The notes under the pieces: model-generated
The model's input: the letters and a program-made list of their open reading frames with translations, nothing else
Told to the model about the DNA's origin: nothing
Databases searched by the model: none
Shown: piece by piece, positions 1-60,134 of the stretch
Numbering within the stretch: the first letter of the stretch is position 1
How the letters are laid out: each line of letters starts with the position of its first letter
Source: Longimicrobiales bacterium
GTDB lineage: Bacteria; Gemmatimonadota; Gemmatimonadetes; Longimicrobiales; Gaopeijiaceae
DNA: 60,134 nucleotides
NCBI GenBank assembly: GCA_028823235.1
Contig: JAPKBW010000017.1
Coordinates: 1-60,134, forward strand
Direction of reading: 5' to 3'
Translations under genes and position numbers: made by a program

Positions 1-2
1 GG

Positions 3-31
3 TTTTTATTACCTTCCGAGCTGGCTATAAA
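3..31 (+). promoter_or_regulatory. Candidate sigma70-type promoter of the nfuA-like gene
   Basis: A good -10 hexamer TATAAA lies at 26-31. The hexamer 17 bases upstream (TTTTTA, 3-8) matches the -35 consensus poorly. Transcription would start near 38 and leave a leader of about 40 bases before the ATG at 78. Only the -10 box is convincing. Confidence 0.3.
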
Positions 32-77
32 TACGTCGCGCCAGCGACCATACGTCCGAAAACACGAACTGAGCAGC

Positions 78-671
78 ATGATCATTTTCACAGATCGAGC
101 CCGTGACATGGTGACCTCTTTCCTAGGCGAAGGAGACGACGCCGGCCAGGCTCTGCGTATTCGAGTGTCTGGGGAGAGCACCTCTCCGACCTTCGACCTC
201 ACGCTGGTCGACCCCGCCGAGAAGTCCGCCGACGAGAGTGTCGTCGATGCTGATGGCTTCGATGTGTATCTGCGTGAGGGCGACACGACGATGCTCGAAG
301 GTGCGACCGTCGACTATGTAGACCGGGTCAACGAGAGCGGCTTTGAAGTTCGTCCGGCAGACGGCGTCGTGCCACAGGTCACGAATCGGCGAGGAAAGAA
401 AGAGCCCACAGGCGAGATCGCCGAGCGTGTGCGGGAAATCCTGGACGCCCAGGTCAATCCTGCCATCGCATCGCATGGCGGCCTAATTTCGCTGGTCGAC
501 GTGAAAGAAACCGAGATCTATGTCGAGATGAGTGGTGGATGTCAGGGGTGCGCGCTTTCGGCGATGACGCTCCGGCAGAGCGTCGAACGAATGTTGCGCG
601 AGGCAGTTCCAGAGTTGACTGCAGTTCACGACATCACGGATCACGCGTCTGGCGAGAATCCGTTCATGTAG
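78..671 (+). CDS. nfuA: NfuA-like Fe-S cluster carrier
   Basis: A 197-residue protein laid out like NfuA: an N-terminal degenerate A-type-carrier domain (about 1-100) and a C-terminal Nfu domain (about 112-190). The Nfu domain holds the cluster-binding CxxC as GGCQGCA, with Cys155 and Cys158, followed by a helix rich in Arg and Glu. In this family two subunits share one [4Fe-4S] cluster and deliver it to apo-proteins in the cytoplasm. The N-terminal domain lacks the A-type carrier cysteines, as is usual for NfuA. The gene stands alone at the window edge. A recipient is not evident, but the window encodes several Fe-S enzymes. The assignment to the family is firm. The exact symbol is by architecture only. 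Confidence 0.85.
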   Translation: MIIFTDRARDMVTSFLGEGDDAGQALRIRVSGESTSPTFDLTLVDPAEKSADESVVDADGFDVYLREGDTTMLEGATVDYVDRVNESGFEVRPADGVVPQVTNRRGKKEPTGEIAERVREILDAQVNPAIASHGGLISLVDVKETEIYVEMSGGCQGCALSAMTLRQSVERMLREAVPELTAVHDITDHASGENPFM

Positions 672-987
672 GTAGCACCGAGGAGCGCCATGACATCGGG
701 GTAACGTCGTCATGGAAGCGCACTGCCTTCCTGATCGCCTTCGCAGTGTGCACGGTAGGCCCAGTCTCGCAGTTTCTCGCCCAGTCATGCAGTGAGACCT
801 CGTCGGTGGGGCCACCACGGGGGGGGCTCATCGCCGGCGGCGGCGGCGAGCTCGATCTCCAGATCTATCGGCGTTTCGTCGAGTTCGCAGGTGGCGGGAC
901 GGCCACATCGTGCTGATACGGTAGTCACGACGGATAGACCGCGATCGAAGAACTCCGAAAGGCTGGACCGGAGCGACTGGAGGTTCT
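672..987. other. Intergenic stretch without a recognisable gene
   Basis: About 315 bases between the nfuA-like gene and the amidohydrolase relic. A minus-strand frame from a GTG at 991 to 785 could encode 68 residues with an acidic, proline-ending tail, but I recognise no family and see no ribosome site. It may be further decayed sequence downstream of the relic. Confidence 0.4.
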
Positions 988-1400
988 TCACACGCGCTCG
1001 TGCTCAGTATCCGACCCGGAGGGTTTCGCTGCCCACTGCAACAGGCCACGGGGGTCTGGTTCTCCGGCGGACAACAGTGGCGACTTGTCCTTGGTGGCGG
1101 TGCTCATCGGCCGACCGAGGATGAAGAGCTTGGTCATCTGGATCTGGGTCTCCGGCGGATTCCCATCGGTGACAATCACATTGCCGAGCTTGCCCGGCTC
1201 GAGCGTACCAATGTGGTCGCCCAGGCCAAGCATCTCTTGCAGGGTTCCTGGTTCCGGCTTCCAGCGCAGCTTCGACTGAGAGGCCAAACGGGGCCGCAAG
1301 CGGCCCCATACTGGAAGGCCCGCGAATCCACGGAATTGGAGGTGGCGAACGCAATGTTCACCCCGGTGGCTATGCAATAGCCCCGGGTTCGCTTAGGCAC
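988..1400 (-). pseudogene. Frameshifted C-terminal relic of an imidazolonepropionase-like amidohydrolase
   Basis: Three successive minus-strand frames together spell the usual C-terminus of a secreted metal-dependent amidohydrolase. Near 1370-1310 one frame reads GVNIAFAT..SVDSR. Near 1310-1255 the next reads FGLSVEAALEAGTRNPA. From about 1250 the third reads EMLGLGDHIGTLEPGK, then VTDGNPPE and LFILGRPM. Each piece joins the next only by changing frame, so at least two frameshifts separate them. The metal-binding N-terminal barrel is missing upstream of about 1400. The gene is therefore both truncated and frameshifted and cannot make a working enzyme. Sequencing error alone would not explain the missing barrel. 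Confidence 0.75.
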
Positions 1401-1421
1401 CCGCCCCGTGATGAGGAAGCT

Positions 1422-1448
1422 CCAATTCTGCCCCTGCGCTCACTCGAC
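1422..1448 (-). repeat. Partial copy (R1) of the leader/promoter repeat found at 51.8-57.5 kb
   Basis: The plus-strand core caattctgcccctgc followed by cactc matches the downstream half of copies R2-R5. The part corresponding to their TTGCGG box is not conserved, and no start codon follows in the expected place. It lies just upstream of the amidohydrolase relic on the minus strand, as if it were the leftover leader of a lost gene. Confidence 0.5.
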
Positions 1449-1609
1449 CGCGTTTGGAATGTTGTGTTCGCCGTTCGCCGCAAGCAGCACCGTCGTGCAG
1501 CCGCGGTTCCGCCCGTCGTCGAGTCGCTGGTCGCCCGCAGTCATGTCTTCGGCGGCGCACGACCGGCCAACATGTATTCGGGGGCAGTCCTCTACGAATG
1601 TCGCCGTGC

Positions 1610-2344
1610 CTAGTTCATACCTCGTGCCAGGCCCATCGCCTCTGCCAATGCGGCCAAAGTCGGCACCTCGAGATCGGGCCGCGCATCGGACCGGGGCGTA
1701 GCGCCGGTGCCAGATCGTCCTGCCCGGCGGTTGACCCAGACGCAGGTGAATCCGAGTTCGGTGGCTGGAAGGATGTCGTGATAGAGGCTCTGCGCCACAT
1801 GAAGTACCCGTTCTATCGGGAGCCCTAACCTCCGCACAACTTCGTGAAAATGTGCCGGCGCCGGCTTGTAACTCTCCACCTGACTGGCCGTCACCACCTG
1901 GTCGAAGTCGGCACCCAACTGCGCAGCCGAACCGGCGAAGAGGTCTGCGTCCACATTGGAGACGATCGCGAGACGGTAGCGCGTGCCGAGTGCGTCGAGG
2001 GCCGCAACGGTGTCGGGGAAAGGAGGCCACTGTGAAACCGACTCGGCGAACCGTTCCGCAGCCCTCCCATCAATCTCATGATCAAACTCTGCGGCAAAGC
2101 GTCGCGCCACGTCCTTGAGCACTTCGCGATAGTGGCGAAAATCGCCGTGCTCAGCCTCCGGTTCAAAACGCCCATACCGCTCCAGTAGGGCACCTGGTGG
2201 CTCTCCTTCAGCTGCCGCCCCCAGAAGATCACCAAGTGCCCGAAGGATCCCGGTCTCCCAGTCAATGAGCGTTCCATAGCAGTCGAAGGTCAACGCGTCG
2301 AATGCTTCAAAGTCTATCAATGGAGCCGCTTTAACGAGAGCCAC
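1610..2344 (-). CDS. HAD-superfamily hydrolase, haloacid dehalogenase type II-like
   Basis: A 244-residue HAD hydrolase. Motif I is TFDCYGTLIDW with Asp21 as the predicted nucleophile. Motif II is IVSNVD, motif III Lys lies in SYKPAPAHF, and motif IV acidic residues follow HVAQSLYHD. Order and length match (S)-2-haloacid dehalogenases and related phosphatases, which hydrolyse small 2-haloacids or phosphate esters in the cytoplasm. The real substrate cannot be read from sequence. The start is a GTG one base after the stop of the M24 peptidase gene, so the two are probably translated together. No upstream in-frame ATG offers a better start. Confidence 0.8.
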   Translation of the reverse strand: MALVKAAPLIDFEAFDALTFDCYGTLIDWETGILRALGDLLGAAAEGEPPGALLERYGRFEPEAEHGDFRHYREVLKDVARRFAAEFDHEIDGRAAERFAESVSQWPPFPDTVAALDALGTRYRLAIVSNVDADLFAGSAAQLGADFDQVVTASQVESYKPAPAHFHEVVRRLGLPIERVLHVAQSLYHDILPATELGFTCVWVNRRAGRSGTGATPRSDARPDLEVPTLAALAEAMGLARGMN

Positions 2345-2345
2345 T

Positions 2346-3659
2346 TCACTTGATGATCAGGATGCGGTTGTTCACCGGGTACAGCCACTCGACACCCCGC
2401 TCCGTGATGACAGCATCGTCCTCGAGCGGTACCCGGATCTTGGCGTTGTCCCAGTCGGGGTTCGCCGTATACGCGAACAGTTCAATCGAAATCAGCGTCC
2501 CGGGACGCAGCTCATAGGTCATTCGAGTTGGATTGAAGGACGCGAGCGACGGACCAAGTCCATGTCCCCAGTTCCCTACTGAGTGAGGCCCAAGAGCCAC
2601 GTCGGTTATCGCAGGGTCTTGCGTAGGCTGGTTGAACTCGATTCGGTTGAATCCTTCCGCCTCCAGCGCGACCCATGTCCTTTCGAGCGCCTCTCCCGCG
2701 GACGCGGCGGGTCGGATGGTAGCCTTCATAACGTCTCGCACCTCACGTCCACGCTCGAACGCGTGCCGAATTCCAGAAGGCGCCTCTGTCTCATCGTCGC
2801 GAAGCACATAAGCGATGCGCTTCATGTCGGTGTAGAAGTCAAGGTACCCGACCCCCCAGTCGAGCATGAGAAGATCCCCACGCTGGATGATTCGGTCGGA
2901 GGACGATGCAACGATGCCTTCTGGTCCGGTGACGTAGACCGAGGGCATGTCGAACGACGATTCCAGGCCACGATCCAGCTGTTGGTCAGACATCCACCAC
3001 GCGACATCTTCGAGCGTCGTCACACCGGGCGTGATCACCTCGTTCGAGAATGCGCGCTCTGCGATCTGGCGACTGATCTCGCCGGCTTGAGCAAACGTCG
3101 CGATTTCGAGGGCGGTCCTCGTGGATCGGAAGTCCGACACGAACCTCTCAGCGGACACCAGTCTATCGCCGTACGAGCCAAGCTCCTCAACGAGGTGGTT
3201 GTAGGACGTGTGAGAAAGACCGTCTGCCCCTCCGATAGACTCGGCCATGTTCACGCCGATGCGGTCCGGGTCACGCTCTGCCACGTAGGAGGCGAGTTCG
3301 CCAGCTCCACCGAAATAGTCGTAGACGTGGCATTGCTCCAGCCGGTATCCGCTCACACCGAGTGCGGCACGCTCGACACGGTCTCCCTGACTGGTGAAAA
3401 CGTAGTAGGCCCAGTCCCCTACGTAGCCACGGCCCAATGCCTCCCACATCGGATCGAGAAGGCCTTCGCGCATCACCACGATCCACATATCGAGATCATT
3501 GTCCTGCATCGCCTGCGGCATGACAAGCTCAAATTTCTCCGATCGGATCTCGCACATGCGCTCCCATCGGGAACGTGCCTCCTGACCCGATACCGCGCTT
3601 GGTATTGTGGTGAGGATGGCTGCGGCAATCAGGCCTCGCGAAATCAACGTAGGGCTCAT
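2346..3659 (-). CDS. Secreted M24-family (aminopeptidase P/prolidase-like) metallopeptidase
   Basis: A 437-residue protein with an N-terminal signal peptide (hydrophobic segment about 8-20, cleavage near VSGQ). A creatinase-type N-domain comes first, then an M24 pita-bread domain from about 180. Metal ligands visible in order are Asp in MLDWG, Asp in FYTDMKR, His in NWGHGLG, Glu in SIELF and a Glu near the C-terminus. Members cleave Xaa-Pro bonds or related amides with a dinuclear metal centre. The signal peptide puts this one in the periplasm, unlike typical cytoplasmic PepP/PepQ. It is first in a two-gene unit with the HAD hydrolase. Confidence 0.85.
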   Translation of the reverse strand: MSPTLISRGLIAAAILTTIPSAVSGQEARSRWERMCEIRSEKFELVMPQAMQDNDLDMWIVVMREGLLDPMWEALGRGYVGDWAYYVFTSQGDRVERAALGVSGYRLEQCHVYDYFGGAGELASYVAERDPDRIGVNMAESIGGADGLSHTSYNHLVEELGSYGDRLVSAERFVSDFRSTRTALEIATFAQAGEISRQIAERAFSNEVITPGVTTLEDVAWWMSDQQLDRGLESSFDMPSVYVTGPEGIVASSSDRIIQRGDLLMLDWGVGYLDFYTDMKRIAYVLRDDETEAPSGIRHAFERGREVRDVMKATIRPAASAGEALERTWVALEAEGFNRIEFNQPTQDPAITDVALGPHSVGNWGHGLGPSLASFNPTRMTYELRPGTLISIELFAYTANPDWDNAKIRVPLEDDAVITERGVEWLYPVNNRILIIK

Positions 3660-4196
3660 GGCGGTTCAGTTCGTCGGAGTGAACAAGTAGCTCAAGGGAA
3701 TCTCCGTCGTCGACCATTGCATGGAAAGATCGGATGGCTCGGAAGACACTTTCAACCATCCCCCACCCACTATCAGAGACCGTCGCACGTGACCGTAGCA
3801 CCGACCGCAGTTCGCGTTTCGGGCATCCTCTTCGCTGTCCCTAGCAGAGCGGGTCACATCACCTATCTCAATGCTCTGTGGCGGCACGCGCTCGGGCCCT
3901 AGGTCGCAGGAGACACGAACCCTGCGACGATTCGTCCTGCTCTGCGTCCACGCCGTGTTATCGGTCGAGTGCTGGATCCTTTGGATCGCGTTCGTTCGCA
4001 GAGACTCGAGGCACTGCTGGGCCGCGAAACACTCACAGGACGCAACCTGCGCCAAGGCGTTGGCACTGCCGTGTCGTTTGCCGTGATGCTTTCCACCTAG
4101 CTCAGTCTGTCAAAACTGATCGACCGATTGTTGCCGGTCTGAGCCAGCAAGAGCCGCGAGTCGTGATAGCTATGCTGTTTTCGGGCGCAAGCACCC
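3660..4196. other. Non-coding stretch upstream of two divergent genes
   Basis: About 540 bases between the start of the M24 peptidase gene and the promoter of the orphan gene at 4268. Open frames here have poor composition and no recognisable domain or ribosome site. It should contain the minus-strand promoter for the M24 gene, but I cannot point to a convincing one. Confidence 0.4.
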
Positions 4197-4226
4197 TTGA
4201 CCGAAACCCCGCGTGCGCTCTATTTA
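4197..4226 (+). promoter_or_regulatory. Sigma70-like promoter of the orphan gene at 4268
   Basis: TTGACC at 4197-4202 and TATTTA at 4221-4226 are 18 bases apart. Transcription would start near 4233, giving a leader of about 35 bases that contains a clean AGGAG before the ATG at 4268. With the terminator at 4720 it makes a complete single-gene transcription unit. Confidence 0.5.
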
Positions 4227-4267
4227 CTCCGCGCAACGCAAAAGTCGTACGAGAAACAGGAGCTAGA

Positions 4268-4699
4268 ATGTCGGAACACGGTGGCGGCCAGATCCGGGTC
4301 ACGCTTCGTTGGGTCCAGATTAAGGACAACAAGGAAGCCATGTGGGACGACGAGGGTGAGTTCCGCTTCCGTTCCGTGATCACGACCGCTGGTGAATCGC
4401 ACGAGATCGAGTTCCCGGAGCAGGGCTACTGGGCGATCTCTGACCACCCGCGCCGGAACAAGGTCGACAAGATAGACAAGGTTCTTTTCGAGGGTCACGC
4501 CGGTGACAACTTGGTCGTGGAGTTGTTCGGGTTAGAACTCGACAAATTTACGGCCAACGACCATCTAGCTAACTACCGCCGGGAGTTCACGGGCGAGGCA
4601 GCGAGCTGGATCGATCGACACCAGCCGGCCGACGAAGGGTCGGAAGATCCCGAGAACATGGTCGACTGGCGGGTCTGCTACGATATCGAGACCGTCTGA
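4268..4699 (+). CDS. Conserved-looking hypothetical protein, 143 residues
   Basis: I do not recognise the family. The protein is soluble, acidic, without signal peptide or membrane segment, and has no cysteine except one near the C-terminus. Alternating hydrophobic patterns (IRVTLRWVQI, FRFRSVIT, NLVVELFGLEL) suggest a beta-sandwich. The first half ends in a YWAISDHPRR turn and the C-terminus is strongly acidic. The ATG at 4268 is preferred over longer in-frame starts because acaggagctag places AGGAG at the right distance and the frame upstream has no coding character. A promoter before it and a strong terminator after it show that it is transcribed alone. Function unknown. Confidence 0.7.
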   Translation: MSEHGGGQIRVTLRWVQIKDNKEAMWDDEGEFRFRSVITTAGESHEIEFPEQGYWAISDHPRRNKVDKIDKVLFEGHAGDNLVVELFGLELDKFTANDHLANYRREFTGEAASWIDRHQPADEGSEDPENMVDWRVCYDIETV

Positions 4700-4719
4700 C
4701 GCCGTAGCCTCCGCATCGA

Positions 4720-4757
4720 GGCCTCGCCCGAATTGGTTCCGGGCGGGGCCTTTTTTT
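4720..4757 (+). terminator. Intrinsic terminator after the orphan gene
   Basis: ggcctcgcccg (4720-4730) pairs with cgggcggggcc (4740-4750) over 11 base pairs with one G-U pair and a nine-base loop, followed by seven T residues (4751-4757). It is a textbook rho-independent terminator. Confidence 0.9.
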
Positions 4758-4837
4758 GTCCATGTCCGATGCAGGACTGTCCCGAAACGCAGTTGTCCCA
4801 TATCTCGACACTTCGGTGTTTATAGGGTTCCGGGTGG

Positions 4838-5608
4838 CTAGCGGTCCCGCGCGATCTCCGCCTGAAGTTCCAGCGCCTCCGCCCGAGCTTCGTGCTCCAT
4901 CGGGGAGGTCGGAGTCATCGCGATCACGTGCTCCAGTTCCGCCTCAGCCAGCTCGGGTCGTTCAGTGTCTAGGAAGACTCGGGCTAGTTGCAGGTGATGA
5001 TCTGGCACCTCTGGCGCCTTAGACTCAGCGAAGACTAGGTGCCGCTCGGCCTCTTCCCATGAGGCACTCTTCAACGTCGCACCTCCGAGCAGATTCGTCG
5101 CCAACCAGCGGGTAACACCCCCCATCCGCCGAATGCCTGCGTGCAGTCGACCCATCATGTAGCGAGCCTCCGCGTGATCCGGATCGAGTTCGAGCACGAC
5201 CTCTAATTCGTCGTAAAGTGAAGACGCGGCACGGATTTTAGTGAGACCACCTTCTCGATCGGCGCGCATGCCGAGAACCGCTGCAAGAGCGAACCGACGT
5301 CCCACGTTGGTCTCATTGTCCACCACCGCATCCCGAGCATGCGTTTCCGCCTCGCGAAGCATCTCCTTCATGGTGTCGTCGTCCTCCGTCACGACGGAGG
5401 TCTCCATGAGGACCCACACGGTGTCCGGCACATCCCCGACCACCCAAGCGGGCTTGACCAGCTCTAGCTCTGATGTCTCGGCAGCTGACGGATCGACCCC
5501 AAGACGAGCCGTTTCGACAGCAGCGTCGAACCACTCTTGAGCCTGAGCAGGGCTGTGCCCGACTAGGATGAGTCCCAACAGACCGAATATTCGTGTGTGT
5601 CTGCTCAT
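4838..5608 (-). CDS. Exported TPR-type protein (regulator-of-microtubule-dynamics-like)
   Basis: A 256-residue protein with a signal peptide (hydrophobic 8-20, cleavage after AQAQ) and a helical body with tetratricopeptide character. The segment VLELDPDHAEARYMMGRLH is a TPR-like hairpin, and the later RWLATNLLGG resembles the bacterial proteins grouped with RMDN-type TPR domains. The C-terminal helix pair (HLQLARVFLDTER, then AEAELEHVIAM) is another TPR. It is probably a periplasmic scaffold or assembly factor. No enzymatic residues are evident. It is a single gene, convergent with the orphan gene before it. Confidence 0.65.
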   Translation of the reverse strand: MSRHTRIFGLLGLILVGHSPAQAQEWFDAAVETARLGVDPSAAETSELELVKPAWVVGDVPDTVWVLMETSVVTEDDDTMKEMLREAETHARDAVVDNETNVGRRFALAAVLGMRADREGGLTKIRAASSLYDELEVVLELDPDHAEARYMMGRLHAGIRRMGGVTRWLATNLLGGATLKSASWEEAERHLVFAESKAPEVPDHHLQLARVFLDTERPELAEAELEHVIAMTPTSPMEHEARAEALELQAEIARDR

Positions 5609-5918
5609 GCTTCCCTCTGCGCGGCGGCCCCAGATTTGACTTGTTGTCCTGGGCTAGGATCAGAATCAGGACTCGGCGCCCCTGAATGGGGGGCACAACA
5701 ACAATAAAGCACAAGGCTATAAAGCACAGTCGGCCCATCGACTCAACAACTACCTGAGCGCGTCTGTCGAACTCATGAAATTCCTCGCTCGTGCGTGCAA
5801 ACACGATCGTATCGGAGGCTGCACTCAGGATTATCTGACGACCTGAAGGACATCGCGGAACTCGCCGGTGTGGCCTACGCGGGCCTCTCGTAGTCCAAAA
5901 CTGTGGGGACCTCTGTCA
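5609..5918. other. Intergenic stretch between the TPR gene and proA
   Basis: About 310 bases. It holds the downstream end of the proBA unit and the upstream region of the TPR gene, both on the minus strand. I see no convincing gene, terminator hairpin or promoter boxes. Confidence 0.35.
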
Positions 5919-7235
5919 TCACTGCCTCGTGTGACCATCTCCGAAGACAACGAACTTACGGGTCGTGAGCTCGTTGGCGCCCATGGGTCCGAACGCGTGC
6001 AGCTTCGAGGTCGATATTCCGATTTCTGCCCCGAGCCCAAGCTCGCCGCCGTCCGCGAACCGGGTACTAGCGTTCACCAACACCGTCGACGATTGCACCG
6101 CGCCGACAAAGGTCGCAGCACTGTCTTCGTCGTCCGTGACGATGGCCTCCGTATGCGACGATCCGTGCGTGGCGATGTGATCGAGTGCATCCTCCAGGTC
6201 GGGAACGATGCGGATCGCGAGAGTGAGATCCAGATATTCGGCGGGCCAATCCTCGGCCGACGCAGTGTGGATCGGGAGATCGGACAGTGCCGCCCTCACG
6301 AGTGGGCAGCCTCGAAGCTCCACCCCTTCCGCGATCAGCCGGGCCGAGATCGGACGGAGCACCCGGGGTACAGCGTCCGCGTGGACGAGCAGCGTTTCCA
6401 GAGAATTGCATACACCGGGTCGCTGGACCTTGGCATTGGTCACGATCTCGACGGCACGCTTGACCGGCGCGCTCGCGTCGATGAACAGGTGACACACGCC
6501 CTTGTAGTGCTGCAGGACGGGGATCCGACTCTTCTCGGTGACTGCACGAATCAGCCCTTCGCCACCGCGCGGAATCACGAGGTCGATCCAGGCTTCCTGG
6601 ACGAGCAACACATCGATCGCGGCGCGGTCCACGACCGGGATCAGCTGCACCGCGTCGACCGGCAGCTCGGACGCTTCCAGCCCTGTGCGAATCGCAGCCG
6701 CGATCGCCCGATTTGAGTGGATCGCCTCCGACCCGCCTCGCAGTACGACCGCGTTTCCGGCCTTCAGGCATAGAACAGCCGCATCCGCGGTCACGTTTGG
6801 TCGACTTTCGTAGATCATGGCGACCACGCCCAGCGGAATCCGCATCCGACCCACGCGGAGCCCATTGGGTCGAACGATCTCGTCCTCCACGCCTCCCAGC
6901 GGGTCCGGCTGGGCCGCGACTTCGCGGATTGCCGAGGCGAGCTTCTCTACCCCCGCCTCGCCCAACTCCAGTCGATTCCTCATCGCGCCGGTGATTTCGT
7001 TCGCATCCGCAGCCGCGAGATCGGCCTCGTTTGAGGCAACGATCTCACCCGACGAAGCCTCGATGGCGTCAGCGATGTCATAGAGGGCCTCGGTGCGACT
7101 GGCCGGGGTCGATCGCGCCATCTGCCGAGAGGCATAACGAGCTCCCCTGGCCATTCCTTCAATCAGGTCGGCCATCGGCACCTCAGACGCGGGTGACTGA
7201 GGCTCGTCAATCAGGGGCTTAACGCTCATCCTCAC
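5919..7235 (-). CDS. proA: Gamma-glutamyl phosphate reductase
   Basis: A 438-residue aldehyde-dehydrogenase-fold enzyme that reduces gamma-glutamyl phosphate with NADPH to glutamate semialdehyde, the second step of proline synthesis. ProA landmarks are present: RIPLGVVAMIYESRPNVT, VVLRGGSEAIHSN and the catalytic cysteine in QRPGVCNSLE. The C-terminus carries TEAIVTDD and FADGGELGLGAEIG. The frame opens with GTG at 7235, which overlaps the proB stop as GTGA. An ATG two codons later is equally usable. Position directly behind proB confirms the role. Confidence 0.95.
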   Translation of the reverse strand: MRMSVKPLIDEPQSPASEVPMADLIEGMARGARYASRQMARSTPASRTEALYDIADAIEASSGEIVASNEADLAAADANEITGAMRNRLELGEAGVEKLASAIREVAAQPDPLGGVEDEIVRPNGLRVGRMRIPLGVVAMIYESRPNVTADAAVLCLKAGNAVVLRGGSEAIHSNRAIAAAIRTGLEASELPVDAVQLIPVVDRAAIDVLLVQEAWIDLVIPRGGEGLIRAVTEKSRIPVLQHYKGVCHLFIDASAPVKRAVEIVTNAKVQRPGVCNSLETLLVHADAVPRVLRPISARLIAEGVELRGCPLVRAALSDLPIHTASAEDWPAEYLDLTLAIRIVPDLEDALDHIATHGSSHTEAIVTDDEDSAATFVGAVQSSTVLVNASTRFADGGELGLGAEIGISTSKLHAFGPMGANELTTRKFVVFGDGHTRQ

Positions 7236-8395
7236 TTTCCCTCTTCTCCAGTTAGGACCATCCGGTCCGGCCGCATGACAACATGTCCGTGTTCGACCCC
7301 GAGGGTCGTCTTGACCTCCAGCGTGTGTAGGCCCCGAATCCGCTCGACATCCCGATCGTCGAAGCGGACAATGCCCCTGGCGTGCTCGACCCCGTTGCCA
7401 TCTACCACAGAAACGAGGTCACCTCTACGGAAGCGTCCGCCAACTCCCACGATACCACTCGGAAGCAAACTCGCCCGACGAAGGAGTGCCTGAACGGCAC
7501 CATCATCAACGATGAGGTAGCCGGTCAGTCCCTTCTGTACGGCCATCCAGTGCCGACGGGCCGGGAGAGGTTTCTCGTCGGCCTCGATCCAGGTTCCGGT
7601 CGGCTGGCCACGGACCACAGCCTCGAGTGCTTGGCGGTCGGTTCCCGAGGCGATCACGGTCGGCACCCCGAACCGTCCTGCCAGTTCAGCCGCCTCGAGT
7701 TTGGTCACCATTCCGCCGGTAGACTCGAGGGCCCTTTTCTTGAAGCACCGTGCCCTGAGCTCTGCCGAACTCGAAGCATGCTCAATCACATAGGCATCAG
7801 GGTCCACCGCCGGGTCGGCGCTAAGCACACCGGGTACATCCGTGAGAAGCGCGAGCAGATCGGCCCCGACGAGCGCCGCCGTCATGGCGGCCAGATTGTC
7901 GTTGTCCCCTAGGCCGATCTCGTCGACGCGGACTGTGTCGTTCTCGTTCACGATCGGCACTACGCCAGCTTGAAGCAGAGCCCCGAGTGCACCGCGGGCC
8001 GCGTTGTAGCGTTTCCGGTCCGTCAGGCAATCGTTCGTCAAGAGTACCTGAGCGACGTCCCGACCGACCGAGGCGAACACCGCAGCCCACATCGACATAA
8101 GACGAGTCTGCCCAACGGCGGCCGCTGCCTGTCGGTCCCGGATCTTCGTAGGGGGGGTTGAGTGCCCCAGTACAGGAAAGCCGGCAGCGACTGCACCACT
8201 CGAGACAATCACGACGTCTCGCCCTGGAGCTCTCGCTACGGCCTGGGCGACAGCGTCCATTCGCACAGGATCCAACCGCGTTCCACCACCCGTAAGCAAC
8301 CGACTGCCGAACTTCAGGACGACCGGTCCGGACTGGTTCACACCCCGGGTATCACACGATTCGGGAGTTTCGGCCACGGCTGTAGATTTATACAT
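7232..8395 (-). CDS. proB: Glutamate 5-kinase with PUA domain
   Basis: About 387 residues from the chosen ATG at 8395. An amino-acid-kinase domain comes first: VVLKFGSRLLTGGG, VIVSSGAVAAG, NENDTV, LGDNDNLAAM and LLTDVPG. A C-terminal PUA domain follows, with VGVGGRFRRGDLV. It phosphorylates glutamate to gamma-glutamyl phosphate, the first and normally proline-inhibited step of proline synthesis. The open frame runs much further upstream, but the kinase fold begins about 28 residues after this ATG, so longer starts are unlikely. ATGs at 8413 and 8416 are alternatives. It forms a two-gene operon with proA. Its start faces the divergent nucleotidyltransferase gene across about 115 bases. Confidence 0.93.
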   Translation of the reverse strand: MYKSTAVAETPESCDTRGVNQSGPVVLKFGSRLLTGGGTRLDPVRMDAVAQAVARAPGRDVVIVSSGAVAAGFPVLGHSTPPTKIRDRQAAAAVGQTRLMSMWAAVFASVGRDVAQVLLTNDCLTDRKRYNAARGALGALLQAGVVPIVNENDTVRVDEIGLGDNDNLAAMTAALVGADLLALLTDVPGVLSADPAVDPDAYVIEHASSSAELRARCFKKRALESTGGMVTKLEAAELAGRFGVPTVIASGTDRQALEAVVRGQPTGTWIEADEKPLPARRHWMAVQKGLTGYLIVDDGAVQALLRRASLLPSGIVGVGGRFRRGDLVSVVDGNGVEHARGIVRFDDRDVERIRGLHTLEVKTTLGVEHGHVVMRPDRMVLTGEEGK

Positions 8396-8509
8396 GGATA
8401 ATGAATAATTCATCATCTCAAGCGGGCCAACCCTTTTGGACCCTCGCGCATGCCTTCGAGCACGTGCAAATTCCACGTACTCACTCCTTTCACTTGGATT
8501 CAGCTCCTG

Positions 8510-9430
8510 GTGCATCCACCTCTTGTCGTCCTCGCAGCCGGTCTGTCGACTCGCTACGGCCGATTGAAGCAAATCGCCCCACTCGGCCCCAGGGGCGAAG
8601 CGATCATGGACTTCAACGTCCTCGACGCCGCACGGGCGGGCTTCGGTAGCGTCACCTACGTCGTCCGACCCGGTATCCTCGATGACGTACGAAATCACGT
8701 CGAAGCGATGATTGGGAACACGTTTCCGACAAACTATGTTTGTCAGGAACTCGACACCCTCCCCGAGGGATTCCGGGCTCCTCCCGACCGGGTCAAGCCG
8801 TGGGGTACCGCGCACGCCGTCCTGTGCGCAGCTGCTGAGGTCAACGGGCCGTTCGGCGTGTGCAACGCCGACGACCTTTACGGACCTGGAGCATTTCGCC
8901 TGCTGCACGAACAGCTCACCATGGATCCTTCCCAGGCCGAGGCCACACTCGTCGGATACAAGCTCGAAAAGACGCTGTCCGGCGCCGGAGGCGTAGCCCG
9001 AGGGATCTGCATGCTCGCTAAGGGAGACGAACTGGAGAGAGTGACCGAGGTCCAGAACATCAAACGTTCCGATGGATGGATCACAGGACGCACGACCGAC
9101 GGGACGCCAGTCGAACTGACAGGCCAGGAAATGACGTCGATGAATCTGTGGGGCTTCACTGCCCCCGTCATCGAGTTGATGAACAGACAGTTCACACGCT
9201 TCTTGGAATATTGGGGATCAGACACGCAGGAAGAGTGCTTTCTCTCTACGAGTGTGAACGCACAGATCGAGATCGAAGCCACGCTCGTGCGTGTCGTCCA
9301 AGCTCCGGACACCTGGCTCGGAATTACTCATGCCGCAGACCGCGAGTGGTCTGAGGCAATCCTTCGCGGGCGAGTCGCGTCGGGGGCGTATCCCTCGCGA
9401 CTCGCAGACGCCCTAGCCTGCCTACGCTGA
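8510..9430 (+). CDS. NTP-transferase (sugar nucleotidyltransferase-like) protein
   Basis: A 306-residue protein with the nucleotidyltransferase signature near its start (VVLAAGLSTRYGRLKQ), a metal-binding acidic motif CNADDLYG around 125, and MTSMNLWGF later. Relatives transfer nucleotidyl groups to sugar phosphates or use sugar nucleotides. The product here is not predictable. The GTG at 8510 is preferred because the fold starts immediately after it. An ATG at 8450 is possible but would add a segment of unusual composition. Five bases separate it from the SSS symporter, so transport and activation of one solute may be coupled. The galK and GH109 genes nearby make a sugar plausible, but this is inference. 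Confidence 0.75.
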   Translation: MHPPLVVLAAGLSTRYGRLKQIAPLGPRGEAIMDFNVLDAARAGFGSVTYVVRPGILDDVRNHVEAMIGNTFPTNYVCQELDTLPEGFRAPPDRVKPWGTAHAVLCAAAEVNGPFGVCNADDLYGPGAFRLLHEQLTMDPSQAEATLVGYKLEKTLSGAGGVARGICMLAKGDELERVTEVQNIKRSDGWITGRTTDGTPVELTGQEMTSMNLWGFTAPVIELMNRQFTRFLEYWGSDTQEECFLSTSVNAQIEIEATLVRVVQAPDTWLGITHAADREWSEAILRGRVASGAYPSRLADALACLR

Positions 9431-9435
9431 CAACT

Positions 9436-11205
9436 ATGCAACTATCTACCCTGGACTGGATCGTCATCGGCTCTTACGGGCTGCTCGCGGTCAGTGTTGG
9501 TCTCTACTTCGCTCGAAGAGCCGGTAGTGAGACGGGAGAATTTTTCCTGGGCGGGCGGAAGATGCCCTGGTGGCTCCTCGGAACGTCAATGGTCGCGACC
9601 ACGTTCTCCACAGATACACCCAACCTGGTGACAGACCTGGTGCGTACCGGCGGTGTGAGCCAGAACTGGATCTGGTGGGCCATGGCGATCACCGGCATGT
9701 GCACTGTCTTCTTCTATGCGAAGCTGTGGCGAAGATCAGGCGTTACCACCGATGTCGGCTTCTACGAGCTCCGCTACTCCGGCAAACCGGCTGCCTTTCT
9801 GCGTGGCTTCCGAGCCATATACCTTGGCGTTTTCTTCAACTGCATGATCATGGCGACCGTCACGCTCGCCGCCATCAAGATCGGTGGAGTCGTGCTCGGA
9901 GCCTCGAAGTACGAGGTCGTCATCGTGGCCGGCGCCATTACTGCATTGTACTCCGCGACGTCGGGGCTCTGGGGCGTAGTCGTCACGGATCTGCTGCTGT
10001 TCGGTATCGCGATGGTCGGGTCGTTCGCAGCTGCGTGGTACGCTCTGGCCCAACCCGAAGTCGGCGGCCTTCAGGGCCTGTTTTCCCATCCTGACGTGGC
10101 CGGGAAGCTATCTCTGGTCCCGGATTTCACCGACTGGAAGACCGCTTCGACGGTCTTCATCATTCCGATTGCGGTCCAGTGGTGGAGTGCGTGGTATCCC
10201 GGAGCCGAGCCCGGCGGTGGTGGCTATGTCGCCCAGCGCATGCTCGCTGCCAAAGACGAGACACACGCCATGAAGGCGACGCTCTGGTTCAACATCGCCC
10301 ACTACGCATTGCGGCCATGGCCGTGGATCATCGTCGCGCTCGCCTCGCTGATCGTGTACCCAACCCTCGAGTCGATTCAGGCTGCGTTCCCCTTGGTCGA
10401 CCCGTCGATCGTACGAAACGACCTCGCCTACCCCGCGATGCTGGTCTTCCTGCCCTCCGGCCTGCTGGGTCTCGTGGTCGCGTCGCTGGCCGCCGCCTAC
10501 ATGTCGACAATCTCGACGCACCTGAACTGGGGTGCTTCGTATGTCGTCGATGACGTGTATCGACGCTTCGTAGCTCCAAACGAGGATGAGGCCCGTTACA
10601 TCTTGGTCGGCCGCATTGCCACGGTCGCGCTCATAACGATGGCCGGCACGATATCGCTTTTCCTGGAAAACGCCTTCCAGGCGTTTCAGATTCTGCTTCA
10701 GGTTGGAGCCGGTACCGGGCTGGTCTTCCTTCTCCGCTGGTTCTGGTGGCGCATCAACGCGTGGAGCGAGTTCGCCGCCATGGTCATTTCCTTCGCAATG
10801 GCGCTCTACTTCCAGTTCGCACACGAGGCTCTTGGCTTCACGGCGCTCGACCCTGCTGTCCAGCTCGTCGTGGGTGTCTTCGTCACGTCCGTGGGCTGGA
10901 TCACGGTCACTTTCCTGACGCCGCCGGCAGATCCAGAGACGCTCCGTTCATTCCACACCCTGATTCAGCCGATGGGTAATGGATGGAAGGGAGCAGGCCT
11001 CGAGCTTTCGGAGACGGAAGACCAGGACAGCCCGGCTGCAGCATTCCTCGCTTGGTTCCTCGGTTGCACCGTCGTCTACGGGGGCGTCCTCGGTACCGGG
11101 TATGCGCTCTACGGGCAGGTCATGCTGGCGGGTGTGTGCCTCGGGGCAGCGGCCATCGCCTCGGGCGCCCTTCTAAAGACCCTTCCACGCGTGGGCCTGC
11201 GCTGA
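9436..11205 (+). CDS. Sodium:solute symporter (SSS family)
   Basis: A 589-residue integral membrane protein with about 13-14 hydrophobic segments. SSS features include YFARRAGSETGEFFLGGRKMPWW after the first helix, then STDTPNLVTDLVRTGG, and a central SAWYPGAEPGGGGY. Members use a sodium gradient to import sugars, amino acids or carboxylates. It starts five bases after the nucleotidyltransferase gene and ends 17 bases from the convergent NorB-like gene. The substrate is unknown. Confidence 0.9.
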   Translation: MQLSTLDWIVIGSYGLLAVSVGLYFARRAGSETGEFFLGGRKMPWWLLGTSMVATTFSTDTPNLVTDLVRTGGVSQNWIWWAMAITGMCTVFFYAKLWRRSGVTTDVGFYELRYSGKPAAFLRGFRAIYLGVFFNCMIMATVTLAAIKIGGVVLGASKYEVVIVAGAITALYSATSGLWGVVVTDLLLFGIAMVGSFAAAWYALAQPEVGGLQGLFSHPDVAGKLSLVPDFTDWKTASTVFIIPIAVQWWSAWYPGAEPGGGGYVAQRMLAAKDETHAMKATLWFNIAHYALRPWPWIIVALASLIVYPTLESIQAAFPLVDPSIVRNDLAYPAMLVFLPSGLLGLVVASLAAAYMSTISTHLNWGASYVVDDVYRRFVAPNEDEARYILVGRIATVALITMAGTISLFLENAFQAFQILLQVGAGTGLVFLLRWFWWRINAWSEFAAMVISFAMALYFQFAHEALGFTALDPAVQLVVGVFVTSVGWITVTFLTPPADPETLRSFHTLIQPMGNGWKGAGLELSETEDQDSPAAAFLAWFLGCTVVYGGVLGTGYALYGQVMLAGVCLGAAAIASGALLKTLPRVGLR

Positions 11206-11222
11206 AACAGAGAGAAGCGGCG

Positions 11223-12653
11223 TTAGCTGCGCGGCGTGACCCACCAGTAGCGGAACGCGATTGGCCAAAGCTTCGCCAAGAGCGCGACGAAGAAGATCAG
11301 CGAAATGAAGCCAGTCGACGCAAAGAGGATTCCGTTCCAAGCCGATAGCCACGCCGGCGGAACGTAGACCTCGCCAGGGGCGAATCCCGCACGGGAGATT
11401 CCAGTGATCGTGCCGGAGACGTGCAGCCATCCAACCAGAGCGGCCACGGAAAGATTTAGCCCCAGTACGATGCGGCGCATCCCCGGGGTATGAAGCACTT
11501 CAGAGGCGCCTGCACCCTCACGCGCACCCAGGTGCTCTCCAAGGATCCAGATAACCGCACCCAGCAGCACCATCGTGTCGATGCCGATAGTGGCGCCCAT
11601 CGCATGCCCAGTAACCGCATACGTCCCGTGAATAATCGCGTTGAGGGGCGGAATTGAAATCAGAACCGCAGACAGGAGAATGAACACCGACCAGTATTTC
11701 GATGCGGCGAAAAAGCCTCGCGCGGCGCAGAACTCCGACTGATCCGTAGTGCGCACGAGCTTCCACAGGTCGTAACTGGCCCGACAGAGAATCAAGATCT
11801 CCATCGTGCTCACCACGAACGAGATCCACTTCACCAGGTGATCCTGGGGCAAGTGATAGGAGTGGTGTGCAAAGTTAGTAAAGGAGTTCAGCAGGCCGAT
11901 CGAAAAGAGCCCGTAGGCAACCTTGGAATGCCCGTAGGCAGGGTCCCGGCTGATTCGCTCACCGATGTAGATGATCGACCCGTATACGAACAAGTTGAAC
12001 GAGCCCACCAGCGTGCCCGTGGCCTTCCACTGAACCTGCATGTCCTGGAGAGGATCAGAAAAGATTCCGGGAAGCAGATACAGGTGCTGCTCAACAAACG
12101 TGACCATGAAGAACAGCATGCCCACACCCCACATCGTGAGGTAGAGCGGCCGCTCGAAGAAATTGGGACCCGCGATCCTGAAGAAATTCCAGGCATAGCA
12201 GATCCAACCGACCATGATCAAGACACTGAACACGGGGTGAAAGCCCACGTACTCGCGACCTGATCCGACGCCAAGAGTCAGTGTTACCAGAATGCCGAGT
12301 CCCGCAATTACCCACGAGATGATCTGAACCCGCATCCGCATCCGGTCGCCCCAGGTCGGCGTACCGCCGTAGTCCTGTAGCCAACGATGCACGACAGCAA
12401 TGCCACCCAGGAAGATCCAAGCTGACGCGAACGTCGTATGCAACGGCCGAAGCTGCCTCAGATCCAACCCCATCGACTGAAACGCGGGGGCGAGCGAAGG
12501 GACAGAGTAGAGAGCGCCCAGGATCCCTCCCACGATCGTAACCCCGATCGCGATCAGTCCGCCGCGAATGAAAAGCAGCGTCGCCAGTTGGCGCGCCGGA
12601 TCACCCTCTTCGAAGGGAAGCCAGAAGCCTCCGGTTGCCTGGCGGTTCGTCAT
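11223..12653 (-). CDS. NorB-like haem-copper oxidase family subunit with altered active-site ligands
   Basis: A 476-residue membrane protein of the haem-copper oxidase/nitric oxide reductase superfamily with about 12 helices. Haem ligand His72 lies in LRPLHTTFASAW, the paired FeB/CuB-type histidines 263-264 in NFAHHSYHL, and the high-spin haem ligand near His350 in VTGHAMGA. By eye, the cNOR motif HLWVEG aligns with WKATGTLVGS, so the first FeB histidine and nearby glutamate are absent. The second histidine of the cNOR HGHLA motif is Met352. The ATG at 12653 overlaps the cytochrome gene stop as ATGA. The NorC-like partner supports a c-type cytochrome donor. Whether it reduces NO, oxygen or something else is open. 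Confidence 0.8.
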   Translation of the reverse strand: MTNRQATGGFWLPFEEGDPARQLATLLFIRGGLIAIGVTIVGGILGALYSVPSLAPAFQSMGLDLRQLRPLHTTFASAWIFLGGIAVVHRWLQDYGGTPTWGDRMRMRVQIISWVIAGLGILVTLTLGVGSGREYVGFHPVFSVLIMVGWICYAWNFFRIAGPNFFERPLYLTMWGVGMLFFMVTFVEQHLYLLPGIFSDPLQDMQVQWKATGTLVGSFNLFVYGSIIYIGERISRDPAYGHSKVAYGLFSIGLLNSFTNFAHHSYHLPQDHLVKWISFVVSTMEILILCRASYDLWKLVRTTDQSEFCAARGFFAASKYWSVFILLSAVLISIPPLNAIIHGTYAVTGHAMGATIGIDTMVLLGAVIWILGEHLGAREGAGASEVLHTPGMRRIVLGLNLSVAALVGWLHVSGTITGISRAGFAPGEVYVPPAWLSAWNGILFASTGFISLIFFVALLAKLWPIAFRYWWVTPRS

Positions 12654-13417
12654 CGAAACTCCCACCAGTCGAGCCGAGACCAGTCCACGCTACGCTGGCT
12701 CATTCTCTGATCCGTCTCACTCTCGAGCGCCACTCGGTTTTCATTCAGCCAATGGAACCAGGCAATCAGGTCAGTCCTCTGATTTTCGGAAAAATCTGGA
12801 ATCGGCGGTGGCATCCCGAGCGCAGGACGGCCGTCGGTAAGAACCGTTCTCAGCTCTTCGTCGGAGACACGCTCAACCGCGGTAGAGAGATCCGGGGCGC
12901 CGACAATAGATCGCTGAAAGGGGAAATGGCAGGTTGAGCAGATACCACTGCGAAACGTCTCGAAGCCGGCCCCCGCTGCCCCCGCCGGCGCCAGCGTCGC
13001 GACCGCATTCTCGAAAGCCGCCTGCGGTGTCGTCCCCGAATCCGGGTCACCCAGGCGCAGCTGCCCGCGCCCGAGATCCGGTCGGTCGATTTCCTCAAGA
13101 AACGCGCGGAGGTGTCCAATCTGTTCGGGCGAATAGTTGAAGGCAGGCATCTGTCCGCTACCCACGGTCAGCAAAGAAACGAGCCGCGTCTCATCGAGGC
13201 GGCTCGCTGCATTTGTCAAATCAGGACCCAGGAATCCCCCCTGTCCCCAAAGCTGATGACAGACCTGACAGGAGCCGTCGTGGAAGAGTTTTCGCCCCTC
13301 GACCGCATCCTCAGACAGGGTCAGATCAACGCTGTCCGAATAGACCAGCCCCGTCTGGATCGCGAAACACACGACCAGAACGGAGAGCATGACCTTTTTC
13401 GTGAACGGCTGGAACAT
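12650..13417 (-). CDS. NorC-like membrane-anchored dihaem cytochrome c
   Basis: A 255-residue protein with one N-terminal membrane anchor (about 9-26) and two haem c sites: CQVCH at 50-54 and CSTCH at 160-164. The first haem domain resembles NorC: EGRKLFHDGS before the site and GQGGFLGPDLT after it. A second cytochrome domain is fused behind it, whereas classical NorC has one haem. Candidate axial Met residues are in QMPAF and MPPPIP. It should deliver electrons to the NorB-like subunit encoded next, with which it overlaps by four bases. Confidence 0.85.
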   Translation of the reverse strand: MFQPFTKKVMLSVLVVCFAIQTGLVYSDSVDLTLSEDAVEGRKLFHDGSCQVCHQLWGQGGFLGPDLTNAASRLDETRLVSLLTVGSGQMPAFNYSPEQIGHLRAFLEEIDRPDLGRGQLRLGDPDSGTTPQAAFENAVATLAPAGAAGAGFETFRSGICSTCHFPFQRSIVGAPDLSTAVERVSDEELRTVLTDGRPALGMPPPIPDFSENQRTDLIAWFHWLNENRVALESETDQRMSQRSVDWSRLDWWEFR

Positions 13418-13521
13418 GGAGCAGAGGCAGAGAGAGTCGGCCGCGAGAAGACGGGCACGGAGGACTGAAGATTAGTTTTGGGAAAGTCCAGTCAAGTCGC
13501 AGACGCGAGATCGCATCTTCT

Positions 13522-14751
13522 TCAGCCGTCGATCGGACCGAATGACGCCCCTGGACTTGGAACTGCAACGAAGAGCCGATCGTCGATGCGGTCGGCCATA
13601 TTCCGTGGTTCGAAGTACTCCGAGGCCAGCGTCTCAAGCACTCCCTCGACGGTCCGTCGGTCCGCGAGGGCGACAATACAACCACCGAAACCAGCACCCG
13701 TCAGACGAGCCCCGGCTGCGCCACCCTCGCGGGCGACCGCTACGAGTTCATCTAGCTCCGTAGAACTCACCGAGTAGTCGGTGCGCAGGGAGGCATGCGA
13801 GGCGTCCATAAGCGCGCCGAAACCGGTCACATCGGCAGAGTAAAGCCGATCGACGGCCTCCTCTACCCGGTCCGCTTCCGTCACGACATGGCGGAATCTG
13901 CGCAGCAAGTCGCCTTTCAATGCCTGTTCTCCCACGTCGACCAGTGTCTCGACATCGAGAGCGGCTAGAAGATCGGGGTACGAGCTCGCGAATTTCTCGG
14001 TGATGTGATTGGTAGCAGCATAGTCGGCCACCTTCCGCAGGGCCTCCTCACACTCACTGCGGCGTAGGTTGTACGCGACCATCGCAGCGCCCGACTTCTC
14101 CGCTCGAACCCCGGTGTCCGCGACGATGAAACACCAGTCTTCCGGGACGGCAACGTGCTTCAGTCGAACCGGGTTGAAGGTGATCTTCGCCGCGCATCGA
14201 TCGCGCGCGCCAAGAGAGATGGCCTGGTCCATCCCACCTCCACGAGTACCGACATACTGCTCCGCGTGGGCCATAATCGCCGCGAAGTTGCCAACGGCGG
14301 CAGGCACCTGATTGAGGTGCCCGAGCGCGAGGCCTACCGCGTTCACGACCGCAGATGAAGACGACAGGCCTGCCGCAGGGGGAATATCCGACGATACGAC
14401 CCCTTCGAATCCTCGCCAGATCGCGAATCGGCGTGCCAGTTCGCTGGCCGGAGCCTTCGCGTAGTTCCCCCATGAGCCCTGCACGTAGGGTGGAATCGAA
14501 GGCTCAATTTCGAACTCGACGGAGGGGAAGGCCGGGTTCGTATTGTGGACCACGACCAAACCGTCCTCGCGAGGGCGGAGCGCGATACGCACCTCGCGCT
14601 GGAGAGCCATCGGAAAGACCGGCAGGTCGTTGTAGTCCGTGTGTTCGCCGATAAGGTTTACCCGCCCCGGTGCACGGGACAGGTGAGTAGCTGACTCACC
14701 GAAGATCGACTCGAACGCCGCTTCGGCAGTCGGCCCGAAGGAAGAAGACAC
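13522..14751 (-). CDS. galK: Galactokinase (GHMP kinase family)
   Basis: A 410-residue GHMP kinase. The galactokinase signature APGRVNLIGEHTDYND is near 35, the phosphate loop is PPAAGLSSSSA, the substrate-binding region has GGGMDQA, and the C-terminal motif is GARLTGAGFGGC. It phosphorylates galactose (or a relative such as N-acetylgalactosamine) at C1 using ATP. The GTG at 14751 lies five bases after the stop of the upstream GH109-type gene and gives the standard length. That neighbour releases N-acetylgalactosamine in its family, so GalNAc or galactose are candidate substrates. Confidence 0.88.
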   Translation of the reverse strand: MSSSFGPTAEAAFESIFGESATHLSRAPGRVNLIGEHTDYNDLPVFPMALQREVRIALRPREDGLVVVHNTNPAFPSVEFEIEPSIPPYVQGSWGNYAKAPASELARRFAIWRGFEGVVSSDIPPAAGLSSSSAVVNAVGLALGHLNQVPAAVGNFAAIMAHAEQYVGTRGGGMDQAISLGARDRCAAKITFNPVRLKHVAVPEDWCFIVADTGVRAEKSGAAMVAYNLRRSECEEALRKVADYAATNHITEKFASSYPDLLAALDVETLVDVGEQALKGDLLRRFRHVVTEADRVEEAVDRLYSADVTGFGALMDASHASLRTDYSVSSTELDELVAVAREGGAAGARLTGAGFGGCIVALADRRTVEGVLETLASEYFEPRNMADRIDDRLFVAVPSPGASFGPIDG

Positions 14752-14756
14752 GTCCG

Positions 14757-16160
14757 CTAAGACGCGACCGCTGCACCGAGAAACTCCAGCGAGGGCCACT
14801 GCGCCCAGCGCCCCCTGGTAAAGTCAGGAACGTCCACGGGCCGTGACCGGTTGGCCACGGACCACTCGGTCAACGGGCAGATTACCGAGAGCATCGCGGC
14901 GTCGTAGACGTTCATATCGGTTGGCTTCCCTTCGCGGAGGGCCTTCACGAGCTGATAGTCCTCAATAAAGTCCATGCCACCATGACCGGCTCCGGCGGAG
15001 CGTTCCTCGAGTTGCTTCCAGATCGGATGGTCGAACTCGTCCCGTCGATCCATCCAGTCCTCCCAGCGATGGTCGGGACTCATGCCCTCCACATGTACCC
15101 GATGCGGGTAGCCCTGGAAAATTCCGCGAGTGCCCTGGACAGTGTGAAGTCGGGAGTAAGGCCGCGGGAGATTCGTGTCGTGGGTCACATAGATCGTCTT
15201 GCCGCTGACGGTCTTGATCATCGTCGTGTTCACGTCGCCCTGCACATAGCGCTCGCGCAGCTTCGGGTCGCCATCCGGATAGTGCTCTTCCGCCCAGTTC
15301 TCCAGACCCCGCGCCGGTGTACTCATTGAAACCAGGTAGTCGAGCTGGTCTCCTCGATTGATCTCGAGCACGTTCGCAACCGGACCGAGCCCGTGCGTCG
15401 GGTAGAAATTTCCGTCCCGAACCATGGCGTGAGCACGACGCCACAGCCCCTCGTCGCGGTCCTCGAACTTGATTGCGCGCAGGTCGTGATTGTAGCCGCA
15501 CTCGGCGTGCAGGATCTCACCGAACAGACCTTGCCGGGCCATGTTGAAGACCATCATCTCCGGACGGTCGTAGTTGCAGTTCTCCATCATGACGCAGTGT
15601 TTTTCATACTTCTCTGCATACTCGACGAGCTTCCAGCAGTCCTCGACCGTATAAGCCGCCGGGACCTCGGTCGCCGCATGCTTGCCGTTCTCCATGGCGG
15701 CCACGCAGACCGGCACGTGCCATTCCCAAGGAGTGGCGGTGAATACCAGGTCGACGTCCTCTTCCGCGCACAGACGCTCGAAATCTGTCTCGTTCCGCGT
15801 GTACAGGGTCGGACGCGGTCGACCATCGGCCTCTACCCATCCGGCGACCTCTTCGGCGCGCGCTGCGTTGACGTCACAAAGCGCGACGATCTCCACACCG
15901 GCGAGGGCCAGAAAATTCTTGACGTGCGAGCCACCCTGGAGTCCGACGCCCACAAAACCGACTCGCACCACATCCAGTGCGGGAGCCGCGAACGGTGTCG
16001 CTGGCGCGGGGCCGAGTGCCGGTCTCTCCTGAAGGCGCTGGATCTCCTCCGCCGTGAGGGGAGCGAGCCCACCCGTCAAACCGAGACCGACCCCTGCGGC
16101 ACCGAGGCGCAGCAGGTCACGGCGGTCGATCGATCGATTCGATTCTGTGTGGTCAGTCAT
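14757..16160 (-). CDS. Tat-exported Gfo/Idh/MocA protein, glycoside hydrolase family 109-like
   Basis: A 467-residue protein with a twin-arginine signal (IDRRDLLRLGAAGVGLGL) and an NAD-binding fold, GFVGVGLQG near 60. Motifs match alpha-N-acetylgalactosaminidases of family GH109: EVPAAYTVEDCWKL, MMENCNYDRPEMMV, ECGYNHDLR and YPTHGLGPVA. These enzymes keep NAD+ tightly bound and cleave glycosidic bonds by transient oxidation at C3. Export with bound cofactor explains the Tat signal. The ATG at 16160 is chosen because the Tat motif follows directly. It is co-transcribed with galK and divergent from a serine hydrolase. A plain Gfo/Idh oxidoreductase is the alternative. Confidence 0.8.
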   Translation of the reverse strand: MTDHTESNRSIDRRDLLRLGAAGVGLGLTGGLAPLTAEEIQRLQERPALGPAPATPFAAPALDVVRVGFVGVGLQGGSHVKNFLALAGVEIVALCDVNAARAEEVAGWVEADGRPRPTLYTRNETDFERLCAEEDVDLVFTATPWEWHVPVCVAAMENGKHAATEVPAAYTVEDCWKLVEYAEKYEKHCVMMENCNYDRPEMMVFNMARQGLFGEILHAECGYNHDLRAIKFEDRDEGLWRRAHAMVRDGNFYPTHGLGPVANVLEINRGDQLDYLVSMSTPARGLENWAEEHYPDGDPKLRERYVQGDVNTTMIKTVSGKTIYVTHDTNLPRPYSRLHTVQGTRGIFQGYPHRVHVEGMSPDHRWEDWMDRRDEFDHPIWKQLEERSAGAGHGGMDFIEDYQLVKALREGKPTDMNVYDAAMLSVICPLTEWSVANRSRPVDVPDFTRGRWAQWPSLEFLGAAVAS

Positions 16161-16281
16161 CTGTTCCTCGTGGGATTCTCCGGAACCCGGAACGTGCGCG
16201 TCGCAGTCCTCCTGCTCAAGGGCCACCCGTTTCTCATTTGCGCACCCGCCAGTGCCTCCGCCAATTGAGGGGTCTTCTCTT

Positions 16282-17592
16282 GTGACTGGAGTCAAACCCG
16301 TGCGCTCGATACTTCGCCGCTTCGTATCCGTCACCCTGTTCTCAGCAGTGCTCGCGATCCCGGGCACCGGCCAGGAGCTCCCCAGAACGACTCCAGAGGC
16401 CGTAGGCATGTCATCGCAACGTCTCGACCGGCTTACCAATGCCCTGGACGGCTACGTAGCGGACGGGAAGCTACCCGGCGCAGTCGCCATGGTCCTGCGG
16501 GACGGTAAGGTTGCTTACTCATCGGCTGTGGGATATCAGGACCGGGAAGCAGGGATTCCGATGCGGGATGACGCGATCTTTCGCATCGCTTCCCAGACCA
16601 AGGCACTCATCAGCGTCGGGATCATGATGCTTCAGGAAGACGGCCGACTCCTGATTTCTGATCCCGTCGCGAAGTATCTCCCTGCGTTCGGTATTACGAC
16701 CGTTGCCGCAGCTCGCGACGGGGGTGGTTATGACGTAGTCGATGCCAATCGCTCGATCACTCTGCGAGACCTTCTGACGCATACGGCCGGCATCGGTTAT
16801 GGGAGTGGTCCGGGTGGCGACCAATGGGACCAAGCGGGGATTACCGGATGGTATTTCGGGCATCGCGACGAAGCCGTCCGTCAGACAATCGACCGCATGG
16901 CCTCACTCCCCTTCCCCGCCCAGCCTGGGGAACAGTTCGTTTATGGATACAACACCGACATCCTAGGGGCCGTGATCGAGGTCGCATCGGGACAGACGCT
17001 GGATGCGTTCGTCCAGGATCGCATTCTCGGACCGCTCGACATGCGCGACACGCACTTCTACTTGCCCCCGTCCAAAGAGAGTCGTCTTGCCGCGGTCTAC
17101 AACCTCGGAGATGGCCTGAAGCGGGCTCCGGACGGTTCGGGTATGCAGACCCAGGGGCAGTACGTCGAGGGACCGCGGGCCAGCTTCTCCGGCGGAGCGG
17201 GACTCCTCTCCACCGCACGTGACTACGGACGATTTCTCCAGATGATGCTTGATGGCGGTGCTCTGGAAGGAACCCAGCTGCTTTCGCCGGCGACCGTGGG
17301 CCTGATGACGAGAAACCATATCGGTAATATCTCGGTCGGCGCCGGAATGGGTTTCGGACTGGGATTCTCCATCAGAATGGATGTCGGCCGAGCAGGCGAG
17401 CCTGGTTCGATGGGCGAGTTTGGATGGGGTGGCGCCTACCACTCGACCTACTGGGTCGATCCGGTTGAAGACCTCGTCGTGGTGTACTTCACGCAGGTCA
17501 TCCCCGCTCCCGGACTCGATGATCATGCGAGGCTCCGCGCCCTGGTCTATGGGGCGATCGTCGAGAGTGCGGCCGGGTCCGGGCCGCATTGA
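16282..17592 (+). CDS. Exported serine hydrolase, class C beta-lactamase/esterase-like
   Basis: A 436-residue beta-lactamase-family protein with a signal peptide (FVSVTLFSAVLAIPGTGQ). The SxxK motif is SQTK (Ser104, Lys107), the YxN motif is in FVYGYNTD, and the third motif resembles GWGGAYHS rather than the lactamase KTG. This pattern is typical of esterases, D-aminopeptidases and transglycosylating relatives, so antibiotic resistance should not be inferred. The GTG at 16282 is chosen because gagggg lies nine bases upstream. A second in-frame GTG at 16300 is possible. It is divergent from the GH109-type gene. Confidence 0.85.
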   Translation: MTGVKPVRSILRRFVSVTLFSAVLAIPGTGQELPRTTPEAVGMSSQRLDRLTNALDGYVADGKLPGAVAMVLRDGKVAYSSAVGYQDREAGIPMRDDAIFRIASQTKALISVGIMMLQEDGRLLISDPVAKYLPAFGITTVAAARDGGGYDVVDANRSITLRDLLTHTAGIGYGSGPGGDQWDQAGITGWYFGHRDEAVRQTIDRMASLPFPAQPGEQFVYGYNTDILGAVIEVASGQTLDAFVQDRILGPLDMRDTHFYLPPSKESRLAAVYNLGDGLKRAPDGSGMQTQGQYVEGPRASFSGGAGLLSTARDYGRFLQMMLDGGALEGTQLLSPATVGLMTRNHIGNISVGAGMGFGLGFSIRMDVGRAGEPGSMGEFGWGGAYHSTYWVDPVEDLVVVYFTQVIPAPGLDDHARLRALVYGAIVESAAGSGPH

Positions 17593-17677
17593 AGTCACTT
17601 GTTATTCCCCGGTGACCGGTCGAATCTGAGCCCAGAGACTCCTACGCGAAGCGCACACCCGTTGTCTGGGGTTCGCT

Positions 17678-17941
17678 GTGATACTCGATGACTCCGGCAT
17701 GCGGCGTAGTGACGCACTCCGCGCCATAATGGGATTCGCCAAGGCGATCGTCGCTGACGGTGACGTCTCTGAAGGCGAGGCGAAGGGTTTTCAGCCCTGG
17801 ATCGATGCCCACGAGGACGTGCGAGGGCTACCCGCGGTGGACTAGATCGTCGGGATCCTCACAAACTTCTTTGCCGACGGAGAACTCTCCGAGTCAGAAA
17901 AAGCTCAGTTGATCAAGGTCTTGGAGGATTTCAGAGGCTGA
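17678..17941 (+). pseudogene. TerB-like/BRCT-associated helical domain gene interrupted by an amber stop
   Basis: The frame reads FAKAIVADGDVSEGEAKGF, then WIDAHEDVRG, then a TAG stop at 17843-17845. It continues in the same frame as IVGILTNFFADGELSESEK and KVLEDFRG to TGA at 17939. The two halves are the paired acidic helical repeats (ADGxVxExE) seen in TerB-like domains and in BRCT-containing nuclease-like proteins. No BRCT or nuclease part remains on either side. Either a nonsense mutation interrupts a small gene or this is the tail of a larger lost one. The open frame extends upstream of the GTG at 17678 without a clear start. Confidence 0.6.
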
Positions 17942-18215
17942 CGTAAGCTTGCTCAAGCCAGCGGCTTCGGTCACCCGCAAATGGCTCCGGCCCTCCCGGA
18001 TCGCATTGAGGTACTCGAAAGGGCAGTAGTGGTTGTGGAAGCCGATAACCATGGAATTCCACGGTCCCAGTCCTGCCGCTGCACACCTGGTGCGGTGTGA
18101 ATTCAGTGGTCAGGATCCCTGGAAATAGACGTCTTGGTATACATAGCCAGTTGGTGTCCATCGATTGAAACTCAGGGGTTGCCCCTCACCTTCTCCCGCG
18201 ACATCCTCCTCCCCC

Positions 18216-20510
18216 GTGACTGCACACAGGGAAGGATCTCAGGGGGGCGAACCCACGTTCGCCCGCAACCTCGGCCTCTTCGACGCCACCATGATCGGTG
18301 TCGGCGCTATGATCGGTGCTGGCATCTTCGTGCTTACAGGTATCGCGGCTGGTGAGTCAGGACCCGCTTCGATTCTGGCGTTTGCGCTCAACGGCGCCGT
18401 GACTCTACTCACCGCGTTCGCATACGCGGAACTCGCGGCGGCGATCCCAGAAGCTGGCGGTGGCTATGCCTTCGTGCGGCGCGCCTTTCCCGGCGCGGTG
18501 GGCTTCACCGCCGGATGGATGCTCTGGTTCGCTTATACCGTCGCCTGTTCGCTGTATGCACTGGGCTTCGCCGGCTATTTCTGGGAATTCTTCATCAAGT
18601 ACACGCCTGGCATTCCAGAGGTCGTGTTCTCGATCGTGGGAGAGCATGGTGCCGGGCTCGTCGTGACGTTCGTTGTGGGAGCACTCTTCGTGCGCCTCAA
18701 CGCCCGCGGTACCGCGGTTGTGGGTATGGCCGAGAACGTTCTGACGGTCGCGAAGCTCATCATTCTGGCCGTCTTCATCGGCTACGGACTGAGAGCACTT
18801 GGGATGGCACCCGAGGGCCAGGTACAGGAGGCGTTCAATCCGTTCTTCCCCCGAGGCTTCGGGGGAGTCTTCGTCGCCATGGGTCTCACCTTCATCGCAT
18901 TCGAAGGATACGATCTGATCGCCACGGTGGCGGAGGAGATCAAGGAGCCGGAAAAGAACATCCCGAAGGCGACGTTCATCTCGCTCGCCGTAACGATGGT
19001 CATGTACCTGCTGATCTTGTTCGTGTCACTCGCCGCGGTTCAGCCACCGAGTGGAGAACCCGCATGGCAGTTCCTCGGCAACTATGGTGAGACGGCCATC
19101 GTACGAGCCGCCGAGAGCTTCATGCCAGCCTTCGGGGTCGCCGTGATCGTCTTTGGTGGGCTGCTCTCCACGATGTCGGCGCTGAACGCCACGATTCTCG
19201 CTTCCTCACGGGTGGCCTTCTCTATGGGGCGGGATGGCTGGCTACCCGCCGCGACAGCCCGGATTCACCCCGAGCGCCGCACACCGCATGTGGCCATCTA
19301 CGCAACCGGCGTCATCCTGATCGTGATGGCCCTGACGCTGCCCATCGAGGCGATCGGCTCCGCAGCGAGTCTGATTTTCTTGCTCACGTTCGCCATGGTG
19401 AATCTGTCAGTTATCGTGTTGCGCCGGAAAGCACCTGAGTTGCCTCGCCTGTACCGGGTACCGTTTTACCCGTTCGTGCCGATTCTAGGCATCGTGCTGA
19501 ACGTCTTTCTCGCAGTCTACCAGTTCACGTTTCAGCCCTTGGCGTGGTACGTGACGATCGGTTGGGTCGCACTCGGGCTCGGGCTCTACTACGGCTACTT
19601 CAAGGGCGCGGCCGCAGAGCATGCACCGCAGGTTCTGGACCGCCCAGTCCCACCCCGTGTGGTCACAGAGAACACTGTGGTCGTTCCGCTGCACAATCCT
19701 GACCACGTGGCGGTCCTGCTCGACTACGCGAAGCCGATCGCCGAGGCCCGGGCGAAGGCACTCCTCGCGTACTCGGTGGTCGAGGTTCCGCGCCAACTCC
19801 CCATCCATGAGGGGCTCCGTTTCACACAGCATCGTGAAGGGCTGATCAAGGCCGCCCGAGAGCACGCCACCCAGGGGCAGATGACCCTGGAGACCGACCT
19901 GGTTATCGCTCACCACGCCACCGACGGAATCCTCTCCGGTGCGAAGCGTTATCGGGCAGACTGTCTGGTCATGGGCTGGAAAGGCCATACCGACACGAGA
20001 GACCGAATCTTCGGTGAGGTCGCGGATCAGGTGATCCGGCACGCGCCGTGCGATCTGGCGTTGCTCAAAATCGAAGGAACGGAGCTTCCGAAGCGATGCC
20101 TGTTCCCTACGGCAGGAGGTCCTCATGCGCGGCTCGCCGCCGAGATGCTCAACGTCCTGGCACCCGCGTTCGGGATGGAGGTCACAGCCTGCTACGTGGT
20201 GCCCCCGGGGGCCACCGCCAAGACGCGCCGCGAAGCGGACAACTGGATCTCCAAGACCCTCGAAGCGATGGAGGTGACGGCACCCGTCGAGCGCAAACTG
20301 ATCGAGTCGACCTCGATCGCAGGTGGCATCGCCAAGGAAAGTGCTGACTATGATCTCGTCGTCCTTGGTGCGGCCCGCGAACCATTCCTCAGCCAGGTGA
20401 TGTTCGGAGAGATTCCGGAGAAAGTTGCCCGTTTCTCACCTGCTTCGGTGCTGGTGGTCAAACGGTACGACGGACACGTACGATCCCTCATGCGTCGGGC
20501 CTTCGGCTAA
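18216..20510 (+). CDS. APC-superfamily amino acid permease with two C-terminal universal stress protein domains
   Basis: About 764 residues. The N-terminal two-thirds is an APC permease with 12 helices: MIGVGAMIGAGIFVLTG in helix 1, EAGGGYAFVRRAFPG, and EGYDLIATVAEEIKEPEKN. Two Usp-like domains follow (about 490-630 and 640-760), with LVMGWKGH and LVVLGAAREPF as ATP-loop-like segments. This fused layout is known for bacterial cationic or neutral amino acid transporters whose Usp domains sense nucleotides. The start is uncertain: the GTG at 18216 lies close to the conserved TFARNLGLFDATMIG but lacks a ribosome site. A TTG at 18165 is the alternative. Confidence 0.85.
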   Translation: MTAHREGSQGGEPTFARNLGLFDATMIGVGAMIGAGIFVLTGIAAGESGPASILAFALNGAVTLLTAFAYAELAAAIPEAGGGYAFVRRAFPGAVGFTAGWMLWFAYTVACSLYALGFAGYFWEFFIKYTPGIPEVVFSIVGEHGAGLVVTFVVGALFVRLNARGTAVVGMAENVLTVAKLIILAVFIGYGLRALGMAPEGQVQEAFNPFFPRGFGGVFVAMGLTFIAFEGYDLIATVAEEIKEPEKNIPKATFISLAVTMVMYLLILFVSLAAVQPPSGEPAWQFLGNYGETAIVRAAESFMPAFGVAVIVFGGLLSTMSALNATILASSRVAFSMGRDGWLPAATARIHPERRTPHVAIYATGVILIVMALTLPIEAIGSAASLIFLLTFAMVNLSVIVLRRKAPELPRLYRVPFYPFVPILGIVLNVFLAVYQFTFQPLAWYVTIGWVALGLGLYYGYFKGAAAEHAPQVLDRPVPPRVVTENTVVVPLHNPDHVAVLLDYAKPIAEARAKALLAYSVVEVPRQLPIHEGLRFTQHREGLIKAAREHATQGQMTLETDLVIAHHATDGILSGAKRYRADCLVMGWKGHTDTRDRIFGEVADQVIRHAPCDLALLKIEGTELPKRCLFPTAGGPHARLAAEMLNVLAPAFGMEVTACYVVPPGATAKTRREADNWISKTLEAMEVTAPVERKLIESTSIAGGIAKESADYDLVVLGAAREPFLSQVMFGEIPEKVARFSPASVLVVKRYDGHVRSLMRRAFG

Positions 20511-20529
20511 CCCCGGCTCTCCGGCAACG

Positions 20530-20700
20530 TCAGGTGGTCGGCAGCACCTTGGCATACCCCGCCCCACATCGGACCGGCGAGAACAAGACCCAGACCGATG
20601 AGGCTGTCCCAATGAAGGTGGACGTCCCGATGATAGTGCCCACGACCAGCGCTGTGGCGTGAGGTAAGCCGACCGCGCGATTGAGTTCAGCACGGCTCAT
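20530..20700 (-). pseudogene. Short N-terminal relic of an APC permease
   Basis: A 56-codon frame starting with ATG at 20700 reads AVGLPHATALVVGTIIGTS, which matches the first membrane helix of amino acid permeases (ALVVGTIIGxxIF). The match stops after about 30 residues. The third frame then gives a hydrophobic stretch, GLGLVLAGPMWGG, suggesting a frameshift. Nothing else of a permease follows. It lies in the opposite orientation directly behind the complete APC-Usp gene. Confidence 0.5.
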
Positions 20701-20765
20701 CGGAGACGGATCACCCTGCTTAAATCACTCCATCTCGGATGACGCACACGTCCGTGCCCGACGGC

Positions 20766-21062
20766 TCAATCGTCGAGAAGCTTCGGAGGCTCCTTGGTGT
20801 CTTTCACGCCAAGTGCGACGCCGGTACCGACCCCTGCCCCGATCGCGATCGCGATCGGAGCTCCCATCAGGGCTTCGACAAACGGCACAGAACCGATGAG
20901 TCCAACCACCGGTGCCGCGACGACGGCGGCTCCGACACCTGCCCATAGACCCAGGGCCGGTTTTTCGACGATCGATGTGTAGCGGAGCTTCTGACCAACG
21001 AACTTCCGCGACTTGATGTGCCCGTACACGCCGACGACTCCGGCAGCGATCAATCCAAACAT
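20766..21062 (-). CDS. Small membrane protein with glycine-zipper helices
   Basis: A 98-residue protein with an N-terminal hydrophobic helix (MFGLIAAGVVGVYG) and two more hydrophobic stretches rich in Gly and Ala (WAGVGAAVVAAPVVGLIG, PIAIAIGAGVGTGVAL). It ends in a charged tail, KDTKEPPKLLDD. The ATG at 21062 is preferred because ctcggggg lies a suitable distance upstream. A GTG at 21119 that touches the SulP stop would add 19 residues. It lies immediately downstream of the SulP gene and is probably the last gene of that operon. Function unknown. A SulP accessory protein is possible. Confidence 0.6.
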   Translation of the reverse strand: MFGLIAAGVVGVYGHIKSRKFVGQKLRYTSIVEKPALGLWAGVGAAVVAAPVVGLIGSVPFVEALMGAPIAIAIGAGVGTGVALGVKDTKEPPKLLDD

Positions 21063-21118
21063 GAAATCCCCCGAGTTGATGCCTTGCATTCCATAGTAGA
21101 GGTCTGACCTCACCCACA

Positions 21119-22687
21119 CTACGGAGTCGACGATGCTCCTGTTCCGAATTCCAGATCTTCCTCTTTGATCTTCTGGTCAGCCACGGGGATACCTACTGAC
21201 TCAAACAGACGTCTGGCGTGCTGCGGGACATCCTCCAGAGTCATTTCGATGCCGGCCCGTTCAGCCTGTCCCAGCATTTCCAACAGTGTGTACGCACCGG
21301 ACAGGTCGATTCTACCAAGCCCGCCGCACCGCATGACCACCGCTCGCACATCACGCTCGTCCGCGAGCTTCGCGAAGATCAGGTCTTCGAGCGCCGGAGC
21401 GGAACCAAACCAGAGCACTCCACTTGGCTCTACTACGAGCGTGTCTCCGACGCGTTCGGACGTCAGATGCGGCTTCAACTCACGCCACAGATGGACAGCT
21501 GCAGAAAGGGTGATCCCGAACAGGATCGCTCGGTCGATGTGTGGCGACATCACCAGGGTCGCTACGAACGTGGCCCAGCCGACCACCGCTTGCACGGGAG
21601 ACACACTCCAGAGCCCAAGGAGTTTCTTGGGCCGAACGAGCGCCCAGATCGCAGCGATCACAATTCCCGAGAGAATCGCCCGCGGCAGGGCGCTCAGAAT
21701 CGGAGCCAGCGGAAGGAAAGCCAGAACGGTCACGCCGGTCACCATGCCACTCCAGCGGCTCTTCGCTCCCGCGAGGCGATTGACACTCGTGCGGGAGAGC
21801 GATCCGCCCACAGGAAGGCCGCCGGTGAACGCCGCTGCGATGTTCGCCATTCCCTTGCTGAGGAACTCGCGGTCAGCGTCCCAGTGTTGCCGCTCCTCGG
21901 ATGCAAAGACCCTCGAGATCGATACCCCCTCAGCAAAGCCGATCACGGAGATCACGATCCCCGGCAGAATCAGCGACGGCAGGCGATGCCAGGGAAGGTC
22001 AGCCGTGATCGGTGGGAACCCGCTTGGAATCGTGCCGACGGTCGCACCCGAGTAGCCAGTCACGATTGAGAAAATGAGACCGGCCGCCGCCGCGAAAAGG
22101 ACCCCCGGCATCAGCGGGTGGATCTTCCCCGAGATCACGACGGCTCCGACCGTGAACAAGGCCAGGCCAACGGCCGTTCCCTCCCAGGCGCCCGGACTCA
22201 ATACCGCGTACCACGCGCGCTGGAGAACGCCGAGGTCTGCGGGGGGCGCCACCCCGAGCGCCCCGGGTAGCTGAGACGAGAGAATGAGAATCGCGGCAGC
22301 CGAGAGAAAGCCGGTCATCATCGAGTGGGACATCAGATAGACGAGCCACCCGGCCTTGAGCATGCCGACGATGATACGGGCCACACCCACGACGAGCGCC
22401 AGTAGGGCCGCGAGGGCCGCATACTCCGCAGTCCCGACGGGGGCGAGCGGAACGAGCGCACCGAACGTCAGAAGCCCAGTCAGGGCCACCGGGCCCGTCT
22501 GCAGATAGGGTGACGAGGCCAGAAACGCTGCCGCGATGAGCGGAATGGTGGCGGCGTAAAGGCCGTGGTGAGGCGGCAGGCCAGCCAGTTCGGCGTAAGC
22601 CATCGATTGAGGAATGAGGATCAGCGCGACGCTCACCCCCGCCAAGATGTCCGAACGTGAAATCCTGTCCGGTGGCGCTGACTTCAT
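21119..22687 (-). CDS. SulP-family anion transporter with STAS domain
   Basis: A 522-residue transporter with 10-14 hydrophobic segments. SulP landmarks are SVALILIPQSMAYAELAGLPPHHGLYAA at the N-terminus (the first 20 of these are diagnostic), then GGLPVGGSLSRTSVN. A C-terminal STAS domain (about 420-510) contains VVMRCGGLGRIDLSGAYTL. SulP proteins carry sulfate, bicarbonate or other oxyanions. The ATG at 22687 overlaps the stop of the TorD-like gene as ATGA, so it belongs to the molybdoenzyme operon. That context favours a substrate or product anion of the oxidoreductase, for instance a sulfur oxyanion. Confidence 0.9.
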   Translation of the reverse strand: MKSAPPDRISRSDILAGVSVALILIPQSMAYAELAGLPPHHGLYAATIPLIAAAFLASSPYLQTGPVALTGLLTFGALVPLAPVGTAEYAALAALLALVVGVARIIVGMLKAGWLVYLMSHSMMTGFLSAAAILILSSQLPGALGVAPPADLGVLQRAWYAVLSPGAWEGTAVGLALFTVGAVVISGKIHPLMPGVLFAAAAGLIFSIVTGYSGATVGTIPSGFPPITADLPWHRLPSLILPGIVISVIGFAEGVSISRVFASEERQHWDADREFLSKGMANIAAAFTGGLPVGGSLSRTSVNRLAGAKSRWSGMVTGVTVLAFLPLAPILSALPRAILSGIVIAAIWALVRPKKLLGLWSVSPVQAVVGWATFVATLVMSPHIDRAILFGITLSAAVHLWRELKPHLTSERVGDTLVVEPSGVLWFGSAPALEDLIFAKLADERDVRAVVMRCGGLGRIDLSGAYTLLEMLGQAERAGIEMTLEDVPQHARRLFESVGIPVADQKIKEEDLEFGTGASSTP

Positions 22688-23619
22688 GAGACGCCTGCCG
22701 TGGTATCCGCAGACTCTTTGCCCTCCGCTGCATCTTCCGCCGAGAGCGCTCCGCTTTCGGCCAGTTCACACAGCAGCGTCTGGGTCCGCAGCGCGCGATC
22801 CGCCAGGAAGCACGCCGTGCCGCCCAGCCACTCTTCGCGAGCGGCATGGGCCATAGCCTGTCGCCCCGCCTCTTCGGAAAGCGCGTTGAGAACACCCGGT
22901 GCGTCCTGCGCGAGGATGTGCTCAAGCGCGTAGCGTCTCTCTCCTGCCCTGAGGCCGACGTCCAGAGTCGATGCAATGCGACCAAGATCGGATCGAGTGA
23001 AAATCGCACCCGACCGGACCGGAGCGAGCAGCCCCGCCAGGAAAGCTTCCGACCCGTCCTCACGGGGATCCGGCAGAGGCGGTGCTTCCCGTAAATGGAC
23101 AGGCAGCGCACCCCCGGAAGTCACCTCGCTTCGAAGCACGTCCCGGAGCAGGATCGCCCACTCTCCATACGGCCCTGACGTGAGTTCGACGACTCGATCG
23201 AGGTACGCGAAGACCCATGGCGCCAGGTGCTCCTGCAGCAAGGCCCCTCGACTCTGGTCGAGGAGCATCGCCTCAGCAGACGCGCCCTCCGCATTCGCAA
23301 TCGCAATCTGCTCGGTCAATCCAACGTAGAGACCGAGGAGCGCCGAGAGGTGGTCGGGCTCGGCCGGCGGGGTCTGCCCAACCGCCGTCCAGAATCCCGC
23401 GACGCGCTCGCGTGCATCGCCCCCCATCATGCCCTCCTGCCCGAGGTGCACGGACGCGTAGGGATACAACTGGAACATGAAGACGTCAGAGTATTCAGAC
23501 GAGCTCGGAGCCGCCTGCATACCGAGCGCTGCGATGATCCCTTCGTGCTCCTTCGACGGTGGCTCCGCGAGAACAGCGAGCCCCCGCAACAGCTCGACCG
23601 GCGTTCCCGACTCAGGCAC
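22684..23619 (-). CDS. TorD/DmsD-like molybdoenzyme chaperone
   Basis: An all-helical protein of about 311 residues. The N-terminal half has the TorD-family look: VELLRGLAVLAEPP, SDVFMFQLYPYASVHLG, then LSALLGLYVGLTEQ and HLAPWVFAYLDRV, equivalent to the family HLP-W motif. Such chaperones bind the apo-catalytic subunit and guard cofactor insertion. It is about 100 residues longer than TorD, with an extra C-terminal helical region. The GTG at 23619 overlaps the molybdopterin oxidoreductase gene by eight bases. The sandwich position between catalytic subunit and transporter supports the role. Confidence 0.75.
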   Translation of the reverse strand: MPESGTPVELLRGLAVLAEPPSKEHEGIIAALGMQAAPSSSEYSDVFMFQLYPYASVHLGQEGMMGGDARERVAGFWTAVGQTPPAEPDHLSALLGLYVGLTEQIAIANAEGASAEAMLLDQSRGALLQEHLAPWVFAYLDRVVELTSGPYGEWAILLRDVLRSEVTSGGALPVHLREAPPLPDPREDGSEAFLAGLLAPVRSGAIFTRSDLGRIASTLDVGLRAGERRYALEHILAQDAPGVLNALSEEAGRQAMAHAAREEWLGGTACFLADRALRTQTLLCELAESGALSAEDAAEGKESADTTAGVS

Positions 23620-26533
23620 CGACGGGCTCGCGCTCGGGAAGGTCGTAGGCGGCGCGTTCAGGCCGGACGGGGCGCAGCATCCACCACGGGCGACGGGTGC
23701 CATCCGGCGAGTGGGTCGAAGCTGCCCGAGTCATCTCGAGCCACTGGTCGTACACGGCCCGGGACTTCGCGGTATCGACCGAGACGTCCCCGAAAGAGTC
23801 ACCGGGCTGAGCCTTCCGCACACGCACTGCCTGGTGCCAGCAGTGCATCCCCGACACAGGATCGGGATGGACGGGGTGCGTCAGATTTTGGTGGACGCCT
23901 ACGTCGGTCCACCACACCCGCATCGTGTCGGGATCGGCGGACTCGAAGGGGCCCCCGCTCTTCTTTCGGGTGAGGTCCCAGTCCGACTCGTTCTGGTCGA
24001 GCGCTACGGTGTTCATGCCCAGGCGCGGTCCTTCGTGCCCCTCGGGCTTCCAGCGACCCATGTGATGGCTGCAGGCCAGCACGCCGGGGCGAATGCCTTC
24101 GGTAATCCACGCCTTAAGCACGAAATGACCGATCTCCGTCTCGACCCGCACGAGATCCCCAGTCTTGTCTACACCGGCCCGCGCGGCATCGGTCGGGTGA
24201 ATCCACAGCGGATTCGTATGCGCGATCTCATCGAGCCACTTGGCGTTCGCACTACGCGTGTGAATCTGAACCGGTACACGGAAGGTCGTAATCAGCGGCA
24301 TCTGATCGGAGTCGAGATTCTGCTGATGAATGTGACTCTTCACGTAGGTCGGCGTCGCTAGCTCTGGCCACCCCCAATCGCGCAGAGTCCGCGACCAGAA
24401 CTCCAACTTTCCGGTCGGCGTCGGCCATCCCTTCACGATTTCGCCATCGACGCGCACGCCGACACGCCTGCGGCCGTCCTCGTCAGGATCAATTTTCGTC
24501 CCTCCGGGAGCCTTCGGACTCGGCGGCACAGGAGCGTGCGTATAGACGCGCCCCGCATCGTCGACGCGGATGTCCTCGAGTTCCGAATCCGGGACCGGCT
24601 GCTCGTGTACCTTGCCGACCTTGTTCGCGACCTCGAAAGCCCCGTAACGGCGCATGTATTCGAGAGGTGTTACACCTTGAGCGACCGCAGCCTCGGGCAA
24701 CCCAGGCACGGAGTTTTCGAAGATCCAGCCGTAGTACTCATCGACCGTCATCTTCTCGCCGGGATTTTTCACCGATTCGAAGAACTGGCGAATTCCGAGT
24801 GATCCGTCGGGATCGATCCGCCATGTGAGCTCGATCCAAAATTCGTTCTCTTCCCAGACTTCACCTGGGTTCACCTGACGCGTGTCGGTGATCTCCTCAC
24901 CCAGTCGCTCGCGAGCAGCGCGCAGCACTGGCTGCCGAAAACCGATCCACTGACCGTTGTACTGCTCGTACGATGTGAGATCGTGCCGCTCTGACGAGTG
25001 GCCCATCGGGAGAACGTAGTCCGCAAAGTACGCGGTCTCATTCCACGTAGGCGTCATCGCAATGTGTTGACCGATCTGCTTCTTGTCGGTGAGCATCTCG
25101 ATCCAGCTGAAGCCGTCCGGATTCGTCCAGACCGGATTGTACACGCGTGTGAAGTAGACATCGACGAACGCTTCCTGCTGACGCATGAGATGCGGCATGA
25201 GGAAGGACATCTCCATGAGCGCCAGCGGGTACTCGTCCGGCCAGAGCACGTCATTCCACCGCCGCGGGTGTTGATGCGGAAGTCGGGGCGGCTTCGGCGT
25301 GAACTTGTTCCAAGAGTTCGGAAAGGTGCCACCCTCTGTAGCGAGGGCACCGAGCAATGCGTTGAGCAGCGTAAGGGTCCGCGCGACCTGCCACCCACCA
25401 AGGTTTCCGGAGCCCGCACTACGCCAGTTGTGCGTGGCCAGCCGCGTGCCGGCCGTCGAGACAAGTTCGGCTACTGCCTTGAGTTGATCGACGCTGACCC
25501 CTGATTCCGCGGACGCGAACTCGAAAGTATACGAGTCGTACATCTGCTTAAGGGCGGCCTCGAAGTCCTCGAAGGTCCCCTGGGGGTTTCCTCCCACCTC
25601 TTCCAGATATTCCTGCCAGTTCCACCAGCGGCGCACGAACTCACGATCGTAACGCCCCTCCTGAATCATCCAGTTGGCGATGGCGAGAAAGATTGCCGGC
25701 TCGGAACCAGGATAGGGCGAGATCCAGTGGTCCGCGTGTGTCGCGGTGTTGGAGAGGCGGGTATCGAAGACGATGAGCTTCGCTCCGTTCTGCTTCCCCT
25801 CCATGATGCGCTGAGCATGCGGATTGAAGTAGTGCCCAGTCTCCAGGTGACTGCTGACCAGCAGAATCACCTTCGCGTTGGCGTGGTCAGGGCTCGGACG
25901 ATCCATGCCCATCCACCAGTGATATCCGGCGCGTGCACCGCTCGAACAGACGTTGGTGTGGGAGTTGTGACCGTCTACACCCCAGGCCGCGAGCATCCGC
26001 GTGGTGTAGCCGTCCTCCCCGGGGCGACCGACGTGGTACATGACCTGTTCGTGCCGCTCTTCTTCGAGGCACGTGCGAATGCGACCCGCGATGTCGTCGA
26101 GTGCTTCATCCCAGCTCACCCGCTCCCACTTTCCCTCACCGCGCTCACCTGAACGCTTGAGCGGATATAGGATCCGGTCAGGGTCCGTGATCTGATTGAT
26201 CGTCGCCGGCCCCTTGGCACAATTTCGCCCACGGGATCCGGGATGCTCCGGATTGCCTTCGAATTTCCTTACTTGCAGCGTGTCCCGATCGACGTAGGCC
26301 AGAAGACCACATGCAGACTCGCAGTTAAAGCAGGTCGTTGGGACCAGCATGTAGCGCTTCTCGACACGCTCGGGCCACGACTTCGAGTCGAGCTCGACCC
26401 AGTCGTTCCAGCGCTCCCTCGGAGGAAACGCGGCCAAGTGGATTCGACTCGCGCCGGGATAAAAGGTCTCACCGCGCGCTTCCACTTCTGCCCGGGCGGC
26501 GGATACCCGCCGGTTCAGGTCATCGAGCGTCAT
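23612..26533 (-). CDS. Molybdopterin oxidoreductase, DMSO-reductase family, Cys-ligated
   Basis: A 973-residue catalytic subunit. A [4Fe-4S] site is formed by Cys68, Cys71, Cys75 and Cys105 (TTCFNCESACG, RGRNCAKGP). The predicted Mo ligand is Cys196 in TNVCSSGAR, as in NapA, PsrA and ArrA types rather than the Asp or Ser types. The C-terminal MopB domain includes HTRSANAKWLDE and HPTDAARAGV. There is no Tat signal, so the protein would stay in the cytoplasm unless exported with a partner. It overlaps the ferredoxin-NrfD gene by ATGA upstream and the TorD-like gene downstream. The substrate is unknown: polysulfide, thiosulfate, tetrathionate or another oxyanion are candidates. Confidence 0.88.
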   Translation of the reverse strand: MTLDDLNRRVSAARAEVEARGETFYPGASRIHLAAFPPRERWNDWVELDSKSWPERVEKRYMLVPTTCFNCESACGLLAYVDRDTLQVRKFEGNPEHPGSRGRNCAKGPATINQITDPDRILYPLKRSGERGEGKWERVSWDEALDDIAGRIRTCLEEERHEQVMYHVGRPGEDGYTTRMLAAWGVDGHNSHTNVCSSGARAGYHWWMGMDRPSPDHANAKVILLVSSHLETGHYFNPHAQRIMEGKQNGAKLIVFDTRLSNTATHADHWISPYPGSEPAIFLAIANWMIQEGRYDREFVRRWWNWQEYLEEVGGNPQGTFEDFEAALKQMYDSYTFEFASAESGVSVDQLKAVAELVSTAGTRLATHNWRSAGSGNLGGWQVARTLTLLNALLGALATEGGTFPNSWNKFTPKPPRLPHQHPRRWNDVLWPDEYPLALMEMSFLMPHLMRQQEAFVDVYFTRVYNPVWTNPDGFSWIEMLTDKKQIGQHIAMTPTWNETAYFADYVLPMGHSSERHDLTSYEQYNGQWIGFRQPVLRAARERLGEEITDTRQVNPGEVWEENEFWIELTWRIDPDGSLGIRQFFESVKNPGEKMTVDEYYGWIFENSVPGLPEAAVAQGVTPLEYMRRYGAFEVANKVGKVHEQPVPDSELEDIRVDDAGRVYTHAPVPPSPKAPGGTKIDPDEDGRRRVGVRVDGEIVKGWPTPTGKLEFWSRTLRDWGWPELATPTYVKSHIHQQNLDSDQMPLITTFRVPVQIHTRSANAKWLDEIAHTNPLWIHPTDAARAGVDKTGDLVRVETEIGHFVLKAWITEGIRPGVLACSHHMGRWKPEGHEGPRLGMNTVALDQNESDWDLTRKKSGGPFESADPDTMRVWWTDVGVHQNLTHPVHPDPVSGMHCWHQAVRVRKAQPGDSFGDVSVDTAKSRAVYDQWLEMTRAASTHSPDGTRRPWWMLRPVRPERAAYDLPEREPVGA

Positions 26534-28095
26534 GCGAGTGGCACCGATTGGCCCGCCTGAACGAAGGCGTGCTCATAGAAAAGGAGACTGACCAGCGTGG
26601 CTCCGGCAGCGATGACCGGCGTCGATACCGCAAATATGAAACCCAGCACACCCAGTGGCACGGCAATCCAGAAGAAGTGGGCATACTCGCCCCTGATCAT
26701 CGCCCGAGCCGCGAGCGTCCCATGGGCGGTGGGGTGGCGCATGGACGCCTCACCGAGCACGAGCAGGAGATGGGTCGCGAGCGACAGCCGGAAGCAGACG
26801 ACAAGTGAATCTGGAACACTGCCGTTGGTGATCAGCATGAGGACAGCCGCCCCCGCCACCAGGGCCTGGATCAGGAGGTGTCCGGGGAGAAGCGGACTCT
26901 GCCACAGATCCCGCGCTCGTGCCTGCGCGAACAGGTACGCGGTGTACACCGCCGTCATGGCCGCAAGTGGCCCACCGATCCAGCCCAGCACAGGAGTGAT
27001 GTCCGCCCGGCCGAGGAGCGAGGCGCCCAGATGGACCGCCAGAACTCCCCCATATCCGGTAATGATGAAGCCCCCACGAACAAGCCAGCTTCGCCACTGT
27101 GGCTTGAGCAACACCATCCAAAAACGCTCCGGATGCTCGAGATCCCAGATCAGCAGTGCTCCGGTCACCATGAGTCCGACCATCGCGACGATCGGTGCGT
27201 ACAGGCCCCAGAGCGACGAAGTGAACGGGAGTACGCCAATCGCACCGAGAATCAGCGGCACGAGGTACGCGCCGGCAGCGATCGACTTCGTGAACGTGTA
27301 GGCTGACACTCGCCAATCCCACGGCGCTCGGTGCGGAATGTCGTAGCTGAGGACTGCCGCGGCCGAACTGTTCCACGGCCCCGGATGCCCGGACGGCACC
27401 TGGTGATCGACATTCCCCTGCTCGCTCCACATAAACAGGCCACCATCCGGGCGCCTTGCCGCCAATGGGTCGAGTGTCACCTGATCTGCGCCCTTGTAGA
27501 AGAGCTTGGGCCGAGTCTCTTTTTCCGGTTTACGAACCACCACGGCATCCCGGTGAATGATCTCACTGACGGCGGACAGAGGATCGTTCATATCTCCGAC
27601 CATGAGGGCCTCGGTCGGGCAGACCACGACGCACGCAGGCTCCAGTCCTACATCGATGCGATGCGCGCAGAAGTTGCACTTTTCCGCGGACTTGTCCTCG
27701 GGATTGATGAAGATCGCATCGTAGGGACAAGCCGCGATGCACGCCTTGCAGCCAATACAGATCGACTTGTCGAAATCCACGATCCCATCGGGCCGCTGGT
27801 GCATGGCAGCGGTGGGACACGCCGTCACGCAGGGAGCGTCCTCACATTGATTGCACCGCGTGACCTGAAACGAACGTCGAGCCTGCGGGAAATAGCCGGT
27901 ATCGACGTACTTCACATACGTCCGGGTGACCGAAAGCGGCACCTCGTTTTCCGACTTGCAGGCCGTCGTGCAGGCGTGGCATCCGATGCACTTTGTGTGG
28001 TCGACGACCTTGGCCCAACGGGGCGGAGCGGGCGTCGGTGTCGCTGTCGTCAGAGGCATTCGCGGAGCGTCGCGGGTGCGGGTGCTACGGACCAT
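26530..28095 (-). CDS. Fused four-cluster ferredoxin and NrfD-type quinone-reactive membrane subunit
   Basis: A 521-residue fusion. Residues about 25-200 are a DmsB/PsrB-like ferredoxin with four cysteine groups (KCIGCHACTTAC, RCNQCEDAPC, ICIGCKACIAAC, KCNFCAHR and PACVVVC). Residues about 250-515 are an NrfD/PsrC-like membrane domain with about eight helices, including WDLEHPERFW. The ferredoxin part passes electrons between the molybdoenzyme and the quinone site of the membrane part. In most organisms these are two genes. The ATG at 28095 is used. A second Met 12 residues later is possible. It is the first gene of the operon that runs to about 20.8 kb. Confidence 0.9.
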   Translation of the reverse strand: MVRSTRTRDAPRMPLTTATPTPAPPRWAKVVDHTKCIGCHACTTACKSENEVPLSVTRTYVKYVDTGYFPQARRSFQVTRCNQCEDAPCVTACPTAAMHQRPDGIVDFDKSICIGCKACIAACPYDAIFINPEDKSAEKCNFCAHRIDVGLEPACVVVCPTEALMVGDMNDPLSAVSEIIHRDAVVVRKPEKETRPKLFYKGADQVTLDPLAARRPDGGLFMWSEQGNVDHQVPSGHPGPWNSSAAAVLSYDIPHRAPWDWRVSAYTFTKSIAAGAYLVPLILGAIGVLPFTSSLWGLYAPIVAMVGLMVTGALLIWDLEHPERFWMVLLKPQWRSWLVRGGFIITGYGGVLAVHLGASLLGRADITPVLGWIGGPLAAMTAVYTAYLFAQARARDLWQSPLLPGHLLIQALVAGAAVLMLITNGSVPDSLVVCFRLSLATHLLLVLGEASMRHPTAHGTLAARAMIRGEYAHFFWIAVPLGVLGFIFAVSTPVIAAGATLVSLLFYEHAFVQAGQSVPLA

Positions 28096-28545
28096 GCCAA
28101 CTTACCGCCCAAGCCCCCGAAGTTCCACCGTCGAGGCCACGCTGAGTAACCCTCACCACCGGGCTCTCGATACTCCGCGACCAGACCCAACTCGACTCGC
28201 GCACAACGCCGGAAGCGGGAGAGAAACTACCTCCACCAGAATCAGCACGAACGGCGCGATCGCAAACGTTCGAGGGTCGGCCGTAGACAGCCAAGAGGAG
28301 CCCCGAGAAGGCGCCACGCTGGCACGGAGCACCGACCCGCGCGGGAACCCGGCGCACGCCAAGACGGCGACAACTCCCAGCAGCAGCGCCCAAGGACCAC
28401 ACATCCGCCGACTCAGCGCCAAAGCGCAGGTCGGCGATGAACCGATTGCCGAGAAGGCTCACTGTTGTGGACACACTGTCGACGCTGGAGTGTGCCGAAG
28501 GGGTTCGCGCGATCAGGTGTGGTACTTGGAGGAAGCCGTCCACAG
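28096..28545. other. Unassigned 450-base stretch upstream of the molybdoenzyme operon
   Basis: It should contain the operon promoter. A minus-strand frame (28422-28153) encodes hydrophobic stretches such as WALLLGVVAVLACAGF and FVLILVEVVSLPLPAL, so a small membrane protein or a decayed gene is possible. I find no ribosome site or recognisable family, and an overlapping frame is equally open. I do not call a gene. Confidence 0.35.
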
Positions 28546-29040
28546 CTACCCCGCCACCTCTCGGCGAGGGACCTCAGTAGTGATTTCACGCAGCGCCTTG
28601 TCGACCTGTTCACCCAGTGCCCGACTGAACAGGTGACGGTTCTGACCGAACCAGGCCGCCCATGACGGCGCACGCAGGTGATGCTTCAGGGTGGCGCGAT
28701 ACGCCTCCCACATCTGGTGGTCGAGGGTCCCCATCCGATGCGAGTACTGCAGATTTCCGAAGTGGCGATAGACCGCAGTCATATAGGAATCCCACCGCAA
28801 CTGCTCGGCTTCGTTGAGTTCCGTCAGATCCCGCTCAGCCTTGGCCAGGAACGCCGCGAACTCCGGGTCACGGAACGAGTGCTCTGTGAGCCGAATGCTG
28901 TTTTGAACCATCGAGTTGAACGAAGCCGCCCGAACTGAAACCGTGTTCTGACTCATCTGCCGGGCGAGATATATGAGTGAGACAACGACGCCCAACGCGC
29001 CGATGAACTCCCCGAGGTTTCCAAGATCCTGGAGCGACAT
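28546..29040 (-). CDS. Small protein with one N-terminal membrane helix, unknown function
   Basis: A 164-residue protein. An N-terminal helix (NLGEFIGALGVVVSLIYLARQM) is followed by SQNTVSVRAASFNSMV and a soluble helical body rich in Trp, His and Arg. This layout matches a widespread uncharacterised family in marine and soil bacteria that starts with a single anchor and an R-AS helix. The C-terminus is charged. No catalytic residues are apparent. It is a single gene on the minus strand. Confidence 0.65.
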   Translation of the reverse strand: MSLQDLGNLGEFIGALGVVVSLIYLARQMSQNTVSVRAASFNSMVQNSIRLTEHSFRDPEFAAFLAKAERDLTELNEAEQLRWDSYMTAVYRHFGNLQYSHRMGTLDHQMWEAYRATLKHHLRAPSWAAWFGQNRHLFSRALGEQVDKALREITTEVPRREVAG

Positions 29041-29503
29041 GGCAATCCTTGTCAGGGCTTGTCCTTACGGCCCGAAAGATACCTCACGTGGGCCGCGAGT
29101 CTCCCCCCCTCGGTCTCCGATCCAATACTTCCGATTTAACCGGAGCCGCAGCCTGTGCTCGGTGGTAGAAAACAGCAGTAGGGCCAACCCGATCGGGACC
29201 GCTCATCTCCGCAAAACATCCAGGCCAAACGCTCCCACGGCGGCACCCGCGGCCAGTGCCACACCTGCCAGAACTTCCCCGATAGCGAACGGAGAAAACC
29301 CTCAGCTCACTCGGGGCCCGGGCCGCACCTTGCGCAGCCCCGAGGTCCGAGGTCAAGAGGCAGATGTCACCATCGGACGAACTCCAAGGCGAACCCGAAG
29401 ATGAGAGCGACCGCGAAAGTCTCGCCCTAGGTCAGGCCGAAGAGCTTCTGGCAGAGGGTAGTGACTGAAAAAGGAAGATGAAGAACATGGGCGATTCGGC
29501 TCG
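29041..29503. other. Stretch with two short coding-like fragments, no complete gene
   Basis: On the minus strand, 29301-29203 reads as 32 codons ending at TGA, with a hydrophobic stretch GEVLAGVALAAGAAVGAFG and then LDVLRR. It looks like the last helix of a lost membrane protein. On the plus strand, ATG at 29364 to TGA at 29466 encodes a 34-residue very acidic peptide (MSPSDELQGEPEDESD onward). Neither has a clear ribosome site. Both are low-confidence. Confidence 0.35.
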
Positions 29504-29905
29504 TCAGCCTTCGAGGAGGTCGTCCACCAGGAAGAGATCCGTGAGCAGCGCACGCATGTGAATGAAGGCATTGAGGTTGTCGATCAACTCAGAACTCACC
29601 CCGGGCCTCGCTGAGATCAGCCGAACCATAGCAAGAGCAGCTGTCGCATCCGATCGGACCAGTGCGACGACATCGGCCCACGAATCGGACGGCTCTCGCC
29701 CGGCTACCGCTTCCGTTACCAGCTCGGGTAGTCCGTTCATGGCTTTCTCAATCTTCGCCAGAAATTCGCGGAGTTGAGCACCAGCCTTGGCACCCTCATC
29801 AGTGGTCAGGCCTTGAGCAGCATACGCGAGGAAGAACTCGTAACTCGATTCGATGGCGTCGATTCTCGCCTTTACTTCGTCGGTCGCCGAAGACACGGCT
29901 GGCAT
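29504..29905 (-). CDS. Hypothetical all-helical protein, 133 residues
   Basis: A soluble, mostly helical acidic protein without cysteines, signal or membrane segment. Regular heptad-like spacing occurs in QLREFLAKIEKAMNGL and ALAMVRLISARPG. The C-terminus is hydrophobic and acidic (LLTDLFLVDDLLEG), which could be a docking segment. I do not recognise a family. It is a single gene between the anchored small protein and the cytochrome b gene. Confidence 0.5.
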   Translation of the reverse strand: MPAVSSATDEVKARIDAIESSYEFFLAYAAQGLTTDEGAKAGAQLREFLAKIEKAMNGLPELVTEAVAGREPSDSWADVVALVRSDATAALAMVRLISARPGVSSELIDNLNAFIHMRALLTDLFLVDDLLEG

Positions 29906-29954
29906 CGCTCACTTTAAGAGAATATCTGGTCCGCGGCGATCCGCGAACGGGTCC

Positions 29955-29990
29955 TGAAAAAGAGAGGCCGAACGCAGCGCGTCCGGCCCC
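29955..29990 (-). terminator. Intrinsic terminator after the cytochrome b/Mo-hydroxylase operon
   Basis: On the minus strand, gccggacgc (29987-29979) pairs with gcgttcggc (29975-29967) with one mismatch and a three-base loop. It is followed by a T-rich run opposite 29965-29955. It sits about 25 bases after the cytochrome b stop. Confidence 0.7.
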
Positions 29991-30012
29991 TCACCTCGTT
30001 CAACTTTTCGTG

Positions 30013-30888
30013 TCATTCCTCTCGACGCGGAGCACTCACAGTCGAGTCGGTCAACGCCCCAGAGGGGGAGTCGCTCGACTTCACCGCTTGGTCCGTCACG
30101 ACCCACTTCTCAGGATCAAAGTGCTCGGCATAGTGCTCCCGGTCGATCCAGCCACGGACCATGGACCAGGTGATCCACCGCTTTTCGGGACGGAGAGCGA
30201 AATAGATGTGCGAAGCGATGAGGAGGATCAGCGACACGCCGGACAGGCCGTGAACGACATACATCACGCCCCAGACATTGTCGGCGAACAGGTACGGATT
30301 TGGCGTCCAGAAGGGTGTATCGATACGAACCATCATCAGTGCGCCCGTAACGATCGCCGAAAGCGACACCACTACGATCGCGTGGTGATACATGCGGTGG
30401 TCGAACGGATATTTTCCGGCCTTCGGTGGCGCAGGCGCCTTCGAAGACATGAGATGCTTCACGGTCGCAACGCCTTCCGAGATCCCAAGCTGGAACATCG
30501 ACCAGAAGTCCTGCCAACCAATGGCGTGGATCACGTGGTAGACGACCGTTGCGATCAGTACGAGCCCGGCAATCCAGTGGATCTGTACCCACGGGAACTG
30601 AAGGCCCATAACCGGGACAAACGCGGTGACTAGCAGGACCAGCATCGAGGCGGACATGGTCCAGTGGAAGATCCGCGCCGACAACGTATGGCGCTCGATC
30701 TTCTCAGGGATGCCCGCGGGCAGATCGGTCACTGGCTCATGCGCCTCAGCTGATCTCGTCTTGATCCATACGGCGTGGCCGATCAGGAAAAGGCCCGCCA
30801 ACGCAAGCGCGGCCCACATGAGATCCCAAGACAAGCCAATGAGGACATCCTGACCCCATGGATTGCTAGCTCTCCTCCAGAATTCCAT
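30013..30888 (-). CDS. Dihaem cytochrome b (formate dehydrogenase gamma/cytochrome b561-like)
   Basis: A 291-residue membrane protein. An extra first helix (MWAALALAGLFLIGHAVW) precedes a four-helix cytochrome b. Haem-ligand histidines are plausible in ARIFHWTMSASM, QIHWIAGLV, VVYHVIHA and LLIASHIYFAL. Members pass electrons from a periplasmic dehydrogenase to the quinone pool. The ATG overlaps the stop of the FAD-subunit gene by one base. It therefore forms the last gene of the exported Mo-hydroxylase operon and is likely its membrane anchor and electron acceptor. Confidence 0.82.
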   Translation of the reverse strand: MEFWRRASNPWGQDVLIGLSWDLMWAALALAGLFLIGHAVWIKTRSAEAHEPVTDLPAGIPEKIERHTLSARIFHWTMSASMLVLLVTAFVPVMGLQFPWVQIHWIAGLVLIATVVYHVIHAIGWQDFWSMFQLGISEGVATVKHLMSSKAPAPPKAGKYPFDHRMYHHAIVVVSLSAIVTGALMMVRIDTPFWTPNPYLFADNVWGVMYVVHGLSGVSLILLIASHIYFALRPEKRWITWSMVRGWIDREHYAEHFDPEKWVVTDQAVKSSDSPSGALTDSTVSAPRREE

Positions 30889-31886
30889 CAGGCGACACTC
30901 CTAACAGCCCGGCGGACCAGGTTGCGCATCATCGGGATTTTGTAGTCGTTGTGTCTCAACGCTCGCGCGCCGTCGATGGCGACTTCACCGGCGGCGTTGG
31001 CTGTAGCCTCATCGCCGCTCATCCCTGTTACGAGGCGTTCGGCTGCCTCGAGACGTACTGGGTAAGGAGCGACACCGTTCACAGCAATTCGCGCGTCACG
31101 AATCGTACCGCCGTCCATCTGGAACGCCGCGGCCACGCTCACGAGCTGGAAGTCCCAAGACCCACGATCCCTCACCTTCTCGTAGTAGAACTCGGCGTTC
31201 GCCCACGTTGAAGGGATCTGAATTCGGGTCAACAGATCTCTGGGCTTCATCACGGTCATCTGCGTAATGTCGATCGCGGGTCCAATGAAGAAGTCCTCCG
31301 CGTCATGGACGCTCGCCCCCCCTGAGTTCTCGACGATCATCTTGGCCCCCAGCGCGACAAGCGCGGGTGCGGTGTCCGATGGATTCACCGCTACGCACCG
31401 GCTACGGCCCATGATGCAGTGTTCACGGTTCATTGCCTGAGGCGCCGAAGCGTAACAGGTGTTTCCACCTGCACGGTAGCAAGGCCACCCACTCCTGTAG
31501 TACCAGCACCGGGTGTCCTGCGAGACGTTGCCGCCCACGGTACCCTGGTTGCGGATCTGAGGCGTCGCCACGTGCTCGGCCGCGTCGGCCAGCACACGAT
31601 ACTCGGACCGAACCCGCTCGTGGCGGACGACCTCAGTGAGCGTCGTCATCGCACCGATCTCGATGCCGTCTTCTACCTCACGGATCCCCGTCAACTCGGG
31701 AATACCGCCCAGGTCGATGACTGCCGACGGACGTTTCACCCGGTCCTTGAACCAGTCGAACGAATCGAGCCCACCCGCCAGCACCCACCCACCCTCACGA
31801 TGCTCGTCGAGCAAATCCATCGCTCCTTCGATCGTGGTCGGCTGAAACAGGTCGAATGCCGGAATCATATCTCTGATCTTTGCCAT
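30888..31886 (-). CDS. FAD-binding subunit of a xanthine-dehydrogenase-family enzyme (PaoB/CoxM-like)
   Basis: A 332-residue flavoprotein subunit. FAD-binding motifs are VLAGGLDSFDW near 35 and TVGGNVSQDTRC near 118. An inserted four-cysteine loop (Cys in TRCWYYR, WPCYRAGG, TCYASAP and EHCIMG) is the extra [4Fe-4S] site seen in PaoB and 4-hydroxybenzoyl-CoA reductase beta subunits. It passes electrons between the 2Fe-2S and Mo subunits and FAD. It lies between the Mo subunit (13 bases upstream) and cytochrome b. The Fe-S loop favours a periplasmic aldehyde oxidoreductase-like enzyme over CO dehydrogenase. Confidence 0.88.
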   Translation of the reverse strand: MAKIRDMIPAFDLFQPTTIEGAMDLLDEHREGGWVLAGGLDSFDWFKDRVKRPSAVIDLGGIPELTGIREVEDGIEIGAMTTLTEVVRHERVRSEYRVLADAAEHVATPQIRNQGTVGGNVSQDTRCWYYRSGWPCYRAGGNTCYASAPQAMNREHCIMGRSRCVAVNPSDTAPALVALGAKMIVENSGGASVHDAEDFFIGPAIDITQMTVMKPRDLLTRIQIPSTWANAEFYYEKVRDRGSWDFQLVSVAAAFQMDGGTIRDARIAVNGVAPYPVRLEAAERLVTGMSGDEATANAAGEVAIDGARALRHNDYKIPMMRNLVRRAVRSVA

Positions 31887-31898
31887 GTCTCGTGCTCC

Positions 31899-34289
31899 CT
31901 AGCCGACGTGTTGGTCGAGGCGGCCGTGTGCGGGATCTCGTCCTTCGATCTCCGCCAGGATGATGTCCGGTGTCAGCGGGGTGCGGCACAGGCAGCGACC
32001 GCCGAGCGCGTCTGCGACCGCGCATGTCAGCGCTGCGGCACCAGCGCCAACCGGGGGCTCACCGATGCCCTTCGCTCCGACCGGATCGGTGGGGTCGGGA
32101 ATGTCGACCGCGCCCCACTTCAAGTCAGGCGGAACGTCCAGGATTCCAGGAGGTCTTGCCGTATAGAGTCGGTTGGCAAACGGCACGCCCCACTTCGGGT
32201 CGAAGACCCAGCGCTGCGTCATCGCCATGCCCATGCCCTGAATGCTCCCACCGAGCAGCTGCGCGCCGAGGCTCCTCGGGTGAACGACCGTTCCACAATC
32301 CGTAATTCCCACATACTCCTTGAGATCGACGACGCCGGTCTCCTCGTCGAGCTCTATCACGGCGAATCCGGCGACCCAGGAGTAGATGGAACCTTCCCCG
32401 CCGTAATTGTCTTTCGCGATACCCATGAGCCCCTGCCCCGCGAGCATCTGCGCTGCAGGTACGGTCTGCGCATGGATGTCTTCCGGGAGCTCGTGGCCTG
32501 CGTACTCACCACCCATTGCGATCGCCCGTTCGGCCACCCTCGCCATGGTCATCGTACCGCCGGGTCCGATAACCCTGCCGTTGTCGGCCCGATATTGGCT
32601 CGGTGAGCCACCCAGGGTGGCAGCCGCGACCTCTTTCACTTTCCGGAGAGCGTCCATTCCTGCCGCATGGTTCGCACGTGTGTGGGCATGGGTGGTCTGG
32701 CTTCCCGCCTGGACGGTCGAGCGAGGCATTCCCTTGCTCGAGTCTCCCCACACAATGACGACGTCTTCCCAGTTGTAGCCCAGAATCTCTGCAGCCGGCC
32801 GTGCCGTATCCGCAATCGAGTGCGTACCGAGATTTCCAATCCCCTGGTGCACATAGAGTCGCCCGTCCGGACGGATGAGCATCATGCCGTCTCGACCACG
32901 TGACCCAGCGGTGTAGGGCGAGAGGCCGACGCCTATCCCGGTAACCTTCGACCCGTTGCGCTGACCGGAAAGAGCGAGCTTGCTCTCCCAGTCGAACATC
33001 TCCCGGCCCATCTCCAGCGCTTCACGAGCGTGCACGCTCGTGAGCGTAGTGCCCCGAGGACCGAACTCGACGTCGGGCCCGGGCGCGTTGAGCAGATGTG
33101 CCTCCAGGCGGTCCACACCTAGTTCGCGTGCTGCCTTCTCGAGGATCGGCTCCATCATAGAGATGATCTGTGCTCCACCCGGACCACGCTGCGCGGCCTT
33201 CGGCGGGGTGTTCGTGTACATCGGCACGCCCCGGAAGCGCATATTATCCGGGGTGTATGTCAGATCAGCGATCGCCGCTGCGCTGTTAAGATCGCTCGCA
33301 CCGTACGGGCCGCTCTCCTGAACAATGATCAGATCAATCGCGTTGCATTTACCGTTCTCGAGGAAGCCCATCTTGAGCCAGCTCTGGAACCCGGGGCGCG
33401 CGCGACCGATGTAGTTCTCTTCATACCGCGTGATGCGATGCATGACCGGTGTCCCGCCGAGCTTCCGCGAGAGCAGAACCGGGATCTGCATGACGGTCGA
33501 TCCAGCAATCTTCGATCCGAATCCGCCGCCACAGTACTCACCGACGAGCGTGATGTTTTCCGCGTTCATATCGAGCGCCCCAGCCAGTCCAAACTTCGTC
33601 TGCTGGGTGCTCTGGGTGGATACGAAGGCGAAGAGGTGATCACCCTCCCAATACGCCATGTTGGAGCGCGGCTCCATGGGGTGATGGCTCAGTGACTGAT
33701 GGACGATCGTCTCTTCGAGCACCAGCACCGACTGCGCAAACGCAGACTCCGGGTCTCCCTTCACCCACTCCGTTGGGCACTCCGGGTCTGGCCTCTCCCC
33801 GGCATCGATACGAGCGAAGTCTTCTGCGGTCCACTTCGTCTCTGTCCAGCCGTCCGCTCCGAATGCGTTGCCCTCGGGATACGCATTCGGACCTCCTGGA
33901 CGAAGACTCTCAAGCGGATCCAAGACGAAAGGAAGCGGCTCGTAATCGACCTCGATCAACTCGATGGCCGCTGCTGCCGTTTCCTCATCCACGGCCGCGA
34001 CCGCTAGAATCGGCTCGCCCTCGAACCGCGGATGGTCGGTTAGGCAAGCCTCACGCGGTCCCTCACGGGACGGCACGTCGCTCGCTCTGAGGATATCAAT
34101 GACACCAGGCAGCGCGAGAGCACGTGACGCATCGACGCCCCGCACCCGGGCATGCGGCATGGCGCTAAGCAGCAATTTGGCGAAGACCATTCCCGGGGCC
34201 CGGAAGTCTTCGGCGTACTTCGCACGACCCGTGATCTTCGCATGAAGATCCGGTGCGGCGATGTCGGTTCCAAGCAGTTTGTCGGCCAT
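31899..34289 (-). CDS. Molybdopterin-binding catalytic subunit, xanthine-dehydrogenase family (PaoC-like)
   Basis: A 796-residue large subunit. The N-terminal domain has ITGRAKYAEDF and the MoCo-binding domain has VGEYCGGGFGSK, AAQRGPGGAQ and the catalytic glutamate loop GAKGIGEPPVG near the C-terminus. The active-site CO dehydrogenase signature (a loop with Cys next to Mo) is not seen, so CO oxidation is unlikely. It probably hydroxylates aldehydes or N-heterocycles. It has no signal peptide and must be exported as a complex with the Tat-bearing Fe-S subunit encoded just upstream. Order in the operon: Fe-S, Mo, FAD, cytochrome b. Confidence 0.9.
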   Translation of the reverse strand: MADKLLGTDIAAPDLHAKITGRAKYAEDFRAPGMVFAKLLLSAMPHARVRGVDASRALALPGVIDILRASDVPSREGPREACLTDHPRFEGEPILAVAAVDEETAAAAIELIEVDYEPLPFVLDPLESLRPGGPNAYPEGNAFGADGWTETKWTAEDFARIDAGERPDPECPTEWVKGDPESAFAQSVLVLEETIVHQSLSHHPMEPRSNMAYWEGDHLFAFVSTQSTQQTKFGLAGALDMNAENITLVGEYCGGGFGSKIAGSTVMQIPVLLSRKLGGTPVMHRITRYEENYIGRARPGFQSWLKMGFLENGKCNAIDLIIVQESGPYGASDLNSAAAIADLTYTPDNMRFRGVPMYTNTPPKAAQRGPGGAQIISMMEPILEKAARELGVDRLEAHLLNAPGPDVEFGPRGTTLTSVHAREALEMGREMFDWESKLALSGQRNGSKVTGIGVGLSPYTAGSRGRDGMMLIRPDGRLYVHQGIGNLGTHSIADTARPAAEILGYNWEDVVIVWGDSSKGMPRSTVQAGSQTTHAHTRANHAAGMDALRKVKEVAAATLGGSPSQYRADNGRVIGPGGTMTMARVAERAIAMGGEYAGHELPEDIHAQTVPAAQMLAGQGLMGIAKDNYGGEGSIYSWVAGFAVIELDEETGVVDLKEYVGITDCGTVVHPRSLGAQLLGGSIQGMGMAMTQRWVFDPKWGVPFANRLYTARPPGILDVPPDLKWGAVDIPDPTDPVGAKGIGEPPVGAGAAALTCAVADALGGRCLCRTPLTPDIILAEIEGRDPAHGRLDQHVG

Positions 34290-34300
34290 TGGTCCCTCCC

Positions 34301-34933
34301 CTATACGCTGCGTGCGAGTTCAGCCGCTCGCATCGCACAGTTGAGGATTTTGTCGTAGTCAGCGCAACGGCAGAGATTGCCGGACAGCGCGTGGGCCGCC
34401 TCTTCGCGGGTCGGATTCGGATTGTCATCCAGCATTGCCGTCATGCTCATGATGAAGCCCGGCGCACAGAAGGCGCACTGGAAGCCACCTTCCTCCATCA
34501 CCGCCTGCTGCACAACACTCAGGGCACCCGTATCAGGATTCTCCAGACCCTCAATCGTCGTCACCTGACGGCCTCTGACCTGATGTGTGAGCATCGAGCA
34601 GCCGTACTGAGACACGCCGTCAACAAGAAGCGTACAGGCTCCGCACTCTGCCCGATCACAACCGAGCTTCGTACCCGTCAGCCCCAGCTTGTAGCGCAGG
34701 GTCATGGCCAAGGTCTCGTGCGGAAGCACGTCGACTCGGCGTTCCTGACCGTTGACGTTGAGCGTGATAAGGCGCTCGGTGGCGGTCTGCATCGTCGCAG
34801 CGCCAAGGAGACTGGTCCCCTTGAACATGTAGCTGGTCGATGAAGCGGTTGCGCCTGTAGCGATCACGCCTTTGATGAAGGTTCGCCTAGAGAATTTCTT
34901 CTCCAGCACACCGACGGATTCGGACGGGGCCAT
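34301..34933 (-). CDS. Tat-exported 2Fe-2S subunit of the Mo hydroxylase (PaoA/CoxS-like)
   Basis: A 210-residue subunit. The N-terminus has a Tat signal, KFSRRTFIKGVIATGAT. A plant-type ferredoxin domain follows (KLGCDRAECGACTLLVDG with a further Cys in QYGCSML). Then comes the all-helical second 2Fe-2S domain, with CAFCAPGF and GNLCRCADYDKI. It relays electrons from Mo to FAD. The ATG at 34933 is chosen over an upstream frame because ggag lies seven bases before it. As the only subunit with a signal, it must carry the heterotrimer through the Tat pore. Confidence 0.92.
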   Translation of the reverse strand: MAPSESVGVLEKKFSRRTFIKGVIATGATASSTSYMFKGTSLLGAATMQTATERLITLNVNGQERRVDVLPHETLAMTLRYKLGLTGTKLGCDRAECGACTLLVDGVSQYGCSMLTHQVRGRQVTTIEGLENPDTGALSVVQQAVMEEGGFQCAFCAPGFIMSMTAMLDDNPNPTREEAAHALSGNLCRCADYDKILNCAMRAAELARSV

Positions 34934-35042
34934 CGAGCACTCCTGCGGGTGTGGCGTCATGCGGATCTCGCCAACATAGGAGTGTGCACGTCGCAGCGAC
35001 AGGAGTTTCAGCCGCGACGAACCCGGCTGGAGACGGCCCGGA

Positions 35043-36191
35043 TCAGGGCTTCACAGGATGCATACGGCCGAAGAGATCGATGTGTGCATCCACAATTCGC
35101 TGGCGGGCTTCCGGGTCAGGCTCCAGAGACCAGTCACCCTCTACTGACGTACCCCCGAGAGCGATCCCATCGGAGCGCGGAGACATATGCACAAAACCGC
35201 CAGCGAGAGGCGAAGCGGCTCCGAAGGTCGAGTAGTCGACACCCTCTTGGGGCATGAGCAGCGTCAACTGTCCCTTGAGTGGCGTAAGCTCCGAGTCTCC
35301 GACCAGATCTCGGGCTCCGAGGCCCGTGCAATTCACGATGATCGGGTCGGGAAGGGTCGACAGATGTTCCCTTGAGTCGAAGGCACGGATGACGATCTCT
35401 GCCCCGGATTCTCGAACGTCCGACACCAAGCGATCAAGGTAAATCGAAGGCTCGATCCGCATGGATGGTCTCATGGTCGCGTACGGCGTCGGGAACGAGT
35501 GCTGACCCGGGCCGAACACGGTCGACCCAGCTGAAAGATCGGGTGGAAGCAGCGGGTCCGCCGCTACCCTCGCACCCGGTGGCCCCTGATGGAGCGAATA
35601 ACCCTCGATCCAGGAAACACCGTAGCCGCGTCCGACCAGAAGCTGCAGCTCACTGTAGGCGATCCTAGCCGCCTCGCGGAACTGAGAATCCCACTCCGCG
35701 GTGCGTCGTTCGGCTGCAACCAGACCCGAGGTGGGCGTCCAGCTGGCTAGAGACATATTCGACGTTGTATTCGGAGGGACGTTTTTCGCGTACACCGTGA
35801 CGTTGAAGCCACGACGCTGCAACTGTCGAGCCGTGGTCAAGCCAACGACGCCGCAGCCCACCACCGCGACCGTCCGTACCTCTCCACCCATTGCGAGATC
35901 CGCCGCCATCTTCCCGGTGCCCCAGGAGAGGGACATACCGGAGCCGCCATGCCCGTAGTTGTGGATCAGTACCTTTTCTCCGAGGCGCTCCGCCCGGAGG
36001 ACGAAGCCGGAGCGGCGATATGGCCTGAGCCCCACGGTGGTTCGGATCACACGCGCCCAAGTAGCATCCACGGGGGTGAGGCGCCGGGCCGGGCGGACTC
36101 GGCTGACGCGATTCGGCCCTGAGGCACACCCGAAGGTCGCCAGGCCCACGAGGCTCGTGCCGCCGCGCAGCAACAGGGTTCGTCGATCCAT
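35043..36191 (-). CDS. Circularly permuted D-amino-acid-oxidase-like FAD oxidoreductase, Tat lipoprotein
   Basis: A 382-residue exported flavoprotein. It starts MDRRTLLLRGG and has a lipobox ending at Cys22 (LATFGC). The block that normally ends DAO-family proteins comes first: VGLRPYRRSG (about 53-62), then HNYGHGGSG (77-85) and LSWGT. The FAD-binding Rossmann motif AVVGCGVVGL follows at about 109-118. The chain ends at QRIVDAHIDLFGRM, just where the GLRP block would usually begin. The parts are therefore those of a D-amino-acid or glycine oxidase in swapped order. It lies 109 bases upstream of the Mo-hydroxylase operon on the same strand. The substrate is unknown. Confidence 0.82.
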   Translation of the reverse strand: MDRRTLLLRGGTSLVGLATFGCASGPNRVSRVRPARRLTPVDATWARVIRTTVGLRPYRRSGFVLRAERLGEKVLIHNYGHGGSGMSLSWGTGKMAADLAMGGEVRTVAVVGCGVVGLTTARQLQRRGFNVTVYAKNVPPNTTSNMSLASWTPTSGLVAAERRTAEWDSQFREAARIAYSELQLLVGRGYGVSWIEGYSLHQGPPGARVAADPLLPPDLSAGSTVFGPGQHSFPTPYATMRPSMRIEPSIYLDRLVSDVRESGAEIVIRAFDSREHLSTLPDPIIVNCTGLGARDLVGDSELTPLKGQLTLLMPQEGVDYSTFGAASPLAGGFVHMSPRSDGIALGGTSVEGDWSLEPDPEARQRIVDAHIDLFGRMHPVKP

Positions 36192-36446
36192 GGCTGAAAA
36201 AGCAGAGAGGAACGCAGTGGTACCGGACGGAAATCGGATACAGCGGTTAACGGCAGGGTGTGCCCCGAGGGGACACTCGGCAAGTGCCGCTGTGCCACTC
36301 GGCCTCAAACCGGATAAACCCGCCGTCCTACTAGACGGCGAGCGCGCCTACGTCACACCTGCCGAGGTATGCAGCTAGGAGATCTTGGCCTGCAACCGCT
36401 GCCCGTACGAAGTTTACCAGGCCCATCCCCTCCCGATTCGAGCAAC

Positions 36447-36890
36447 GTGCCCAGTTATCAGCAGTCGATTGTCATCGCGCAGCCGCCGCCCGCTGTATAC
36501 GCGTACATGGACGACGTATCCAGAGAGCATGAGTGGCAAAGTCATCTCGTTGAGGCTTCGCAGACCCCGCCCGGTCCGACCCAGGTCGGATCGCGCCGCC
36601 GATACGTGTCCGAGTTCATGGGAAAACGGCTTCAGAACACCTACGTCGTCCAAGAACTAGACCGGGGTCACCGCGTCGTTTGCCGGAGTACCGAGGATTC
36701 GGCGATATCCGCGACGAGCGTTCTGACTTGGAGTCCAGAAGGAAATGGTACCCGGGTATCGATGGCGCTGGAAGGCGAGGCAGGTGGAGCGCTCCGGTTC
36801 GTCCCAAATCGGATGATCGAGGCCGCGTTCAAAAAGGAAGTCGATAGTGCATTGGTTCGACTGAAAGCCCTTCTGGAGGGTGGCGACTGA
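36447..36890 (+). CDS. SRPBCC-fold (polyketide cyclase/START-like) protein
   Basis: A protein of about 147 residues with the SRPBCC pattern: YQQSIVIAQPPPAVYAYMDDV at the N-terminus (first strand and helix), GSRRRYVSEFMGKR and VLTWSPEGNGTRVSM strands, and a long amphipathic C-terminal helix, MIEAAFKKEVDSALVRL. Members bind hydrophobic ligands in a helix-grip pocket. The GTG at 36447 is preferred because the fold starts at once. An ATG at 36369 would add a proline-rich stretch of 26 residues. The next gene is a MerR regulator about 150 bases further on. Confidence 0.72.
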   Translation: MPSYQQSIVIAQPPPAVYAYMDDVSREHEWQSHLVEASQTPPGPTQVGSRRRYVSEFMGKRLQNTYVVQELDRGHRVVCRSTEDSAISATSVLTWSPEGNGTRVSMALEGEAGGALRFVPNRMIEAAFKKEVDSALVRLKALLEGGD

Positions 36891-37043
36891 ACCGTCATGT
36901 GGTATCCGAAAGGGTTCACAAATCAGAAATTTTCTGCGACCATAACAGGATTAAAAATACGCGACAACAGATTGAAAATTCAGAATGTCTTCGGCTTGGG
37001 CTTTCCAGAAGTGAAGATCTCGCCACGTCAGCCGGAGGAACCG

Positions 37044-37430
37044 ATGAGCAATGTTCCGACCTACACCACGAGACAACTGGCCGATGCCGCTGAAGTCGGA
37101 AGCCAGACGCTTCGCTACTATGAGCGGCGCGGGCTGCTGCCTAACCCACCGCGGACTCAAGGTGGGCACCGCATTTACGGGGCCGAGCACCTTGAGCGAC
37201 TCATCTTCATTCAGCAGGCTCAGCACCTCGGCTTTCAGCTCGAAGAGATCCACGAGTTGCTGAAGATTGAAGAGAACCCAGCAGGGCCGTCGGATGCATC
37301 AGAAACACTGACCCAGTTCATTGGACAGCTCGACAAGAAATCGTTCGCGCTTTCCGAAATGCGTACGTCGCTGGCGAAACTTCGAAGTCAGGTCCAAGTG
37401 GAGCTGGCTGAGGGTTCGCGCGAAGACTGA
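37044..37430 (+). CDS. MerR-family transcriptional regulator
   Basis: A 128-residue regulator. The N-terminal winged helix-turn-helix reads YTTRQLADAAEVGSQTLRYYE with the RGLLPNP wing and GGHRIYG. A coiled-coil dimerisation helix follows (about 75-120). No C-terminal metal-binding cysteines are present, so it is not a mercury or copper sensor of the usual type. The start ATG at 37044 follows gccggaggaa at ideal distance. It converges on the ABC-F gene with only six bases between stops. Its target could be the SRPBCC gene or itself. Confidence 0.88.
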   Translation: MSNVPTYTTRQLADAAEVGSQTLRYYERRGLLPNPPRTQGGHRIYGAEHLERLIFIQQAQHLGFQLEEIHELLKIEENPAGPSDASETLTQFIGQLDKKSFALSEMRTSLAKLRSQVQVELAEGSRED

Positions 37431-37436
37431 CTTGGG

Positions 37437-39389
37437 TCAGCGACTCGCAGACCCGAGTTGCTCAATTTCCGACTCGACGGTTGACCACGTATCCATCTCA
37501 CGCTCCACCCGTCCCTGCAGCACCTCACGCTCTTTCTCGAGTCCGGCGATCCTTTCGGCGGGTGTGTTTTCATAAAATTGATCGGTGCAGAAAGTCTCAT
37601 CGATTTCAGCAATCCGTAGCTCCGCTGTCTCGATTGATCGAGTGAGCTCGTCTCCTCGGCGCTCGAGTTTCTTGCGTCGCTTTTCAATACCTGCCGAGTC
37701 GAGAGGCACCACCGGCGCAGGCGCCTCCCGCGAGTCCTTCTTCTTCGCACGCTTCTCCCGGCGAGCCTTCAGAATCACCGTATCTGCATCCAGGTGGTCA
37801 TCCCCGGAGTGATGAACATACTCCTCGTACGTGCCTTGGTAGTCGGTCACCACGCCCGGCTTGATCTCGACAATCCTGGTCGCCAGGCGGCTCACGAACC
37901 AGCGATCATGTGACACGAAGATCAGCGTGCCTTCGAATTTCTTCAGCTCTGAGACGAGAGCCTCGATCGATTCGAGATCCAAGTGGTTGGTGGGCTCATC
38001 GAGAACCAGCACGTTGGGCTTCTCCAGCGCGAGCCGGCTAAACACTAGGCGAGCCGCTTCGCCACCAGACAGTGCGCTCACCTTCTTTTTTCCGTCATCT
38101 CCCGAGAAGAGCATCAGACCCATTTGGCCGCGTACGAAACCCCGATCTTTCCCCGGGCAGAACGACCAGAGCCATTCCTCCGTGCTCTCCTTCCCGTCTT
38201 CGAATCCGTCCTTGTTGTCCTGGGCGAAGTATCCCGGGTGAGTCTCGTACCCCCACTCGACCTCACCCGCGTCAGGCTCGAGTTCGCCCATAACAATTTT
38301 GAGTAGTGTCGACTTTCCGATTCCGTTCGGGCCCATGATCGCCAGGCGATCACCGCGCCGGACCTCGAGATCAACCCCATGGAGAACCTCATTGTCGGCG
38401 AAGGCCTTCCGGATCCCGGCGACGCGAAGCACCTGTTTTCCACTCGGGCGACGCTGTTCAAACCGGAAGGTCGGATATCGCCGGGAACTACCGGGGAGCT
38501 CGTGTAGCTCGCTCGCCTTGCGCTCGATCAGCCGGAGCTTGCTCCCGGCCTGTCGCGCCTTGCTGGCCTTCGCCTTGAACCGATCGACGAACTGCTGATG
38601 GTGCGCGATTTCCTTCGTCCGGCTTTCAATGTCTTTCTCCCGACGCTCCCGCTCCGCGATCTTCGCCTCGAGAAATTGTGTGTAGTTGCCTCTGTACGCC
38701 TGCACCGTGCCATAGTCCACATCGAGGATGCGCGTCGCGACGTTGTCCAGGAAACGATGATCATGAGAGATGACCACGACCGGTCCTGAGAACGCGTGGA
38801 GGAACTTCTCAAGCCATCGAATCGACAGGATGTCCAGATGGTTGGTCGGCTCATCCAGGAGGAGCACATCGGGTTTCGCGGCCAGCACCTGAGCGAGCAG
38901 CACTCGGAGCTTGAACCCCCCGGATAGCGTCGAAAGCGGATTCCGGTGGATCGCCGTCGGCAACCCAAGACCTTCCAAAATCGTCGCAGCGCGTGCTTCG
39001 GCCGAATATCCGTCGAGCCGCTGAACGGTCTCCTCAAGTTCTGAGAAGCGGTCGACGTCGAAGTCATCCTCTCCCCGAGTCAGAATCTTCTCCTTCTCCA
39101 CCATCGCGTGCCAGAGCTCGGGATCCCCCATGAGCGCGACACCAAGGATCTCCTCCTTTTCGTACTGGAAGTGATCCTGCCTGAGCACGCCAAGCTGGAG
39201 AGACTTCGGTACCGACACCTGGCCTTCGGTGGGACTTGCCGATCCGGCGAGGATCTGAAGCAGCGTGGTCTTACCCGACCCGTTCGCCCCTACCAGACCG
39301 TAACGTTCACCGGGATTGAGCAAGAAAGACGCGTTCGCGAAAAGGGTGCGATCAGCGAACGATTTTGAGAGAGCGGATGCGGATATCAT
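37437..39389 (-). CDS. ABC-F family ATPase (ribosome-associated)
   Basis: A 650-residue protein with two ABC domains and no membrane segments. Walker A motifs are GANGSGKTT (about 35) and GPNGIGKST (about 350). Signature motifs are LSGGFKLRV and LSGGEAARL. Walker B is LLLDEPTNHLD and VLDEPTNHLD. The linker between them is long and charged (ERERREKDIESRTKEI), as in ABC-F translation factors. A C-terminal coiled-coil extension (about 545-645) rich in Lys and Glu resembles the Uup/YheS-type tail. Members act at the ribosomal E site during stalling or assembly. Drug resistance cannot be inferred. Confidence 0.92.
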   Translation of the reverse strand: MISASALSKSFADRTLFANASFLLNPGERYGLVGANGSGKTTLLQILAGSASPTEGQVSVPKSLQLGVLRQDHFQYEKEEILGVALMGDPELWHAMVEKEKILTRGEDDFDVDRFSELEETVQRLDGYSAEARAATILEGLGLPTAIHRNPLSTLSGGFKLRVLLAQVLAAKPDVLLLDEPTNHLDILSIRWLEKFLHAFSGPVVVISHDHRFLDNVATRILDVDYGTVQAYRGNYTQFLEAKIAERERREKDIESRTKEIAHHQQFVDRFKAKASKARQAGSKLRLIERKASELHELPGSSRRYPTFRFEQRRPSGKQVLRVAGIRKAFADNEVLHGVDLEVRRGDRLAIMGPNGIGKSTLLKIVMGELEPDAGEVEWGYETHPGYFAQDNKDGFEDGKESTEEWLWSFCPGKDRGFVRGQMGLMLFSGDDGKKKVSALSGGEAARLVFSRLALEKPNVLVLDEPTNHLDLESIEALVSELKKFEGTLIFVSHDRWFVSRLATRIVEIKPGVVTDYQGTYEEYVHHSGDDHLDADTVILKARREKRAKKKDSREAPAPVVPLDSAGIEKRRKKLERRGDELTRSIETAELRIAEIDETFCTDQFYENTPAERIAGLEKEREVLQGRVEREMDTWSTVESEIEQLGSASR

Positions 39390-39432
39390 GACGGCGTTGC
39401 AGGGTTCGGAAGCACCTGAATGTCAGGTGCGA

Positions 39433-39788
39433 TCAAGTGTCGAGAACCCGATCGATGATCGCGTTCAACTCTGCGAGTCCAAATGGCTTGGCGAGGACGT
39501 CGACCGCACCAAGCGCACCCGCATTACCAAGCAGAATTTCGTGGGACATCAAGCCACCGCCGGAGACGATCATCACTGGGAGATCGGGATAAATCTGACT
39601 GAGTGTCAGGATGACTTCGATTCCATCCATGTCGGGCATGTTGATGTCGGTCGCGACGAGAGCAAACGTCCCGTCCTCGAGTTCGGCCATCCCGTCCGTG
39701 CCACTCCCGGCTTGCACGCCCGTTCCGGTCCCCGGGCAACCGCAGCGCGGAGCGTAGCGTGGTCGTCTGTTACCAGGAGTCGCGGCAT
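39433..39788 (-). pseudogene. Frameshifted single-domain response regulator
   Basis: From ATG at 39788 one frame reads MPRLLVTDDHATLRAAVAR, the start of a receiver domain with its acidic pair. The rest lies in another frame: GSGTDGMAELEDG, then the phosphorylation site ATDINMPDMDG, VMIVSGGG and the conserved lysine in VLAKPFG, ending at 39433. At the junction near 39730 about 13 bases of a normal receiver (the end of helix 1 and strand 2) are missing, so it looks like a small deletion rather than a single-base error. No output domain follows. A functional protein would need the deletion to be an assembly artefact. Confidence 0.75.
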
Positions 39789-39901
39789 GGTCGTTCTTCC
39801 TGATCGGATGGGAAGCAGAGTTCCTGCAATGGAATGGCCGCACCGCGGCTACGCTCTAGGAAGATGTGCGGCGGCGTGGCCGGTTCAACCCCCAACCCCG
39901 A

Positions 39902-41464
39902 TCACCCCATCGGGTCTGGAGGTCGCTGGGTGTGGTGATCGGTGGTCGCCTGCCATGCTGCAGCGATCGCCAATAGTCGCTCTTCTCCAAAGGCAGGTGC
40001 CGCAAGCGTCGCACCTCGTGGGACCGAAGCGCCGGTCTCCTTATCGGTGTCAAAGCCGATCGGCATGCACAATGCAGGGAGGCCAGTCCCGTCGAAGGGT
40101 CCAGTCCCATTGGTGAGGACCACGTCGCACTGATTGAACAGCTGTGTGTGAATCCTGTGGAGAAGGAGCATGCGGGCCTGCTGAACTTTCACGTAGGTAT
40201 CGGCGCTCTGGAGCATTCCATTGAGGAAGCGGGGCAACCGACTCGCAAAGTTCCGGACATCCTTTCGCAGATGCTCGATGAAGAATGCGGTGGGATCACC
40301 GTGCGAGCCACCGAGTGGTTGGGCCGTGAGTTCGTCCCATTGATCGGGCAGGCTGATCTCCGAAACGAGCTGAACCGTCGGATTCCGATCGAGCTCCTCC
40401 AAAAGTGTCCGCCGCAGAGCGTTGACCCGCTCGCCGCTTCCGTCGAGGTATCCGGGCCATACGCCAACTCGAGTCGGCCACCGGACCGCAGGGGCCTCTC
40501 CAGGGTGTGGGGTCGCGGCCTGGATGAAGTTCGGCACGGGCGGCAAGCCAAGTGTACGCGGGTCGAGTGGATCCGGGTGGGCCAGAAGCTGAAGCAGGAT
40601 CGCGGCATCGAGTGCGTTACGCGCCATCGGACCGACATGATCACGGGTGTAGCTCAGGGGGATCACGCCGTGGAGTGAGATGCGACCGAATGTCGGCTTG
40701 ATGCAGGTCAGTCCCTGAGCGTTGCCTGGCCCGAGGACCGACCCTCCGGTCTGCGTGCCGATCCCGGCCACCGCGAGGCGTGCCGCGACCGCCGTACCGG
40801 TTCCGGAAGAGGAACCGGCAGGGCTATAGCGGACATCGTCCGGAGTCCAGGCGTTCCTGGTTGTCGGCGTGTTGGTTCCGTAAACCTGCGCTCGGCCACC
40901 GGCGAGGTTACCCATCTGAGCCTTGCCCACAACCAGACCGCCCGCCGCCCGCATTGTTGCGACCGCGGTCGCATCATAGGTGGGCTGGAAGCCTTCGAAG
41001 ACCAAAGAGCCTCCTTCCGTAAGCAGGTCACCGGTGTAGAAGTTGTCTTTCGGAGCGAGACAGACTCCGCGAAGTGCTCCGTCGGACCCGTCGGAAGGGA
41101 TCCGCTGAGCAGCCTCTAACAAGGCTTCACGTTCCGGCCGCGCGGCAAAAGCCTGGTAGGACCGGTCGAAGCGTTCGATCCGATCAGCGTGGGCGCTCAC
41201 GAGATCTTTGGGCGCAAGAATCCTCCGCCGGACGAGCGACACTGTTTCTGCAAGCGTCAACTCTGTGAGGTCATCGACAGACTGGAGTGAGGCATCGGCA
41301 AGCCCGAGGAACGCATCCCGCGACGCCCATCCTCGCGGTGTCGCACCAACTTTCACAGGAAGTAGTGTCCCCGCTGCCGCTGCCGTCGCGACCCACGCCA
41401 TACGATCGAGAAACCACCGTCTCGAGACCCGTGTGTCCTGGGGGGGCCTGTTCGCGCCGCTCAT
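39902..41464 (-). CDS. Tat-exported amidase-signature family hydrolase
   Basis: A 520-residue amidase. A Tat signal (VSRRWFLDRMAWVATAAAAG) opens the protein. The Ser-cisSer-Lys triad is visible: Lys in CLAPKDNF, the cis-Ser in SPAGSSSGTG and the nucleophile Ser in GTQTGGSVLGP. Members hydrolyse amide bonds of diverse substrates. The Tat signal indicates a periplasmic substrate, not GatA-type tRNA amidation. The ATG at 41464 overlaps the preceding small gene stop as ATGA. Confidence 0.88.
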   Translation of the reverse strand: MSGANRPPQDTRVSRRWFLDRMAWVATAAAAGTLLPVKVGATPRGWASRDAFLGLADASLQSVDDLTELTLAETVSLVRRRILAPKDLVSAHADRIERFDRSYQAFAARPEREALLEAAQRIPSDGSDGALRGVCLAPKDNFYTGDLLTEGGSLVFEGFQPTYDATAVATMRAAGGLVVGKAQMGNLAGGRAQVYGTNTPTTRNAWTPDDVRYSPAGSSSGTGTAVAARLAVAGIGTQTGGSVLGPGNAQGLTCIKPTFGRISLHGVIPLSYTRDHVGPMARNALDAAILLQLLAHPDPLDPRTLGLPPVPNFIQAATPHPGEAPAVRWPTRVGVWPGYLDGSGERVNALRRTLLEELDRNPTVQLVSEISLPDQWDELTAQPLGGSHGDPTAFFIEHLRKDVRNFASRLPRFLNGMLQSADTYVKVQQARMLLLHRIHTQLFNQCDVVLTNGTGPFDGTGLPALCMPIGFDTDKETGASVPRGATLAAPAFGEERLLAIAAAWQATTDHHTQRPPDPMG

Positions 41465-41748
41465 CGGCCCGATCCCCCTGATTCGTCTGTCCATGCGACG
41501 AAGGGCGCCGGGTGAGTCACCGGAAGATTGAACTGGGGATCGATCTCGAAGTCCGCAGCAATGGCGTCCTGCCGAAGGATAGATCGGCCGTTTGCGAGCA
41601 ACCGACGTCGATCCATCGGGGCTTCCTCGTCTGACTCCGGGAGGACCGAAATATCGATTCCAATGAGGGAGTACCGGGTCATGATGTACCGGTCGAGCTC
41701 TTCGTCTGTGGGTTCCGCTGGCGGCTTGGGCTTGTTCAAGGGCGTCAC
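41461..41748 (-). CDS. Small hypothetical protein coupled to the amidase
   Basis: About 95 residues from a GTG at 41748, 22 bases after the manA stop. The protein has a proline- and lysine-rich start (PLNKPKPPAEPTDEELDRY), a helix IMTRYSLIGIDISVLP, then APMDRRRLLANGRSIL. The C-terminus is Pro- and Phe-rich. There is no signal peptide. Its four-base overlap with the amidase gene suggests the two products work together, for instance as a folding or export partner, but no family is recognised. A longer frame extends into manA and is less likely. Confidence 0.55.
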   Translation of the reverse strand: MTPLNKPKPPAEPTDEELDRYIMTRYSLIGIDISVLPESDEEAPMDRRRLLANGRSILRQDAIAADFEIDPQFNLPVTHPAPFVAWTDESGGSGR

Positions 41749-41770
41749 TCGTTGGGTTGGAGGGTCTCTC

Positions 41771-42799
41771 TCAGGCTGCCGTTTCTTCCGATGGGATGGT
41801 GATCTCCAGTACCGTGGCCTCATTGGAAGCTTCGAGCGTGACTGCCGCGAGAGCAGCCGGCAAGACGATCGTGTTCCCGGCCCTGGCCTTCAGCGCTTGA
41901 ACCCCAGCCTCACCCCATCGCACCTCCGCCTCGCCGCTCAGCAGCATGAGGACGGCGACGGCGTCTGACTCCAGCGTGAGTTGGCCCCCATTCGGGATCG
42001 ACCACTCTCGAATGGAGAAATGCTCGCAAATTACCAAATCACGCCCGGTGGCGTCGTCGCGCTCCGAGACCGTGCCTGGTTCGAACCCACTGGTTTCCGC
42101 GGGCCCGTAATCGATACATGCGAGTGCGTCCTCCACGTGGAGTTCGCGGCCCGTACGGCCCCAGTCGAAGACACGGAAGGTCGTGTCCGAAGCGGTCTGG
42201 ACTTCGGCCACGAGAATTCCACCCCCCAATGCGTGACACGTGCCGCCGGGGATATAGTGACAGTCGCCAGCTACCGCAGGTACCCGAATCATCAACTTCT
42301 CGACAGTCCCGTCCTCAATCGCGGCAGCAAAGACATCGCGGGTCGTCCCCGCCTTCACACCCTTGTAGATGACCGAGCCCGGTTCGGCCGCGACGATGTA
42401 CCAAGCTTCTGACTTGGGGCGGGCATCCGAGTGACCGGACGCGAATTCCCCCGAGGGATGGACCTGAACCGACACGTTCTCCGTCGCGTCGAGATACTTC
42501 AGCAACAAGGGGAAAGAACCGTCAGGGTTCAGCCTCGCCGCACCAGTGACAATGGGTCCGAATTCCTTCACGACCTCGCCAAGCGCTCGTTTGTTCAGCG
42601 GACCATTCAGAATCTTCGAGTACGCAGCCGCACCTCCCTCACCAGACGGGCTCGCAGCTGCGATATCGGCGAGTTCCCAGGACTCACCGATCAGATTTGT
42701 GTCGCCGCCCGGCAGGGTGCGACCGAGCGTCTCGAGCGTGCGCCCGCCCCAGACCTTGTCCTTGTAGATCGGATCGAGAACCAATGGGTAAAGCGGCAC
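41771..42799 (-). CDS. manA: Type I mannose-6-phosphate isomerase
   Basis: A 342-residue cupin-type isomerase. Zinc-binding and catalytic motifs are SVQVHPSGE (His), RPKSEAWYI (Glu) and IPGGTCHALGGG (His). The C-terminal cupin domain is present. It interconverts mannose 6-phosphate and fructose 6-phosphate. The N-terminus PLYPLVLDPIYKDKVWGG is typical of the short bacterial ManA form. It starts 14 bases after the aminotransferase-fold gene and continues that operon. Confidence 0.9.
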   Translation of the reverse strand: MPLYPLVLDPIYKDKVWGGRTLETLGRTLPGGDTNLIGESWELADIAAASPSGEGGAAAYSKILNGPLNKRALGEVVKEFGPIVTGAARLNPDGSFPLLLKYLDATENVSVQVHPSGEFASGHSDARPKSEAWYIVAAEPGSVIYKGVKAGTTRDVFAAAIEDGTVEKLMIRVPAVAGDCHYIPGGTCHALGGGILVAEVQTASDTTFRVFDWGRTGRELHVEDALACIDYGPAETSGFEPGTVSERDDATGRDLVICEHFSIREWSIPNGGQLTLESDAVAVLMLLSGEAEVRWGEAGVQALKARAGNTIVLPAALAAVTLEASNEATVLEITIPSEETAA

Positions 42800-42813
42800 T
42801 GAGTCTCCGTGCG

Positions 42814-44079
42814 TCAGAGCAAAGGATCGAGGATCGCGATCAGATCTGCGACCTCTTCAAGGGTGTTGTAGTGGACCATGCTGACACGCACAACTCCGTC
42901 GTCGCTGGACAGCCCCAATGCACCAATCAGGCGGGCGGAGTAGAAGTGACCGTAGCGTATGCCGATTCCGTGCTGGTCGACCGACTCGACGACCTCCCTG
43001 CTGCTCATTCGGTCCGAGACGAAGGAGATAATCGATACGCGCTCGGCCCGGTCGGCGCGGGGTGAGCCAATCACCCGCACACCCGATTTGCTCTGCAAGA
43101 AAGCAAGCAGCGACTCGCTCAGTCGCTCCTCGTGGAGGGAGATCTGGTCAAACGCCTGAGTGACGGGGCGGTGATGCCAGGTCCGAGTCCAATCGTCCAC
43201 ACCTGCTGCCAGTCCAACCTTTGCCGTCTGCTCGACCCCGGCCAGCTGTTCCAGATAGTCCAACAGGCCCAGCAATGAGTAACTCAGTTCGTAATTCACG
43301 TTGCCGGGCTGGTGCTTGTAGGGTACGTCGCCTTCCGGGATGAAGTAGAAGCCCTGCCCAGGAAGTGTTTCGAGCAGGTGACGCCGTCCGTACAACACCG
43401 CGTGATGGGGCCCGAAGGTCTTGTAGAAACTGAACGCGTAGAAGTCCGCGTCGAGAGCCTGAACATCAACCGCACGGTGGGGGGCGAACCCGACCCCATC
43501 TACGCAGAGCCATGCGCCTGCCTCGTGAACCATGTCAGCGACCCTGCGCACCGGGTTGATGGATCCGAGAATATTCGACGCATGGGTCATGGCAACGAAT
43601 CGAGTGCGGTCCGACAACAGATTCCCTAAGGCTTCGATGTCGAGCTCGCCGGACGAGGGGTCAACCTGCCAGAATCGAACCACGGCCCCGGCCTGCTCGA
43701 GCTCAACCCACGGAGCGATGTTGGCCTCATGATCCCCGTTGGTGACGATCACCTCGTCACCCGGTTTGATCACATGCGCCAAGCTGCGCGCGAGCATACT
43801 GAGAAGCGCCGTGGTAGACGGGCCCATCACGACCTCGTCAGGATCCGTCGCGTTGATCAGAGCTGCGACGGCTCGGTGCGCCTGAGCCACCCGCTCTGCG
43901 GCCACACCTGATGTGGCATAGGTGGCGCCCAACTGGACGTTGGACCGAACCAGAAACGCCTGCAGTCGATCCAGGACCGGCCGGAGAATCTGCGAGCCGC
44001 CGCCGTTGTCGAAAAAGCATTCACCGCCCTCGAGCGCAGGGAACTGACTGCGTACGAATGCAAGGTCGAGCTTGGTCAT
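42814..44079 (-). CDS. Class V aminotransferase, cysteine desulfurase-like
   Basis: A 421-residue PLP enzyme. The PLP lysine lies in YAFSFYKTFGPHH, the phosphate-binding region in MGPSTTALLSM, and the Asp that stacks the ring in LCVDGVGFAPH. Residues NGDHEANIAPW and HASNILGSINPV resemble the CsdA/SufS-like branch and isopenicillin-epimerase-like relatives. The flexible loop cysteine typical of SufS is not evident, so sulfur transfer is not proven. No suf or isc partner is nearby. It is the first gene of the unit leading into manA. Confidence 0.82.
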   Translation of the reverse strand: MTKLDLAFVRSQFPALEGGECFFDNGGGSQILRPVLDRLQAFLVRSNVQLGATYATSGVAAERVAQAHRAVAALINATDPDEVVMGPSTTALLSMLARSLAHVIKPGDEVIVTNGDHEANIAPWVELEQAGAVVRFWQVDPSSGELDIEALGNLLSDRTRFVAMTHASNILGSINPVRRVADMVHEAGAWLCVDGVGFAPHRAVDVQALDADFYAFSFYKTFGPHHAVLYGRRHLLETLPGQGFYFIPEGDVPYKHQPGNVNYELSYSLLGLLDYLEQLAGVEQTAKVGLAAGVDDWTRTWHHRPVTQAFDQISLHEERLSESLLAFLQSKSGVRVIGSPRADRAERVSIISFVSDRMSSREVVESVDQHGIGIRYGHFYSARLIGALGLSSDDGVVRVSMVHYNTLEEVADLIAILDPLL

Positions 44080-44233
44080 CGATTATCCGGAGGTCTGATA
44101 AGGTCTTGTGAATGCACCATAGTCTAGAGAGAGGCGTCGACATGATATACAAAGGAATCAGGGCGACGCCGTGCATCCAGCGCCGCCCCGATCTTCCGTC
44201 GGCCTAATCGCTCAGAGCGATCGGCGAGTCTTC

Positions 44234-46000
44234 CTACCGGCTCTCGATCCGCTCGCGGATGATGCCAGCTGTCCGCTCCGATCGGGCGTCCGCGATCTCG
44301 TCGGCCCACTGCAGGGCCTGGTTCAGGTCAGAGATGTCGACACCGTTGATCATTGCCTCACCGGTCGCGACCCGCTCCGCCCAACGGACCGAATTCACAT
44401 CATCGAGCATCATGTTCAGACCGATACCCGGACTGTCGTGCAGCCCGTCGCTTGGCATGCCTTCGTGAGTCACCCCGAGCTCTCTCAAGACGTTCCTCGA
44501 CCCCTCCGGACTCCGGTAGTACTCAGGGATGAAGTGGGCGGCAGCTGATCCGCCCCACTTGGCATTCAATGCGTCAGCGACGTTGCCCATTCCGCTCTGA
44601 TTCCCACCACTGTCACCGATGAAGACGATGTTCTCGAAGCCGTGTTGGTACAGGCTTTCCGCCATATCGGTGAGGACCGCCTCGAACGTCTCTTGACGCA
44701 GACTGATGGTCCCAGGACTCGTCATGTGTCCCGACGGAGGCTCGATGCTCCCCTCCGGTACGAGTTCCAGCACCGGCGCACACAATGCGTTGCCAAGATA
44801 AATCGCAATGCGCGGGCAATTCTCACGAAGCACATAGTTGTGCTTCCCGGTCACGAGCCAAGGACCGTTAGGCTCCATTCCACCCGTGGAAATAATCGCG
44901 GTCGTCTTTCCAGCCGCTAACGCGTCCCGCACGTCCATCCACGTCATGCGCTCAATCCAGAGCGTCTCAGTGGCCGGTAGTGGGTTCGGTGTGTCTGCGC
45001 AGTTGAAGGTGTTATCGGCGCACTGGCCGCCGCCCATGTTGCGTGGATCAGGGGCCGGGCGCTGCCCTCCCCCAGGAGGCCCTCCACGCCCACCACCAGC
45101 CCGTGGCGCGACGGGGGTGGTCCGCCCCTGGGCAATCGCCTGATTGATGAAGCCGACCGTGTGGTCGGCTCTGAAGTCTACGATTTCCCGGGCCCACTTC
45201 AGGCTTTGAACCCGGTCGGAGATGTCCACACCGTTGATCGTCGCGAGTCCCGCGTCGACACGCTCCTGATAGCGGACCGAGAACGGCTCATCCGCAAACA
45301 TGTTGAGTGTGATGATCGGATCGTCGTGCAGGCCATCCCCTGCTCCACCCTCGGGGAATCCGCGGAAAGCCATGTAGTCGCCCACGGTGCCATAGTCGTA
45401 ATATTCCTGAACATGGGCGACGACCGTGCCGTCCCACATCGCGTTGAGCTTCTCGGCAACGGCCCGCTGACCGCCCTGATTTCCACCACTGTCACCGAAG
45501 AAGATGATGTTCCGGAAGCCGTGCATCTTGAGACTGTGCGCCACGTCCGTGAGCATCGCCTCGAAGGTCTCCTGACGCATCGAGATCGTGCCAGGGCTTG
45601 TCATGTGACTGCTCGGCGGGTCGATGTTGCCCTCTGGCACGAACTTGATGATCGGCGCGCAGATCGCATCCCCGAGCTCGCGAGCGATCGCATCGCAGTT
45701 CGCGCGGAGCACGAAATTGTGCTTCCCCGTCGCCAGCCAAGGGCCGTTAGGCTCCACGCCGCCCGTCGGGATGAGTGCTGTAGTCATACCAGAAGCGAGC
45801 GCGTCCCGGACGTCCATCCAGGTCATCTCTTCTAGCCAGACCGTGTTGGGCGCTGGGAGTGGATTCGGTGTCGTTGCGCAGTTATAGACGTTGGCAGCGC
45901 AGGCACCACCACCCATCGAGTTGGGGTCGCGCTGCTGCTGTGCCTCGGCCGCGGTCGCGGTCAGAAGCACGGCGCTAGCCGCGAGGAGTATCTTTTTCAT
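44234..46000 (-). CDS. Exported protein with two tandem creatininase-like domains
   Basis: A 588-residue protein: signal peptide (KKILLAASAVLLTATAAEA), domain 1 (about 54-293), a Gly/Pro/Arg linker (about 294-328), then domain 2 (about 346-588). The domains are clearly duplicated: WMDVRDAL, EPNGPWL, GKHN, SHMTSPGTIS or GHMTSPGTIS, and GDSGGNQ occur in both. Creatininase metal ligands are EQHG, TD and NGHGG in the family. Here they are EPNG, GKHN and GDSGGN in both halves, so the dinuclear metal site would have to be rebuilt or lost. Each domain starts with a Cys pair (CAANVYNC, CADNTFNC). The ATG at 46000 follows a GGAG. Confidence 0.82.
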   Translation of the reverse strand: MKKILLAASAVLLTATAAEAQQQRDPNSMGGGACAANVYNCATTPNPLPAPNTVWLEEMTWMDVRDALASGMTTALIPTGGVEPNGPWLATGKHNFVLRANCDAIARELGDAICAPIIKFVPEGNIDPPSSHMTSPGTISMRQETFEAMLTDVAHSLKMHGFRNIIFFGDSGGNQGGQRAVAEKLNAMWDGTVVAHVQEYYDYGTVGDYMAFRGFPEGGAGDGLHDDPIITLNMFADEPFSVRYQERVDAGLATINGVDISDRVQSLKWAREIVDFRADHTVGFINQAIAQGRTTPVAPRAGGGRGGPPGGGQRPAPDPRNMGGGQCADNTFNCADTPNPLPATETLWIERMTWMDVRDALAAGKTTAIISTGGMEPNGPWLVTGKHNYVLRENCPRIAIYLGNALCAPVLELVPEGSIEPPSGHMTSPGTISLRQETFEAVLTDMAESLYQHGFENIVFIGDSGGNQSGMGNVADALNAKWGGSAAAHFIPEYYRSPEGSRNVLRELGVTHEGMPSDGLHDSPGIGLNMMLDDVNSVRWAERVATGEAMINGVDISDLNQALQWADEIADARSERTAGIIRERIESR

Positions 46001-46149
46001 ACAGCATCTCCGAGTAGGCGAATCTCGCACGAGACTGCACGTCCCGTGCGCAACGCGCCAGAGGGACTCGCGGGCGCCCTATCGCCAGGTGAACTATGCG
46101 CCGCAGGCACGCCTCTGAGCTGTGAGCTCCGAGACCGCCAGAGAGAGGA

Positions 46150-46483
46150 CTCCAAGGTCTCGTGAAGCTCCAGCCCCTTCTGACTGCCGGCGCTACAGCT
46201 ATCGACGATGGCTCGCTTCCGCTGCCGCACGACCCCGAGGCCTAAGGACACGTCACCCGTTTTCACTCCGTAGTCAGCCGCTCGGGACGCGAAATAAGCG
46301 ACACGCGCGCTGGCGACCATTGTCTTGGTTGGCGTGCACCCACGGATCACACAAGTCCCACCAACCCGGTCCTTCCTCGATGATGGCCGTCTTCCACCGC
46401 GCTTCCGCCAACACTCCAGCCAGAGGATTCCCGGCCTGTCCAGTACCGATGATGAGTGCGTCGATAGGTTCTGCTTCAGGCAT
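46150..46483 (-). pseudogene. Truncated, frameshifted pyridine nucleotide-disulfide oxidoreductase (mercuric-reductase-like)
   Basis: From ATG at 46483 the first frame reads IDALIIGTGQAGNPLA and KTAIIEE, the FAD-binding start of the family. At about 46362 the reading must shift to give GGTCVIRGCTPTKTMVAS, with the redox-active cysteine pair CxxxxC intact. It continues with RAADYGVKTGDVSLGL and KRAIVDS until about 46170, where similarity ends. About 350 C-terminal residues, including NADPH binding and dimer interface, are gone. It is an N-terminal relic. Confidence 0.78.
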
Positions 46484-46621
46484 GTCGGGCTCGCTTCGAA
46501 GGATTCGATTCGGTCTCAGTTCCGAGCGCCCAACGACTCTGAGCACCGTGCAGGAAGCGGCTGTGCATGTGGCAGGTTCAGCACTGAATCTGCTCATTCC
46601 TGCGCCCAGAAAGGAAGCTCG

Positions 46622-48208
46622 TCAGCCGCCCCCTCCGGCCCCTGGACCATCGCAAGTGTCGGGCCAGCCCCGGGCACATGCCAACGCATACAATTCGACC
46701 GGGTCCCGAGTCCTCACTGGGCCCTTGCTGCCGCGAATGATCGTCGGAAAATCCTCGATCGGGGGCGGCGCAGAGGCAAACGATTCACTACCGGTCTCGA
46801 CGACGATCACATTCGAGCAACCGGTGCGGAAGGCCAGCGCACATGCGCGCTGGAAGTCACTCCGAGCGGTCTCCGTGTCGCCAAATGTGTCGATGAGCGT
46901 CAACCCTCGCTCGTTGCACGCCCAGCCTGATCCTCGTTCGCAGTAGACCCGTTCAACGGAAATCACGTAGGTGCAAGCCCGCTCATTCCCGGCTTCGCAC
47001 GCCTGATCCCAGAAGGGGAGATACTGCCCCGGATGCTCGTCACCGACCCCTCCTGTAAGCGCCAGTCCACCGAAGAGCATCGCCCACAACCCGGCGGTGG
47101 CGAGCCGAGGGGTCCGGAGACCCACGAGTCCGAGAATCCGCGCCGGTTCGAGATATTTGAAAAAGCCCGTCACCGCGACCCGATCGATCCGTCGCACCAT
47201 GAGATTCAAGATCGGGATCGGGAGCAGCTTGTCGTAAAAGGCCGGGGCGCCCACACCTTCAAGAATCCCAGCCAGTGCAATGGTAAACGAAGCGTACAGT
47301 ACTCCGAAGATTACCCGACCCTGCTCTGATTTCGGCGACGTCGCCGGATCAGTGAAGAGCAAATGCATCCCGAGAAAAACGGCGATCGGAATATATGCAT
47401 CGCGAAAAAAGAACGTGCCCGTCACCCCGAAGTAGAGAAGACTCCAACTGTATGCCGTGATCACAGAAGCGATCGTCATTGTCGCTACGCCAAACAGCAT
47501 CTGGGCCGGCAGCGTGACGAGAAACACGGCCAGATAGATCAGGGGTGGATTGAACAACGACTGGGCAATTTCGAGCCCAAAGGTGTGGTCCGTCGTCCCT
47601 GTCAGAATCAAAACAAGAGAAAAGACGGAGAGTGGAAAAGACGACGGATTGAAGATGTGCCGTTTTTGACCGTCTCGTTCCCAGTGGATGAACGACTTCA
47701 CCAGAAAGCCGAGCGCCACGATCGCGAACTGCCAGTAGTACCACTCGGGCCGGAACCAGAGGAAGAAGTTGATACTGATCAGAATGGGGAACGGGCCGAA
47801 CCCGATCTGATAACGGTCTCCGCGATACCACTGAAGGAGCGCATCGAAGCCATACGCGAACAGAAGCTGTCCGATGAGGAGCGGCAGGTTCTGATAGACC
47901 GACGTTACGTGCCATCCCCAGTACAGCATGAGCGTGCCCTGAGCACACGCCTGAAGCCAGTGGGGCGTTCGGATCGCCACCTCGATCGTCAATTCACGGC
48001 GGTTCCGTGAGGCGGTAAGGAAGAGTACGACGGCGCCCAGCAAGAGCACGGAAGACGCCCCGAGGAAACTCCGCAGGACCATGGGCTGCTGTGCGACCTG
48101 TGGGAAAATCCGGGTCGCGACGGCGATGCCTGCCGCGAAGCCGACAGGCAGGAGAGCGGCCTGGGCGGGGGGGAGCCGCTTGGAAATGAGATTTCTCCTT
48201 TCAGCCAT
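46622..48208 (-). CDS. RnfD/NqrB-like membrane protein with a Cys-rich repeat tail
   Basis: A 528-residue protein. The first 380 residues carry about ten hydrophobic helices of RnfD/NqrB type. Landmarks are GQLLFAYGFDALLQW, HIFNPSSFPLSVFSLVL and the RnfD-like motif LLFTDPATSPKSEQGRVIFG. The canonical SGAT flavinylation site is not obvious. The C-terminal 140 residues are outside the usual family and hold paired cysteines (DQACEAGNERACTY, YCERGSGWACNERG, RACALAFRTGCS), like Sel1/Hcp-type repeats. No other rnf or nqr genes are in the window, so it is a stand-alone relative. It is divergent from the Asp-box gene. Confidence 0.75.
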   Translation of the reverse strand: MAERRNLISKRLPPAQAALLPVGFAAGIAVATRIFPQVAQQPMVLRSFLGASSVLLLGAVVLFLTASRNRRELTIEVAIRTPHWLQACAQGTLMLYWGWHVTSVYQNLPLLIGQLLFAYGFDALLQWYRGDRYQIGFGPFPILISINFFLWFRPEWYYWQFAIVALGFLVKSFIHWERDGQKRHIFNPSSFPLSVFSLVLILTGTTDHTFGLEIAQSLFNPPLIYLAVFLVTLPAQMLFGVATMTIASVITAYSWSLLYFGVTGTFFFRDAYIPIAVFLGMHLLFTDPATSPKSEQGRVIFGVLYASFTIALAGILEGVGAPAFYDKLLPIPILNLMVRRIDRVAVTGFFKYLEPARILGLVGLRTPRLATAGLWAMLFGGLALTGGVGDEHPGQYLPFWDQACEAGNERACTYVISVERVYCERGSGWACNERGLTLIDTFGDTETARSDFQRACALAFRTGCSNVIVVETGSESFASAPPPIEDFPTIIRGSKGPVRTRDPVELYALACARGWPDTCDGPGAGGGG

Positions 48209-48371
48209 AGCTCGGTCCGACGAGAGAATTCTAGCCGGATCCGTCGGACGAGAATAGCCAAGTCAGCCAACGACCGCTCACGCCGCACCTCCTTGCGATT
48301 CAGCGGAGCGGCGGCACAATACCCGTTCCACCATTCCACAACAACTCGACCCATCGAGTAGAGACATTGCC

Positions 48372-51300
48372 ATGAAGCGCATCGGCACCCTCGCCCTCAT
48401 TGTGTCCGCTTTCGGCGGCATCGCTCCGGCTCCTGCCACGGCACAGGCCCCGGACCTTGCCACGACGGTCTCCCGACTGGGATACCGGGAAATCGGCCCG
48501 GCCCTCATGGGCGGCCGAATCGCCGCCCTCGCAGTGGTAGAATCGAAGCCGCAGATGTTCTACCTCGGCACGGCATCCGGCGGGCTTTGGAAGACAGGGG
48601 ATCATGGGACATCATGGACGCCGCTCTTCGATGACCAACCGACCAGCTCGATCGGAGACGTCACCATTGATCAGGCCAACCCCAATCTCGTCTGGGTAGG
48701 CACAGGGGAGCCGCAGAACCGGCAGTCGTCCCCCTGGGGCAACGGTGTCTACAAGTCGATGGATGGTGGTGAAAACTGGGCGCACATGGGCCTAGAAGAG
48801 ACCAAACATATTGCGCGGGTCCTTATCCATCCGCGGAACCCCGACGTCGTCTACGTCGCCGCAGTCGGTGACCTGTGGGGGCCCAGCCCCGAGCGTGGGG
48901 TCTTTCGCACGACCGACGGCGGGCAAACGTGGGAGAACGTTCTGTTCATCGACGAAGACACGGGTGCGATCGATCTCGCCATGGATCCAGATGATCCGAT
49001 GACCCTCTTCGCAGCCATGTATCAGAGGCGGCGCACTGGATGGGGCTTCAACGGCGGTGGACCGGGATCCGGCCTGTACCGGACGATGGACGGCGGAGCG
49101 AACTGGACCGAGCTCACGGAAGGACTTCCCGAGGGTGACAAAGGTCGGATCGGTGTCGACATCTTCCGGCAGGACGGCAATGTCGTGTATGCGCTCATCG
49201 AGGCGGACCTCAGGTCCGCCAGTCAGGGCTTCGGTGGAGGAGGCGAGTCGAGCGAGAGTGGCATCTTCCGCTCCACGGACCGCGGGTCCACATGGGAAAA
49301 GATGTCGGACACGAACCCTCGACCGATGTACTACTCGCGGGTCGAGATCGACCCGAGCAACTCCGATCGGATCTACGTACTGGGGAGCGCGCTGATGGTG
49401 TCGGACGACGCCGGCAAGACGTTTCGCAGTGATGGCGCGACCCAGATCCACGTGGATCACCACGCGCTCTGGATCAACCCCAAGGACCCGGATCACCTGA
49501 TCTTGGGAAGCGACGGCGGCGTCTCAGCCTCCTGGGATGGCACCGGACACTGGCGGATGTTTGACAACCTCGCTCTCGGTCAATTCTACACCATTTCCTA
49601 CGATATGCGCGATCCCTACGCAGTCTGCGGTGGTCTGCAGGACAACAACCCCTGGTGTGGTCCGTCAAACACGCGGTCCTTCCACGGCATTCGTAATCAG
49701 GACTGGTACGAGACTGCCTACGGGGACGGTTTCTGGACCGTGGTCGACCCCACCGACTCCACGATCGTTTTCTCGGAGTCGCAAGGCGGAAACATGAACC
49801 GGTACGACCTGATTACCGGGGAGAAGACCCCGATGCGACCGATCACCGGCCCGCGTGAAAATGGAGACACCGCCAAGGCGTACCGCTTCAACTGGAACGC
49901 ACCTCTTCTGATCTCACAACACGACCCTGCCACCATCTACCTCGGTGGCAACTATCTCATGCGCTCGCGCGACAGAGGCATGTCTTGGGAAGAAGTCGGC
50001 GGCGTGGACCTCACCAAACAAATCGATCGGGCCGAGCTGGAGATCATGGGTGTGCCCGGTAGTGAGCCGATGATGTCCATTCACGACGGGACTTCGACAT
50101 ACGGCAACCTGACCACATTGGCTGAATCCCGGTTCACACCGGATGTGATCTACGCTGGGACCGACGACGGAAACCTTCAGGTCACGATGGATGGTGGTGA
50201 CACGTGGGAGAACGTGGCGGATCGAATTCCAGGTCTCCCCGAGCGTACCTACGTTAGTCGAGTCGCTCCCTCGGCCCACGCCGAAGGTCGCATCTACGCG
50301 ACCTTCGACGGACATCGGAACGGCGACTACTCTGCGTATGTTTACGTCAGTGAGAACTACGGTAAAGACTGGAACAGAATCGACGACGGACTCCCGCACG
50401 GATGGTCCGTGAACGTGATCACTGAGCATCACCGCGCGCCGAACCTGCTCTTCGTCGGGAACGAGATCGGGGTCTACTTTTCGATTGACCGCGGTGAGTC
50501 GTGGACGCAGCTGAAGAACAATCTTCCGGTGGTCCCGGTCGACGACATCGCCATTCATCCACGAGAGAACGACCTGATTCTCGGCACGCATGGCCGCAGC
50601 GCGTGGATCATGGCTGACATCGCGCCGCTCGAGCACCTCTCACGGTCGGTGATGGCGCAATCTGGGCATGTATTTCCGCTAAAGACGACGGTGATGTGGG
50701 CTCAGATGGGCGACTGGCCGTTTTACGGCGCGACCTACTCTGCTTCAAACCCACCGCGGGCGACCCCTATCCGCTACTACGTCCGTGACGAGGGCGCAGA
50801 CGAGCACGACTTTAGCGTCGAAATCACAGACAGCTCTGGGGCGACGGTCCGAACGTTTGACGGGCCTGCCGAACCAGGAGTGAACGAAATTCTCTGGAAC
50901 TGGCGGTATGATGCACCATATGAAACTCGCGCCGGTGAGGGCGGCGGCGGTCGAGGCCGGGGGGGTGGCACACCCCAGGGGCCGATCGTCATGCCGGGGC
51001 AGTACACCGTGACGCTCCACGTCGGGGAAGACGACTTCAGCTCGACCGTGGAGATCCAGGCCGACCCAAGGCGTTCGATGACGATGGCCGATCGACGGGC
51101 CAGGCAGGATGCGCTGATGAGTCTAAATCATTTAGCCGCACCACTTTTTGAGGCCACTCAGGCCGCACAGCGCCTTACCGACCAAATGGAAGAGGCGGAG
51201 TCCCTGCTGGAGGAATACCAGGGCGAGACCGAGGCGCTGACCGAGACGCTCGCCGAAATCCAGAAAGAACTGGAAGCAGTGCGCACCGGGCTCGGTGAGG

Positions 51301-51530
51301 CCAGTGCATGGGCAGGGGTCGGTGGTGCGATCCAGGGCTCCTCGACGCTGCCTACAGAGGACCAAATCTGGCAGGTCGACGCCGCCTGGCAAGCGGTCCC
51401 ACCACTAGTGGAGCGTCTCAACGTGCTCATCGAGATTTCTGTGCCTGCCCTCAACGACGCGCTGGACGCCGAGGGCGTAAGACCCGATCCGGGAGCCCCG
51501 CTAACCGTCCCCACCCGACGAGGCGGCTAG
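48372..51530 (+). CDS. Large exported Asp-box (BNR/sortilin-like) beta-propeller protein
   Basis: A 1052-residue protein with a signal peptide (TLALIVSAFGGIAPAPATAQA). About ten Asp-box motifs of form SxDxGxTW mark two propellers: KTGDHGTSWTPL, KSMDGGENW, RTTDGGQTW, RTMDGGANW, RSTDRGSTW, VTMDGGDTW and SIDRGESW. A fibronectin-like strand region (about 800-890) and a C-terminal helical coiled coil (ATQAAQRLTDQMEEAESLLEEY) follow. Such VPS10/sortilin-like glycosyl-hydrolase-fold proteins are abundant in Gemmatimonadota and Bacteroidota. Substrates are unknown. No sialidase Arg triad was identified. Confidence 0.88.
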   Translation: MKRIGTLALIVSAFGGIAPAPATAQAPDLATTVSRLGYREIGPALMGGRIAALAVVESKPQMFYLGTASGGLWKTGDHGTSWTPLFDDQPTSSIGDVTIDQANPNLVWVGTGEPQNRQSSPWGNGVYKSMDGGENWAHMGLEETKHIARVLIHPRNPDVVYVAAVGDLWGPSPERGVFRTTDGGQTWENVLFIDEDTGAIDLAMDPDDPMTLFAAMYQRRRTGWGFNGGGPGSGLYRTMDGGANWTELTEGLPEGDKGRIGVDIFRQDGNVVYALIEADLRSASQGFGGGGESSESGIFRSTDRGSTWEKMSDTNPRPMYYSRVEIDPSNSDRIYVLGSALMVSDDAGKTFRSDGATQIHVDHHALWINPKDPDHLILGSDGGVSASWDGTGHWRMFDNLALGQFYTISYDMRDPYAVCGGLQDNNPWCGPSNTRSFHGIRNQDWYETAYGDGFWTVVDPTDSTIVFSESQGGNMNRYDLITGEKTPMRPITGPRENGDTAKAYRFNWNAPLLISQHDPATIYLGGNYLMRSRDRGMSWEEVGGVDLTKQIDRAELEIMGVPGSEPMMSIHDGTSTYGNLTTLAESRFTPDVIYAGTDDGNLQVTMDGGDTWENVADRIPGLPERTYVSRVAPSAHAEGRIYATFDGHRNGDYSAYVYVSENYGKDWNRIDDGLPHGWSVNVITEHHRAPNLLFVGNEIGVYFSIDRGESWTQLKNNLPVVPVDDIAIHPRENDLILGTHGRSAWIMADIAPLEHLSRSVMAQSGHVFPLKTTVMWAQMGDWPFYGATYSASNPPRATPIRYYVRDEGADEHDFSVEITDSSGATVRTFDGPAEPGVNEILWNWRYDAPYETRAGEGGGGRGRGGGTPQGPIVMPGQYTVTLHVGEDDFSSTVEIQADPRRSMTMADRRARQDALMSLNHLAAPLFEATQAAQRLTDQMEEAESLLEEYQGETEALTETLAEIQKELEAVRTGLGEASAWAGVGGAIQGSSTLPTEDQIWQVDAAWQAVPPLVERLNVLIEISVPALNDALDAEGVRPDPGAPLTVPTRRGG

Positions 51531-51909
51531 GTAATCAGGCCTGCACCAGAGATAAACGCGACAACCTGATCCATAGGATCTCCTGTCCACTCCGCGACGC
51601 TCGACATCAGGCATACGGACATGACGATCCCTGCGTCGACGGCGGTAACACTCCGTATAAAGGCGTCATTCACAAAAATCGACACACTAATCACGAAGGA
51701 TACGCGCGCGCGCCACTTACAAGCCGCTTTCGCACGCGATGTGGTGACGATTTTCTTCACTGTCTAATTGTCGCCTTCACAGATTGAGAGGACGAGGGAA
51801 TACGAGTAGTACTCCCCTTAATTCTGCCCCTGTCCCGCTCAGGCCCGCAACTTAGGGACGCGCAGAACCGAGCTTGATCGCGTGAAGATACCATGGCACC
51901 TCTCGCCCA
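51531..51909. other. Intergenic stretch with repeat R2 and a doubtful small frame
   Basis: It contains repeat copy R2 (51819-51868). A minus-strand frame from GTG at 51760 to 51527 would encode 77 residues beginning KKIVTTSRAKAACKW with two hydrophobic stretches. It lies where a gene driven by R2 would be, but the ATG seen in the other copies is missing here. I leave it uncalled. It could be the remains of a repeat-associated small gene. Confidence 0.4.
51819..51868 (-). repeat. Leader/promoter repeat copy R2 (start codon lost)
   Basis: The minus strand reads TTGCGG, 18 bases, CAGAAT, then TTAAGGGGAG instead of the usual short gap and ATG. It is about 80-90% identical to R4 and R5 over 45 bases. 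The flanking sequence no longer offers a start codon at the same place. Confidence 0.65.
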
Positions 51910-52740
51910 CTATCTCCTGTATGTCCCGTCTGGCAATACAATCGGAAAGACGTATTGAGGATCAATCAATAGCTGATATATGGCCCCATCCATCTGCTCG
52001 ACCTTGGCTTTCGTATTGAGCTTCCATTCCTGTTGAATCTCACCTGCGCGGTTCTCCTGTGCCCCCAAGACTGAGGTCATCGCCCAATAGATGTACTCAG
52101 TGGCCATACAACCGTAATCACAAGTTTGGTCATCATACGTGTACCACGCCGCCCCCGGATAAGGGGTTGGAACCGACTGGAAGCGTCCACCTCTCGCGAT
52201 GTCCATAGCGTTCGTCAACGATGTGCCAGCGTCTTCTCCGAACGCATCCGGATAGGCCTTGGCAAACCCGGAGTGCGTGATGACATGCCAAATTTCTTCC
52301 AGCGCGGCATCGAATCGGCTCGTATGCCCGTTGTTATGCCAAGCAGGAACCGACTCATCTGCGCCTAGATCTTGGGCATTAATTGAACCCTGCTGGCTCT
52401 CTTGCTTCCACATATACAACGCGGCGTTGCTGGATATAAGGGCACTCATTAAAGCCGGATTGTCGACGACGCCATCTTCATCATTGTCTAGGTACTGAGC
52501 CATAATATTAGCGGCGTGCAGTAGCTTCACGTCCTCTACATTAGCGTACGCATAGATGGGCACTCCAAGAACATCAACCTTTCGATTAGTAGACGTGAAA
52601 CCCGCATCGGAATGGGCGACAATAGTGAAGTTGGGGTCGTTTCCTGGGTCTGTCGGCCCGGTAGCATCCTCGCCGCATGAGACGAGCAGGAACAAAGGAA
52701 CGAGCGGAATGGTCAGCGCGAACAGCAAGTCTTTCTTCAT
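51910..52740 (-). CDS. Lipoprotein with a WHxxTH metallopeptidase-like motif
   Basis: A 276-residue lipoprotein (MKKDLLFALTIPLVPLFLLVSC; the lipobox Cys is residue 22). The mature part has a Ca-binding-like loop YLDNDEDGVVDNP and a histidine-rich core, ALEEIWHVITHSG, followed by YPDAFGEDAG. The pattern EExWHxxTHxG recalls zincin-type helices but lacks HExxH. A further conserved-looking segment is AWYTYDDQTCDYGCMATEYIYW. The family occurs scattered in marine bacteria and protists, to my recollection, without known function. The ATG at 52740 immediately follows repeat R3. The upstream frame codons lie inside the repeat. Confidence 0.6.
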   Translation of the reverse strand: MKKDLLFALTIPLVPLFLLVSCGEDATGPTDPGNDPNFTIVAHSDAGFTSTNRKVDVLGVPIYAYANVEDVKLLHAANIMAQYLDNDEDGVVDNPALMSALISSNAALYMWKQESQQGSINAQDLGADESVPAWHNNGHTSRFDAALEEIWHVITHSGFAKAYPDAFGEDAGTSLTNAMDIARGGRFQSVPTPYPGAAWYTYDDQTCDYGCMATEYIYWAMTSVLGAQENRAGEIQQEWKLNTKAKVEQMDGAIYQLLIDPQYVFPIVLPDGTYRR

Positions 52741-52786
52741 GCCTAATTCTGCCCACACACCACTCATACCCGCAACTTCGAATGAG
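52738..52786 (-). promoter_or_regulatory. Leader/promoter repeat copy R3
   Basis: The minus strand reads TTGCGG, 18 bases, CAGAAT, TAGGC, then the ATG of the lipoprotein gene. If the hexamers are -35 and -10 boxes, transcription would begin at or within a base or two of the ATG, giving a leaderless mRNA. Confidence 0.5.
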
Positions 52787-53038
52787 TGAAACAGTGCTTG
52801 ATAGCGAGGTGCGGCTATATGCCACAGAGTGCCCGGGGCCTAATCGCCGCTTCTCAGCTGGCGTGCCACATCCTCAACATTAGGACCTGCCTCAGCATGC
52901 CCGAAAGCTATCGAGTAACCTGACCGCCCGCTCGAGGGAGCGGGGATCTGTCCACATGACCAAGCCATGCAACAACCCCGCAGGAGGCTCCGTGCTTTAG
53001 GGCACGACGGTTATCAACAGCACTCGAGGGTGAGAGAG

Positions 53039-53428
53039 CTAGGGTCCCGTTTGGACTGAACGATGTAGCTGGACTTCAAGCCTCACCGGGTCGACATGGC
53101 ACTCGTCAGCAGTCACCTCAATATCGTTCTGAGTCCACGTAACATACCCGTCCGCCACAATCGTCAGCTCGTAAAGTCCTGCTCGCTCTCCCGCTCCGAA
53201 GAGAACGTTACCCCCGACCTCCATCTCTTCACGATACGACCCTTCCACGAGGACGCCGGAAAGTCCCTCCGTTGCCTGGGCACCATCCGCCGCATCCGTG
53301 ACGGTAGCCATGACCCCGTAACGGAACTCCCTTGTGCAGATTACCGCTTGGGGCTCCGTCAATCCGCACGCCGTGCCCAAGAGGGCTAGGAGCAGCGCGG
53401 CCGCACCCGCGACAAGATATCTTGGCAT
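53039..53428 (-). CDS. Small lipoprotein with carboxypeptidase-regulatory-like fold
   Basis: A 129-residue lipoprotein (LLLALLGTACG; the lipobox Cys is residue 22). The mature part looks like a single beta-sandwich of the carboxypeptidase regulatory-like type: VMATVTDAADGAQATEGLSG, GNVLFGAGERAGLYELTI, then VADGYVTWTQNDIEVTADEC. Two cysteines (about 31 and 109) could form a disulfide. Its start codon and about 100 bases upstream are duplicated at 55.3 kb. Probably surface-exposed. Function unknown. Confidence 0.7.
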   Translation of the reverse strand: MPRYLVAGAAALLLALLGTACGLTEPQAVICTREFRYGVMATVTDAADGAQATEGLSGVLVEGSYREEMEVGGNVLFGAGERAGLYELTIVADGYVTWTQNDIEVTADECHVDPVRLEVQLHRSVQTGP

Positions 53429-53530
53429 ATCCCGGTGTACGGGTCGGGCGCTTCGATGTTCCCCCGGCCGTGCCCCCTGCGAGACCGTGTCGCGCGATAC
53501 GTGTAGACGGACGGGAAACGGACAGAGCTG
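53411..53530 (-). repeat. 120-base repeat D1, upstream region and first codons of the small lipoprotein gene
   Basis: D1 and D2 (55333-55455) share ttggcatatcccggtgtacg, cgggcgcttcgatgttcccc and gatacgtgtagacggacggg with only a few differences and small indels. The repeat covers the start codon of the small lipoprotein and its upstream DNA, so it probably includes a promoter. Confidence 0.85.
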
Positions 53531-53624
53531 TATGTAACCGTCAAGGGCGACGAGAGGAGGACGAAACTCTCTCTACGTCACTGGATGATGGTACCTATTT
53601 TTTCAGGAAACGCCGACCCCACCC

Positions 53625-54986
53625 TTATGGAGCACCACACTCCACCGCCGGCACTCTAGCCACCCCAGTCACTCTCGGCTCTCGGGCACCAGCATCCACC
53701 AAGAATGGAACGACCGTCATCATGGGTTGATCCATGCGGACAAGAACGCCTGAGCCGTCCGTCTCGGTCTGGAGTTCCAAGAGCGTGATCTGTGACTGGA
53801 GCGTAGTCACCTGTTCTGTGCTGAGCGCATAGGCGCACGGAGGGGGATCGAGTATCTGGTCCGGGGTCGGGGCGTTGTCATCCGCTCCAAACAGGTAGAA
53901 CGGTTCAGAGCGCTCCCGACCGGTGGCTTCCTTGGCCCCCGGCGCAGCTGTGACCGCGGTGACGATCTCGCTCGATCGGTTCCAGAAGAACTTTAGGACC
54001 GAGTTCATCGTCTCCTGATGGGCAGCCGCGCGCAGCGGCGCTCCCAGCTGGCTCGATGATTCGACGAGAAGCCCGAGGGCATGACGAAGCCCGACGGTAT
54101 TGCGCAGCATCCTTTCGTCTTCGCCGCCCGCCCCGCCTGGGCCCGCGCCGTATAACTCGACACTATAACCGGCTAGGGGAAGCTGATCGAAGAGGTGGTC
54201 CTCAACCAGGGCTCGCGAAAGGTCCCGGACCGGCCCGTAAACGTTGAGATTCCGAGGCCAGAGCAGCTGCAGGTCGGGCGTTGTGGCCCCTCGCTCGTGA
54301 GCGTCCACCACAAGATCCGGTCGGAAGTCCCGAATGACCTGCGCAATGGTCCGGGCCTCGGGTGAGACGAGGGCGAGATGGTCCCGGTTGATATCGACGT
54401 TGTCCGCATTGCGGCGTGTGTTCGCGACCCGTCCGTCGGGATTCGCGGTGGGAATGACTAGGACCGTGGCTGTGCTCAAAGCGTCGGGAAGCAGGCTTGC
54501 CTCGTCGAGGGCGAGGTCGCGCAGGAATTGGAGCGCAGCCTCGCGTCCTGCCGGCTCGTTCCCGTGCTGAGCGCCTACGACGAGGAGTGACGGCCCTGCC
54601 GCGATCTGATCATCGGGAGCTGGCTCCGGATAGCCGAGCCGCACGAGGTGGATCGGGCGGCCTCGGACCGACGTCCCGACCTCGGTAATTCGGACTCGGT
54701 CGGATTCGGCATCGACCGCGGCCAGAAACGCGAGTTCTTCTGAATGAGTCGTGAACTCTAGACCGCTCCGCTCCTCGAACCCGGTTACGGTAGGGCTAAC
54801 TTCCTCGGGTGGCCCGAGTCCCTGGTCCGAGCACGCTCCGAGAATCGGAAGAAGGCCGATCGCAAGCAGGGATGATCGACGCGAACGGGGGCCGGTCTCC
54901 GCACTCCACTCCGTCCGCCGCCGACTCAAGGAACCCGATGGACAAGGGCACGCTCGTACTTCGGCATCGTCGGGTCTAGAAGTCAT
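53625..54986 (-). CDS. M14-family zinc carboxypeptidase lipoprotein
   Basis: A 453-residue peptidase. It has a long polar N-terminus followed by a lipoprotein-like hydrophobic segment (SLLAIGLLPILGAC). Zinc ligands are His and Glu in VGAQHGNEPAGRE and His in LVVDAHERG. The substrate carboxylate-binding Asn-Arg is in NADNVDINRDH. The catalytic glutamate is probably in LLVESSSQLG. It should trim C-terminal residues or act as a D,L-type peptidase outside the inner membrane. The ATG at 54986 is preceded by aaggag at 12 bases. Longer frames to 55085 run into the terminator hairpin region and are rejected. Confidence 0.85.
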   Translation of the reverse strand: MTSRPDDAEVRACPCPSGSLSRRRTEWSAETGPRSRRSSLLAIGLLPILGACSDQGLGPPEEVSPTVTGFEERSGLEFTTHSEELAFLAAVDAESDRVRITEVGTSVRGRPIHLVRLGYPEPAPDDQIAAGPSLLVVGAQHGNEPAGREAALQFLRDLALDEASLLPDALSTATVLVIPTANPDGRVANTRRNADNVDINRDHLALVSPEARTIAQVIRDFRPDLVVDAHERGATTPDLQLLWPRNLNVYGPVRDLSRALVEDHLFDQLPLAGYSVELYGAGPGGAGGEDERMLRNTVGLRHALGLLVESSSQLGAPLRAAAHQETMNSVLKFFWNRSSEIVTAVTAAPGAKEATGRERSEPFYLFGADDNAPTPDQILDPPPCAYALSTEQVTTLQSQITLLELQTETDGSGVLVRMDQPMMTVVPFLVDAGAREPRVTGVARVPAVECGAP

Positions 54987-55070
54987 CAGCTTATCGGTCT
55001 CCTTCTGTTGAATTACAGGAATAGCTAAGGGGCTGGATGCACGCTCTGCCATAAGGGGATGCATAATAGC

Positions 55071-55110
55071 AAAGCCCCCCAACAACCTAAGTCATTAGAG
55101 GGCTTTTCTT
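55071..55110. terminator. Hairpin with T-tract next to the tRNA/tmRNA 3' end
   Basis: aaagccc (55071-55077) pairs with gggcttt (55100-55106), followed on the plus strand by tcttt. On the minus strand it lies directly downstream of the tRNA/tmRNA-like end, where a terminator of that gene would be expected. It can also terminate plus-strand transcription. Confidence 0.55.
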
Positions 55111-55118
55111 TCCATAAG

Positions 55119-55143
55119 TGGAGCCAGGCGGGATCGAACCGCC
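55119..55143 (-). other. 3' end of a tRNA or tmRNA gene (probable attachment-site core)
   Basis: The minus strand reads GGCGG TTCGATC CCGCC, a perfect five-base-pair T-arm with consensus loop, followed by TGGCTCCA, seven acceptor bases plus discriminator. No CCA is encoded. The GGCTCCA end fits tmRNA, whose 5' end starts GGGGC with the same G-U pair. The rest of a tRNA or tmRNA is not present: upstream sequence is a helicase-associated domain relic. A 25-base 3' end without its gene is the usual trace of integration by a tyrosine recombinase. Confidence 0.55.
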
Positions 55144-55284
55144 GAGCCTGAACCCATCCTCGGTCTTGAAGGTGGCGGGCACCCTGCAGTCGCCATGCTT
55201 TGCTTTGCAGGCCTACAGGTAATTCAGCGCCTCGCGGACAAACCCGTCGAGGTCTTCTCTTGCAGCCACTGGCGCTCCAGGCAT
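55141..55284 (-). pseudogene. Relic of a helicase-associated (HA) domain protein
   Basis: On the minus strand one frame reads EALNYL, a TAG stop at 55215-55213, then ACKAKHGDCRVPATFKTEDG and FRLG. The pattern YxxxHGDCRVPxxxxTxDGFRLGxWV is the HA repeat found in many copies behind bacterial helicase domains. The match breaks exactly where the tRNA-like T-arm begins. An internal stop and a truncated repeat show it is dead. Confidence 0.6.
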
Positions 55285-55332
55285 CGATCGACTCGCTCGC
55301 CTGGTCCCAGGTCAGTGTGATGCGGCACTAGC

Positions 55333-55455
55333 GATAAGATGTCTTGGCATATCCCGGTGTACGGGTCGGGCGCTTCGATGTTCCCCCAGCGGTGCCCCCC
55401 TGAAACGAGACCGTGCCGAGCGATACGTGTAGACGGACGGGAAACGGACAGGGCT
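55333..55455 (-). repeat. 120-base repeat D2, second copy of the lipoprotein gene start
   Basis: About 88% identical by eye to D1. The start codon of the lipoprotein is preserved, but the frame runs only MPRHLIASAASH before TGA, against MPRYLVAGAAALL in D1. It is thus an orphaned 5' end without its gene. Confidence 0.8.
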
Positions 55456-55552
55456 GGGTGCCACGGAGGAGCTAGGTGCCGCCGCGGGGATGCGCCTCTA
55501 GCCACTCGCGGGACAGACGTTGGGCTTCGGCTATTTGTTCGCGAGTCATCCG
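55454..55552 (-). repeat. 100-base repeat S1, 3' end of the Sel1 gene
   Basis: It shares gatgcgcctctagccactcg and tcggctatttgttcgcgagt with S2 (57487-57590). Differences are scattered single bases. S1 encodes the last 27 residues of the Sel1-repeat protein, including MTREQIAEAQR, and some downstream DNA. Confidence 0.85.
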
Positions 55553-56164
55553 CTGTTCTACGATGCCTTTGTTGTCCAGCGCAATCTCACTTCCTCGGTC
55601 TGCCGCGAGATTGTACCACATATAGGCTAGGACATTGTCCTCTACCACGCCTTCGCCGTTGTCGTACAAAAACCCGAGGAGGTACTGGGCATCGGCATCC
55701 CCTTGCTCGGCAGCTAACCGAACCCAGCGTGCTGCCTCCGCATAGTCCTGCGGCAGGCCGGCACCATAAATGTGCATGAGCCCGAGGTTGCTCTGGGCAG
55801 CGGCATACCCCTGCTCAGCTGCTAACCGATACCAGCGTGCCGCCTCCGCAGCGTCCTCCGGCACACCCCAGCCTTCGGAGTGCATAACCCCGAGGCCGTT
55901 CTGGGCAAGCGCATTCCCTTGCTCGGCAGCTAACCGAAACCAACGTATCGCCTCCGCATAGTCCTCCGGCACGCCTTCGCCAGTGGCGTGCATACGCCCG
56001 AGTCTGGTCTGGGCAACGGGATACCCCCGCTCGGCACAGGAACGGACATCCTCCAAGGCAGACGACGGGCTTATGTCCGCGCAAGAAGCCGATGGAGTGA
56101 CCTGTGCATCAACCCCAACGGGGATGACTGCTAGAGCAAGCGCAAATAACAGAGTTTTCTTCAT
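55472..56164 (-). CDS. Exported Sel1-repeat (TPR-like) protein
   Basis: A 230-residue protein with signal peptide (MKKTLLFALALAVIPVGVDA) and four to five Sel1 repeats of about 36 residues. Each runs A-x-x-x-L-G-x-M-H, a variable loop, then DYAEAIRWFRLAAEQG or equivalent. Examples are RLGRMHATGEGVPEDY, GLGVMHSEGWGVPED and NLGLMHIYGAGLPQDY. Sel1 arrays bind other proteins, often at the envelope. The tail MTREQIAEAQRLSREW is a common family ending. The ATG at 56164 coincides with the end of repeat R4. Four or more residues coded upstream are only the repeat. Confidence 0.85.
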   Translation of the reverse strand: MKKTLLFALALAVIPVGVDAQVTPSASCADISPSSALEDVRSCAERGYPVAQTRLGRMHATGEGVPEDYAEAIRWFRLAAEQGNALAQNGLGVMHSEGWGVPEDAAEAARWYRLAAEQGYAAAQSNLGLMHIYGAGLPQDYAEAARWVRLAAEQGDADAQYLLGFLYDNGEGVVEDNVLAYMWYNLAADRGSEIALDNKGIVEQRMTREQIAEAQRLSREWLEAHPRGGT

Positions 56165-56215
56165 GCCCCAATTCTGCCCCTGCTCCACTCAAACCCGCAA
56201 CTCAGGACGAGCAGA
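56162..56215 (-). promoter_or_regulatory. Leader/promoter repeat copy R4
   Basis: The minus strand reads TTGCGG, 18 bases, CAGAAT, TGGGGC, ATG of the Sel1 gene. The block upstream of TTGCGG (GTTCTGCTCGTCCTGAG) is shared with R5. No purine-rich ribosome site lies at normal distance, consistent with a leaderless message. Confidence 0.55.
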
Positions 56216-56232
56216 ACACTACCATACTGATC

Positions 56233-57318
56233 CTATCTATGAACTGCTGATAGAACGCTCTTGAGTATTTGATCAACGTTCTCTGGTTTCGATGAGGGAT
56301 CTACAACTTCGCCTGGGCCCAGGATGAAACCGGTACCACCAGATTGCTGTATCGCGTCCGCAACTTCACGATCAACATCAGTTGTTGAACCCGCTACCAA
56401 TGGACCGCCCGCGCTTGGTGTAATCCCGCCGATCAGGCACTTGTCAGTGCGTGTGCGCATTTCTGCGATGGATGGGCCATAGTCTTGGTCATGCCAGTTG
56501 AAAGCCTCGACAGGATAGTCGAGAACACCGTCAAAGTTTATATCGTGAGCATGCAGGTGATAGATATTGAACCAAGTCTTGCCCTTTAGCGGTTCGAGCA
56601 TCTGTAGGTCGTACGGTTTGGAAAATTCGTTGTAGAGATCCGGTGGCAGAAGGTCTAACCCCGCCCATTGATTGGCGAAAAAGACACCATCCGCCCCACC
56701 AGAGACGACCCTTTCGACGAAGCTTCGGCTAGTTTCGGTGATAACTTCGAGGGCGGCATGTACTTGTCTTGGGGAGTCCTGCATGTACTGCAGCAGCTTG
56801 CCAGGTCCTGCGATCTTTGATGCTGAGGTTAGTGGTGAAAATACCGTCTGCACAAATGGTACGTCACCGTTAAGCATTTCAAGGGCAATACGCTGAGCTT
56901 CAAGTACAATGAGATATTCACCAGCATCGCTTCGGACCGGTGTGATCTTCAGCCAGTCGTCGGGCTTTTGAATCGGGCTTTCCGCCAGGATTGGTGTATC
57001 CGATCCTCCTCGAACATTTAGTTGGACACCCCAATCCACAACAGAATACAGCCCGTAAGGAGAAAACTTGACGAAGTCCATATCAAGCCGTCGCTGAAGG
57101 TGAACTGCTAATTCTGCAAGGCGTCTCGGCGAGCGATCTTGGTTTGCCCAGTGCCACCAAAAGCTCAGCGGGGTACGGTCAGTTGGGAGATTCGCCAAGG
57201 CAGCCTCAATCCGAGCGCGGTGACTCATTTCAGTGCTGTATGCTATCGGCGGCAAGGCGGCACTAGCGATGGTCAGTCCCGCGGCGCTTAGAAACGTCCT
57301 TCGTGAAACATTATTCAA
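56233..57318 (-). CDS. Tat-exported uroporphyrinogen-decarboxylase-fold (UroD/methyltransferase-like) protein
   Basis: A 361-residue protein with a Tat-like signal (VSRRTFLSAAGLTIASAALPP) and a UroD-type TIM barrel. Landmarks are RTPLSFWWHW, RLDMDFVKFSPYG, PFVQTVFSPLTSASKIAG, GADGVFFANQWAG and NIYHLHAHDINFDG. URO-D family members are cytoplasmic decarboxylases or corrinoid methyltransferases, so export is unusual. The start is a TTG at 57318 whose last bases overlap the stop of a short upstream frame (TTGA). The gene looks AT-richer (about 50-55% GC in sampled lines) than its neighbours. Confidence 0.7.
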   Translation of the reverse strand: MNNVSRRTFLSAAGLTIASAALPPIAYSTEMSHRARIEAALANLPTDRTPLSFWWHWANQDRSPRRLAELAVHLQRRLDMDFVKFSPYGLYSVVDWGVQLNVRGGSDTPILAESPIQKPDDWLKITPVRSDAGEYLIVLEAQRIALEMLNGDVPFVQTVFSPLTSASKIAGPGKLLQYMQDSPRQVHAALEVITETSRSFVERVVSGGADGVFFANQWAGLDLLPPDLYNEFSKPYDLQMLEPLKGKTWFNIYHLHAHDINFDGVLDYPVEAFNWHDQDYGPSIAEMRTRTDKCLIGGITPSAGGPLVAGSTTDVDREVADAIQQSGGTGFILGPGEVVDPSSKPENVDQILKSVLSAVHR

Positions 57319-57413
57319 TTGAATATCACCCAGATGTTCGAGGTTTTCCGTGGGGTTGTTTCAGCACACCCGACCGCTATCAGCGCGATCCCGAATAGTA
57401 GCTTTCTATTCAT
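57315..57413 (-). CDS. 32-codon lipoprotein-leader stub coupled to the UroD-like gene
   Basis: From ATG at 57413 the frame encodes MNRKLLFGIALIAVGC and a 16-residue tail ending at TGA (57317-57315). The hydrophobic stretch and VGC form a credible lipoprotein signal. The ATG is exactly at the end of repeat R5. The stop overlaps the TTG start of the UroD-like gene by the sequence TTGA, so ribosomes could pass from one to the other. It is either a tiny lipoprotein or the surviving signal of a gene replaced by the UroD-like gene. Confidence 0.5.
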   Translation of the reverse strand: MNRKLLFGIALIAVGCAETTPRKTSNIWVIFN

Positions 57414-57465
57414 GCCCTTATTCTGCCCCTACCCTCATCGTACCCGCAACTCAGGACGAGCAGAA
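57411..57465 (-). promoter_or_regulatory. Leader/promoter repeat copy R5
   Basis: The minus strand reads TTGCGG, 18 bases, CAGAAT, AAGGGC, ATG of the lipoprotein stub. Nearly identical to R4 in the upstream block AGTGTTCTGCTCGTCCTGAG. Confidence 0.55.
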
Positions 57466-57486
57466 CACTGCTAGGCAGCTAGGTGT

Positions 57487-57590
57487 GGCTGGGTGCCACG
57501 GAGGGGGGCTAGTTGCCGCCGGGGGGATGCGCCTCTAGCCACTCGCGGGACATCCGCTGGGCTTCGGCTATTTGTTCGCGAGTCATCCGC
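57487..57590 (-). repeat. 100-base repeat S2, displaced copy of the Sel1 gene 3' end
   Basis: About 90% identical by eye to S1. Here it forms the last 26 codons and the downstream flank of a truncated FAD oxidoreductase gene. The identity ends sharply at 57590/57591, at the fusion joint. Confidence 0.85.
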
Positions 57591-57895
57591 CCCTGAATCG
57601 CCGCCTTGGCGGGGGACATGGTCTCTCCTTCGATCCGCACTAGCCGACCACCCCACTCCTGAACAAGGCCCTCGCGCTGCCAACCTTGGAGGTGGGGCCC
57701 GAGCGCTTCGTCTCGGACGGTGAAGAACTGCGCCCCGTGATCGAATCGATAGTCACTGTGCTCTCGGGTGTTAGCGCGCCCACCGGCTCGCCGGCCTTTG
57801 TCGAAGACGACAACCTCGAGGCCGGCGAGTTGCAGTGTGCGGGCGGCCATGAGGCCAGATAGTCCCGCGCCGATCACTCCGACGCGGTGGGTCAT
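57509..57895 (-). pseudogene. Chimeric gene: truncated FAD oxidoreductase fused in frame to a Sel1-protein tail
   Basis: The first 101 residues are the start of a renalase-type NAD(P)/FAD oxidoreductase: VGVIGAGLSGLMAARTL (dinucleotide loop), VVFDKGRRAGGRANTRE and YRFDHGAQFFTVRD. The family is normally about 320 residues, so about two-thirds is missing, including most of the substrate domain. After KAAIQG the frame continues as RMTREQIAEAQRMSREW and EAHPPGGN, the C-terminus of the Sel1 protein at 55.5 kb. The ATG at 57895 overlaps the SDR stop as ATGA. It may still be translated, but it cannot be a working flavoenzyme. Confidence 0.8.
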
Positions 57896-58635
57896 GCCGA
57901 GCGAACAGTGCTGAGTCCCCCGTCGACGCCAAGCGTCTGTCCCGTGATCCAGCCGGCGTCGTCCGATAGGAGCCAGCGAATCGACTCGGCGACCTCCTCT
58001 GCCGTGCCTAAGCGACCAAGAGCGTGCATCGCTTCCGAAGACGACCGGGCGACGTCGCTGCTCGTGATTCGGGCCGTGAGTGGGGTGTCGACCAGGCCGG
58101 GGGCCACGGCGTTCACTCGAATCCCTGCTCGACCGTACGTCGCGGCGGCAGAGCGGACGAGCGCGTCGACGCCACCCTTAGCGGCGGCGATCGCTTCGTG
58201 GTTCGGCAGCCCGATTGATGCCGCGGCCGTCGAGACGAAGACCACACTTCCTCGCTTCGCTTTGATCATGGGTCGAGCGATAGCACGCAGAGCGGCGAAG
58301 GCGCTAGTTAGGTTGGTGTGAAGCGTAGTCAGCCACTCGTCGGGCCTCGTCATGTGAGCAGGCTTGAGCATCAGGCTTCCCACGCACAAGGCCATTCCGT
58401 CAATCTGTTGGAAGCGATCCATCGTCGAGCTCACGGCGGCGTCGACGGCGTCGAAGTCGGTCGTGTCGGCAACAACGGAGAAGGCGGTGAGCTGGTCGGC
58501 CAGGGCGCCGAGGCGTTCCGGGTCTCGACCCGACAGAGCGAGTCGGGCACCCTGTGCGTGAAGAGTGCGTGCAAGCGCCGAGCCGATACCGCCGTAGGCG
58601 CCGAAAATCAGGTAGGTCGGTGGGGATGTACTCAT
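57892..58635 (-). CDS. SDR-family oxidoreductase lacking the catalytic tyrosine
   Basis: A 247-residue Rossmann protein: cofactor loop IFGAYGGIGSALA, SGRDPERL, ending GWITGQTLGVDGG, all standard for classical SDRs. The catalytic Ser region is VVFVSTAAASIG. The usual YxxxK is replaced by NHEAIAAAKGG: the lysine is kept but the residue four before it is Ile, not Tyr. Other SDRs with NHEAIAAAK are known to me as a branch, and a different acid may act. It sits between the complete amine oxidase and the chimeric gene, in one unit. Confidence 0.85.
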   Translation of the reverse strand: MSTSPPTYLIFGAYGGIGSALARTLHAQGARLALSGRDPERLGALADQLTAFSVVADTTDFDAVDAAVSSTMDRFQQIDGMALCVGSLMLKPAHMTRPDEWLTTLHTNLTSAFAALRAIARPMIKAKRGSVVFVSTAAASIGLPNHEAIAAAKGGVDALVRSAAATYGRAGIRVNAVAPGLVDTPLTARITSSDVARSSSEAMHALGRLGTAEEVAESIRWLLSDDAGWITGQTLGVDGGLSTVRSA

Positions 58636-58701
58636 CTATTTGGTAATCCGATTGGAGAGATCAGTCATACGGCACCGAGGGGGGGGAAGCCGTGGGAAGC
58701 G

Positions 58702-59955
58702 TCATCGACCCTCGAGGATCGCCTCGGCGGCTCGCCGGCCTGAACGGAGTGCGCCCTGAATCGAGCCGAACTCCGTGTAGTCTCCGGCCACGATGATGCC
58801 ATCGCGACGCCTCGCGGAATCCTGTTGCTGGAGGCTACCGGCGGGGTGGCGCGGCAGGGCGTGCGGGACCCTATAGGTCTTGAGGTGCTGCCAACTCGAG
58901 ACCTTAGGACCGAACCAACGGGCCAACTGATCAGACGCGGCAGTGTGGAAGGACATCGGGTCGTCGGCAGCCCCGTCCACACCGGACACAGCGACGAGGT
59001 GGGCGCCGGCGGGCGCGTACTTGGGTGCCACGTTGCTCATGACCGCGATGTGATTTGCAGGTCCGGTACCTTCGCCGTCCAGGACCAGAACGGGCTCTGC
59101 AGTCGGAGCCTCCTCTGCGGCAAAGTAGGACGTGACGGTCGCCTTGAACGCTGGAACGGGTGTGCCGAGCAGCGTGGACGCTGAGGCGCCGTCGAGCGCC
59201 ACCACGACGTGTTGGGCCGAGACCGTCTGCCCTCCCTCCGTCGATACTTGGGTCGCCGACGCAGCCTGAACTGTCGTGCCGAGCGAGATGCGCTCGTCCA
59301 GCGTCGAGGCCATCTGCTCCGGCAGACGCTGCATGCCCTGTGCGGGCACGGTCGCTTCACCAATCGCGAAACACCGAAAGTAGTAGCGAAACAGACTCGC
59401 CGAAGTCTCAAGCGGTCGTTCGAGGAAGACTCCCCCCAGAAACGGCCGGAAGAAGGTGTCGATGAATTCGGCCGAGAAACCGAGCGACTCGAGCTCATCC
59501 TGTGTCGAACGGTCGGGTTCGCTGAAGCAATCGCCTGCTGGTGCGTTGGTGAGTCGACGCCGAAGTTTTGCGACCCTCATCTTGTCTGCGAGTGACCCGA
59601 CCTTGGCCCTCAGCGAGGCCATGGCACTCGCCGGGTCGCGGTAGGGATCTCCCATCTTCTCGAGGCTCCTACCGTTCCAGATCAGGCTCCCTGCCTTGAA
59701 GGCTCTCAAGTCGAGTTGCGGCATGTCGATCTGTGCTTGCACCTCCTCATAGGCGGTCAGAAGTACCTGGAAACCACGATCGAGCGTGAAGCCATCGACT
59801 TCGTCAGTTCGGATTCGTCCGCCGACGGCATCCGACGCCTCTACGACGTGGACGTCCAGGCCTGCCTGCTCGAGAAAGAGCGCGCAGGAGAGACCGGACA
59901 AGCCTGCCCCGACGACGACGACCTCGGCCGACGAGGGGAGTGGAGCACCGCGCAT
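58702..59955 (-). CDS. FAD-dependent amine-oxidase/protoporphyrinogen-oxidase-like oxidoreductase
   Basis: A 417-residue flavoprotein. The dinucleotide motif VVVVGAGLSGLSCALFLEQAG is at the N-terminus, followed by VVEASDAVGGRIRTDE and DRGFQVLLTAY. The C-terminal FAD motif is GIIVAGDYTEFGSIQGALRSG. These match NAD(P)/FAD-dependent oxidoreductases related to amine oxidases and carotenoid desaturases. No signal peptide. It begins the unit that continues with the SDR 66 bases downstream and the chimeric gene. Substrate unknown. Confidence 0.87.
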   Translation of the reverse strand: MRGAPLPSSAEVVVVGAGLSGLSCALFLEQAGLDVHVVEASDAVGGRIRTDEVDGFTLDRGFQVLLTAYEEVQAQIDMPQLDLRAFKAGSLIWNGRSLEKMGDPYRDPASAMASLRAKVGSLADKMRVAKLRRRLTNAPAGDCFSEPDRSTQDELESLGFSAEFIDTFFRPFLGGVFLERPLETSASLFRYYFRCFAIGEATVPAQGMQRLPEQMASTLDERISLGTTVQAASATQVSTEGGQTVSAQHVVVALDGASASTLLGTPVPAFKATVTSYFAAEEAPTAEPVLVLDGEGTGPANHIAVMSNVAPKYAPAGAHLVAVSGVDGAADDPMSFHTAASDQLARWFGPKVSSWQHLKTYRVPHALPRHPAGSLQQQDSARRRDGIIVAGDYTEFGSIQGALRSGRRAAEAILEGR

Positions 59956-60024
59956 TAAAACCCCGGGGGTCGTTCATGAATGGTCATGCCAGAACTTACT
60001 GAAAACCCCTGAACAAAACCGTGT

Positions 60025-60051
60025 TGTATAGGTAGCGACACGGGCGTTCAA
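60025..60051 (-). promoter_or_regulatory. Candidate promoter of the amine oxidase-SDR unit
   Basis: The minus strand has TTGAAC (60051-60046) and TATACA (60030-60025), separated by 15 bases, which is short for sigma70. A leader of about 60 bases would follow to the ATG at 59955. Confidence 0.3.
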
Positions 60052-60134
60052 AAAGGGAGGGACGGGGTACTGGGGTCGCGCCTGTCGGCAAAAGGGACCC
60101 GCCCGAGCTACCAGAATTTTTCGGGGAACGGCGT

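Follow-up and report, generated by a model that had tools for sequence, protein, structure and literature searches.

An intergenic repeat of about 110 bases, starting at the stop codon of one gene and ending at the ATG of the next, is present in several copies on the minus strand of the window (the whole stretch of 60,134 nucleotides that was analysed). It is a gene-junction module with two ends, best classed as a variant of the mobile promoters with cassette-like behaviour, and we lean toward the view that a mobile module of promoter and gene start was spread by horizontal transfer and by recombination assisted by homology or microhomology. The first-pass annotation had described a portable promoter block of about 50 bases; its mobility is borne out by the comparison of alleles (see below), but the block had to be redefined as half of a longer repeat whose 3' and 5' modules are interchangeable.

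The anatomy of the repeat was read from copies of nine genomes set side by side. The order within the unit is the gene end ...GGCAACTAG, a 3' module (A), the core CASTGTTYTGCKCGTCC, and a 5' module, either B1 or B2. Module A1 (CTCCGTGGCACCCAGCCACACCTAGCTATCCAG) includes the hairpin GTGGC/GCCAC, of which the pairing is mostly preserved among variants, and modules A2, A3, and A5 differ from A1 in the middle. The core of 17 bases was found at 85 places with three or fewer mismatches, as against 8 for the reversed pattern. B1 (TGAGTTGCGGG...CAGAAT-6-ATG) has the layout TTGCGG-17/18-CAGAAT, while B2 (GATCAGGCTAGTACGTTGCGA...GGAGGA...ATG) carries the Shine-Dalgarno-like sequence GGAGGA. Judging from its position right after the stop codon and its short hairpin, the A part may be a 3'-end element.

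In the window, TTGCGG-N18-CAGAAT was detected as an exact match at four sites, all on the minus strand (51821-51850, 52746-52775, 56171-56200, and 57420-57449), just where four spaced copies had been proposed. The ATG lies 6, 6, and 5 bases past CAGAAT in three of these copies, in agreement with the 5-6 bases originally given, and the claim that the copies end at start codons holds for these three, but not for the fourth (51821-51850), which has no ATG nearby, the next ORF starting with GTG at 51760. A further partial copy proposed at 1422-1448 consists of GGGGCAGAAT with weak similarity (genome E = 0.28) and should be treated as chance. The features of the window, all on the minus strand, are as follows.

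57411..57517, minus strand: complete junction repeat A1-core-B1, with TTGCGG at 57444-57449, CAGAAT at 57420-57425, and ATG at 57411-57413.
57471-57517, minus strand: A1 module of the complete repeat, beginning at GGCAACTAG, where the preceding ORF stops.
57454-57470, minus strand: core of the complete repeat, 17 bases.
56162..56221, minus strand: core (56205-56221) and B1 with TTGCGG at 56195-56200, CAGAAT at 56171-56176, and ATG at 56162-56164, abutting the 3' flank of the URO-D gene directly, with no A module between.
52738..52829, minus strand: diverged junction repeat, A1-like plus B1, with the core-like CACTGTTTCACTCATTC at 52780-52796, CAGAAT at 52746-52751, and ATG at 52738-52740.
51821..51872, minus strand: core-like sequence (51856-51872) and the promoter-like part of B1, with no ATG behind.
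55452..55480, minus strand: left part of A1 after the Sel1 gene, running into a second repeat family.
57315..57413, minus strand: 32-codon signal-peptide-like ORF MNRKLLFGIALIAVGC..., starting from the module and ending in a TGA that overlaps with the start of URO-D (TTGA).
56233..57318, minus strand: URO-D family gene (PF01208) with a Tat-like start, a horizontally acquired body found elsewhere with and without the module.
55472..56164, minus strand: gene for a Sel1-repeat exported protein, MKKTLLFALALAVIPVGVDAQ...
51910..52740, minus strand: gene for a 276-aa lipoprotein-like product, MKKDLLFALTIPLVPLFLLVSC..., of which the body occurs elsewhere with other 5' ends.
51527..51760, minus strand: 77-aa ORF with a GTG start behind the fourth copy, with a relative in UWMA-0308.
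57509..57895, minus strand: in-frame chimeric ORF, in which about 95 N-terminal residues from an amine oxidase continue into a C-terminal Sel1 tail.

The product of the 77-aa ORF is 61% identical over 79 columns to a protein of the repeat-bearing UWMA-0308 locus. The amine oxidase of the chimeric ORF is full-length (about 323 aa) in relatives, and the amine oxidase-Sel1 chimera (57.6 kb) is the kind of scar that the proposed recombination leaves. In genomes of the same genus, peptidase M14, SDR, and amine oxidase also lie next to each other, but in a different order, so the insertion point of the array could not be fixed. No Rfam family and no tRNA were found by searches of the window. Another repeat family, with a length of about 130 nt, is also located here (53399-53530 and 55322-55456, minus strand; 90-94% identical), with only two full copies in the host genome; it ends at an ATG with the lipoprotein start MPRYLVAGAAALLLALLGTACG, or at a dead copy thereof.

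In the host genome (3.14 Mb), TTGCGG-N14..20-GCAGAAT gave nine exact matches including the four window copies, and the reversed pattern gave none in the whole genome. By BLAST with the stop-to-ATG consensus, a total of 26 matches were identified on contigs C17 (the window), C31, C8, C53, C13, C6, C37, C50, C57, and C36, in a single orientation within each array contig. Since several of them are located at contig ends (C57, C6, C31, C37, C13, and C50), the true copy number is probably higher.

When modules were counted at stringent scores, higher than any reached in 5000 shuffles, the pairs obtained were A1B1 (21), A1B2 (9), A2B1 (5), A2B2 (2), A3B1 (6), and A5B1 (2). All four pairs of A1 or A2 with B1 or B2 thus exist, indicating that joining occurred in or near the core. 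Assortment of A and B types at a 17-bp core is also what a site-specific recombinase would give, and the units might then be integron-like cassettes of B, gene, and A, joined at the core by an unbinned IntI relative or another enzyme, with the cut perhaps after G in G/TT. This reading, which we consider unlikely, agrees with the arrays observed, in which single unrelated genes share one orientation and each is followed by a conserved site, as in integron arrays and CALIN, the clusters of attC sites lacking integrases (PMC9024848), and the phylum does have integrons, a large integron element being carried by Gemmatirosa kalamazoonesis (PMC9024848). Moreover, the ends GACGGCAAC and GTTYTGCKCGTC are complementary with two variable positions unpaired, true end pairs scoring 7.10 of 9 against 6.95 for permuted pairs, a weak difference (p = 0.04). 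The repeat differs from integrons, however, in several respects: no integrase (TIGR02249 over cut-off) was found in the nine genomes, all of them incomplete bins, in which the clearest tyrosine recombinases are XerC and XerD; the core reads GTTYTGC instead of GTTRRRY, and the inverse end is CGGCAAC against RYYYAAC of attC; putative promoters are carried by the units; the sites are conserved more in sequence than in structure, the folding of the repeat being near that of shuffles and not better; and block ends are scattered, some blocks stopping outside the core. The A and B halves were also found separately. No enzyme moving the module was found, and one partial match to integron integrase was located at a contig edge in an Opitutaceae bin. 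It is likewise doubtful that the units represent cassettes of a new type, that is, single genes with a leaderless promoter and a 3' hairpin, exchanged between genera by a putative recombinase at a non-integron 17-bp core. In SZUA-1190, a frameshifted tyrosine recombinase partly similar to integron integrases was noted (L133, G039:C122, about 24.2-25.0 kb); no repeats were present in the 6 kb read.

The search of the pattern in the genome and its relatives, as the first reading had advised, gave many copies, most of them placed at gene starts. Of the 45 B1 copies, 36 have an ATG or GTG 5-6 bases past the -10 box (34 at 6 bases and two at 5), and 21 ORFs behind B1 reach 60 codons in the sequence read. 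The bodies behind B1 (Sel1, MORN_2, URO-D, and unknown families) are unrelated, as had been claimed, and mostly exported. The fixed spacer of 18 bases between -35 and -10 holds within the window and in most host copies, but is replaced by 17 in most copies of other genomes. A signal peptide, once ascribed to every copy, is encoded by many B1 ORFs, such as MKKTLLF..., MTRYRARAVLLLF..., and the Tat-type MAQDRRTFLK..., but zinc ribbon-like starts such as MALIPCYECEK... and MAITQCSGC... are also present; the module does not always deliver a signal peptide. At the MNRK copy, the presumed fusion of signal peptide to body did not hold. The TGA stop of the 32-codon ORF overlaps the TTG start of URO-D, which has a Tat-type start of its own, and this overlap suggests translational coupling, not fusion.

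In most B1 copies the -10 box is located 5-6 bases ahead of the start codon, in keeping with the roughly 6-7 bases of leaderless genes, and from this spacing B1 is plausibly a sigma-70-like promoter with transcription starting at the ATG, which would bring with it the ATG and often the first signal-peptide codons. B1 was not called by a simple promoter scan, because TTGCGG matches TTGACA at only three of six positions. In the fetched sequence of the clade, Shine-Dalgarno motifs lead most starts, and TANNNT at 6-8 nt is slightly enriched. Leaderless starts, originally suggested for the repeat as a whole, are not general in the system, since B2 carries GGAGGA.

The movement of the start module ahead of new bodies is supported by sets of alleles, in which the promoter-like block is present or absent ahead of the same gene (the 276-aa gene and URO-D) in related genomes. 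The 276-aa gene has homologues in three genomes of genus g28, in which the downstream DNA is kept at 93-94% identity. In G106, A5-core-B1 is joined at the ATG; in G130, an unrelated leader with a Shine-Dalgarno-like motif is present, and similarity to G106 begins at the ATG; in G186, the difference reaches further into the gene. In genomes of the host's own genus, the N-terminus of this body is different. The sequence CATGAAGARAACCC, shared at the start of the 276-aa gene, could have served as a natural short-homology anchor. Downstream of the G130 homologue (L217, G130:C49), about 214 bp missing from G106 and G186 contain a B2-like GGAGGATGGTCAGATG and an ORF of about 60 codons, like a mini-gene added between two genes.

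URO-D is preceded by a putative B1-type promoter and signal-peptide start in the window, G186, and G269 (diverged), while its body lacks the module in G130, G001, G012, and G133. Over 1208 nt that take in the promoter-like part, the URO-D DNA of the window is 90.6% identical to that of G186, which belongs to another genus, as against 82% to that of its own genus. A glycosyltransferase segment of 1403 nt is 98.4% identical between NP105 and SZUA-1190. In NP105 this gene has an A1 fragment on one side and a Sel1 tail on the other, in a context different from that of SZUA-1190, and its junctions show microhomology of 8 and 6 bases (GCCACACC and CGCGAG); it is the only capture for which both junctions were resolved to the base. 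These junctions lie outside the core, in A1 and the Sel1 tail, and argue against the integron. For the PhoX phosphatase (Pfam), NP105 and UBA2988 are 91% identical over a shared stretch of 1554 nt that starts in A1.

These allele sets also bear on two other explanations. One is plain descent, by which old exported genes of Sel1 or MORN type, with conserved promoters and tails, were duplicated and decayed inside each genome without exchange of their starts. Many copies indeed flank Sel1 or MORN_2 genes, and the gene tails EWLEAHPPGGN and DPCPPGLEDGN recur, but neither the Sel1 nor the MORN family includes URO-D, PhoX, glycosyltransferase, or the 276-aa gene, whose bodies occur elsewhere without the module, the window URO-D is nearer to another genus than to its own, and the repeat is missing from genomes of the same genus; this explanation is already strained and seems quite improbable. 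The other is a mobile element of the MITE type, inserting ahead of genes and supplying them with a promoter. The repeat is short, multicopy, non-coding, and often at gene starts as such elements would be, but its two halves occur separately, no empty site was found, the upstream flanks being wholly different in the 276-aa gene and URO-D sets, and inspection by eye showed no terminal inverted repeat, making a MITE-like origin very improbable. In the explanation that we favour, the modules would join new gene bodies and travel with them between genera by horizontal transfer, and recombination would be anchored on the repeat itself or on short matches such as CATGAAGARAACCC and GCCACACC.

In the study of horizontal transfer, it has long been asked how newly arrived genes come to be expressed. 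In natural sets of alleles from several genera, a ready-made block, promoter-like and carrying its start codon, is joined to genes at the ATG, and the 3' module travels too. If the promoter works, the repeat would serve as a natural kit by which newly acquired genes are expressed and often also exported. Genes and their starts would be exchanged like parts within one uncultured marine family of Gemmatimonadota. No description of this repeat was found by literature searches. In the Borrelia vmp and trypanosome VSG systems, bodies between conserved flanks are moved into one expression site within one genome. The repeat is similar in that the bodies, unrelated or divergent, are bordered by conserved 5' and 3' flanks that serve in exchange, but is different in that every copy comes with a promoter-like start of its own and the spread is from genus to genus. 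In homology-facilitated illegitimate recombination, foreign DNA is joined after natural transformation through an anchor of homology, a few identical bases, or both. The pathway proposed here would use the same means, but its anchors would be a dedicated multicopy intergenic repeat. The term homology-facilitated illegitimate recombination is used in PMC6382021. Mobile promoters (Matus-Garcia et al. 2012; van Passel et al. 2014), as outlined in PMC8049555, are short promoter-like repeats before unrelated genes, thought to persist via horizontal transfer. With respect to the near-identical promoter-like sequence ahead of non-homologous genes, the 45 B1 copies are similar to them; compared with that outline, the present block differs in adding the ATG and often a signal-peptide start, in being coupled to the 3' module of the preceding gene, and in being common to several genera with allele pairs showing the joining.

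The distribution of the repeat is patchy. Besides the host, about 95 BLAST matches were obtained in eight other bins; in a class-wide sample, the repeat was found in 12 of 394 genomes, all belonging to seven genera of one Gemmatimonadota family, and within the host's genus in one of 14 genomes, the other 13 having none. All the genomes are draft, incomplete metagenome bins, in which arrays break assemblies, and with many copies at contig ends the system is probably under-counted. XerD is 53-82% identical among the Gemmatimonadota hosts, while the repeat is mostly 85-97% identical, i.e. DNA is shared between genera far above housekeeping identity, and together with the patchy distribution this indicates horizontal transfer. 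An exact 22-mer was absent from viral contigs, and thus no viral vehicle is evident; in the genome collection it matched metagenome bins exclusively, those of Gemmatimonadota being UBA2988, UBA2982, SZUA-1190, UWMA-0308, UBA1142, and NP105. One repeat-bearing contig each was also observed in a Dehalococcoidia bin and an Opitutaceae bin (L064 and L069), and both are probably mis-binned Gemmatimonadota DNA.
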